From: a bacterium
GTDB taxonomy: Bacteria > Thermosulfidibacterota > Thermosulfidibacteria > Thermosulfidibacterales > Thermosulfidibacteraceae
Direction: 5' to 3'
NCBI GenBank assembly: GCA_027033775.1
Contig: JALVKL010000054.1
Coordinates: forward strand, 1 to 41,473
Length of the DNA stretch: 41,473 nucleotides
Shown: piece by piece, positions 1 through 41,473 of the stretch
Numbering within the stretch: position 1 is the first letter of the stretch
Layout of the letters: each line of letters starts with the position of its first letter
Program-made: the position numbers and the translations under genes
The notes under the pieces: model-generated
Databases searched by the model: none
The model's input: only the letters and a program-made list of their open reading frames with translations
Told to the model about the DNA's origin: nothing

Positions 1-154
1 TTTCCAAAATTCTACCCTCTCCTACAGCCACCACTTTTCCTCTTTGGGGTTTCTCTTTAGCAGTGTCAGGAATTATAATTCCCCCTTTGGTTTTCTTTTC
101 CTCTTCTTCATAAGGTTTAACCAATACCCTGTCATGAAGGGGTCTCACCTTCAT
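1..154 (-). CDS. groES: Co-chaperonin GroES (Hsp10), 5' part only
   Basis: This is the N-terminal ~51 residues of GroES, the heptameric lid of the GroEL folding chamber in the cytoplasm. Translation of the minus strand begins [14 protein letters not shown], continues through the basic/acidic turn to [14 protein letters not shown] and reaches GKVVAVGEG, the conserved start of the Hsp10 beta-barrel including the mobile loop region. The gene runs off the left edge of the window, so its 3' end and the expected groEL are not visible. The ATG at 154-152 follows a strong ribosome site (AGGAGGTG at 166-159 on the minus strand). A perfect CIRCE operator and a sigma-70-like promoter lie just upstream, so heat-shock control by HrcA is expected. 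Identification is secure. Confidence 0.95.
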
Positions 155-178
155 TTTGCACCTCCTCTTTTCATATTA

Positions 179-205
179 TTAGCACTCAATTTAAATGAGT
201 GCTAA
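179..205. promoter_or_regulatory. CIRCE operator (HrcA binding site)
   Basis: A perfect inverted repeat TTAGCACTC - 9 nt - GAGTGCTAA matches the CIRCE consensus at every arm position. It lies between the groES start codon and the groES -10 box, the usual position for the HrcA repressor of groESL. The hrcA gene itself is not in the window. Confidence 0.96.
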
Positions 206-217
206 TACCGGAAAATA

Positions 218-245
218 TTAATAACTAGCTTTTATGTTTTGTCAA
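218..245 (-). promoter_or_regulatory. Sigma-70-type promoter of groES
   Basis: On the minus strand a consensus -35 TTGACA (245-240) is followed after 16 nt by TATTAA (223-218) as a -10 box. The predicted transcript start near 211 places CIRCE in the first bases of the mRNA, as in other HrcA-controlled groESL operons. The boxes are seen directly; use of the promoter is inferred. Confidence 0.7.
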
Positions 246-273
246 CCCTTAATAATCTATTTTGGCAAATTTG

Positions 274-305
274 TTGACAAAAGTTTTTGCCCCAGTATTT
301 ATAGA
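274..305 (+). promoter_or_regulatory. Probable promoter of the cytochrome gene
   Basis: A consensus TTGACA (274-279) is followed by an AT-rich stretch with TATTTA (296-301, 16-nt spacer) or TATAGA (300-305, 20-nt spacer) as possible -10 boxes. It drives rightward and is divergent from the groES promoter. The -35 is perfect, but the -10 is ambiguous. Confidence 0.5.
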
Positions 306-344
306 GATGAGAATGTGAGAACTTTCAATTAAGGGGGTGGTATT

Positions 345-680
345 ATGAGAAGATTGGTTATTTCACTTGTGTCTGTTTGTTTTCTGGTTGTAGCGGCTTT
401 TGCAGCAGCTCCTCAGGTGGCCACACTGGGTAAGTGTCAGAAGAGGAAACCTCCTGTTGTATTTCCTCATAAAAAACACGTTGATATGAAGCTGGACTGT
501 AAGGTCTGTCATCATAAGTATGAGGGAAAAGGCGAACCTAGGTCTTGCTTCACCTGTCATAAGTGTGAGAAGGGTAAAGCTCCTTCTGCAAAGATGGCTT
601 TTCACAAAAAATGTGTGAAGTGCCATAAGAAGGAGAAGAAGGGTCCCAGAAGATGTTCTCAGTGCCACGCTAAAAAATAG
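345..680 (+). CDS. Small exported tetraheme cytochrome c (class III / c3-like)
   Basis: A 111-residue periplasmic electron carrier. Residues 1-21 form a signal peptide (MRR, then a hydrophobic run ending in AFA-A). The mature part has four CXXCH heme sites (C52-H56, C68-H72, C90-H94, C104-H108). It has exactly four further histidines (H42, H45, H57, H87), enough to give every heme bis-histidine ligation, the hallmark of cytochrome c3. Two extra cysteines (C31, C74) lie outside heme motifs. By count the mature protein is very basic (about 22 Lys and 4 Arg against 6 acidic residues), suiting an acidic redox partner such as a hydrogenase or membrane oxidoreductase. The ATG at 345 follows AAGGGGGTGG. 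It appears monocistronic: its own promoter lies upstream and a hairpin follows. The partner enzyme cannot be told from this window. Confidence 0.88.
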   Translation: MRRLVISLVSVCFLVVAAFAAAPQVATLGKCQKRKPPVVFPHKKHVDMKLDCKVCHHKYEGKGEPRSCFTCHKCEKGKAPSAKMAFHKKCVKCHKKEKKGPRRCSQCHAKK

Positions 681-689
681 TTCTTTATA

Positions 690-714
690 AAAGGGCGGAT
701 TCTTTCCGCCCTTT
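690..714 (+). terminator. Hairpin terminator after the cytochrome gene
   Basis: A perfect 10-bp stem AAAGGGCGGA / TCCGCCCTTT with a 5-nt loop begins 10 nt after the cytochrome stop codon. The following tract is AAAACAATTTT rather than a clean T-run, so it may be a weak intrinsic terminator or a 3' stabilising hairpin. Confidence 0.7.
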
Positions 715-734
715 AAAACAATTTTAAAAAATAC

Positions 735-762
735 TTGCAATGTTTTTTAATTAATTTATTTT
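735..762 (+). promoter_or_regulatory. Possible promoter of dnaG-rpoD
   Basis: TTGCAA (735-740), a 16-nt AT-rich spacer and TATTTT (757-762) form a weak -35/-10 pair between the cytochrome hairpin and dnaG. A start about 7 nt downstream would leave only a few untranslated bases before the dnaG ATG at 773. Confidence 0.35.
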
Positions 763-772
763 TTATCCCGAT

Positions 773-2449
773 ATGGGGATACAGACCCTTTTAGATGAAG
801 TTAAGTCTCGCCTGGATATAGTCCAAGTGGTATCACAGTATGTTGACCTTAAAAAAAGGGGCAAAAATTTTGTTGCTCTTTGTCCTTTTCATGTTGAAAG
901 AACCCCCTCTTTTACCGTTAGTCCTGATAAACAAATATTCTACTGTTTTGGCTGTGGTAAAGGAGGGGATGTCATCAAATTCTTGATGTTGATGGAAGAT
1001 TTATCCTTTAAAGAGGCTCTTAAGAAAGCGGCAGAAGCTGCAGGGATTGAATTTTCCTTTGAAGAGGAAAAAAAAGGTAATGGAATTAGGTTAAGGGAGA
1101 TTCATGGGATTTTATGTGGTTGGTTTTGTAAGTTTTTAAAAACAGATGTTGGGGAAAAAGCAAGAAAATATCTTATATCCAGAGGCATTTCTCCAGTTTG
1201 GTGGGAGAGATTTAAAATAGGTTTCTCCCCTTCTGGTTTTGATTTGGCTACCCCTTTGATTAAAAAGGGTTACACTAAAGAGGAGTTGTTGGAAAGTGGC
1301 ATCTTTTCGCAAAAAAACGGGGACCTTTATTGTAAATTTGTTAATAGAATAATTATACCAATATTTGATGGCGCTGGTAGAGTCATAGCTTTTGGTGGGA
1401 GGGTTATCGGAGAGGGGGAACCTAAATATCTGAATTCTCCAGAAACTCCTATATTTTCTAAAGGTAAAATAGTTTACGCCTATCATCTTGCAAAGGAGAC
1501 TGTAAAAAATAAAGACAGAGTTATAGTGGCTGAAGGGTATATGGATGTTATATCCCTTCATATACATGGATATACAGAGTCTGTAGCGGCTTTAGGTACC
1601 TCTCTTACTGAAGAGCAAGCGAAAAAGATTTCAAGATTAAGCAAAAATATTTATCTTCTTTTTGACTCTGATGAAGCTGGTTTTAGGGCTGCTGTAAGAG
1701 CAAGTAAAATATTTTACAAGCTTGGAATAGAGCCTTTAATAGTCAGATTGCCTGAAGGTGAGGATCCTGACAGCTACCTTAGAAAAGAAAAGGATTTGGA
1801 AGATCTGATAAAAGCTGCAAAGAATCCTGTGGATACCATTATAGATGATGCAAAGCTAAAAAATGAATTCTCTGGTGCATTATCAAAAAGCAAATTATTG
1901 GAAAGGCTGTTAGAGTTGGTGGAAGATGTTACCGATAAAGTTATTCTGGATTCCTTCTTTTCATACGTATCTGATAGATTGGATATCTCTAAAAATATTT
2001 TATACTCAAAGTTTGAGGGATTTAAAGTTAAAAGAGGCAGTAGAAATTCTCATGTGATGCCAAAGGTGTGTCTATGGGAAAGGGATTTTCTGAAGTTGAT
2101 TTTAAGGGATAAAACCCTCTTTTGTGAATTAAAATCCAAACTTCTGCCAGAAATTTTTACTGACAGTTTGGTCTCTTCTATTTTAAGTAAACTGTTGGAG
2201 TCAGAGGGCATTGAGGGAGCTTTGAATAAGTTTGACGAAGAGGAGATGAAGTTTGTGGGCTCAGCTCTATTCTCTAAAGAAGAATTGGACGTTGAAGCTT
2301 TGCTGAAGAGGTTTGAAAGACGGCATCTTGAGTATGAGGTGCAAAGATTAAAGGAGGCTTTTTTGAGGGAGGAGAATAAAGATCTTTGTTTAGATTTACA
2401 GAGAAGATATTTTGAGAAACTGAAGTTTCTTAAAGGGGGAAGGGCATGA
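773..2449 (+). CDS. dnaG: DNA primase DnaG
   Basis: DnaG makes the RNA primers for Okazaki fragments and the leading strand at the replication fork. The N-terminal CHC2 zinc ribbon is clear: C37 and H40 (LCPFH), C58 and C61 (YCFGC), followed by GKGGDVIKF. The TOPRIM catalytic core carries the glutamate motif (VAEGYMDV, near residue 253) and the acidic DSDEAG motif (near residue 298). The C-terminal third is weakly conserved, as usual for the helicase-binding domain. At 558 residues it is slightly shorter than the typical ~600. The ATG at 773 has no recognisable Shine-Dalgarno sequence (the preceding bases are TTTTATCCCGAT), unlike most genes here. It overlaps rpoD by 4 nt (ATGA), the dnaG-rpoD pairing of the macromolecular synthesis operon; rpsU is absent. 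Confidence 0.96.
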
Positions 2450-4230
2450 ATATATCAGAAACAGCTAAACTTATGAATCTTCGTAAGATTATAAGTATGG
2501 GAAAGAAGAAAGGTTATGTAACTGTGGATGAGCTTCGAGCTGTTATGCCAGCTGAGATGAGCGATAAAAAGCAAGTAGAGGAAATTACCAGAATACTTGA
2601 GGAGATGGATATCCAGATAGTTGAAGATCCATCAGAGGTTACAGCGGCTTTGCTTTCTGCCAGTGTTGTTGAGGAGATTGAAGAGGAAGAGGGAGTTCTG
2701 ATTTGGGAGGAGGAAGAGGATTCCTTTAAGGAATCAGGAGGTGCGGATCCTGTTAAAATGTATCTTCAAGAGATGGGGAATATACCGCTTCTTTCAAGGG
2801 ATGAAGAGATAGAGCTTGCCAAGCGTATAGAAGCTGGGAGAATGAAAGCTATTAACACTGTAATGTCTATTCCTCTTACAATAAGAGAGCTTTTGAAATT
2901 GGGAGAAAGATTGAAAAATGGGGAAATAGAGATAGAAGATATTCTTATCCTGGATGAAAGCTCACCTGAGTATTTGGAGCGGGAGAGGACAAGATTCCTA
3001 AATAAAGTGAGGCACCTTGAAGATTTATTTAAGGATTTCGAAGACGCAAAAAGAAAGATATTTTCAGGTGCATTTTCTCAGCAGGAGGAGCTTTTACTAA
3101 AAGACAAAATAGAAAATACACGGCGTAGGATGGTGGAGATTGTTAGGGAGTTGAGCCTTTCAAGCTCTCAGATAGAAAGGCTTGTGGAGCTGATAAGGGA
3201 CTATGTTAAAGTGGCCGATAAGGCTCAGGAAGAACTGAGAAAGTGTGAAGAGATACTTCTTATGCCCTCTGACACCTTTATTGAATTTATGGATCTTATG
3301 GAGACCCTTCCAGAGGATGAGAGAAATGAAAGGTGCAAAAGGGTTACCAACATGGAATATGAAGTACTCTTGGACTTTAAGAAGAAGGTGAAGGAGGCAA
3401 AAGAAAAGATAAAGAGTGTTGAAAAGGAATCCACAGTGAGAATTGAAGAGTTAAGGGCTGCTTTAAAGGAGATAGAAGCGGGTCTTAAAGAGGAGAAAGA
3501 GGCAAAAAGGCTGCTTGCAGAGGCGAATCTTAGACTCGTTGTAAGTATAGCTAAGAAATATACAAATAAAGGATTGCAGCTACTGGATCTTATCCAGGAG
3601 GGCAATATAGGGTTGATGAAGGCTGTTGAGAAGTTTGAATACCAGCGTGGTTATAAATTTTCCACTTACGCTACCTGGTGGATAAGGCAGGCTATAACAA
3701 GGGCCATTGCTGATCAGGCGAGAACCATAAGAATTCCTGTTCACATGATAGAAACCATAAATAAGCTTGTGAGGACGGCACGCCAATTGTACCAGGAGCT
3801 TGGCAGAGAACCCACCCCTGAGGAGATAGCCAAGAAGGCTGATATGTCTGTGGATAAGGTTAGAAAAATCTTTAAAATTGCTAAAGAGCCAGTCTCTTTG
3901 GAAACCCCTATTGGCGATGATGAAGATAGTTCCCTTGGTGATTTTGTGGAGGATAGAAGTATAGAGAAGCCGGATGAAATAGCTCTTTTTGAGGCTCTTA
4001 AAGAAAAAGTGTATGAGGCTCTCTCTACTCTCACAGAGAGGGAGCAGACTGTTTTAAAGATGAGATTTGGTATAGACATGGATGCTGAGCATACCTTAGA
4101 GGAAGTGGGGAAGGTGTTTAAGGTTACCAGAGAAAGGATAAGGCAGATAGAGGCAAAGGCGTTAAAGAAAATCAGAAATCCTATAGATATGTCTATACTT
4201 AAAAATATTTCTGAGACTGATCTTCTTTAG
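2446..4230 (+). CDS. rpoD: RNA polymerase primary sigma factor RpoD (sigma-70)
   Basis: The housekeeping sigma factor that directs RNA polymerase to -35/-10 promoters. At 594 residues it has the full group-1 layout: an N-terminal acidic region 1.1 (1-90), region 1.2 ([11 protein letters not shown], near residue 100), and a long non-conserved helical insert (about 120-340). Region 2 follows ([34 protein letters not shown], and the -10 recognition helix [16 protein letters not shown]), then region 3 (IRIPVHM onward) and the region 4 helix-turn-helix ([20 protein letters not shown]). The ATG sits in the ATGA overlap with dnaG after AAAGGGGGAAGG, implying translational coupling. Its stop codon overlaps that of the convergent antiporter gene. 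The TTGACA-type promoters seen in this window fit recognition by this factor. Confidence 0.97.
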
Positions 4231-5675
4231 TGGAAGAAAACCAAAGTAACTAAGCCGAAAATAGGTATAAGAATAGGTAAAGAGTATTTTATGATATAAC
4301 CAAAGAAGCTTGGCATGGGAATCCCAGCCTCTTCTGCTATTGATCTTACCATAAAGTTAGGGGCGTTTCCTATATATGTGTTTGCACCAAAGAAGACAGC
4401 CCCCGCTGATATGGCTTCAAGATATATGTGCTTGTGGGCAATAAGCATGTGAACAGCTTCCCTTTCAGGCATGCCAGCGAAAAATCTGCCAAGAGCTGTG
4501 TTGAGGAAGGTAAGGTAGGTGGGAGCGTTGTCTAAAAAGCTGGAGAGGGTTCCTGTGGCCCAAAAATAATGGGCGGGTTCCCTTATGGATTTTATAAACC
4601 ATCCCAATGCTCCATGTTCCCCTGCCCTTAATATAGCTATAGGAGGGATCATGGTCATGAATATACCTGCGAAAAGGTAAGCCACCTCTTTTATAGGAAA
4701 CCAGGTGAAATCGTTTCCTCTTCTTATTTCCCAAGATGTGGTCTTTAAGGATAGCAGTCCCATTATTACAAGAAGTATGTCCCTTATTACAGAAGCAGTT
4801 TCTCTCTCTATACCCAAAATTTTTATATGTCCCATCCGCACAAGTCCACTGAAAAGTACCGCTCCCACTATTCCAGCAAGAAATATCAAGTTATGAAGTC
4901 CTTCTATTTTTAGTTTCTCTTTATCTTCAGGCTGAACGTTTTCTTCTTTCTTATAGAAGTAATAATCAATGATGAAAAACAATACTATGAGTATACCCGC
5001 TGCTAATAGGAAGTGGGGAAAGATCTTAAATGTCCAGAAAAATGGAACACCATGCAGAAAACCTAAAAATAGCGGAGGATCTCCCAAAGGAGTTAGTGAC
5101 CCACCTATATTACATACCAAAAATATAAAAAATATTATTTGGTAGGTTTTATACTTTCTATAATTGTTGGCTCTTAAAAAGGGTCTTATAAGAACCATAG
5201 CAGCCCCTGTGGTTCCTATCCAAGAGGCTATAAGAGTGCCAAAGGCAAGCATACCAGTATTTACTAAAGGTGTGCCCCTCAACGTTCCCCTGAGTAGTAT
5301 ACCCCCTGCCACAGTGTATAGTGACCAAAGTAGTATAATAAACGGTATATAATCGGATATATATATGTGAAGTATTTCATGAACGGCTAAACCTTTATAG
5401 CTTAAAAGAAGGGGGATGGCCACTATTATTGCCCAGAATGCAGACACTTTCGGGAAGTGATGATGCCAAAATTCGGGAGCTACTAAAGGAAAGATGGCTA
5501 TGGATAGTAAAATTCCAAGAAAAGGAATGGAGCTCCATAGTGGCAATAGAGTACCCAGTTCTTCTGCTCCATGATGAGCTGCGCTTGCTGCTTCTGAGGC
5601 TAAGGAAGGTTTTGTCAAGAGAAGAATAAACAAAAATAAGAAAAATTTTTTAGAAGCCCAGATAGCTCTTTTCAT
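4227..5675 (-). CDS. nhaD: NhaD-type Na+/H+ antiporter
   Basis: A 482-residue inner-membrane protein of the NhaD branch of the ion-transporter superfamily, expected to exchange Na+ (or Li+) for H+. A cleavable-looking N-terminus (residues 1-26, ending PSLASEA) is followed by roughly a dozen hydrophobic segments. Diagnostic motifs are the first re-entrant loop with [14 protein letters not shown] and [16 protein letters not shown], and the second half with [16 protein letters not shown] and [20 protein letters not shown]; the polar S/T/N/D clusters in these loops form the cation pathway in the family. The ATG at 5675 follows GGAGAGGGAGC. It is a single-gene unit convergent with rpoD. NhaD family membership is well supported; the exact cation is inferred. 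Confidence 0.88.
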
Positions 5676-5735
5676 AGCAGCTCCCTCTCCATTTTATTAA
5701 TAACAAACACAACAAGTATTAATTATCATTGTTTT

Positions 5736-5780
5736 TGTCAATCTTTGAATTTGATATTGCAGTATTAATATGTTTTTAAT
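5736..5780. promoter_or_regulatory. Divergent promoter region between nhaD and pilM
   Basis: The AT-rich 144-bp spacer (5676-5819) carries a consensus TTGACA on the minus strand (5741-5736) pointing toward nhaD, with no good -10 at the standard distance (TACTTG at 17 nt). On the plus strand TTGATA (5751-5756) and TTTAAT (5775-5780, 18-nt spacer) point toward pilM. Both assignments are by eye. Confidence 0.4.
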
Positions 5781-5819
5781 TAAAATTAACAAATTAAACG
5801 ATTCGGAGGTAAATAAGAT

Positions 5820-6716
5820 TTGCTTTCCAAGCAGATAGTGGGTGTGGAGTTTTCTCCTAGCGTTTTGTATGGGGTGAAGGTTCTGTTTAAGGGCAAAAAG
5901 GTAGAGGATGTCAAATGGACAAAGATTGACTTAAAAGAGGGGTGGTTTGAGCAATCTAAAATAATAGATTTAGAAGCTCTAAGAAATGCTCTTATAGATA
6001 TGACCCAGAAATTAAATATAAACCGCACTTTGGATGCTGTTACATGTGTGTATAGCCCAGTTGCTATGAGCAATGTGTTTACATTACCTGTTAAAAACGC
6101 TAGAGAGCTTTTTGAGTATTTAGAGCTTGAGGCTGACAAGATTGTTCCCTTGCCTTTGTCTATACTCAATGTGGACTATTACTTTTTGGAAAAGGGAAAA
6201 GACTCATCAAAAGTTCTACTTGCTTTTGCTAAGAAGGAGATAGTTTATAAATACAGGGACCTCATGATACATGCTGGATTAAGGTTAAAATCTGTTTCTG
6301 TTAGGTCTGTTGCCCTTACCAATTTTGCTCTTTACGCTTTGGGCATGAAATCTATCCCCATAGACAATTACATATTTTTAGATGCCAATGAAGAGGTGTT
6401 GAGCTATTCTATACTTAACGGTTTGTCTGTTGTAACTTGCAGGGATATTCCGTTGGGTAGAGGATTATTTGTTGATGATGTCATTGAGTTTTTGGATAAA
6501 GAATTAAAGACTCAAAATCTGAATCTTAAAGATTTTACTTTTGTGATCACAAAAAGAGCAGAGGAAAATATTACTGACTTTATAAATAAATTTGCAAATT
6601 TATCAAAAGAGGATGTAAAAAAAATAAAATTATTTGAATTTGTTGACGATTTTGATAAAAATGAACCATGTATTGATATTGCGGTTGGATTAACTTTGCA
6701 GGAGTTGAAGAAGTGA
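5820..6716 (+). CDS. pilM: Type IV pilus inner-membrane platform protein PilM
   Basis: PilM is the cytoplasmic actin/FtsA-like ATP-binding protein that recruits PilN and PilO to the type IV pilus machine. It opens with the family's strand (IVGVEFSPSVLYGVKV). It also has the segment around residues 85-125 with ELFEYLELEADKIVPLPLS, which matches the PilM pattern of a Glu-rich helix followed by PLP, and a second-half LLAFAKKEIVYKYRDLM. At 298 residues it is shorter than the usual ~350. Translation starts at TTG 5820, chosen because GGAGGT (5805-5810) is 9 nt upstream and no ATG is near. It is first gene of the pilMNOPQ run and overlaps pilN as GTGA. Position and order make the call firm. Confidence 0.88.
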   Translation: MLSKQIVGVEFSPSVLYGVKVLFKGKKVEDVKWTKIDLKEGWFEQSKIIDLEALRNALIDMTQKLNINRTLDAVTCVYSPVAMSNVFTLPVKNARELFEYLELEADKIVPLPLSILNVDYYFLEKGKDSSKVLLAFAKKEIVYKYRDLMIHAGLRLKSVSVRSVALTNFALYALGMKSIPIDNYIFLDANEEVLSYSILNGLSVVTCRDIPLGRGLFVDDVIEFLDKELKTQNLNLKDFTFVITKRAEENITDFINKFANLSKEDVKKIKLFEFVDDFDKNEPCIDIAVGLTLQELKK

Positions 6717-7273
6717 AGGAGAGAAGAAGGTTAATAAAAATTAATCTTATAGCCAGAGAAGCCAGAAAGAAAAAGAGGGTTAGTCAATTATATGTGAAAA
6801 ATTTGCCTTTAATATTGGGCTTAGTAATAGGAATAGCTGTAGCACTTGGTATGGATTATGTGTACATAACTAAAGTTAATTCTTTAAAGGCAGAAGTTTC
6901 TGCTAAAAAGAGGGAATTAAAAGAGCTTTCTCCCTATGTGAAAAAGTTAAAAGAGGTGGAAGCCAAACTCAACAGATTAAAGAAAATAAAGAGTATCATA
7001 GAAAAAATAACCACCGAATCTCATATACCTTTAAAGGTGGTTCAGGCTGTAGAATCCAGCATTCCTTATGAGGTTTGGCTTTATAGGATGAAACTTGACG
7101 GTAAAAGATTGAATATAAAGGGTTACTCTTTGAATGACGAAAAAATAGCCGATTTTATAGAGAGATTAGAAAGAAACAGTTTGGTGGCAAGGGTTGGTAT
7201 AAGTTACATAAAAAAGGTAAAAGTTAATAATTTCCCAGTTAAAGAATTTAATGCAGAGGTGATAATAAGGTGA
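6713..7273 (+). CDS. pilN: Type IV pilus assembly protein PilN
   Basis: A 186-residue bitopic membrane protein that bridges cytoplasmic PilM to periplasmic PilO. The short basic N-terminus contains KINLIARE, a variant of the INLLP-type motif that binds PilM. It is followed by one transmembrane helix (about 32-50), a coiled coil (about 55-100) and a small alpha/beta periplasmic domain with YEVWLYRMKLDGKRLNIKGYS. The start is GTG inside the GTGA overlap with pilM. The internal TTTATAGAGAGATTAGAAAG segment encodes the FIERLER-type helix typical of the PilN C-domain. Order in the operon confirms the call. Confidence 0.88.
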   Translation: MKERRRLIKINLIAREARKKKRVSQLYVKNLPLILGLVIGIAVALGMDYVYITKVNSLKAEVSAKKRELKELSPYVKKLKEVEAKLNRLKKIKSIIEKITTESHIPLKVVQAVESSIPYEVWLYRMKLDGKRLNIKGYSLNDEKIADFIERLERNSLVARVGISYIKKVKVNNFPVKEFNAEVIIR

Positions 7274-7863
7274 ATAGAGAAACCATCAATCTTATAATTG
7301 CTGGAGTTCTGCTTGCTATTATTATAGTGGGACTCAATTATTTCTTTATAGTGAAAAAGAAGAAGCAGGAGATAGTTTCTCTTAAAAATCAGATAGCAAA
7401 GCTAGATAGTGAAATTAAGAAGGCTAAGCTTTTTAAAAAGCGTCTATTTGAGATGGAAAAAGAGATAGCCCTTATGGAGGCAGAGCTGGAAAAGTTGAAG
7501 GAAAAGCTTCCAAAGAAAGAGGATCTTCCAAATTTAATAAGATCTATAGCGAAGCTTGCCTATTATAGTGGAATAAACTTTTTAAGCTTAAAGATGGGGA
7601 AGGAAAGGGTTTATCCCGAAAAGAACTATGCTGAAATAAATATGGATGTAAACTTTGTGGCTACTTATGGTCAGCTTATGGTATTTTTGCACAGTGTGGA
7701 TGGTCTTGATAGACTGATAAAGCCTTACAAACTGGATATAAATGTATCTGGTAAAAAGAAGGCTGTAGAAAATCCAATGCTGAGTGTAAAGGGAATTTTG
7801 CAAACTTATAGGTTTGTAGAAGGGCAAAAGAAGGCTGGAGGAAAAAAACGTGCCAAAAGGTAA
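7270..7863 (+). CDS. pilO: Type IV pilus assembly protein PilO
   Basis: A 197-residue PilN partner in the inner-membrane alignment complex. It has a single N-terminal membrane helix (about residues 8-28, IIAGVLLAIIIVGLNYFF), a long coiled coil rich in Lys/Glu (30-85), the proline-bearing junction LPKKEDLPNLIRSIAKLA, and a ferredoxin-like domain with the conserved FVATYGQLMVFLHSVDGLDR stretch (family pattern: G.Y..l..Fl..l..l.Ri). The start is GTG in a GTGA overlap with pilN. The last 14 nt overlap pilP. The tail is highly basic (KKAGGKKRAKR). Confidence 0.88.
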   Translation: MNRETINLIIAGVLLAIIIVGLNYFFIVKKKKQEIVSLKNQIAKLDSEIKKAKLFKKRLFEMEKEIALMEAELEKLKEKLPKKEDLPNLIRSIAKLAYYSGINFLSLKMGKERVYPEKNYAEINMDVNFVATYGQLMVFLHSVDGLDRLIKPYKLDINVSGKKKAVENPMLSVKGILQTYRFVEGQKKAGGKKRAKR

Positions 7864-8230
7864 GTTTATAACTATTGTATTGATTCTATTTGTTGTATCT
7901 CAAGCAGGATATGCTTGGGAGAAAAAGTTCAAAAGAATTCCTTTAAGAAATCCCTTTTCCCCTCCAAAAATAATAACAAGAAAACCTCAGAAGACTGTTA
8001 TTACAAATCCTTTGCAGAAATACGATGTCAAAGCCTTTGTCCTTAAAGGCATAATAAACACGGAAAGGGGCAATTTGGCATTGATTGTAGCTCCTGATAA
8101 AAGTGTGTACATAGTTAGAGAGGGCATGTTTATGGGAAATAAAGGGGAAATTATAAAAAAGATAGCATCTGACAGAATTATTTTATCTAGGGGAAATAAA
8201 GAAATCGTTATAAGTTTAGGCAAGGAGTAG
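7850..8230 (+). CDS. pilP: Type IV pilus assembly protein PilP
   Basis: A 126-residue periplasmic protein that links PilNO to the secretin PilQ. An N-terminal hydrophobic segment (about 6-22, ending GYAW) is a signal peptide or anchor. No lipobox cysteine is present, whereas many PilP proteins are lipoproteins. Family markers are the N-terminal NPFSPP motif used to contact PilN/PilO, and the beta-domain beginning YDVKAFVLKGII and running through VYIVREGMFMG (family pattern: lkG.. ......a.v..g..... v..G...G). The start is GTG at 7850 with GGAGG 8 nt upstream, overlapping pilO by 14 nt. Confidence 0.82.
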   Translation: MPKGKFITIVLILFVVSQAGYAWEKKFKRIPLRNPFSPPKIITRKPQKTVITNPLQKYDVKAFVLKGIINTERGNLALIVAPDKSVYIVREGMFMGNKGEIIKKIASDRIILSRGNKEIVISLGKE

Positions 8231-8243
8231 GAGGTGTAGATAA

Positions 8244-10325
8244 ATGAGGTTTAAAAGATATGTAGTTTTATCTGGAGTCTTTCTTTTATTTATGGTCGTT
8301 TCGTCTTTTGCCATTACCGTTCAGATTGGAGCCTTTGAAAAAACATCCCTTGATAAGATTAAAAAAGAGTTCAGCAGGATAATCGATGACGGTTATATAT
8401 TAAAAATTTACGAAAAAGATTCCTTAAAGAAGGTGATAGTAGATCTTAAAGACAAGACCGAGTTTGTTAACTTTAAAAATAAGTATAAACTTAAAGAGGC
8501 CTTTATTGTTGATCCTGGTGTTTTGAAAAAGGAAGGTTTTAAATTGGCAACCATTTTGGGGAAAACAAGCGATGGTTTAGAAAAAGAAAAGGCTAAATCT
8601 ATTAATGAAGCGACCAAAAAGGCTGCCGCTAAGGCTTCTATGGATAGAAAAAAGAAGAAAATTCCCCTTTCGCAGGTTATGAACGGCCTTGAAGGCATTA
8701 ACATAAAATCTGGTAGCATTTATCTTTATGGAAGAAAACCTTGGGAATATGTGGAGACAGAAGAGCTGAAAGAGCCTTTCAGAATTATTATTCATCTGTT
8801 TAACACCAAAAATTATTCTGGCGTTAGTGAATTACTTTTTCCCCTTCCCAGTATAAATAAATTGAGAGTCATTTATGATTATAAGAATAAAGAGACGAGA
8901 GTGGTTCTTTATCCTTCTGGGGAGATGACAGTTGAAATACAAAGAGTGGGAAGAATGGTGAAATTAACTCCTGTTGAAATTAAAGAGACAAAGAAACTCA
9001 AAAAGGGGAAAGTTGAAGTTTATAAAGGACAGAAGGTTTCCCTTGAATTTAAAGACGCAGATATAAGGGATGTAATAAGGATACTCGCTGAGGTTAGCGG
9101 TCTTAACTTTGTGGTGGATCCTAAAGTCAGGGGGACTGTTACCCTGAGATTGAGGAATGTTCCTTGGGATAAAGCTTTAGATGTGATCTTAAAGGTCAAT
9201 AAGTTAGGCAAAATAGAGGAGGATGGTATAATAAGAATTGGTCCCATAGAGGACATAAATAGAGAGTTGGAAGCAAGGGCCAAAATTGCAAAGAGTATGG
9301 AGAAGGCAGAGCCTCTATTTACCGAAATATTTCCCCTCAATTATGCGGATATAAATGAGGCAGAGAAACTTATAAAGCCTCTGCTGAGCGATAGGGGAAA
9401 GGTGGACAAGGTGGTTAGGTTAAATGCTCTTATGGTTAAGGATACTAAACCTAGGCTGAAAAGGATAAGGGATTTTCTTAAAAAAATAGATACACCAATT
9501 CCTCAGGTTCAAATAAGTGCAAGGCTTGTGGAGGTCACCACAGATTTTACAAGAGAGCTTGGTATACAATGGGGGTTTTTGTGGGCTCAATCTAAGACAG
9601 AGTACAGCTTTCCTTACAGTTTTGGCATAGGCGGTGGTGTATCAGAATCTCCTTCTGCTGCACAAGCCCTTGACACTATGGAGACAAATGCAGGGTGGTC
9701 TCCTAAAGATATTACTCCTGGTTTTGTAGTGGATCTTCCTGCAACAGCTATTACAGGCTCTGGTGGAGCCATAGCCGCTTCTTTGCTCAACAGAGCTCAA
9801 ACCTTTGGAATAGATGTTAGACTTTCAGCTATGGAAAATGAGGGTTTAGCGAAGGTGATATCCACACCTAAGGTTATAACAATGGATAATCAGGAGGCAG
9901 AGGTTTCCCAGGGTTACGAGATACCTTATGCCACTGTCTCTGAGGCAGGAACACAGACAGAGTTTAAAGAGGCAAAACTCAAATTGAAGGTTAGACCCCA
10001 TATAACAGCTGAAGGTGATGTTATTTTGGATGTGGAGGTTTCTAAAGATTCCCCTGACTTTACTCATGTGACACCAGATGGTGTTCCTATACAGACAAGA
10101 AAGGTGAAAACCAGGGTGAGACTCAAAAATGGTGATACTTTAGTGATAGGTGGAATCTATGAGATGAATAAATACAAAAATGCAAACGGTGTTCCTGGTC
10201 TAAGAAGAATTCCTCTTCTTAAATGGCTCTTTCAGACTGAGAGAAAGAATGTGCAGAAAAGGGAGCTTCTCATATTTATAACTCCTACAGTTATAGAGCC
10301 GATTACAGGTAGAAAGATAGATTGA
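8244..10325 (+). CDS. pilQ: Type IV pilus secretin PilQ with SPOR-like and AMIN domains
   Basis: The outer-membrane channel through which the pilus emerges, 693 residues. Order seen: signal peptide (1-22); a SPOR-like segment (about 24-92, starting ITVQIGAF and ending KEAFIVDP); a Lys/Ala-rich linker; an AMIN-type beta domain (about 145-230, YLYGRKPWEYV and RVVLYPSG). Then come an N0/STN domain (about 265-330, LEFKDADIRDVIRILAEVSG and NVPWDKALDVIL), an N1 ring domain (345-425, IFPLNYADINEAEKLI) and the secretin barrel (about 425-690, ISARLVEVTTDFTRELGIQW, VISTPKVITMDNQEAEV, GDTLVIGGI, ELLIFITPTVI). The ATG at 8244 follows AGGAGGTG. AMIN and SPOR domains both bind peptidoglycan in other proteins, so this secretin may have two wall anchors. 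The SPOR call is mine and tentative; the rest is firm. Confidence 0.93.
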   Translation: MRFKRYVVLSGVFLLFMVVSSFAITVQIGAFEKTSLDKIKKEFSRIIDDGYILKIYEKDSLKKVIVDLKDKTEFVNFKNKYKLKEAFIVDPGVLKKEGFKLATILGKTSDGLEKEKAKSINEATKKAAAKASMDRKKKKIPLSQVMNGLEGINIKSGSIYLYGRKPWEYVETEELKEPFRIIIHLFNTKNYSGVSELLFPLPSINKLRVIYDYKNKETRVVLYPSGEMTVEIQRVGRMVKLTPVEIKETKKLKKGKVEVYKGQKVSLEFKDADIRDVIRILAEVSGLNFVVDPKVRGTVTLRLRNVPWDKALDVILKVNKLGKIEEDGIIRIGPIEDINRELEARAKIAKSMEKAEPLFTEIFPLNYADINEAEKLIKPLLSDRGKVDKVVRLNALMVKDTKPRLKRIRDFLKKIDTPIPQVQISARLVEVTTDFTRELGIQWGFLWAQSKTEYSFPYSFGIGGGVSESPSAAQALDTMETNAGWSPKDITPGFVVDLPATAITGSGGAIAASLLNRAQTFGIDVRLSAMENEGLAKVISTPKVITMDNQEAEVSQGYEIPYATVSEAGTQTEFKEAKLKLKVRPHITAEGDVILDVEVSKDSPDFTHVTPDGVPIQTRKVKTRVRLKNGDTLVIGGIYEMNKYKNANGVPGLRRIPLLKWLFQTERKNVQKRELLIFITPTVIEPITGRKID

Positions 10326-11461
10326 GATTTAGGACCGCTGGAGAATCCCACGGAAAAGCGGTTATTGCTTTTATAGAAGGGTTGCCTTTTGGTTTAAGTG
10401 TATCTACCTCTTTTGTAAATTCTGAGCTTTCCAGAAGGCAAATGGGTTTTGGTCGTGGTGCCAGAATGTCCATTGAGCAGGATAAAGCGGAAATTTTGTC
10501 AGGAGTCATAAGCGGTAAAACCATTGGTTCTCCAGTTGTGATATTGATAAGGAATAGGGATTGGGAAAATTGGCGTGATTTTTTTGATGTAGAAACATTT
10601 AAATCTGGGAAAGAGGTGTTTCTCCCAAGGCCAGGACATGCTGATCTTTCTGGTTGTCTCAAGTATAATATAAAAGATGCTAGATTCATTTTGGAAAGGG
10701 CCAGCGCAAGGGAGACTGCTGCCCGTGTAGCTGCAGGTGCCTTGTTTAAGCTTTACCTTAAAGAGTTTGGGGTAGATATTGCCTCTGGCGTTGTCAGGAT
10801 TGGTAAGGTTTACCTTGACAAAACTTTAAGTTTTTCTGATTTAAAAAGGTCTGATTCGTCTCCTGTAAGATGTCCAGATGAAGAAATCTCTTTTAAAATG
10901 ATAAAGGAGATAGAAAAGGCAAAATCTTTAGGGGATACAGTAGGAGGTATTTTTGAAGTTCGTGCCTGTGGAGTTCCTCCTGGTATAGGCGATCATACCC
11001 AGTGGTGTGAAAGACTTGATGCTTTAATATCATACGCTATGATGAGTATTCAGGGAATTAAAGCTGTGTCCATTGGATGTGGTTGGGATTGTTTTGATAA
11101 ATGGGGGAGTAACTTTCACGATGAGATTTTTTGGGACGGTGGCTTCTACAGGAAAACCAATAGGGCTGGCGGGATAGAAGGTGGTATTTCTAACGGGGAA
11201 GAGATTGTTGTTAGATGTTTTATGAAGCCTATCCCTACCCTAATGAGGCCTTTAGCTTCTGTGGATATGAGGACAAAAAAACAGGATTATGCTTGTAAAG
11301 AGCGTTCCGATGTGTGTGCTGTCCCCTCTGCTGCCATAGTAGGAGAAGCTATGTTAGCCTATGTTCTTGCCCGTTGCTTTAAAAGAAAGTTTGGTGGAGA
11401 TTCTATAGAGGAGGCTATCTCAAACTTTGAAAGATACAGAGAGAGGCTCTCGTCCTTTTAA
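10322..11461 (+). CDS. aroC: Chorismate synthase AroC
   Basis: This enzyme catalyses the last step of the shikimate pathway, 1,4-elimination of phosphate from EPSP to chorismate, needing reduced FMN. At 379 residues it is of normal length. Motifs in order: N-terminal [24 protein letters not shown], which contributes FMN/EPSP contacts; [75 protein letters not shown]; and the C-terminal [17 protein letters not shown]. The start is TTG at 10322 in a TTGA overlap with the pilQ stop, so translation is probably coupled to pilQ. The last 35 nt overlap aroK. Placement of shikimate genes right behind pilMNOPQ recalls the pilMNOPQ-aroKB arrangement of gammaproteobacteria. Confidence 0.96.
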
Positions 11462-11966
11462 GGTCTTTCTTGTAGGGTTTATGGGATCTGGCAAAACCAC
11501 TGTGGGAAAGCTATTAGCTGAAGAACTGAAATGCCCATTTTTTGATCTTGATGAGGAAATTGAAAGAAGAACAGGTCTTTCTATTACCAATATTTTTGCT
11601 ATTAAAGGGGAGGATTTCTTTAGAAGCGTAGAGAAAAGCCTGTTGGAAGAATTCCTGGCAAAAGATGAAAATTTTGTTCTGTCTTGTGGGGGAGGGGTGA
11701 TTGAAGATTCGGACAACAGAAAAAAACTTTTTCAATCTGGCATTGTGATATGGCTTAATATCTCTTGGAAAGAGTTCTTAAAGAAGAGGTTACCAATTAT
11801 AAAAAGCACCAGGCCACTTTTGAAGTTGCCTTTAAAGGATATTATGAATCTTTACAAAAGGCGCCTTTCTTTTTACCAAGAGGTTTCCCACTTAACTTTA
11901 AAAGTGAATGGAAAAGATCCTAATGAATTGGTAAAAGAGATAGTATGTTTCTTAAACCTAAGATAA
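11427..11966 (+). CDS. aroK: Shikimate kinase AroK
   Basis: Phosphorylates shikimate at O3 using ATP, step five of the shikimate pathway. It is an NMP-kinase fold of 179 residues. Seen: VFLVGFMGSGKTTVGKLLA (Walker A lysine at K23), FFDLDEEIERRTGLSI (acidic shikimate-binding pair), FRSVEKSLLEEF (substrate arginine), SCGGGVIE (glycine triplet) and STRPLLK (LID arginine). No ATG lies upstream of the P-loop in this frame. The only usable start is TTG 11427, inside the end of aroC, with GAGGAGG (11408-11414) upstream. The overlap with aroC is 35 nt and with the next gene 22 nt. Confidence 0.93.
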   Translation: MKDTERGSRPFKVFLVGFMGSGKTTVGKLLAEELKCPFFDLDEEIERRTGLSITNIFAIKGEDFFRSVEKSLLEEFLAKDENFVLSCGGGVIEDSDNRKKLFQSGIVIWLNISWKEFLKKRLPIIKSTRPLLKLPLKDIMNLYKRRLSFYQEVSHLTLKVNGKDPNELVKEIVCFLNLR

Positions 11967-12625
11967 CAAGGATTGAGAGAATAAAAAGGGCATACAAAAA
12001 GACAAATTCTGAAATTTATGAGGCAATCTATGCTTTTTTGCTTGCTAAGGAAGGCTTTATTAGAGAGGCTATGTCTGTTCTTAAACGGGATAATTTTTAT
12101 GGTCTTTTTGTCTATGCTGGTTTGCTAATAATAGAAGGGAAAAAAGACGAAGCAATTATTGTCTTAGAAGAGCTTTTAAATTTCAATCCCTTTTATTTAA
12201 ACGTAAGAAAGACTTTGGCTAAGCTGCTTTTAGATCTTGGTAAAATGGATGAGGCAAAGAGGCATTTTGAGTTTGTTCTTCTGTTCTTTGAAGATCCTGA
12301 ATCTAAGGGCAAATTGGATATTGTTTGTTCCGAAAGTGAGGTGGAGGTATTGGAAGAGGTGGACGAAGCTTCAGTTGAGGATGATAAAGTAATTATTCTT
12401 GACGATGAGGTTGAAGAAATAATTGAGGATTTAGAGGCAGAGGATGAGGAGTTTCTTACAGTTGAACTTGTTAAATCTTTGATGGAGCAGTGTCTTTTTG
12501 ATGAGGCTATGCAGAAATTGGAAAAGATTTTAGAGAAAGATCCTGAAAATGAAGAGGCACACAGATTGCTTGAGAAGTTAAATTACTATCTTGAATTTTT
12601 AGAACCGGAGGAGCCTAAAGAATGA
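11945..12625 (+). CDS. TPR protein with acidic linker, function unknown
   Basis: A 226-residue cytoplasmic protein without signal peptide or membrane helix. Residues about 20-115 hold tetratricopeptide-like helix pairs ([52 protein letters not shown]). Residues about 125-170 are an extremely acidic stretch (for example [27 protein letters not shown]), and a last TPR ([22 protein letters not shown]) closes the protein. It overlaps aroK by 22 nt and aroQ by 4 nt (ATGA), so it is an integral member of the pil-aro transcript. TPR genes often accompany pilus operons (PilF/PilW), but those are lipoproteins and this is not. Its role, as pilus factor or enzyme scaffold, is open. Confidence 0.8.
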
Positions 12626-13056
12626 AAAAGGTCTTGGTTATTCATGGAGCAAATTTAAATCTTCTGGGTTTGAGGGAACCTGAAATTTACGGGAAAAAAT
12701 CTCTTTATGAACTTAACAAAAAGCTTTATGAAGAGGCGGAAAAGTTGGGTTTATATTTGGTGGTATATCAAACCAATTCTGAATCGCAGCTGTTGGAGAG
12801 CATTCATAATGCTAAAGATTTTTTTGACTTTATCATTATAAATCCAGGAGCTTTTACCCATACAAGCATAGCCATTAGAGACGCCCTTCTTTCTGTTGGA
12901 ATTCCATTTATAGAGGTTCATCTTTCCAATATCTTCTCCCGCGAGGATTTTAGGAAACATTCCTTCCTTTCTGATATTGCTAAAGGTGTTATTACAGGAT
13001 TGGGCGAGTACTCTTATATTTTAGCTTTAAGATATATTGCGGAAAATGAAAGCTGA
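12622..13056 (+). CDS. aroQ: 3-Dehydroquinate dehydratase, type II (AroQ)
   Basis: Converts 3-dehydroquinate to 3-dehydroshikimate by anti-elimination, step three of the shikimate pathway. The 144-residue size and motifs are those of the dodecameric type II enzyme: [19 protein letters not shown] (catalytic tyrosine Y23 on the flexible lid), [46 protein letters not shown] (catalytic histidine in EVH) and [10 protein letters not shown]. The start is the ATG of an ATGA overlap with the TPR gene. Its 3' end overlaps the aminopeptidase by 11 nt. Together with aroC and aroK it gives three of the seven shikimate enzymes in one run. Confidence 0.95.
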
Positions 13057-14107
13057 AAGTTTTTTTGAGTTTGTCCTTCCCTTGTTGGAAAAGAACCGTT
13101 TAGATCTCATCTTAATCACCAAAATTATCAACATTCAGTATTTGACAGGTTTTACTGGAAGCAGCGGATTTATCATTGTGGATAGGGAAAGGACTTATTT
13201 CTTAACGGATCCCAGATATACTGAACAGGCAAAAAGTGAATGTAAAGATTGGATTGTAGAAGAGATAAGGGGGATTAAGTTATCCCAATGGATAGCAGAT
13301 AGATATAAACCCAAAAGAGTAGGAGTGGACGAGTGGCTCCAAGTTGGCTCTTTGGAGAGGATAAAGCAGGTTCTTGGTAAGGCAGAGTTTATTGTTCTTT
13401 TCGATCTGGTGGAATCTTTGAGGATAAAGAAACAGCCAATAGAGCTTGAGTTAATAAAAAAAGCTTTGAACATTGCCGAGAGTGCATTTAACAAGATTTT
13501 GAAAGAGATTCGTCCAGGAGTTATGGAAAGGGATATAGCCTTAGAGCTTGATTATCAGATGAGAAAGATGGGGGCTTCTTCTTCCTCTTTTGATATAATA
13601 GTCGCTTCTGGATATAGATCTTCTCTTCCCCACGGTGTAGCTTCTAATAAAAGGATAGAGGAAAAGGACATTGTTCTTATCGATTTTGGATGTATTTATA
13701 ACGGTTACTGTTCAGATGTTACCAGGGTGGTAAAGCTTGGAAGAGTAGAAAAAGAAGAAAAGTATGTGTGGGAAGTTATTGTAGATGCTATGAATAGGGC
13801 TATAGAAAATATTAAAGACGGTATTAAGGCTTCTGAAATTCATGGTATTGCTGAAAATGCCATCGATTCTAAAGGTTATGGAAGATTCTTTGGACATGGG
13901 CTTGGTCATGGAGTAGGGAGAGAAGTTCATGAAAAACCATCCGTTTCACCTTTATCGGAAGATAGAATCATTAAAGGAAGTGTTTTTACAATAGAGCCTG
14001 GTATTTATCTACCTAATAGATTCGGTATAAGAGTAGAGGATATGGTGTTTTTAGGCGAAGAGCCTGAGGTTCTTACTTCTCTTCCCAGAGAAATCTTGCA
14101 GATTTAA
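13046..14107 (+). CDS. pepP: M24-family Xaa-Pro aminopeptidase
   Basis: A cytoplasmic dinuclear metalloprotease that removes the residue before proline from peptides. At 353 residues it is the short form common beside aroQ and efp in many bacteria. The N-terminal creatinase-like domain has [17 protein letters not shown] and [12 protein letters not shown]. The pita-bread catalytic domain shows all five metal ligands: D213 (IDFG), D224 (CSDVTR), H288 (GLGHG), E317 (TIEPG) and E331 (RVEDM). I chose ATG 13046, inside the end of aroQ; an in-frame TTG at 13037 would add three residues, and neither has a strong ribosome site. Its stop overlaps the stop of the convergent udg gene by 4 nt. pepP versus pepQ naming is by similarity of form only. 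Confidence 0.9.
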
Positions 14108-14781
14108 TTTTCTTCTACTATCTCTTTCAGTTTTTTGAAATCTTCAATGGCTGTTCTTTTTTGTCTTGGATTTCTCAATAAATAGGCTGGATGATAGGTG
14201 GGCAGGATAAGATAGCCCCTTTTATCCTTTAACACTTTACCCCTTATCTTTGATATGGGAAGATTTTGGTCCAATAAAACCTTAGCGGCGAAGGCTCCCA
14301 ATGCGCATATAATTTTGGGCTGTATTATCTCTATCTGCTTAAAGAGAAATGGAGAGCATGCGGCTATTTCGTCTTCTTGAGGGTTTCTATTTCCTGGAGG
14401 TCTGCATTTTAAAACATTTGCTATATAAACATCACTTCTCTTTAATCCTATACTCTCTATAAGTCTTGTTAAGAGCTGTCCCGCTAATCCCACAAAAGGT
14501 CTGCCTTGTTTGTCTTCCTCTTCCCCTGGTGCTTCTCCAACAAACATAATCTTTGCTTCAGGATTTCCCTCTCCAAATACAAGGTTTGTTCTATTTTTAT
14601 AGAGTTTACATCTTCTACAGTCTCCTATCTCTTTTCTCAGTTCTTCTAAAAGGATTGCCTTTTTTGATTTCATTATTTTTCCCCTGGAAGGTTTATGCAT
14701 CGATTTTATAGTGAAAAATTCTTTAATACCGGCAGCTTTATACCATAACAGCAAATTTTTTAATTTATCGGTTTCCCTCAT
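14104..14781 (-). CDS. Uracil-DNA glycosylase, family 4 (Fe-S)
   Basis: Removes uracil arising from cytosine deamination, an important repair task at high temperature. Of 225 residues, the conserved core starts at C55-x2-C58 (DCRRCKLYKNRTNLVFGEG), followed by the catalytic motif VGEAPGEEEDKQGRPFVG. Then come NVLKCRPPGNRNPQ, with cluster cysteines C126 and C142, and the leucine-loop motif LPTYHPAYLLRNP. Four cysteines fit the [4Fe-4S] cluster of family 4. Residues 1-45 form an N-terminal extension (LKNLLLWYKAAGIKEF); an alternative start is the internal ATG at residue 28. It overlaps the upstream acetyltransferase by 17 nt on the same strand and faces pepP. Confidence 0.93.
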   Translation of the reverse strand: MRETDKLKNLLLWYKAAGIKEFFTIKSMHKPSRGKIMKSKKAILLEELRKEIGDCRRCKLYKNRTNLVFGEGNPEAKIMFVGEAPGEEEDKQGRPFVGLAGQLLTRLIESIGLKRSDVYIANVLKCRPPGNRNPQEDEIAACSPFLFKQIEIIQPKIICALGAFAAKVLLDQNLPISKIRGKVLKDKRGYLILPTYHPAYLLRNPRQKRTAIEDFKKLKEIVEEN

Positions 14782-15313
14782 TTAGATATAGACACAGAAT
14801 GTGAAGATTATAAGTGTCTACTGAATAGCTTTTTGCCAGATCTTTTATTACGGTGGTCTCTTTAAATCCAGCCTTTTTTAAAGCGTTAAGGGCACTTTCT
14901 TGAGGTGAAAGAACTTCTGCTATAATTACCCTTAAATTTCTCTCTTTAGCCAGCTCTATTAGTTTTTTAACTAAGGCTTTACCTAAGCCTTTTCCTCTAC
15001 AATATTTGCAGATTGAAACCCTTATTTTGCCCACATCCTTTTCCCAACCAAATTCCCTCATGTGGAGTGTGGCTATCCCTATGATATTGCCATCTTCTGT
15101 TTCAGCTACAATAGGAAAAATCCTTTTATAGTTTATATTTTCTGTCCAATCCTTTATAAGGAAATAATCCTTCACATTATCTTTAAAAAGAAGAAGATCC
15201 TCTTCTAATATCCTATTCAAGAAGAAGTCGTAGAGTTTATCAGTGTCTTTGCTTGTAAGTGGCCTTATATAAACATAACTTCCGTCGTTTAATTTCACCT
15301 TCTCCTTGAACAT
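14765..15313 (-). CDS. GNAT-family N-acetyltransferase
   Basis: A 182-residue single-domain acetyltransferase. Evidence: N-terminal YVYIRPLTSKDTDKLYDFF; central strands with IVAETEDGNIIGIATLHMR; the acetyl-CoA pyrophosphate-binding loop CRGKGLGKALVKKLIELAKE (R/Q-x-x-G-x-G/A pattern); and the closing SPQESALNALKKAGFKE. The substrate cannot be read from the sequence; the family includes protein, small-molecule and antibiotic acetyltransferases. It is co-directional with and overlaps udg, so the two form a small minus-strand unit. The ATG at 15313 has no convincing Shine-Dalgarno sequence; a promoter placed just upstream would give an almost leaderless mRNA. Confidence 0.85.
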   Translation of the reverse strand: MFKEKVKLNDGSYVYIRPLTSKDTDKLYDFFLNRILEEDLLLFKDNVKDYFLIKDWTENINYKRIFPIVAETEDGNIIGIATLHMREFGWEKDVGKIRVSICKYCRGKGLGKALVKKLIELAKERNLRVIIAEVLSPQESALNALKKAGFKETTVIKDLAKSYSVDTYNLHILCLYLNEGNR

Positions 15314-15319
15314 ATTAGT

Positions 15320-15348
15320 ATATTACTTGCTATAAAAGATTTCTTCAA
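15320..15348 (-). promoter_or_regulatory. Possible promoter of the GNAT-udg unit
   Basis: Minus strand TTGAAG (15348-15343), 17-nt spacer, TAATAT (15325-15320). The -10 box ends only 6 nt before the start codon, so transcription would begin about at the ATG. Weak matches; assigned by eye. Confidence 0.3.
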
Positions 15349-15384
15349 TGTTTTAGCGGTTTGTGAAAATATTTATTTTCTCTA

Positions 15385-15412
15385 TTGACAGTGTCTTTCA
15401 GGCTGTGTTAAT
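15385..15412 (+). promoter_or_regulatory. Promoter of the nuo operon
   Basis: Consensus -35 TTGACA (15385-15390), 16-nt spacer, GTTAAT (15407-15412; TTAATT at 17 nt is an alternative). It lies in the only sizeable gap before nuoA and points into the operon. The -35 is perfect and the -10 moderate. Confidence 0.6.
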
Positions 15413-15425
15413 TAACCACACAGCC
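15401..15425. repeat. Inverted repeat over the nuo -10 / transcript start
   Basis: GGCTGTGT (15401-15408) and ACACAGCC (15418-15425) are perfect 8-bp complements separated by 9 nt (TAATTAACC). The left arm lies in the promoter spacer and -10, and the right arm falls at and after the expected start site. The geometry suits a dimeric repressor operator; part of it could also fold in the leader RNA. Confidence 0.6.
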
Positions 15426-15444
15426 TCTTTGAAGGGGGATTTTG

Positions 15445-15801
15445 ATGGCAGAAAGCTACTGGCCTTTGATTATTGTTTTTTTGGTGGCTGTGGGTTTCGG
15501 TTTAGTAACCGTTGTAGCTTCCCAGATTCTTGGTCCCAAAAGGCCTGATCCTATTAAACTTTCCCCTTATGAGTGTGGTGTTGAACCTGTTGAGGACGCT
15601 AGAAAAAAATTTTTTATTCATTATTATATTGTTGCTTTGCTGTTTTTAGTCTTTGATATTGAGATAGTTTTTACCTATCCCTGGGCAGTTAAATTTAAGT
15701 CTATGGGTCTTTGGGGGTTCATTGAGATGGCAGTGTTTATAGTCATATTTCTTGCCATTTTCTTCTACGTTTTGGGAAGGAGAGCATTGGAATGGGAGTA
15801 A
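15445..15801 (+). CDS. nuoA: NADH-quinone oxidoreductase subunit A
   Basis: A membrane-arm subunit of complex I that helps shape the quinone chamber next to NuoH. It has 118 residues with three transmembrane helices (about 5-27, 60-80, 88-110). Hallmarks are the loop [17 protein letters not shown] and the second helix [18 protein letters not shown] chose the ATG at 15445, with AAGGGGG centred 8-10 nt upstream; an in-frame TTG directly before it is possible but less likely. First gene of a 13-gene operon; it overlaps nuoB by 10 nt. Confidence 0.95.
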
Positions 15802-16340
15802 AGAGAACGCCAGTAAAAAATGTGGAGATTAAAAAGCCTACTTTTGAAGAGGAAATACCCAAGGAAGATTTAGAATTAATAGAAAAAAATGTGCTCATAA
15901 CGACCTTAAATAAGGCTGTAAACTGGGCTAGAAAGTGGTCTATTTGGCCTTGTACCTTTGGCCTTGCCTGTTGTGCCATTGAGATGATGGCCACCGCTGC
16001 TTCTCATTATGATATGGCCAGATTTGGAGCTGAGGTATTTAGAGCTTCTCCCAGACAGGCTGACCTTCTCATTGTAGCGGGCACTTTGACAAAAAAGATG
16101 GCTCCAGTTTTGAAGAGGGTTTATGACCAAATGCCTGAGCCAAAGTGGGTTATAGCCATGGGGGTCTGTGCAGTGGGTGGCGGTATTTACGATTCTTATG
16201 CTGTGGTTCAAGGGGTGGACAGTTTGATTCCTGTTGACATATATATACCCGGTTGCCCCCCAAGGCCTGAAGCTTTGCTCCAAGCTATATTGATGCTTCA
16301 GAAGAAAATAGAAAGGGAAGATTTCAAGAACAAAATATAG
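15792..16340 (+). CDS. nuoB: NADH-quinone oxidoreductase subunit B
   Basis: Carries the terminal [4Fe-4S] cluster N2 that hands electrons to quinone. Of 182 residues, the ligands are C60-C61 (LACCAIEMM, the tandem pair typical of NuoB), C126 ([13 protein letters not shown]) and C155 ([12 protein letters not shown]). The N-terminal 30 residues are charged and variable. The ATG at 15792 overlaps the end of nuoA by 10 nt. It sits between nuoA and the fused nuoCD as expected. Confidence 0.96.
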
Positions 16341-16350
16341 GGTTAGTGGG

Positions 16351-18018
16351 ATGAATGCATTGGAATATATCAAGATTCGTTTTGATACTGCTGTAAAAGA
16401 TGTAAAAGAATTTAGAGAAGAAAAGACAGTCTATTTGGATCCTCAAAACTTAAGGGATGTGTGTTTTGGTTTAAGGGACGATTTGGGCTTTGATTTTTTT
16501 GTAGATCTCACTGCTGTTGATAGAGGGGCTGGATCTAATCCTCGGTTTGATGTGGTTTATCTTGTGAGGAATATGGAAACCAAAGAGCAGATAAGGCTAA
16601 AAGTGCCTTTAGCGGAAGGAGAATCTGTTGATTCTATTTGTGATATCTGGCCTACAGTGAATTGGCACGAGAGAGAAGCCTACGACATGTTTGGCATAGA
16701 GTTTAAAGGGCATCCGAATCTTGAAAGAATATACCTCCCAGATGATTTTGAGGGGTTCCCTTTAAGGAAGGATTATCCTTTAAGGGGAAATACCGAAAGA
16801 CTCATGTATCAAGGAGGGTTCAAAACAAAATTTAAGCCTAAACAGAAAAATACCTTAGTCCTCAATATGGGTCCCCAACATCCATCCACGCACGGAGTGT
16901 TGAGGGTCATATTGGAGTTAGAAGGTGAAACTATAGTTGATGCTTATCCTGTTGTTGGTTATCTCCATAGAGGGACCGAGAAGCTTGCTGAAAGTAAGAC
17001 ATACTTTCAAGTTCTTCCTCTAACGGATAGACTGGATTATCTTGCCCCTCCCTCCAATAATCTAGCTTATATTTTGGCTGTGGAGAAGCTCTTGGGCATA
17101 GAACCACCCCCACGGGCAGTTTTTATACGCGTTATTATGACAGAACTTGCCAGAATAGCCTCACATCTCATATGGCTTGGTACCCATGCCATGGATATCG
17201 GAGCTGCAACTGTGTTTTTGTATACCTTCAGGGAAAGGGAGTTTATATATGAGCTTTGGGAAATGGTTGCTGGAGCCAGGTTCCATCAGAGCTATTTTAG
17301 GATTGGGGGTGTGAAGGAGGATTTACCTAAGGATTTCATACCAAAACTCAAGAAATTCTTGGACGATTTCCCTAAGAAAATGGAGGAGTATGAGGGGCTT
17401 CTTACTAACAACAAGATATGGCGGATGAGAACCGAAGGGGTTGCTGTATTAAGTAAAGAGGATGCCATCAAATATGGAGTTAGTGGTCCTATCCTCAGAG
17501 GATCAGGGGTAAAGTGGGATCTGAGGAAGGCTTATCCTTACTCTGGGTATGATCAATTTAAGTTTGAGATTCCTGTGGGTAAAAACGGAGATACCTTTGA
17601 CAGATATCTTGTTAGACTCGAAGAGATGAGGCAAAGCAGGGAAATACTCAAGCAGGCAATTGAGATGTTACCAGATGGTCCTATAAATCACGAATCAGGA
17701 AAGTATAACTTCCCTCCTGTGGAAGAGGTTAGAGGGGAAAGGGCAAATATAGAGGCTTTAATCCATCAATTTAAACTTGTAATAGAGGGGGTAAGACCCC
17801 CTAAGGGGGAAGTTTACCATGCTGTGGAAGCTCCTAAAGGGGAGTTGGGCTTTTATATTGTTAGCGATGGTTCTCCCAAGCCTTACAGAATGAAGATTAG
17901 GTCTCCTTCTTTTATAAACTTACAGGCTTTGCCCCTTTTAATAAAAGGGCATAAGGTGGCCGATGTGGTTACAGCTATTGGAAGTATAGATATAGTGCTT
18001 GGTGAGGTGGACAAGTGA
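16351..18018 (+). CDS. nuoCD: NADH-quinone oxidoreductase fused subunit C/D
   Basis: A single 555-residue polypeptide combining NuoC (30-kDa subunit, about 1-150) and NuoD (49-kDa subunit, about 165-555). The NuoC part shows DLGFDFFVDLTAVDRG and WHEREAYDMFGIEFKGHPNL ending in GFPLRKDYPL. The NuoD part starts LVLNMGPQHPSTHGVLRV and continues with GYLHRGTEKLAESKTYFQ, the quinone-site histidine motif HPSTHG, and VEAPKGELGFYIVSDG near the end. The fusion has no frameshift or internal stop. Such C/D fusions are known from E. coli and some other groups. It overlaps nuoE as GTGA. A G5-C5-G5 run at 17787-17809 can form two alternative hairpins. Confidence 0.96.
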   Translation: MNALEYIKIRFDTAVKDVKEFREEKTVYLDPQNLRDVCFGLRDDLGFDFFVDLTAVDRGAGSNPRFDVVYLVRNMETKEQIRLKVPLAEGESVDSICDIWPTVNWHEREAYDMFGIEFKGHPNLERIYLPDDFEGFPLRKDYPLRGNTERLMYQGGFKTKFKPKQKNTLVLNMGPQHPSTHGVLRVILELEGETIVDAYPVVGYLHRGTEKLAESKTYFQVLPLTDRLDYLAPPSNNLAYILAVEKLLGIEPPPRAVFIRVIMTELARIASHLIWLGTHAMDIGAATVFLYTFREREFIYELWEMVAGARFHQSYFRIGGVKEDLPKDFIPKLKKFLDDFPKKMEEYEGLLTNNKIWRMRTEGVAVLSKEDAIKYGVSGPILRGSGVKWDLRKAYPYSGYDQFKFEIPVGKNGDTFDRYLVRLEEMRQSREILKQAIEMLPDGPINHESGKYNFPPVEEVRGERANIEALIHQFKLVIEGVRPPKGEVYHAVEAPKGELGFYIVSDGSPKPYRMKIRSPSFINLQALPLLIKGHKVADVVTAIGSIDIVLGEVDK

Positions 18019-18503
18019 GAGTGGTTATAGATAGATCTTTTGTCAGTGATGCTACATGGCGTAGGATTGAAAAGGTTTTGGGTAGATATCCTGATAGAAG
18101 GTCAGCTCTTTTGCAGGTTCTTCATATAGTTCAGGATGAAAAGGGTTATTTGGATTATGATGCCATAAAATTTATTGCTAAACTTTTTGGCCTTCCCCCA
18201 GCAGAGATATACAGTGTGGCCAGTTTTTATACCATGTATAATCTTAAGCCAGTGGGCAAATACCTTATTCAGGTTTGTACCAATATCTCATGCCTTATAA
18301 ATGAGGCAGAAAAGATCGTTGAGCATATAGAAAAGAAACTTGGTATTAAAGTGGGTGAGACCACCTCAGATGGGAAGTTTACCTTGATAACCGTTGAATG
18401 TTTGGGCTCTTGCGGTAAAGCACCTGCTATGATGATTAATAAGGATTATTACGAAAATCTCACCCCTGAAAAGGTTGATGAAATCCTTGATAGCCTTTCG
18501 TGA
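18015..18503 (+). CDS. nuoE: NADH-quinone oxidoreductase subunit E
   Basis: The 24-kDa-type subunit holding the [2Fe-2S] cluster N1a beside the FMN site. It has 162 residues: an N-terminal helical bundle (SALLQVLHIVQDEKGYLDYDA; AEIYSVASFYTMYNLKPVGK) and a thioredoxin-like domain with cluster cysteines C88, C93 (VCTNISC), C129 and C133 (ECLGSCGKAPAMMIN). The start is GTG in the GTGA overlap with nuoCD. Together with nuoF and nuoG it provides the NADH-oxidising module. Confidence 0.95.
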   Translation: MRVVIDRSFVSDATWRRIEKVLGRYPDRRSALLQVLHIVQDEKGYLDYDAIKFIAKLFGLPPAEIYSVASFYTMYNLKPVGKYLIQVCTNISCLINEAEKIVEHIEKKLGIKVGETTSDGKFTLITVECLGSCGKAPAMMINKDYYENLTPEKVDEILDSLS

Positions 18504-18512
18504 GGTGTGTTA

Positions 18513-19784
18513 ATGGGCGAGATGAGGCTACTTTTGGCCAATGTGGATAAACCTGACTCTCATAAACTTTCTGTTTTCAGATCTTCGGGTGGTTATGAAA
18601 GGCTTAGGAAAGCCCTATTTGAAATGAAACCAGAGGAGATAGTGGAAGAAGTCAAAAAATCAGGCTTGAGGGGAAGGGGAGGCGCTGGTTTCCCTACTGG
18701 TGTAAAGTGGGGTTTTGTCCCTAAAACAGATGAGCCTAAATATCTTGTCTGTAATGCAGATGAAGGAGAGCCTGGAACATTTAAAGATAGGGTAATTATA
18801 GAAAAGGATCCCCATCTTCTTCTTGAGGGTATAGCAATTTCGTCTTATGCTATAGGGGCGCATGAAGCGTTCATATACATAAGGGGTGAGTATGAGTATG
18901 GAGCTCAAGTTTTAGAAAAAGCTATAGAAGAAGCGGAAGCGGAAGGCATAATAGGGGATAATGCTCTTGGTTCAGGTTATAGTATAAAAATCACAGTCCA
19001 CCGAGGAGCAGGAGCTTATGTTTGTGGTGAGGAGACCGCTTTGCTCAACTCTTTAGAGGGTAAAAGGGGACATCCCAGAATAAGACCTCCCTTTCCAGCC
19101 TCTAAAGGTTTGTATCAGCATCCTACAATTATTAACAATGTGGAGACCTTGGCTACAGTGCCATTTATCGTGGAGAAAGGTGGAGATTGGTACGCCTCTT
19201 TAGGCACAGAAAAAAGCAAAGGAACAAAACTTTTTTCCATAAGTGGGCATATAAAAAGGCCTGGTGTTTATGAGCTTGTTTTGGGTACACCTTTTGAAGA
19301 GCTTATTTACGATATAGCAGGTGGAATAAGAGAGGGACATAAGCTCAAGGCTGTTATTCCTGGTGGTTCTTCCACTCCCATGTTAAAAGCCGATGAAATA
19401 GAAGGCGTTCTTCTTGATTATGAATCGTTACAGGCGGCTGGTTCTATGTTGGGTTCTGGGGCTGTGATAGTTATGGATGATTCCACCTGTATAGTTAAGG
19501 CTGTGTATCGAATGGCTAAGTTTTATCAGCACGAATCTTGTGGGCAATGCACTCCTTGTAGAGAAGGGACAAGATGGATTGTGCAGATTCTTTCAAGAAT
19601 AATAAAAGGGCAAGGCAGAATGGAGGATCTGGATATCCTTCTTGATATCTCCACTATTATGGGAGGAAATTGTCTTTGTCCCCTTGGAGATGCAGCTCTT
19701 GGCCCATTGGTCAGCGGGATAAAGAAGTTCAAGGACGAGTTTGAATATCATATAAAGCATGGCACATGTCCTGTAGGAGGTTAA
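18513..19784 (+). CDS. nuoF: NADH-quinone oxidoreductase subunit F (NADH/FMN-binding)
   Basis: The 51-kDa-type subunit that oxidises NADH through FMN and passes electrons to cluster N3. It is 423 residues long. The FMN/NADH-binding region has GLRGRGGAGFPTGVKWGF, CNADEGEPGTFKDR and GAGAYVCGEETALLNSLEG. The N3 [4Fe-4S] site is C343-x2-C346-x2-C349 (CGQCTPCREGTRW) with the fourth cysteine in NCLCPLGD near residue 389. I chose ATG 18513 because GAGGTG (18502-18507) is 5 nt upstream; GTG 18507 would add two residues. Presence of E, F and G indicates an NADH-type rather than ferredoxin-type complex I. Confidence 0.96.
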   Translation: MGEMRLLLANVDKPDSHKLSVFRSSGGYERLRKALFEMKPEEIVEEVKKSGLRGRGGAGFPTGVKWGFVPKTDEPKYLVCNADEGEPGTFKDRVIIEKDPHLLLEGIAISSYAIGAHEAFIYIRGEYEYGAQVLEKAIEEAEAEGIIGDNALGSGYSIKITVHRGAGAYVCGEETALLNSLEGKRGHPRIRPPFPASKGLYQHPTIINNVETLATVPFIVEKGGDWYASLGTEKSKGTKLFSISGHIKRPGVYELVLGTPFEELIYDIAGGIREGHKLKAVIPGGSSTPMLKADEIEGVLLDYESLQAAGSMLGSGAVIVMDDSTCIVKAVYRMAKFYQHESCGQCTPCREGTRWIVQILSRIIKGQGRMEDLDILLDISTIMGGNCLCPLGDAALGPLVSGIKKFKDEFEYHIKHGTCPVGG

Positions 19785-19787
19785 CAG

Positions 19788-21992
19788 TTGGGTGCAGTAA
19801 AAGTCACCATAGACGGAATAACGGTAGAGGTTCCTGCTAACTACACCATTTTGAAGGCTGCTGAGGAAGCTGAAATAGAGATACCTTATTTCTGTTATCA
19901 TCCGTATTTGAAGCCTGCAGGTTTGTGCAGAATGTGTCTTGTGGAGGTGGAGGGATTGCCCAAGCTTGTTCCCGCTTGTGTTACACAGGTGAGAGACGGG
20001 ATGGTGGTCTTCACCAGATCTGATAAGGTTAAAAAGGCTCAAGAGGGGCTGATAGAGTTTCAGCTTCTACATCATCCCTTGGATTGTCCCATATGCGATC
20101 AGGCAGGGGAGTGTGCATTACAGGATATAACCTTTAAATACGGCAAAGCAACGAGCAGGTTTATAGAGGAAAAGGAGCTTTATCCTACTAAATTTTATGG
20201 CCCTCTTATTGTTCATGAACAATCCCGGTGCATTCTTTGCAAAAGGTGTGTGAGGTTTGGCACTGAGGTTTTAGGTGGTGTGGATTGGAATGTCTATTGG
20301 CGTGCTGCTCATTCTATTATAGGTGCTTATGAGAGGGATGTGGTTGCCGATTACTTTACATGTAATATGGTGGAGATTTGTCCAGTGGGGGCAATAACCT
20401 CAAGGCTTTATAGATACAAAACGAGGATTTGGAAGCTTGAGTTTAAAAATTCTTTGTGTGCTAATTGTGAGCTTGCATGTAGTGTGAATTTAGGAGTAAG
20501 GGAGAATAGGCTTTACAAGGTAAAGCACGAAGATCCTGAACCTTCCCCTTGGATTTGCGATAAAGCCTATTATGCCTTTGATTACATAAATCATTCCGAG
20601 AGAATCCTTTGGCCTTTAAAAAGAGAAGCTGATAAAATGGTTTCTGAATCTTCCAAAGACATTGTTGTTGAAATAGCAGAGAAACTTTCCAGATACAGCG
20701 GAGAAGAGGTGGCTTTAATAGTGAGTCCTGTTTTTTCCCTTGAGGATGCTCGTAAAATAAAATCCTTTGCTCTTTCCTTAAACTGTAATAATGTGGACTA
20801 TAGAATATACGGCGAAGATTACCTTCCCATTGAAGGAAGCCTCTTTTCTTTATCTGAGTTGGAATCGGCTTCTTCAATTGTGGTTTTGGCTGGGGATATT
20901 GCTGTTTCTCACCCTGTGCTTTCCCTTTCTGTTTTAAAGGCGAAGCTTTCTGGTGCTAAAGTGGCTGTTGTTTCAAGTTTTGATTCCTTTGTGGGTGAAA
21001 GATCCACTGAATTTTTAGTTCCTCTACCCTTTAGTGAGGAGGAGTGCATAAAGTCTTTGTTTGAAGGTGATTATAGTGAAGGCTTTGGCGTGGATAAAGA
21101 TGAATACGAGAGGGCAAAATCCATAATTGAAGATGCCCAGGTTATAATTGTTGGCACAAGGGCTTCAGCTTCTTTAAGGGCATTTATAAAAGAGAAGGTT
21201 TCTCATCAAAAAAAGGTTCTGTTCTTAAACAACGGACAGAATGCTAGAGCTTTCTATAAAGTTGGCTTTTTCTCACAGGGAGTAGGAGAGATTTTATCTA
21301 ATGTATGCAAAGGCAAAATAAAGGCCCTTCTTGTGTTTGGTGCTGATCTTTTCCAGACCTATCCTGATTGGGAGCTTGTCAGAAAAGCCTTTGAAAATCT
21401 TGAGCTTTTGGTTGTTGGAGATCTATTTTTTACGGATAGTGCCTCTTATGCGGATTACTTTCTTCCCTTAACGAGCTTTGCAGAAAGCGAAGGCACTATC
21501 ATTGATATCTTTGGTATAGAAAAAAAGAGAAAACAGGCTTTGTCACCAGAAGGAGAAACTAAAACACTTTCTGAATGGGTGGATCTTATAGCAGATGCAG
21601 GCTCTATTTCTCTTTCCTCTTTTGATACCTTAAATGGGATGTGGGAACCTGTAGGTGTTGAAAGAGAAAAGATTTCTGGTGACGGATATCAAGCTCTGGT
21701 TGTCTATCCCTTCTATAGAAGTGCCCTTTATTCCAATTGGTGTTCGAATTTTTCTGGTGTTTGTACTGAACCTAAGGCTTTCTTATCCTTTTACGATGCT
21801 AAAGAATTGGGTTTAAGTGAGGGAGACTTGGTGATTGTAGAGGGATCTTCTAAAAAATTTGAATATAGAGTTTCTGTTAAAGAGTGGTTGCCAAAGGGCT
21901 CTTGTGTTTTAGAAGGGGGCTTTGATAGATTTCCAGTGAATATGCTGCTTAAGGGAAGCTTTCTTTCCACTGTTAAAATTAAAAAGGCTTGA
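19788..21992 (+). CDS. nuoG: NADH-quinone oxidoreductase subunit G
   Basis: The large iron-sulfur subunit of the peripheral arm, 734 residues. Cluster ligands seen: [2Fe-2S] N1b at C36, C47, C50, C64; [4Fe-4S] N5 at H96, C100, C103, C109; N4 at C148, C151, C154, C198. A further set C224-x2-C227-x3-C231-x25-C257 matches the optional N7 cluster. The C-terminal half has the molybdopterin-oxidoreductase fold without cofactor residues, and is shorter than in E. coli NuoG (about 900). The start is TTG at 19788, chosen because GGAGG (19776-19780) precedes it by 7 nt and the protein begins directly at the ferredoxin strand (VKVTIDGITVEVP). Confidence 0.95.
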   Translation: MGAVKVTIDGITVEVPANYTILKAAEEAEIEIPYFCYHPYLKPAGLCRMCLVEVEGLPKLVPACVTQVRDGMVVFTRSDKVKKAQEGLIEFQLLHHPLDCPICDQAGECALQDITFKYGKATSRFIEEKELYPTKFYGPLIVHEQSRCILCKRCVRFGTEVLGGVDWNVYWRAAHSIIGAYERDVVADYFTCNMVEICPVGAITSRLYRYKTRIWKLEFKNSLCANCELACSVNLGVRENRLYKVKHEDPEPSPWICDKAYYAFDYINHSERILWPLKREADKMVSESSKDIVVEIAEKLSRYSGEEVALIVSPVFSLEDARKIKSFALSLNCNNVDYRIYGEDYLPIEGSLFSLSELESASSIVVLAGDIAVSHPVLSLSVLKAKLSGAKVAVVSSFDSFVGERSTEFLVPLPFSEEECIKSLFEGDYSEGFGVDKDEYERAKSIIEDAQVIIVGTRASASLRAFIKEKVSHQKKVLFLNNGQNARAFYKVGFFSQGVGEILSNVCKGKIKALLVFGADLFQTYPDWELVRKAFENLELLVVGDLFFTDSASYADYFLPLTSFAESEGTIIDIFGIEKKRKQALSPEGETKTLSEWVDLIADAGSISLSSFDTLNGMWEPVGVEREKISGDGYQALVVYPFYRSALYSNWCSNFSGVCTEPKAFLSFYDAKELGLSEGDLVIVEGSSKKFEYRVSVKEWLPKGSCVLEGGFDRFPVNMLLKGSFLSTVKIKKA

Positions 21993-22000
21993 GGTGAAGT

Positions 22001-23008
22001 ATGTTTGTTGCTGTACTGATAACTGTTGTTAAGCTTCTTATATACTTTGCTGTGCTGATGACACTTGTTGCTTATGGGACTCTTGCTGAAAGAAAGGTTG
22101 CAGGCCATATTCAAGACAGACTTGGCCCTTATCATTGTGGTCCTCATGGATTTTTGCAGCCCCTTGCTGACGGTATAAAACTCTTCTTTAAAGAGGATAT
22201 AACCGCAGAAAAAGCCGATAAGTTTTTGTATTTTATTGCTCCTGTCATTGCCATTGTTCCTGCTATATTGGTTTTAGGGGTTATTCCTGTAGGAGATTAT
22301 ATTACCATAGGAGGAAAAAAGATTTCTCTTGCCATAGCGGACATTAATGTTGCTTTGCTCTATTTTCTGGCGGTTTCTTCCTTTTCTGTTTACGCTATAA
22401 TCCTTGGAGGTTGGTCGGGCAACTCCAAATATCCACTATTGGGAGGATTGCGTTCAGCTGCCCAGTTTTTAAGCTATGAGCTGCTATTGGGGCTTTCTGT
22501 TATAGGTGTTGTTATGCTTGTTGGCTCTTTTAGCCTCAAAGCTATAGTTCATTATCAGAAAGATATGTGGCTTTTTATAAAACAGCCTGTTGCCTTTATT
22601 ATATACATGATAGCAGCCATTGCCGAATTAAACAGAGCCCCCTTTGATCTTCCTGAGGCAGAGTCCGAGTTGGTGGGAGGGTATCACACTGAGTATAGCA
22701 GTATGAAGTTTGCCATGTTCTTTATGGGAGAATACGCAAATATGGTGGTTTCCTCTGCCATTGCGGCATGCCTCTTTTTAGGTGGCTGGTATGCCCCCTT
22801 TAAGTTCTTATCTTTTATCCCAGGTCCTATATGGTTTTTGGTTAAAGTATTTGCCCTCTTCTTCTTTATGCTGTGGATTAGATGGACTTATCCAAGGTTC
22901 AGATATGATCAGCTTATGGGATTTTGCTGGAAATACCTTCTTCCTATTTCTCTTCTAAACATTCTTGGGACAGGCTTTTTCGTTATTCTTAAGCTTGGAG
23001 GTATCTAA
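22001..23008 (+). CDS. nuoH: NADH-quinone oxidoreductase subunit H
   Basis: The membrane subunit at the junction of the two arms that forms most of the quinone tunnel. It has 335 residues and about eight transmembrane helices. Motifs: ERKVAGHIQDRLGPYHCGPHG, FLQPLADGIKLFFKED, AELNRAPFDLPEAESELVGG, YHTEYSSMKFAMFFMGEYAN and the C-terminal WIRWTYPRFRYDQLM. The conserved acidic residues of the E-channel loop (ELVGGYHTEYS) are present. The ATG follows GAGGTGAAGT; its stop overlaps the nuoI start (TAATG). Confidence 0.96.
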   Translation: MFVAVLITVVKLLIYFAVLMTLVAYGTLAERKVAGHIQDRLGPYHCGPHGFLQPLADGIKLFFKEDITAEKADKFLYFIAPVIAIVPAILVLGVIPVGDYITIGGKKISLAIADINVALLYFLAVSSFSVYAIILGGWSGNSKYPLLGGLRSAAQFLSYELLLGLSVIGVVMLVGSFSLKAIVHYQKDMWLFIKQPVAFIIYMIAAIAELNRAPFDLPEAESELVGGYHTEYSSMKFAMFFMGEYANMVVSSAIAACLFLGGWYAPFKFLSFIPGPIWFLVKVFALFFFMLWIRWTYPRFRYDQLMGFCWKYLLPISLLNILGTGFFVILKLGGI

Positions 23009-23424
23009 TGGTTGGTCCCCTTATAAAAGGTTTAAGGATAACCTTTGGACATCTTTTTAAACCAGCTGTTACTGTAAAGTATCCCTATGAAAAGCGTGAA
23101 GTGGCACAGAGATGGAGAGGCAGACACCTTTTAAGATTGGATCAGGAAGGGAGAGAGCTTTGTTGTTATTGTGGTTTGTGTGAGGCTGTTTGTCCTGCTA
23201 ATGCTATAAGGATCTATGGTATGGAAGATCCCACTTTTACTAAATCTGATGTGGGAAAAATAGCTGAGATTTATGAGATAGATTATAGGAGATGTATCTT
23301 CTGCGGATACTGTGCTGAGGCTTGTCCAAGGGGAGCTATAATTCTCACCACTGACTATGAGCTTGCTGAACCTGAGAGAAAGAGGCTTTTGCAGACCAAA
23401 GAAGTACTTTTGGAGAAGAGGTAG
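23008..23424 (+). CDS. nuoI: NADH-quinone oxidoreductase subunit I
   Basis: The 2[4Fe-4S] ferredoxin-like subunit (clusters N6a and N6b) that wires NuoG to NuoB. It has 138 residues, short for the family. The first motif has C52, C55, C58 and C62 (CCYCGLCEAVCP, with an extra C53) and the second C96, C99, C102 and C106 (CIFCGYCAEACP). The N-terminal amphipathic helix contains ITFGHLFKPAVTVKYPYEKR, which lies on the membrane in known structures. Starts in TAATG with nuoH. Confidence 0.95.
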   Translation: MVGPLIKGLRITFGHLFKPAVTVKYPYEKREVAQRWRGRHLLRLDQEGRELCCYCGLCEAVCPANAIRIYGMEDPTFTKSDVGKIAEIYEIDYRRCIFCGYCAEACPRGAIILTTDYELAEPERKRLLQTKEVLLEKR

Positions 23425-23427
23425 ATC

Positions 23428-23922
23428 ATGGGGATTTATGAACTCTCTTTTATTCTCTTTGGATTTTTGATTGTTCTTTCTGGTTTGGGGGTTGTGTTCT
23501 TTAAGAATCCCATTTATTCAGCCTTGGCTTTGTTGGTCAATTTGTGTTTGACAGCAGTGCTTTATTTGGCTTATCTTTCAGCACCTTTTTTAGCTGTTGT
23601 TCAGGTTATAGTGTATGTTGGTGCTATTTTGGTATTTGTTCTTTTTGTTATAATGCTCATGGACATAAGAAAAGAGGAGATTACAGAGGTTCTCTTTTCT
23701 CCTAGACTTCTTTTTGCTTTAGGTGCAGTTGCTGTGTTTGTGGGGCAGATACTTGCTTTCAATATATTTATGAAAGAAAAGATTGCTTCCAATGGCTATA
23801 TACATGCAAAGGACATAGCCAATCTTCTTTTCACAAAATATGCTTTGCCTTTTGAACTTGTTTCTGTGTTGATATTCGCTGCTGCTTGTGGGGCTATTGT
23901 ACTTGCTAAGAAAAGGTTGTGA
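23428..23922 (+). CDS. nuoJ: NADH-quinone oxidoreductase subunit J
   Basis: A 164-residue membrane-arm subunit with five predicted helices. The third helix contains LAVVQVIVYVGAILVFVLFV, with the tyrosine/glycine pi-bulge region (VYVGAI) that changes conformation during coupling. The segment FFKNPIYSALALLVN is also family-typical. Located between nuoI and nuoK with 3-8 nt spacers. Confidence 0.94.
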   Translation: MGIYELSFILFGFLIVLSGLGVVFFKNPIYSALALLVNLCLTAVLYLAYLSAPFLAVVQVIVYVGAILVFVLFVIMLMDIRKEEITEVLFSPRLLFALGAVAVFVGQILAFNIFMKEKIASNGYIHAKDIANLLFTKYALPFELVSVLIFAAACGAIVLAKKRL

Positions 23923-23930
23923 GGTGCTGA

Positions 23931-24233
23931 ATGATACCCATTAGCTGGATTTTTGTACTCAGCGTGCTTGTCTTTGCCACAGGCGCTTTAGGTGTGCTTA
24001 TAAGAAAGAATGCCATAGTTATGTTTTTATGTATAGAGCTTATGTTGAACGGTGCCAATATATTTTTTGTTGGTGTGTCTAAACTTAAGTTCAGTGCAGA
24101 AGGTCAGGTCTTCGTTCTCTTTATGATGGCAATAGCTGCCGCTGAAGCAGCTATTGGTATGGCGATAATTACTGCTTTCTACAGAAGACGTGGTGGTATT
24201 GAAGTAGATAGAGCTGATCTAATGAAGTGGTAG
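23931..24233 (+). CDS. nuoK: NADH-quinone oxidoreductase subunit K
   Basis: A 100-residue, three-helix antiporter-related subunit. Both functional membrane glutamates are present at the same positions as in E. coli: E36 (FLCIELMLNGANI) and E72 (AAAEAAIGMAII). The start ATG at 23931 follows GTGAGGTGCTGA, which also contains the nuoJ stop region. Confidence 0.95.
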   Translation: MIPISWIFVLSVLVFATGALGVLIRKNAIVMFLCIELMLNGANIFFVGVSKLKFSAEGQVFVLFMMAIAAAEAAIGMAIITAFYRRRGGIEVDRADLMKW

Positions 24234-24243
24234 GAGGCTCGTT

Positions 24244-26130
24244 ATGCTTTATCTTATTTTGGCGGTTGTGCTTATACCTCTTTTAGGAGCTGCTATAAAC
24301 GGTTTGTTCTGCTGGAAAATTGGAAAAAAAGCTCATCTTGTGGCTGTTCCTGCTATAGCTGTTCCTGCTGTGATATCCCTTATATTGTTTTTCAAGGTTG
24401 CCCATGGACACAGATTTGACGGTACCTTTTATTGGTGGATAAGTGTTGGCAATTTCAAAATACCCATAGGATTCCTACTGGATGAGCTTTCTGCAGTGAT
24501 GATAGTTACGGTAACCTTTGTTGCAACCTGGATTCACATATACTCCATTGGATATATGGATCATGAAACAGATAGAGGATATGCAAAATACTTCTGTTAT
24601 CTTAATCTATTTGTCTTTTTCATGCTGACCCTTGTTCTTGCCAATAATTATCTACTTCTCTTTGTTGGATGGGAAGGTGTAGGGCTTTGTTCTTATCTGT
24701 TGATTGGCTACTGGTATGAGAAAACATCGGCGGCTAACGCTGGTATGAAGGCCTTTATAACCAATAGAATTGGAGATTTTGGCTTTATGGTGGCCCTCTT
24801 TTTAATTTACAAACATTTAGGTAGCCTTATTTATCATGATGTCTTTTCCCAGGCTCATATCCTCTCTGTTCCTCTCGCAACCCTTATAACACTTCTTCTT
24901 TTTATGGGAGCCACAGGAAAGTCGGCTCAGATACCTCTTTATGTATGGCTTCCAGATGCTATGGAAGGTCCTACACCAGTCTCCTCTCTTATTCACGCAG
25001 CTACTATGGTGACAGCTGGCGTTTATATGGTGGCTAGATCTCATGTTCTTTACAACCTTGCTCCTTTATCCATGGAGGTGGTGGCTACCATAGGTGCTGC
25101 TACAGCCATGTTCGCTGCTTCTATGGCTTTAGTGAATAACGATTTGAAGAGGGTGCTCGCCTATTCTACTGTGAGTCAGCTTGGTTATATGTTTGTGGGA
25201 GTAGGTGTAGGGGCTTATGCGGCAGGTATATTTCATCTTTTTACCCATGCATTCTTTAAGGGCTTGATGTTTTTGTGTGCTGGTTCAGTGATGCATGCTC
25301 TTCATGGAGAGCTTAATATGCAGAAAATGGGCGGTCTTTATAATAAAATGAAGATAACGGCCATCACCTTCATAATTGGAGCTTTGGCTATCTCAGGAGT
25401 TCCACCCCTTGCTGGTTTTTGGTCAAAGGATTCCATTTTACATCATGCCTTTGTGAGTGGCCATAAGATTATTTGGTTCATCGGAACTGTTACCGCCGCC
25501 ATGACAGCCTTTTACATGTTTAGGTTAATATTCTTAACCTTTTTCGGCAAACCCAGAGACGCACATCTTTACGAGATTGCCCATGAAAATCCACCTGTAA
25601 TGACTATCCCTCTTATGGTGCTTGCTTTCTTTTCTGCTGTTGCAGGATTAGCTGCTCTTTTACCTGAAGGAGGATTTGAAGGATTTCTCAACAGGATACT
25701 CGCTTCTGGCGAATTGGAGCACATGGCTCATACTGTCCATGAAGGGGGGGCTGGGATATTGATATTAGTTTCTGTCCTTGTAGCTGTTTTTGGTATTGCT
25801 TTAGCCTATTCCATGTATATCAAATACACTCCAGATCCTAAAAAGCTTGCTTATACATTAAGGCCTATTTATGTGCTGCTTTACAATAAATACTATGTGG
25901 ATGAGCTTTACTTTGCTCTTTTCATAAATCCAACAGTTGGTATATCCAGGAATGTACTGTGGAAGATTGTGGATGTGATCTTCATAGACGGTATTGTTAA
26001 TGGGGTGGCTTATTTGTGTTCTTTGGTGGGGAATCTCATAAGAAAGATTCAGACTGGATTTATTCCGGATTATGCTTGGGCTATCCTCGTAGGCATTATA
26101 ATTGTTTGTGGACTGAAAATTATCTTTTGA
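24244..26130 (+). CDS. nuoL: NADH-quinone oxidoreductase subunit L (antiporter-like)
   Basis: The distal proton-pumping subunit, 628 residues. The antiporter core has LLLFVGWEGVGLCSYLLIGYW (helix 5 glutamate), QIPLYVWLPDAMEGPTPVSS and LIHAATMVTAGVYMVARS (helix 7/8 lysine-histidine region), and NNDLKRVLAYSTVSQLGYM. The C-terminal ~100 residues contain the lateral helix and last transmembrane helix that brace the membrane arm (YILLYNKYYVDELYF-like segment, then two hydrophobic stretches). It follows nuoK with AGGAGG before the ATG. Confidence 0.96.
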   Translation: MLYLILAVVLIPLLGAAINGLFCWKIGKKAHLVAVPAIAVPAVISLILFFKVAHGHRFDGTFYWWISVGNFKIPIGFLLDELSAVMIVTVTFVATWIHIYSIGYMDHETDRGYAKYFCYLNLFVFFMLTLVLANNYLLLFVGWEGVGLCSYLLIGYWYEKTSAANAGMKAFITNRIGDFGFMVALFLIYKHLGSLIYHDVFSQAHILSVPLATLITLLLFMGATGKSAQIPLYVWLPDAMEGPTPVSSLIHAATMVTAGVYMVARSHVLYNLAPLSMEVVATIGAATAMFAASMALVNNDLKRVLAYSTVSQLGYMFVGVGVGAYAAGIFHLFTHAFFKGLMFLCAGSVMHALHGELNMQKMGGLYNKMKITAITFIIGALAISGVPPLAGFWSKDSILHHAFVSGHKIIWFIGTVTAAMTAFYMFRLIFLTFFGKPRDAHLYEIAHENPPVMTIPLMVLAFFSAVAGLAALLPEGGFEGFLNRILASGELEHMAHTVHEGGAGILILVSVLVAVFGIALAYSMYIKYTPDPKKLAYTLRPIYVLLYNKYYVDELYFALFINPTVGISRNVLWKIVDVIFIDGIVNGVAYLCSLVGNLIRKIQTGFIPDYAWAILVGIIIVCGLKIIF

Positions 26131-26141
26131 GGGGTTAGGTT

Positions 26142-27704
26142 ATGTTGATGGGCGGCTTTCCTATACTATCAGTGTTGATCTTTTTCCCGTTGGTGGGTGT
26201 TGTAATCATTGCTTTTATTAATCGGGAAAATGTGAATGTAATTAGATGGATTGCCTTTATCGTATCTGTAATAGAATTTATTTTATCTGTGCCACTTTAC
26301 TTTGCCTTTAAGCTTGGAACCCCTCAATTTCAGTTTGTGGAAAAGGTTTCTTGGATAAAGTCTTGGGGAGCCTCTTATTATCTTGGTATAGACGGTATTT
26401 CTCTATTTTTAGTGTTACTTACAACATTCCTTACCATGTTGAGTATTTTGGCTTCTTGGAGCATAGAGAAGAGGGTTAAAGAGTATATGATATCTTTCCT
26501 CTTTTTAGAGACCACCATGGTGGGGGTATTCTGTGCCCTTGATCTTCTTCTCTTTTATCTTTTCTGGGAAGTTATGCTGATTCCTATGTTTTTACTTATA
26601 GGTGTTTGGGGAGGTCCAAGGAGAGTTTATGCGGCTATAAAATTTTTCCTTTATACTATGGTGGGTTCTGTTCTGATGCTGGGAGCCATAATTTATCTTT
26701 ACTGGATGCATTACAAAACAACTGGAATTTTATCCTTTTCTCTAATAGATCTTTTAAAAACACCGCTTAATCCAAAGGCTGTTCCGCTTTTGTTTTTAGC
26801 ATTTGCCCTTGCCTTTGCCATAAAGGTTCCCATGTGGCCCTTCCATACGTGGCTTCCTGATGCCCATGTTGAAGCACCCACTGCAGGATCGGTTATCCTT
26901 GCAGGAATTTTGCTTAAGATGGGGACTTATGGCTTTATGAGATTTTGCATGCCCTTTTTCCCTTCAGCGGTTAATAAATTCGCCATTCTGTTTTTAGTGC
27001 TTGCAGTAATAGGAATTATATACGGTGCTCTTGTGGCTATGGTTCAGGAAGATATAAAGAAGCTTGTTGCTTATTCCTCAGTTTCACACCTTGGCACCTG
27101 TATGCTGGGGCTTTTTGCTCTTAATCTTCAAAGTGTCTCTGGTGGTTTGTTGCAGATGATAAATCATGGCATCTCCACAGGAGCTCTCTTTTTACTAGTG
27201 GGAATGATATACGATAGAAGGCACACAAGGCTCATAAAGGAGTTTGGGGGAATAGCCAAAGTGATGCCTATATATGCCACTTTCTTTATGATCACAGCCT
27301 TTTCCTCATGCGGGCTTCCAGGTTTAAATGGTTTTATTGGAGAATTCCTCACATTGGTGGGGGCTTTTAAAACGTATCCCATATTTGCAGTTTTAGGAGC
27401 CACTGCAACTGTTCTTTCTGCTGCTTACCTTCTTTGGATGTATAAGAGGGTTTTCTTTCATGAAATAACAAACCCCGAAAATCTAAAATTGAAGGATCTG
27501 AACTTCAGAGAATTTGTGATTATGTTTCTTATAGTTATTCCCATGTTTTGGATAGGCCTTTATCCCAGACCATTTCTTAAGAGAATGCAGCCCTCTGTTG
27601 AGGCTTTTATAAGGCTTTCCAAGGGAGATAGAGCCGTTGTTTATCAGATGGAGAATACAAAATTTAATCTGGCTTCAATTGTGTCTGAAAAACTTGGTAG
27701 ATGA
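26142..27704 (+). CDS. nuoM: NADH-quinone oxidoreductase subunit M (antiporter-like)
   Basis: A proton-pumping membrane subunit of 520 residues and about 14 helices. Key motifs: [20 protein letters not shown] (helix 5 glutamate), [37 protein letters not shown] (lysine), and [21 protein letters not shown] 26142 is preferred because GAGGGG lies 7 nt upstream; a second in-frame ATG at 26148 is further from it. Located between nuoL and nuoN as in most 14-subunit operons. Confidence 0.96.
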
Positions 27705-27716
27705 GGAGAGGAAATC

Positions 27717-29132
27717 ATGATGTTGGTTAGTATTAAGGATATTAATCTCATACTCCCTGAAATAGCCCTTTTGATAACAGGAATAATAGTTGTGCTGGTT
27801 GATGCTTATAATAGAAGAAGGGGAAATTATTTAAATATATTGAGTGCCATAGGTATTGCATTGGCTGCTTATCTCAATTTTAAGCTATACGGAGATCATG
27901 GTAATGCTTTTGGTTCTCTTATTTACAGAGATAAACTGGCATATTTTGGGAATTATCTTTTTATATTCTGTGCCTTTATCACATGCTTTTATGCTAGGGA
28001 TTATCTTGTAAAAGAAGACAGAGATTACGGAGAGTTTTATGCTTTAGTTCTTTTTGCCACATTGTCTATGATGTTCGTTGCTTCCTCTGCTTCTCTTTTA
28101 ATGTTCTTTTTATCATTAGAAGTGGTTTCTATATGCCTTTACGCTCTTTCGGGTTTTATCAGGGAAAGGGCAACGTGTGTTGAATCTGCTTTGAAGTATC
28201 TGATATTAGGGGCTTTTTCCGCTTCCTTTTCTGTTTTAGGTATGGCTATAATCTACTATGTGGTAGGTTCCTTGGATGTTTTCGTTATAGCATCTTCACA
28301 ATTTAATCTATTTTTGGGTGTAGGGCTGATTTTGTTTGCTGTGTCTATATTCTTCAAGCTTTCCGCTGCCCCCTTTCATATTTGGGCTCCTGATGTGTAC
28401 CAAGGGGCTCCTGCTCCAGTTACAGGGTTTATGATGACAGCTGCAAAGGCTGCCATATTTCTGTTTATAGTCAGATTTTTCATGATTTCCTTAGGTGTGA
28501 GTAATGTATGGCTTTATGTTATTATGTTTGTTTCTGTTGTTTCCATGGTGGTGGGGAATTTTTCTGCTATCAGACAGATGGATGTAAAGAGGCTTCTCGC
28601 CTATTCTTCTATAGCTCATGCTGGATATGCTATGGTGGCTATAGCTTCTGGAACCAAATACGGTCAGGTGGCAACCATCTTTTATGCCGTTGCTTATTGT
28701 TTGATGAATCTCGGAGCCTTTGCAGTTATTAGTGTTCTTGCAGGCGAAGGGGAAAAGCATATAAGTTTAGAGGATTTACAGGGTGCTGCTGTTGAGCATC
28801 CAGTATTATCTGCTGCTCTGGCAGTGTTTCTCTTTTCTCTTGCTGGTATGCCTGGAACTATAGGCTTTGTCGGAAAATTTTATGCTTTTGCTGCGGCAAT
28901 TAAAGCTGGTCTTTATGGGCTTGTAGTCTTTGCTCTCATTAATAGCGCCATTGCTGCTTATTATTATTTAAAGGTAATTTATTATATGTATATGAGGGAG
29001 CAAAAGATTTCTTTGAATGCTAAAATGGGAGTGGCTACAGGTATAGCTGTGTTGATACTTGTAGTTGCTGTTATACAGTCTGGACTTCTTCCCGGATACC
29101 TTTTCAATTTTGCCATGATGAGCCTTCCTTGA
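27717..29132 (+). CDS. nuoN: NADH-quinone oxidoreductase subunit N (antiporter-like)
   Basis: The third antiporter-like subunit, 471 residues. Seen: [21 protein letters not shown] (helix 5 glutamate), [39 protein letters not shown] and [21 protein letters not shown]. The start is one of two adjacent ATGs (27717 or 27720) behind GAGGAGAGG. It ends the nuo genes. The next gene follows after 31 nt with no terminator, so the transcript probably continues. Confidence 0.96.
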
Positions 29133-29163
29133 TTCAAGTTTAAATAAGTTATATTTGTGAAGT

Positions 29164-31098
29164 ATGGAGTTGTCTCGTCTATTAAGTGAGGGGATAGTTG
29201 TAGATTCTTTAGCGGATCTCAGGAAGTTTCTTAATACCCTTTCTGATGTTTCCGGTGCTTCTGGGATTTTGCTTAATATCGGTGATAGAAGCGTAAAAAG
29301 TGGTGAAGTTAAAAGAAAGACGGCTCCAGACTATTTGTATAAATTTAAAGTGAATGAGACTGATTGCTCATTTATGGTGTATAATCCCAAACTTTCAGCT
29401 GAAGAACTGGACGAGCTCTCTCAGCTGGTGAGTCTTATTGTTTCTAAATATGTGTATTCAGATGAATTGAAGAGGATTAAAAGGAAGCTCTCTCAAACCG
29501 ATAGATTGTGGGAGCCATTCGTTTCGTCAACAAATATTGAGAGGCTCATAAGGCTTTTACCTCAGCATATAGGAGAATTTTTGGGTGTTGAGGCTGTCTC
29601 TTTGACCATAGCATCAGGAAAGGGCACTGATTTAAGAGGATTTTGGAGCAAATCGGAAAGATCAGAGGAGAGGATAGCGAGGAGATTCAAAAGATTATGC
29701 ATTCCTTTAAAGGATTTGATTTCTGGAGCGTCTTTAGGCTACATAGATTTGTATTATAAAGGTGATCATTTTGAAAAGGATCCCCTTGTTAAATTTGTTT
29801 CAGATAAGCTTTCTGCCTGTTTTTCAGTGTTTCTAAGCAGGGAAGAGCTTGAGGAGAAGCTGGAGTATTTTAATTTATTCTTTCACATAGGAAATCTCTT
29901 TAGAAAGACTTCTGAGTTTAGAAAAAGAGTGGAACTTGCCCTATGGGCTTTATGCTATGAGGGTGGCTTTGGATTTAATGAAGCGGCTTATTTTATATAT
30001 GACGAGAAAGATGAACTTTTGAAGGGTTTTATAGCCTTTTCAGGTATGAGATCCGATATTTGTGAGGAGGCTAAGCTTCCATCGGATCAATGCATCTTTT
30101 CAGAAATCAGATCTTGCTTTAAGCCTAAGGAGAGCTTTTGGGAAGCTACACCTTATGAGATTGATAAATCTGATATAGATATTCCCTTTGTTTCCCCACA
30201 TATATACGCTTTACCTTTGGTGATAGAGGACAAGCTTTTAGGCTGTTTTGTAATCGGGGTAGAAGATGTTTTGGATCAGAAGGATACGGAAATGCTTACC
30301 CTTTTTGCTCAAGAAGTGGCTTTAGCCTTTGAGAGTGCTAAACTTCAGGAAGCCTTCAGAAAAATGGTAGCCGAATTGAAAGAGGCGCGGGAAAGTTTCA
30401 CCGAAAGTGAAAAGTTAAAAACTTTGGGGGAATTTTTGGCCAGGGTTGTTCATGACATTAAAAATCCTCTGGTAGCTGTAAGTGGTCTTGCTAAAAGACT
30501 CTATAACAAGCTTCCTGAAGATTATCCTGAGAAAAGTATTCTTAAGATGATAGTGGAAGAGACAAATAGGGCTCTTTCAATCCTTACAGATGTTCTCTCT
30601 TACGTGAGACAGCCCGTATTAAAGAAGGAACTCTTTGATATTAATGAGTTGATAGATGAGATCATTTTCATGGAATCCACTACTTTAAGGGATAAAAAGA
30701 TAGTTTTGTATAAAAACCTTGATAGATCCATTCCTAAAATCAAAGGGGATTCTGCTCAGATAAGGCAGGTTATCCTCAATTTAATAACCAATGCTATACA
30801 GGCTATGAGCAAAGGGGGAACATTAATAATTAAGACATCCTTGGAGGAGCTTGAAGGGAAATCCTATGTGAAAATAGAGATAACAGATACAGGGGGCGGT
30901 ATCCCTCCAGAGATAGTGCCAAACATATTTAATCCCTTTTTCACCACAAAAAGCACAGGTACAGGTTTGGGACTTTCCACCTCAAAAAGAATAGTTGAGC
31001 TTCATGGAGGATTTATAAAGTGCATTAACAACTATCCTGTAGGTGCCACTTTTTTGGTTTATCTTCCGGTAGAGGCGGAGGATGAAAAGAAGTCTTGA
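29164..31098 (+). CDS. Soluble GAF-type sensor histidine kinase
   Basis: A 644-residue cytoplasmic histidine kinase with no membrane helix. Residues 1-~395 appear to be two or three GAF-like sensor folds (for example SGASGILLNIGD; IGEFLGVEAVSLTIASG; GFGFNEAAYFIYDEKDE with ALPLVIEDKLLGCFVIG). A coiled coil (395-420) leads to the dimerisation domain with H430 (ARVVHDIKNPLVAVSGLA), then an intact HATPase domain: N box NLITNAIQAMSKGG, G1 ITDTGGGIPPE, F box IFNPFFTTK, G2 GTGLGLSTSKRIVELHGG. The ATG at 29164 has only a weak ribosome site. It overlaps the next, kinase-like gene by 17 nt and lies 31 nt after nuoN. No response regulator is nearby. The signal sensed is unknown; the context suggests energy or redox state. 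Confidence 0.88.
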   Translation: MELSRLLSEGIVVDSLADLRKFLNTLSDVSGASGILLNIGDRSVKSGEVKRKTAPDYLYKFKVNETDCSFMVYNPKLSAEELDELSQLVSLIVSKYVYSDELKRIKRKLSQTDRLWEPFVSSTNIERLIRLLPQHIGEFLGVEAVSLTIASGKGTDLRGFWSKSERSEERIARRFKRLCIPLKDLISGASLGYIDLYYKGDHFEKDPLVKFVSDKLSACFSVFLSREELEEKLEYFNLFFHIGNLFRKTSEFRKRVELALWALCYEGGFGFNEAAYFIYDEKDELLKGFIAFSGMRSDICEEAKLPSDQCIFSEIRSCFKPKESFWEATPYEIDKSDIDIPFVSPHIYALPLVIEDKLLGCFVIGVEDVLDQKDTEMLTLFAQEVALAFESAKLQEAFRKMVAELKEARESFTESEKLKTLGEFLARVVHDIKNPLVAVSGLAKRLYNKLPEDYPEKSILKMIVEETNRALSILTDVLSYVRQPVLKKELFDINELIDEIIFMESTTLRDKKIVLYKNLDRSIPKIKGDSAQIRQVILNLITNAIQAMSKGGTLIIKTSLEELEGKSYVKIEITDTGGGIPPEIVPNIFNPFFTTKSTGTGLGLSTSKRIVELHGGFIKCINNYPVGATFLVYLPVEAEDEKKS

Positions 31099-32248
31099 GG
31101 CAGAGCTTTTTAGATGCAGACGCCATCTAAAGAAGCTCCTCGAAGCTCAAGAGCTTTATAAAAAAGAGGTAGAGAGGAAGGCTCGTGAGCTTGATCAGGC
31201 TAAAAGGATTCTTCAGCAAACTTTAGACGCCCTTGAGGTGGGGATATTGGTTCTTGATACAGAAATGAGGATAGTTTTTGTAAACAGATCCTTGAAAGAG
31301 TTGTTTAATATATCCGGAGATGTTAGCGGAAAGTTTTGTTGGGAAGCGCTTCATAAACTGGATACACCCTGTGCTGGAGAAAAATGTAGAATTGCTTTGG
31401 AGAAGTCCCAGAGATTAGAGGAAGAGCTGTTGTTTCTGAAGGAGGGGAAAAAGAGGGTTTATCTTGTGAGAACCTATCCTTGGATTTTTGAGGGGAAAAC
31501 TGCTGGCATAATAAGAAGTTTCATAGATATAACAGACAGAAAAATAGCTGAGGAATATGAAATACTTTCTGGAATTTCCATGTATATGGCCCATGTGGTT
31601 AAAAATAGCATAACTCCTATAGGGGGATTTGTAAAAAGATTGGCTAAAGACTGTCAAAGGGAAGAGAATGCCAGAATTTTTGCCTATCTTTTTGAGTCTA
31701 TTTTCAAACTTGAAAGATCAATGTTTGAGTATGAGGCCTATGTGTTTATAAAAAGGAAAATGCCCTATGAGATTTTTGATGTCTCTCTTGTGCTTAAGAA
31801 TTTGAAAAACGAGATTTTGTCAGAGGATTTTATCAAAGAATTCTTTTTAGAGCATATAAGGGATAAATTTAAAATTGAAATGGAATTGCCTGCCAAAAGT
31901 GTACTGATGCTTGGTAACGAGTTGATTTTCACCATAGCCATAAAACATATGATAGCCACTATTATTTCTTACGGTGCGGAGGAACTGGATCTTGATGAGG
32001 TTGTTCTGAAGATTAAAGCTATTTCTAATGATGTATTTATTATAAACTTTAATTTCAATTACGCCTTTCCGAAAGAAGTTGTGGAGTTTATTTTTGAGCC
32101 TTGGAAGGCCAGCAAAGGCAGGGGTTTCGACAAATGGGGATTTGCTATATGTAAAGAAATGGTTGATTACCACAGTGGGAGTATAAAACTTACCCCAGAC
32201 AGATCTTCTTGTGAAATTAAAATCCCTTTGTCCCATTACCATTATTGA
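31082..32248 (+). CDS. PAS protein with degenerate histidine-kinase domain
   Basis: 388 residues, soluble. Order: coiled coil (1-50); PAS domain (about 48-160, [22 protein letters not shown], ending FIDITDRK) that includes a cysteine cluster, [18 protein letters not shown]; a dimerisation-like helix pair with a retained H box (H171 in [14 protein letters not shown]); and an HATPase-like C-terminus. In the latter the N box is lost ([15 protein letters not shown] has no Asn) and no DTGxGI G1 box exists. Remnants remain of the F box ([11 protein letters not shown]) and G2 box ([21 protein letters not shown]). So ATP binding is doubtful while the phosphorylatable histidine survives. It overlaps the upstream intact kinase by 17 nt. 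It may act as a phosphotransfer or regulatory partner of it; that is inference. Confidence 0.8.
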
Positions 32249-32272
32249 CAAGTTTCCACTTCATTGTTAATT
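32245..32272 (+). promoter_or_regulatory. Promoter of prs
   Basis: TTGACA (32245-32250), 16-nt spacer, TTAATT (32267-32272). The TGA stop of the preceding gene lies inside the -35 box. The prs ATG is 36 nt further on, giving prs-rplY-pth its own start in addition to any read-through. Confidence 0.55.
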
Positions 32273-32307
32273 CATACACGCTTTTAAGTTTCAGTGGGGG
32301 TAAAAGT

Positions 32308-33243
32308 ATGTCTTTTACTTTAAAAGTCTTTTCCGGTAATGCCAATAGAGAGTTTGCTAAGCTTGTCTGTTCGTATTTGAATATGGATTTGGGGGAGGCT
32401 TTAGTCTCCAGATTTAGTGATGGAGAAGTGAATGTTCAGATACTTGAAAATGTAAGGGGGGATGATGTCTTCGTTATACAGCCTACATGTCCCCCTGTAA
32501 ATGAGCATCTTATGGAACTTTTAATAATGATTGATGCATTGAAAAGGGCTTCTGCAGGAAGAATAACTGCTGTTATTCCTTATTACGGCTATGCAAGACA
32601 GGATAGAAAGGTTATGCCGAGGGTCCCTATATCTGCAAGGCTGGTTGCTGATCTTATAACCGCTGCGGGAGCCAATAGAGTGCTCACTGTGGATCTTCAT
32701 GCTGGTCAGATTCAAGGCTTCTTCAATATACCTGTGGATAATCTTACCGCTGTTCCTATATTTATAGACTATATTTCTAAGCGACTGGAAGGCGTGGATT
32801 TTGTAGTTGTTTCTCCTGATGCCGGCGGTGTTGAGAGGGCAAGGTTATTTGCCAAAAAGATGCACGTTCCCTTGGCCATTATTGATAAAAGACGCGTGGA
32901 AGCCAATGTAGCTGAGGTTATGCATGTTATAGGAGATGTGAAGAGCAAAGTGGCTCTTATATTAGATGATATGATTGATACTGCAGGAACATTGGTAAAA
33001 TCCGCTGAAGCTCTCCTTGAAAATGGCGCCGTTGAAGTTTTTGCTGCTGCTACCCATCCCGTATTTTCTGGTCCTGCTTATGATAGGATTGAAAGCTCTA
33101 ATATAAAAGAGGTGGTGGTGACGAATACCATTCCAGTGGTCAGAAAGCTTGATAAGATAAAGGTTTTATCCATAGCTGATCTTGTTGGAGAGGCAATTAG
33201 GAGAATTCACCATGAAGAATCTGTAAGCTCTTTATTTATCTGA
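32308..33243 (+). CDS. prs: Ribose-phosphate pyrophosphokinase
   Basis: Makes PRPP from ribose 5-phosphate and ATP, feeding purine, pyrimidine, histidine and tryptophan synthesis. With the start at ATG 32308 the protein is 311 residues, the usual class I length. Motifs: [57 protein letters not shown] (ATP flexible loop), [15 protein letters not shown] (catalytic metal/His motif), [13 protein letters not shown] and the PRPP loop [11 protein letters not shown]. The frame is open upstream to 32245, but that extension overlaps the promoter; GTGGGGG just before 32308 marks the real start. prs-rplY-pth is a common bacterial order. Confidence 0.96.
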
Positions 33244-33259
33244 ACTTGGGGGTGAGTGT

Positions 33260-33859
33260 ATGAGTGTTTTTAAGGCTATTAAGAGGGAAGGCAGAGGAAA
33301 GGGTGAAGCCAGAAAATTAAGAAGGTCTGGTTATATACCAGCCATAATCTATGGTGGAGATGCTGGCAATGTTCCTGTTGCGGTGTGGAGCAAGGGAGCC
33401 GCTTCCTATCTTGTGGGAGAAGTGAGTGAGGCTAAGATATGGAAGCTTGAGATTGAAGGAGAGGGTGAAAAGAATGTTATTATAAAAGATGTCCAACGAC
33501 ATCCAGTTACAGGAGAGATACTCCATGTGGATTTTTATGAGATAACTTACGGTAAGCTAATGACGTTAATGGTGCCACTTAAATTTGTTGGGGAAGCTTT
33601 GGGTGTTAAAAAGGGTGGTGTTATAGAGATTTTAAAGGACGAGGTTGAGATAGAGTGTCTACCTAAAAATATCGTGGAGGAGATAGAGGTTGAAATCTCT
33701 TCCTTAGATATAGGGGACACACTGTTTATCAGGGACATTAAGCCTCCTGAGGGAATAAGGATAATAGAGGATCCCAATGCTCCTGTGGTTACTGTAGTTG
33801 GTCCTGAGGAAGAGGAGGCGCCAGAAGAGGAGGAGGCAGAGATTCCAGAGACTGAATAA
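33260..33859 (+). CDS. rplY: 50S ribosomal protein L25, CTC/TL5 form
   Basis: Binds 5S rRNA in the large ribosomal subunit. This is the long, two-domain form (199 residues). Residues 1-~95 are the L25 RNA-binding barrel (GRGKGEARKLRRSGYIPAIIYGGD, then VIIKDVQRHPVTGEILHVDFYEI). Residues ~96-180 are the CTC/TL5 domain (VPLKFVGEALGVKKGGVIEI; ISSLDIGDTLFIRDIKPPEGI). The last ~20 residues are an acidic tail (EEEEAPEEEEAEIPE). The ATG follows TTGGGGGTGAG. It shares one base with the pth start (TAATG). Confidence 0.95.
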   Translation: MSVFKAIKREGRGKGEARKLRRSGYIPAIIYGGDAGNVPVAVWSKGAASYLVGEVSEAKIWKLEIEGEGEKNVIIKDVQRHPVTGEILHVDFYEITYGKLMTLMVPLKFVGEALGVKKGGVIEILKDEVEIECLPKNIVEEIEVEISSLDIGDTLFIRDIKPPEGIRIIEDPNAPVVTVVGPEEEEAPEEEEAEIPETE

Positions 33860-34440
33860 TGGTTCTTATCGCGGGGTTAGGGAACCCTGGTCCACAGTTT
33901 CAATTATCAAGACATAATTTTGGCTTCATAGTGGTAGATATCTTGTCAGATGAATGGGAAATCCCTTTAAACAAACAAGCTTATTTTTCCATTTATGGGG
34001 TTGGTAAGTTCAAAGGCAAAGATGTGTGCCTTGTTAAACCACAAACTTTTATGAACGAGTCAGGCAAAAGCCTTAAATTATGGTTTCAAGAGGTTGTTGT
34101 CTCTTTTGATACAGTTTTAATTGTTCATGACGACTTGGATCTTCCCTTTGGAGAGGTGCGATTAAAAAAGAACGGAGGTCACGGAGGTCATAGAGGGCTT
34201 ATATCTATTATAGAAGAGACAGGAAATAATAATTTTTCCCGCTTAAGAATAGGAACAGGAAGGCCCCCTGGTAGAGAAAGGGACAGATCTGCCATTGTGG
34301 AGTGGCTTTTAAAACCTATGAGTCAAGAAGAATTGGATGAGCTTGAGCCTTCTTTTAAAAAGGCAAAATTTTGTATTGAACAATATATGCTTTGTGGTAT
34401 AGAAAAAGCTATGAGTAAATGTAACGCGAAGGTTATTTAA
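33859..34440 (+). CDS. pth: Peptidyl-tRNA hydrolase
   Basis: Recycles peptidyl-tRNAs that drop off the ribosome by cleaving the ester bond. 193 residues. Active-site elements: GLGNPGPQFQLSRHNFGF (catalytic His, Asn of GNPG), VKPQTFMNESGKSL and LIVHDDLDLPFG (catalytic Asp). In the GHGGHxGL motif the Asn found in E. coli is replaced by Arg (GGHGGHRGL), followed by RLRIGTGRPPG. The start overlaps the rplY stop by one base, so translation is coupled. Function is secure despite the substitution. Confidence 0.95.
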   Translation: MVLIAGLGNPGPQFQLSRHNFGFIVVDILSDEWEIPLNKQAYFSIYGVGKFKGKDVCLVKPQTFMNESGKSLKLWFQEVVVSFDTVLIVHDDLDLPFGEVRLKKNGGHGGHRGLISIIEETGNNNFSRLRIGTGRPPGRERDRSAIVEWLLKPMSQEELDELEPSFKKAKFCIEQYMLCGIEKAMSKCNAKVI

Positions 34441-34459
34441 CCTATTTAGGAGGTGAATC

Positions 34460-36448
34460 ATGGAGTACTGGGTAGTATATGCTCCTCTGGTGGGTTTGCT
34501 GGGACTCATTATGGCGGGGCTTATTTTTCTTTATGTTAAGTCTCAACCAGTGGGCACCGATGTTATGAAAGAGATTTCTGATATGATCCATGAAGGTGCC
34601 ATGGCCTTTCTTAAAAGAGAATATAAAATTGTTTCTATCTTTGTCATTGTGGTAGCTGTTCTTTTGGCTATATTTATCGGATTTTGGACGGGAGTCTCCT
34701 TCATAATAGGAGCTTTTTGCTCTGCCCTTGCAGGTTTCTTTGGTATGAAAGCGGCAACCCGTGGGAATGTAAGAACTGCTGCAGCCGCAAATATGTATGG
34801 TCAGGATAGAGCCCTTGCTACAGCCTTTTTCAGCGGAGCTGTAATGGGCCTTTCTGTTGCCTCTTTGGGTCTCATAGGCCTTGGAGTGCTGTTTTTGATA
34901 TTCGGTGAGGTTCAGCCTCAGGTATTAAACGGTTTTGCCATGGGCGCTTCCTTCTTCGCCCTTTTTGCAAGAGTGGGTGGTGGTATATATACTAAAAGCG
35001 CCGATGTAGGAGCGGACTTGGTTGGAAAGATAGAGGCTGGCATTCCTGAAGATGATCCCAGAAATCCAGGAGTTATTGCTGACAATGTTGGTGATAACGT
35101 TGGTGATGTTGCTGGAATGGGTGCAGATCTTTTTGAATCTTATGTCGAGTCTGTTGTTGCCTGTATAGCCATAGCTGTTTCCATGGGGCTTCCTCATTCA
35201 GAGACCTTTAGGTGGATGGTTTTCCCAATTATAATGATTATGGTGGGTCTTATAGCCTCTATGATAGCAGTTATTTCTATGGTTATCTTTAAGAATATGA
35301 ATCCCGCCGCTGCTTTGAGATATTCAACCTTTGTTGCCGCCATTGTATTCATTATTGCAGCTTATCCAGTGTCCAAAGGATTAGGTCTTCCCACAGGTGT
35401 CTTCTGGGCAATAGTTATTGGAACTGTTGTAGGTATAGCCATTGGTTTAATTACTGAGTATTACACCTCTGGCAAGCCTATAGTGACCATTGCTGAATCT
35501 GCCCAAACAGGAGCAGCTACAGACATAATATCTGGTTTCGCAGTGGGTATGGAGAGTGTTGGTTTACCTTTGCTTTTGATTGGTCTTGGTGTCTTCTTTG
35601 CTTATAAAGCTGCTGGCCTTTACGGTATAGCCCTCACCGCAGTGGGTATGCTGGGAACTATTGGTGTTACCATGTCTGTTGATGCCTATGGTCCTGTTGC
35701 GGATAACGCCGGTGGTATAGCTGAGATGGCAGAACTTGGTCCTGAAACCAGAAGGATTACCGACAGCCTTGATGCCCTTGGAAACACAACAGCAGCAATT
35801 GGTAAGGGTTTTGCTATAGGTTCTGCTGCTATGACGGCTCTTGCTCTGTTTTCTGCTTACTCTTCTACAGTTGGTCTTAAAACCATTGATGTGACCAAGG
35901 CAGAGGTGGTTGCAGGTCTATTTATCGGCGGTATGATTCCCTTTGTTCTTGGAGCAATGACCATGAGGGCAGTGGGAAGGGCTGCCTTTGCCATGGTGGA
36001 AGAGATAAGGCGTCAGTTCAGGGAGATTCCTGGTCTTCTTGAAGGTAAAGCCAAACCAGATCCTGCCAGATGTGTGGATATCGCCACTGTTAATGCCATT
36101 AAAGAGATGATTGCTCCGGGAATTCTGGCTATAATTGCTCCTCCTCTGGTAGGATTTTTGCTTGGACCTGAAGCTCTTGGTGGTATGCTTGCAGGAGCTA
36201 CCCTTTCAGGTGTTCTTCTTGGTGTTATGATGGCAAATGCTGGTGGTGCTTGGGATAACGCCAAAAAGTATATAGAAGCTGGTCATTTTGGTGGCAAAGG
36301 TTCTGAGGCGCATAAAGCTGCTGTGGTTGGTGATACTGTGGGTGATCCCTTTAAAGATACCACAGGGCCTTCTATGAACATTTTGATTAAGTTGATGTCA
36401 ATAGTCTCCCTTACTATAGCGCCTCTCTTCAAACATATGGTTCACTAA
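34460..36448 (+). CDS. hppA: Membrane pyrophosphatase, K+-dependent class (ion-pumping)
   Basis: Couples hydrolysis of pyrophosphate to H+ and/or Na+ export across the inner membrane. 662 residues, about 16 helices. Substrate motifs: [20 protein letters not shown], the Asp-rich [19 protein letters not shown], and the second site [18 protein letters not shown] plus [16 protein letters not shown]. The diagnostic helix reads [10 protein letters not shown]. Alanine at the position that is lysine (GNTTKA) in K+-independent enzymes places it in the K+-dependent class, which contains both H+- and Na+-pumping members. The ATG at 34460 follows AGGAGGTG. A hairpin terminator lies 18 nt past the stop, inside the convergent dut gene. 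Confidence 0.95.
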
Positions 36449-36879
36449 CTGCAACCTGTTGAGCCAAAACCTCCCTCTCCCCTTTCGGTGGGAGGGAGGT
36501 TTTCTTCTTTCACAAATTCAGCGTACATAATTTTACACAGCACTCCTTGCGCTATTCTATCCTTGGGTTTGACAGTGAATATTTTTTTAGAAAAATTTGC
36601 CAGTATTACCTTAACTTCCCCTCGGTAATCAGAATCAATAGTGCCGGGTGAGTTGAGGATAAATATACCTTTGTTTGCCAAACCGCTTCTCGGCCGTATC
36701 TGTATCTCGAACCCTTTCGGTATCTCAAATTTAACCCCTGTTGGTATTAAAGCCCAATCTCCAGGTTTTATATTTATGGGTTTTTCTATGGCTGCTTTTA
36801 AATCAAAGCCTGATGCACCTGAGGTTTTGTATTCTGGGATATACTCCTCTTTTGTATCAACCACTATCTTAACCTTCAA
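36445..36879 (-). CDS. dut: dUTP diphosphatase (dUTPase)
   Basis: Hydrolyses dUTP to dUMP and PPi, keeping uracil out of DNA and supplying thymidylate synthesis. The 144-residue trimeric form shows all five motifs: I ([11 protein letters not shown]), II ([10 protein letters not shown]), III ([15 protein letters not shown], catalytic Asp and Tyr), IV ([11 protein letters not shown]) and V ([10 protein letters not shown]). The start is TTG 36879, inside the end of the preceding gene (11-nt overlap), with only a weak ribosome site. Its stop overlaps that of hppA by 4 nt. Functional pairing with the uracil glycosylase at 14104-14781 is expected, and the PPi it releases is a substrate for HppA. 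Confidence 0.96.
36466..36510 (+). terminator. Intrinsic terminator of hppA embedded in dut
   Basis: A perfect 12-bp stem, AAAACCTCCCTC (36466-36477) with GAGGGAGGTTTT (36492-36503) and a 14-nt loop, is followed by CTTCTTT. It starts 18 nt after the hppA stop. The whole element lies within the coding strand region of dut, where the same bases encode the C-terminal motif V ([10 protein letters not shown]). The T-rich side faces rightward, so it fits termination of hppA; on the minus strand only four T follow the stem. Confidence 0.78.
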
Positions 36880-37399
36880 TTGCCCTGCTCTTTATAAGTT
36901 TAGCCTTTTTAATAAATGCATTCTTATATTTTACATCCAGGTTTTTGTATAAAAAGAGGCTTTTTTCCTCTTTTTCTGAAAGGATACTCCCTAATCCCTC
37001 TTTTCTGGCAAATAGGCTGAAGAAGTGTATAAGATTTGTCTGTAAGGTCTCTTTATCCTTTGTGTTTCTTAAAAAATAGAGGATGAAAGGGAAATATTCT
37101 TTTGCAGATTTATCCTGAAAATATTTTGTGACAATATCTTTTATGAACTCTATGAATTTAGTCTGATATTCATTCATGAATAAATCTAAAAGTTCCCATT
37201 GCCTTATAACAGCAAAATTTCTGGTGAATATGGCACTAAATATATAATATCCCCCCTCAAAGAGAATAAATTTATCTTTTAAGCTGCTACAGAAACCGTT
37301 TAGTTTGCCTTCTTCTAAGCTTAGAATAGTCAATCTTTGTGCCCTTGTAAAAAGGGTTTGCTTATCAAAGACAATGCCATGTATAGGTCTTTCAATCAT
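36869..37399 (-). CDS. Small protein, possibly a divergent RecO
   Basis: 176 residues, no signal peptide or membrane helix. I do not recognise it with certainty. The first ~75 residues resemble the OB-fold of the recombination mediator RecO: a strand (IHGIVFDKQTLF), then RAQRLTILSLEEGKLNGFCSSL, which parallels the RecO pattern of a strand reading ..ilTllT.e.GKl.. followed by a short strand, and FEGGYYIFSAIFTRNFAVIRQWELLDLF. The rest is helical (IDIVTKYF-like segments, FFSLFARKEGLGSIL). RecO is usually ~240 residues with a zinc site in many species; no Cys cluster is present here. It overlaps dut by 11 nt and the upstream kinase by 8 nt, so it is a real, expressed member of the operon. Confidence 0.5.
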   Translation of the reverse strand: MIERPIHGIVFDKQTLFTRAQRLTILSLEEGKLNGFCSSLKDKFILFEGGYYIFSAIFTRNFAVIRQWELLDLFMNEYQTKFIEFIKDIVTKYFQDKSAKEYFPFILYFLRNTKDKETLQTNLIHFFSLFARKEGLGSILSEKEEKSLFLYKNLDVKYKNAFIKKAKLIKSRAIEG

Positions 37400-38453
37400 C
37401 TCGAGGAAGTAGTATTGTAAATTTGGTGTTTCCTGGTTGGCTTTCCACCTTTATAAGTCCATTGTGGGCGTCTATAATTTTGTGAACTATAGCCAATCCC
37501 AGTCCAGTCCCCTTTTTCTTGGTGGTAAAAAATGGATCAAAGATCTTTTCAAGGTATTCCTGTGGTATTCCTGGTCCGGTATCAGAAATTTCCAATTTAA
37601 TATTATCTTTCAGTTTTTCAACTTTTATCTTTATCTTTCCCCTTTCTTTTATCGCCTGGACAGCGTTTATTATTAAATTGAGGATTACCTGCCTTAATAG
37701 CTCTTTATCCGCATTTATTTCCAGTTTTTCTCCCTCTATTTCAATCTCTATCTCTTTTTCTCTCAAAGCATGGTGTGCCAATTCTACCGTCTCTTTTATA
37801 AATTCTATCACTTCAAATTTCTCCTTTTCTACCTGAAAGGGTCTAGCAAATAAAAGCATATTTGATATCAAGTTGTTTATGCTTCTTACCACATTAATTA
37901 TCCCTTCAGCCCACCTCTTTATCTCTTCTTTTTCTGCTTCTCTTTTAATAAGCCCAGCGAACAGCTCTATAGATCCAAGGGGGTTCCTTATTTCATGTGC
38001 TATAGCTGTTGCCATCTCTCCCATAGCAGATAGTCTTTCTACCCTTTTGCTCTTCTCTTCCAATTCCCTTTCTCTGGTTATGTCTCTCAAAACCGTGACC
38101 TTACCAATTTCGTTTTCTTCCTCAATTAAAGGGTATTTTTTTATTAGAATTATTTTGTCTCCCAATTTAGCTTCTCCATCTTCGGGTATCACTTCACTCA
38201 GTTTTTTTCCTTCAATATTGCCAAGTATATTTTTTGCCGCTTTGTTTGCCATGATGATGGTCTCTTCGTTATCGGATGCTATTACACCATCAGATATACT
38301 CTCTAAAATAGAGGATAAAAGCCTTTTGTGAGAGGCAAGCTCCTCTCCAAGTCTTCTTACCTCTTCTTTTAAGGTGTTATAGGCCTTACTCAGTTCTTCT
38401 GTGGCTTCAATAAAGTTCTTTAAAGTCTTTTTCAGTACTTCTACTTCACTCAA
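37392..38453 (-). CDS. Soluble PAS sensor histidine kinase (NtrB/AtoS-like)
   Basis: 353 residues, cytoplasmic. N-terminal coiled coil (1-45), PAS domain (about 45-130: [33 protein letters not shown]), dimerisation domain with phospho-acceptor H153 ([20 protein letters not shown]), and a complete HATPase domain: [51 protein letters not shown] and [13 protein letters not shown]. The architecture is that of NtrB-type kinases that usually partner sigma-54 activators, but no response regulator is in the window. The start is TTG 38453 with AGAGG upstream, overlapping the TPR gene by 8 nt. Grouping with pilD and an exported TPR protein suggests control of pili or envelope functions (inference). Confidence 0.9.
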
Positions 38454-40785
38454 TATTTGCAGCCTCTTGTTGTATGCTCCTGGCCAGGTTTCTTGCTTTT
38501 ATCTCTTTGCTCCAATAGCTTTTGGGAAACTCCTTTAAACATCTCTCCCAGAAAAAAGTTCTATTCTTTCCTTTCTCCATATAGCCTATCATAAATAAAG
38601 CCTCTGGTGTGTATTTAGATTTTGGAAAGATGTTGGCAAATTCTGAATAGTGGATTATAGAGTGTGTGTAATCCTTGTGATTGAAATAGACTCTAGCGGT
38701 TGTTATCTTGGCATATTCAAAATATTCTGGATAAAGGGAAAGAGACCTTTTGTTTTCTAAGAAGGTTTCTAAAAGCTCTAACCCATTTTTTACATTGTTC
38801 TTTTCTATTAGGGACATACCCTGATAAAATTTCAATAGGTTCAAAAGATCCTCTTCCTTAAATTTATTCAATCTCTCTTTTAATTTTGATAATAGTTTCA
38901 GTCTTCCTGTGGAAAAATAATATCTCATGAGCATTTCATACGCGTTTTTAGCCTCCTGGGGAGAGTATTCCTTCACCAGCTTTTCTAAAACATGACGTAA
39001 TTTCAAATAATTTTCCTGTTTAGTGTAAGCTCTTGCCAAAAGTTCAAGCAAAGCCTTTTTATATTTAAATTCTTCCCCTACATGTTGGTATATCCATTCC
39101 AATTCCTTTACCGCTTCTTTAACTTTATTTTGCTTTAATAGGCATGAAGCAATGTGAAAAAGGGCAGTGGCTGTCTCTTTTTCTTTAGGGAAGAAGTTTT
39201 TGTAATTTTCCCAAAAGAAGGCAATGCCAAAGCAATCCTTTCTTTTATATTTATCTTCACATATTTTTATTAAAGCTTCTCCTGCAAGCTTTATAGCTTC
39301 TTTGGTGTGGGGATTCTCGGGATATCTAATGGCAAAGTTTGCCAGTTTTTTCAGAGCTTCCTCCCATCTTTTTTCCTTGAAATCCCTTTTTGCAATGCCA
39401 AATTCTGCTTCTTCTATATAGTTTTCTGCATCTTTTATGTATTTGCTCTCTGGGAATTTAAGTATAAATTCTCTGAATGCGTCTATGGCTTCTTCAAACT
39501 TTTTTAACTTAAGAAGAACAACTCCTCTTCTAAAGATGGCCACTTCCAATACCTTTTTGTATTTTGGATAAAGCATCATGGTTTCTGTGTATATGTTTAA
39601 TGCTTTGCGATAATCTTTTTTGTTCTCATAATACTCTGCAATATGTATTTTTGAGATTGCCGCTGCTTCAGTTTCTGGAAATAGAGAAAGGCAAATTTCA
39701 TAAAACCACTTTGCCAAATTCCAGTTGTTTATATTTCTATATACATCCCCTATTAAAACAAGGCATTTGGGGGCTTCCTCTGATTTGGGGTATTTATTAA
39801 AGACCTCAAGGAGGAGCTTTACGGCTTTTTTATTTTGATTCAATTTTACAGCGCATCTGCCATACATAAATAAAGCTTCAGGGTCTTCTTCTACTGTTTT
39901 TCTTTTTTTCTGATACGAATTTTCAAAAAGCAAAAAGGAAGCAATATAATTTCTCTTTTTATAGTAAGCTTTTGCCAAGGTCTTATAAATTTCGGCAAGA
40001 TACGGGCTTTGTGGATTTTGGCTAAGTATTTCTTTTAAAAGGACAATGGCATCCTCTGTTCTATCCAGTTTTATTAGAGCTTCTGCCATTAAAGTTGCCA
40101 CATATTCTCTTAATGTGTCTGTGTATCTTTTCATAAAGAGAGTGCCTTCTGCCACAGCTTCGTTATATTTTTTTAATTTTAATAGTAATTCTATCCTTTT
40201 AACCAGAAGTTTTTCGTCTTTTTCTTTCTTGAGTATAGAATTTAGAGCATTGAGAGCTTTTTGGTATTCTCTAAGCTCTAAGGCACATTTAAATCTGTAT
40301 TTTTCTAAAGACAGCTTTTTTTTCTCAGACAGTTTTACTGGAATATTGTCAGTAAGATTTAATATCTCTTCACAGTCTTTTTCTTTTATGGCTTCCTCTA
40401 TTAAAAGCTCCCAAGTTTTAGATGCGGAGAGCTTTACAGGAATAAGTATCAGTTTAAAGGGTGGGTATTCTTCTTTGGATTTGATAAGATAGTCAGGTTG
40501 TAGTCTTACAGTAATTACTGAATTTGCGTCAATCTGCTTTATTGAAATCTCTTTTATAATGCTTTTTTCACCAAATATAAGCCTTTTTTCCGGTGCCTTT
40601 GTATTAAATAGGATTATTCTAACTACCCCTGGTTTCATAAGCTTAATTTTATATTTGATCTTTTCTTCTGCTGTAAAAGCAATGTTGGTTTTATTGGCTT
40701 TTTTTATCAGATAAAGCTCTGCAGTGTCTGCATTTATTGATATTATCAATATTACAAAAATTAGAAGGATAATCCTAAATACCAC
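38446..40785 (-). CDS. Large exported TPR-repeat protein
   Basis: 779 residues. A signal peptide or anchor (about 1-20, hydrophobic run ending INADTAE) is followed by a beta-rich N-terminal domain (about 22-125; YKIKLMKPGVVRIILFN resembles AMIN-type strands, tentatively). Then come at least ten tetratricopeptide-like repeats to the C-terminus (for example LKKYNEAVAEGTLFMKRY, LDRTEDAIVLLKEILSQNPQ, LNQNKKAVKLLLEVFNKYPK, LKKFEEAIDAFREFILKFPE). The repeats resemble the YbgF/BamD-type periplasmic TPR class. Start is GTG 40785 with AAGGAG 8 nt upstream; it overlaps pilD by 25 nt and the kinase by 8 nt. A periplasmic scaffold for envelope or pilus assembly is plausible. No closer identity can be given. 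Confidence 0.82.
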   Translation of the reverse strand: MVFRIILLIFVILIISINADTAELYLIKKANKTNIAFTAEEKIKYKIKLMKPGVVRIILFNTKAPEKRLIFGEKSIIKEISIKQIDANSVITVRLQPDYLIKSKEEYPPFKLILIPVKLSASKTWELLIEEAIKEKDCEEILNLTDNIPVKLSEKKKLSLEKYRFKCALELREYQKALNALNSILKKEKDEKLLVKRIELLLKLKKYNEAVAEGTLFMKRYTDTLREYVATLMAEALIKLDRTEDAIVLLKEILSQNPQSPYLAEIYKTLAKAYYKKRNYIASFLLFENSYQKKRKTVEEDPEALFMYGRCAVKLNQNKKAVKLLLEVFNKYPKSEEAPKCLVLIGDVYRNINNWNLAKWFYEICLSLFPETEAAAISKIHIAEYYENKKDYRKALNIYTETMMLYPKYKKVLEVAIFRRGVVLLKLKKFEEAIDAFREFILKFPESKYIKDAENYIEEAEFGIAKRDFKEKRWEEALKKLANFAIRYPENPHTKEAIKLAGEALIKICEDKYKRKDCFGIAFFWENYKNFFPKEKETATALFHIASCLLKQNKVKEAVKELEWIYQHVGEEFKYKKALLELLARAYTKQENYLKLRHVLEKLVKEYSPQEAKNAYEMLMRYYFSTGRLKLLSKLKERLNKFKEEDLLNLLKFYQGMSLIEKNNVKNGLELLETFLENKRSLSLYPEYFEYAKITTARVYFNHKDYTHSIIHYSEFANIFPKSKYTPEALFMIGYMEKGKNRTFFWERCLKEFPKSYWSKEIKARNLARSIQQEAANIE

Positions 40786-41473
40786 CTAAGTATCTCCTTA
40801 CCAAAGTAAAACGTTAAATAGGCTCCTAAAATCATAAAAGGGCCAAAGGGAATTTTATCTTTTCTCTTTCTCTTTCTCAATATGATAAGTGCAGCTCCAT
40901 AAATGCCTCCTAAGAGCACAGATACAAATAGGGATATTAATCCCAGTTTCCATCCAAGATTTGCTCCAAATGACGCTGCAAGCTTAACGTCGCCTAACCC
41001 CATTCCTCCTTTTGAGGCTACAGCTATAAAAAGGAACAGCCCTCCGCATATGATTATTCCTAACAGGGCTTCAACAGGAGAGGTTGTTGACAGTTTAATT
41101 ATAGAGCAGATTATCCCCCAAGTGAGTGTTCCCAAGGATATAATGTCTGGAATTATCTGATGATCCAAATCTATGAAAAAAGCTGGAATAAGGGACAAAA
41201 GAAAAACCTCCGCCCATACCAGTTTTATGGTTAATCCCATCTTTTCGTAAATTAATACTGCCATTAACGCGGTGATAAACTCAACTAAGGGGTATCTTGG
41301 GCTTATCCTTTCATTGCACCAAAAGCACCTTCCTTTTAGTATTATATAAGAGATTATAGGTATATTGTGCCACCACTTGAGCCTTTTGCCACATTTGGGA
41401 CAGTGAGAGGGTGGATGAATTATTGATTGGCCTTTTGGCAATCTATAAATGACAACGTTTAAAAAGCTCCCTA
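40761..41473 (-). CDS. pilD: Prepilin peptidase / N-methyltransferase PilD, 5' end cut
   Basis: An inner-membrane aspartic protease that cleaves the leader of type IV prepilins and pseudopilins and methylates the new N-terminus. The reading frame is open to the right edge, and the first visible residues GSFLNVVIYRLPKGQSII are the family's N-terminal motif, so only about ten residues are missing. Seen: the zinc-type tetracysteine of the methyltransferase loop (CPKC and CFWC), SPRYPLVEF, the first catalytic aspartate in FFIDLDHQIIPD and the second in GMGLGDVKLAA. The tail is FGPFMILGAYLTFYFG. About seven helices remain. First visible gene of the minus-strand operon; it serves the pilMNOPQ system found 25-35 kb to the left. 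Confidence 0.94.
   Translation of the reverse strand, partial: GSFLNVVIYRLPKGQSIIHPPSHCPKCGKRLKWWHNIPIISYIILKGRCFWCNERISPRYPLVEFITALMAVLIYEKMGLTIKLVWAEVFLLSLIPAFFIDLDHQIIPDIISLGTLTWGIICSIIKLSTTSPVEALLGIIICGGLFLFIAVASKGGMGLGDVKLAASFGANLGWKLGLISLFVSVLLGGIYGAALIILRKRKRKDKIPFGPFMILGAYLTFYFGKEILRWYLGLSF

Follow-up and report, generated by a model that had tools for sequence, protein, structure and literature searches.

The gene analysed here encodes a pseudo-histidine kinase and follows the gene of an intact histidine kinase. Both lie in the window, the whole stretch of 41,473 nucleotides that was analysed, in the order nuoL-nuoM-nuoN, GAF kinase, pseudo-kinase. The genes of the locus are:

27717-29132, forward strand: nuoN, the upstream neighbour
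29164-31098, forward strand: GAF histidine kinase of 644 aa, intact, with the H box HDIKN and with the N, G1, F and G2 boxes all complete
31082-32248, forward strand: pseudo-histidine kinase of 388 aa, an open ORF

The ORF coordinates confirmed the 17 nt overlap between the GAF kinase gene and the pseudo-kinase gene that had been reported in the original prediction. The pair had also been placed directly after nuoN. It is indeed conserved at this position, but the gene that adjoins nuoN, 31 nt behind its end at 29132, is the kinase and not the pseudo-kinase. On the 3′ side of the pseudo-kinase gene, an ORF reads as ribose-phosphate pyrophosphokinase (prs). The G+C content of the pseudo-kinase gene (0.37) is like that of the neighbouring genes, and promoter and terminator scans gave no matches above chance. 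Elsewhere in the window, an intact NtrB/AtoS-like kinase is encoded on the reverse strand (37392-38453), and no response regulator accompanies it in the window. In the window's genome, G000, a carB-like gene adjoins the gene of an orphan NtrC-like activator of 456 aa (G000:C236, L115).

The pseudo-kinase is composed of four parts, and its PAS domain contains three cysteines:

residues 2-50: N-terminal helix
residues 48-154: PAS domain
residues 151-225: DHp hairpin
residues 230-384: rebuilt CA-like domain
31337-31387, forward strand: PAS cysteines C86, C97 and C102 (C-x10-C-x4-C)

PAS_4 was detected with Pfam at 2.4e-11. The profile check of the kinase-like half found HisKA (12.5 bits, gathering cut-off 26.9) and HATPase_c (18.0 bits, cut-off 26.4) both below threshold, and the neighbouring kinase 29164-31098 cleared both (38.9 and 92.9 bits, respectively). 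Annotation can therefore easily mistake such genes for plain PAS proteins or ordinary kinases, and none of the named families in Pfam and NCBIfam covers this one. In profile comparison, the C-terminal half aligned with the DHp-CA region of the neighbouring kinase (probability 96%, E 1.6e-9), and the PDB matches included ThkA, ZraS and KinB, among others, which upholds the domain assignment of the original prediction. An AlphaFold2 model built from 19 sequences (mean pLDDT 82.9) reproduced the order helix-PAS-DHp-CA. Full sensor kinases are the solved structures closest to this model; DivL and NifL were also among the Foldseek matches listed. By sequence and fold, the nearest relatives are thus HisKA kinases of the AtoS/ZraS/NtrB type, such as ThkA (3a0r) and ZraS (9jfj). 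These are intact and have both H-E/D and a complete ATP site; the pseudo-kinase has neither.

In total, 34 homologues were found across two phyla, and the members examined are rebuilt alike. The sample of the window's phylum comprised nine genomes. Four of them, all from another family, have a full-length homologue, and one from a third family has a contig-truncated copy. In the species-level genome collection, a search with the single sequence returned no relatives and an alignment-based search found five. The relatives' named records are metagenome assemblies labelled Aquificota, Thermodesulfobacteriota or 'bacterium'. All four genomes of the other family have the order nuoN, intact kinase, pseudo-kinase with overlapping genes, and they carry a convergent murJ-like gene on the 3′ side where the window has prs. 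Conservation of the pair beside nuo was thereby borne out, also by a contig-truncated copy in the same genus (G001): behind nuoN the kinase gene begins, and there the contig ends. No nuoN match was obtained in G008, which is 73% complete.

Originally, the pair had been suggested to be a two-part respiratory sensor, in which the pseudo-kinase could be phosphorylated in trans by, or heterodimerise with, the kinase 29164-31098. In five genomes of the window's phylum the pair lies behind nuoN; from this and the overlap of the genes, the two proteins are probably co-translated. In addition, C86, C97 and C102 are present in every full-length member of this phylum, though missing from the members of the second phylum, and these cysteines could be metal ligands or a redox sensor, which would fit the nuo position. 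The proposed link to the respiratory state comes from gene position and is not supported: G002, from the same family as the window, has nuoN without a kinase/pseudo-kinase pair, and tonB- and lrgA-like genes follow instead.

The second phylum was first reached in a profile search, which hit three genomes of an unrelated family. The pseudo-kinase is present in 28 of its 51 genomes (E 1e-50 to 1e-92), and the locus was read in 27 of the 28. Most of the proteins in this phylum are about 470-500 aa long, with an unassigned N-terminal part followed by PAS, DHp and CA-like domains. In the loci read, no histidine kinase adjoins the pseudo-kinase gene, which argues against an obligate heterodimer with a kinase. 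Lone relatives with complete boxes were not found; the lone relatives that exist are incomplete in the same way as the window's protein. In one family the gene lies directly 3′ of an ACT-domain gene, apparently glnD, and in other families it precedes argB (loci L080-L082 and L119-L130). From these neighbours, a tie of the second-phylum protein to nitrogen status is possible.

Of about 330 additional genomes, sampled from across the domain, none contained a family member. Weaker genome matches were also considered as a wider family, but all 18 of those inspected (E above 1e-22) turned out to be intact H-E kinases. The family thus has a sharp edge, as far as a two-step search with one genome per sampled lineage can show.

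To trace losses and newly fixed residues, 30 family members were compared with 48 intact kinases; as the latter were selected by their motifs, their values of 100% carry little meaning. The relevant positions in the window are:

31592-31594, forward strand: H171, phospho-acceptor His in the H box MAHVVKN, invariant (19/19 aligned members; 30/30 in the comparison)
31595-31597, forward strand: V172 at H+1, the position that is acidic in kinases for autophosphorylation (sequence comparison and PMC3510030)
31604-31606, forward strand: N175 at H+4, the HisKA phosphatase position (PMC3510030), invariant (30/30)
32099-32104, forward strand: P340-W341, signature at the F-box position, where kinases mostly have PF, invariant in the family
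32126-32137, forward strand: F349-x-x-W352, signature that replaces the G2 box GxGL, invariant in the family

The retention of H171 in the H box, as originally predicted, was thus confirmed in every member examined. The absence of the N-box asparagine and of G1 was likewise upheld, both against the intact partner, compared with which the pseudo-kinase has no N-box Asn pair, no DTGxG (G1) and no GxGLG (G2), and across the members examined, which are missing both N-box asparagines and the G1 Asp. The supposed remnants of the F and G2 boxes have to be described differently. The canonical boxes are gone, and other residues are fixed in their place: the second F-box Phe is Trp and GxGL is F-x-[HYK]-W in 30 of 30 members. 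From this loss of motifs, the pseudo-kinase should not bind ATP normally, which agrees with the earlier expectation.

Changes were also found next to the His. The residue at H+1, normally E or D and overlooked in the original prediction, is V, T or N in the family (E/D in 0 of 30 members), and the Pro at H+5 of the intact kinases is replaced by Ala or Ser. A scan in which the acid was no requirement found E or D at H+1 in every other HisKA box of the loci that it covered. Work on CrdS and three other HisKA kinases has shown that kinase activity depends on the acid at H+1, whereas phosphatase activity does not, and that Thr or Asn at H+4 is required for phosphatase activity and dispensable for the kinase reaction (PMC3510030). 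Judged by these motifs, the family has lost the kinase half of H-E/D-x-x-T/N and retained the phosphatase half, besides having lost the ATP site. Since the acid is absent in every member examined, the protein is unlikely to phosphorylate itself, even if it borrowed a CA domain. The neighbour's CA domain is likewise unlikely to phosphorylate it in trans, because the acid at H+1 belongs to the accepting helix. Moreover, only 14 of 63 aligned residues are identical between the DHp domains of the pseudo-kinase and the neighbouring kinase. Together with the members that stand alone in the second phylum and with G002, which lacks the nuo link, these data do not support trans phosphorylation or heterodimerisation as the defining function, and we regard this as a weaker, rather improbable explanation among those still alive.

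A decaying duplicate of the neighbouring kinase would also adjoin an intact kinase and miss catalytic motifs. In the CA-like domain, dN was about 0.015-0.19 against a dS of about 0.6-1.8 for the pairs with usable dS, some dS values being saturated. For all pairs tested, from either phylum, dN/dS was low in the DHp part as well as in the CA-like part; examples are L124/L125 (dN 0.018, dS 0.95) and G005/G006 (dN 0.15, dS 1.94). In the tree, a branch with support of 100/100 groups all pseudo-kinases, those of the window's and of the second phylum, apart from the paired kinase. Long branches may inflate this grouping, with which the shared W and F positions agree. The tree, the purifying selection and the same derived residues throughout the family rule out a decayed copy of the neighbouring kinase; conservation in two phyla refutes decay, which we consider highly improbable. 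Purifying selection on a domain whose ATP-site residues were swapped for other fixed ones indicates that the CA-like domain has a job other than ATP binding. The pseudo-kinase family is real, conserved and non-decaying, a variant within the known kind of pseudo-histidine kinases.

Known proteins of similar build offer precedents. Spo0B and ChpT are dimeric DHp phosphotransferases with a conserved His and a CA-like fold in which the ATP site does not work; crystals of ChpT had no ATP bound, and ChpT passes phosphate to regulators (PMC3433190). By its alignment and model, the pseudo-kinase has such a hairpin and such a fold. In contrast to Spo0B and ChpT, it has a helix and a PAS domain before the DHp hairpin and its own PW...F..W signature, and its phosphotransfer is putative. 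Neither Spo0B nor ChpT was among the sequence matches or the best 50 fold matches.

A Spo0B/ChpT-like role requires a receiver that gives the phosphate. The candidate followed up is a conserved stand-alone, single-domain protein of 122 aa (G000:C146:8259-8624), the gene of which adjoins another GAF kinase gene; in the window's phylum the GAF kinase gene lies 5′ of it. This receiver is present in G000, G001 and G003-G007 and was not found in G002 or G008; six genomes of the window's phylum have both pseudo-kinase and receiver, and G002 has neither. Of the 28 second-phylum genomes that encode the pseudo-kinase, 27 have a receiver homologue (E 1e-29 or better, 47-55% identity), as against 1 of the 23 that do not; this makes 27 genomes with both, 22 with neither and one discordant genome of each kind. 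The sole genome with the pseudo-kinase and without the receiver is 57% complete. The co-occurrence gives a Fisher p of 3e-12, which overstates the association: the genomes are not independent, and one clade may comprise all positive families of the second phylum. Shared ancestry could thus be an alternative cause. In loci read from both phyla, the receiver gene adjoins a nucleotidyltransferase gene, indicating that it is the same gene in both. This neighbourhood of the receiver, which has an AYS[SA]YQDD motif, and the nucleotidyltransferase is conserved in the two phyla (L172, L173, L174 and L182-L189). We take the receiver as a promising lead to the partner of the pseudo-kinase rather than as a proven one.

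Our preferred, still tentative, reading is that this conserved pseudo-histidine kinase uses its DHp domain on a phosphorylated receiver without ATP, likeliest by Spo0B/ChpT-like phosphotransfer. Phosphotransfer is ranked first because H171 is invariant and the stand-alone receiver co-occurs. In such a relay, the 122-aa receiver would be charged, probably by the adjoining GAF kinase, its phosphate would move to H171 and from there to a second regulator, and the PAS and rebuilt CA-like domains would control docking. Here we infer the reaction, the partner, the direction and the final regulator; no final response regulator for the relay was identified. A precedent is PhyT of Sphingomonas, in which a conserved His moves phosphate from the stand-alone receiver SdrG to the regulator PhyR (PMC5898713). 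PhyT is membrane-bound, in contrast to the pseudo-kinase with its PAS sensor and HisKA-type H box.

The invariant N175 might speak against phosphotransfer, as it fits a phosphatase at least as well. A dedicated phosphatase ranks close behind: the DHp domain would dock either the stand-alone receiver or the neighbouring kinase's regulator in its phosphorylated form, and N175 and a water positioned by H171 would hydrolyse the phospho-aspartate, dividing kinase and phosphatase over two proteins with different sensors. With H-x-x-x-N and no acid, the family keeps that half of the motif on which phosphatase and not kinase activity depends (PMC3510030), and the His also assists the HisKA phosphatase reaction (PMC7005713). 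However, the paired intact kinase has its own Asn at H+4 and should already be bifunctional, and nucleotide in the CA domain normally stimulates the HisKA phosphatase (PMC7005713), an effect presumably lost in the pseudo-kinase.

The rebuilt CA-like domain, under selection and with fixed Trp and Phe, would also suit a sensor of a phospho-receiver or a kinase-modulating scaffold without phosphate chemistry. The precedent is DivL, the Caulobacter pseudo-histidine kinase that acts in this way for DivK~P (PMC4211667). DivL shares PAS domains, the histidine kinase fold and the lack of kinase activity with our protein, and its structure 4q20 is among the Foldseek matches listed. Its pattern is the opposite, however: the His of DivL is a Tyr and N, G1, F and G2 are kept (PMC4211667). 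As a mere scaffold would need neither H171 nor N175, which are invariant in two phyla, we consider this option unlikely.

Returning to phosphotransfer, we propose, with somewhat more reserve than for the reaction itself, a hitherto unrecognised two-phylum family of PAS-gated, ATP-independent histidine phosphotransferases. They would act in a phosphorelay with one conserved receiver, and the ATP domain, rebuilt around fixed Trp and Phe, would serve for regulation or receiver binding. In one phylum, the gene is joined to an overlapping kinase gene behind nuoN. In the part of the pseudo-histidine kinase literature covered (DivL, ChpT, RcsD and plant ethylene receptors), no description of the PW...F..W signature was found. 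Few pseudo-histidine kinases have been studied so far, and this family, old and sharply apart from real kinases in the genomes sampled, is a natural test of DHp function without ATP, with a named receiver as candidate partner.

The opposite type of degeneration was observed in the same genome (L118, G000:C148:8500-12000), where a kinase-like protein of 378 aa has N, G1 and G2 and is missing the H-box His (VMEPEISN). This odd kinase with an intact CA domain was considered as a trans donor and rejected; its relatives in G004-G007 were detected as HisKA domains, and the loss of the His looks local to G000. The protein adjoins an NtrC-like activator, the receiver of which has Ala at the expected phospho-Asp (FTARYLPDG), and the two form a second degenerate pair.
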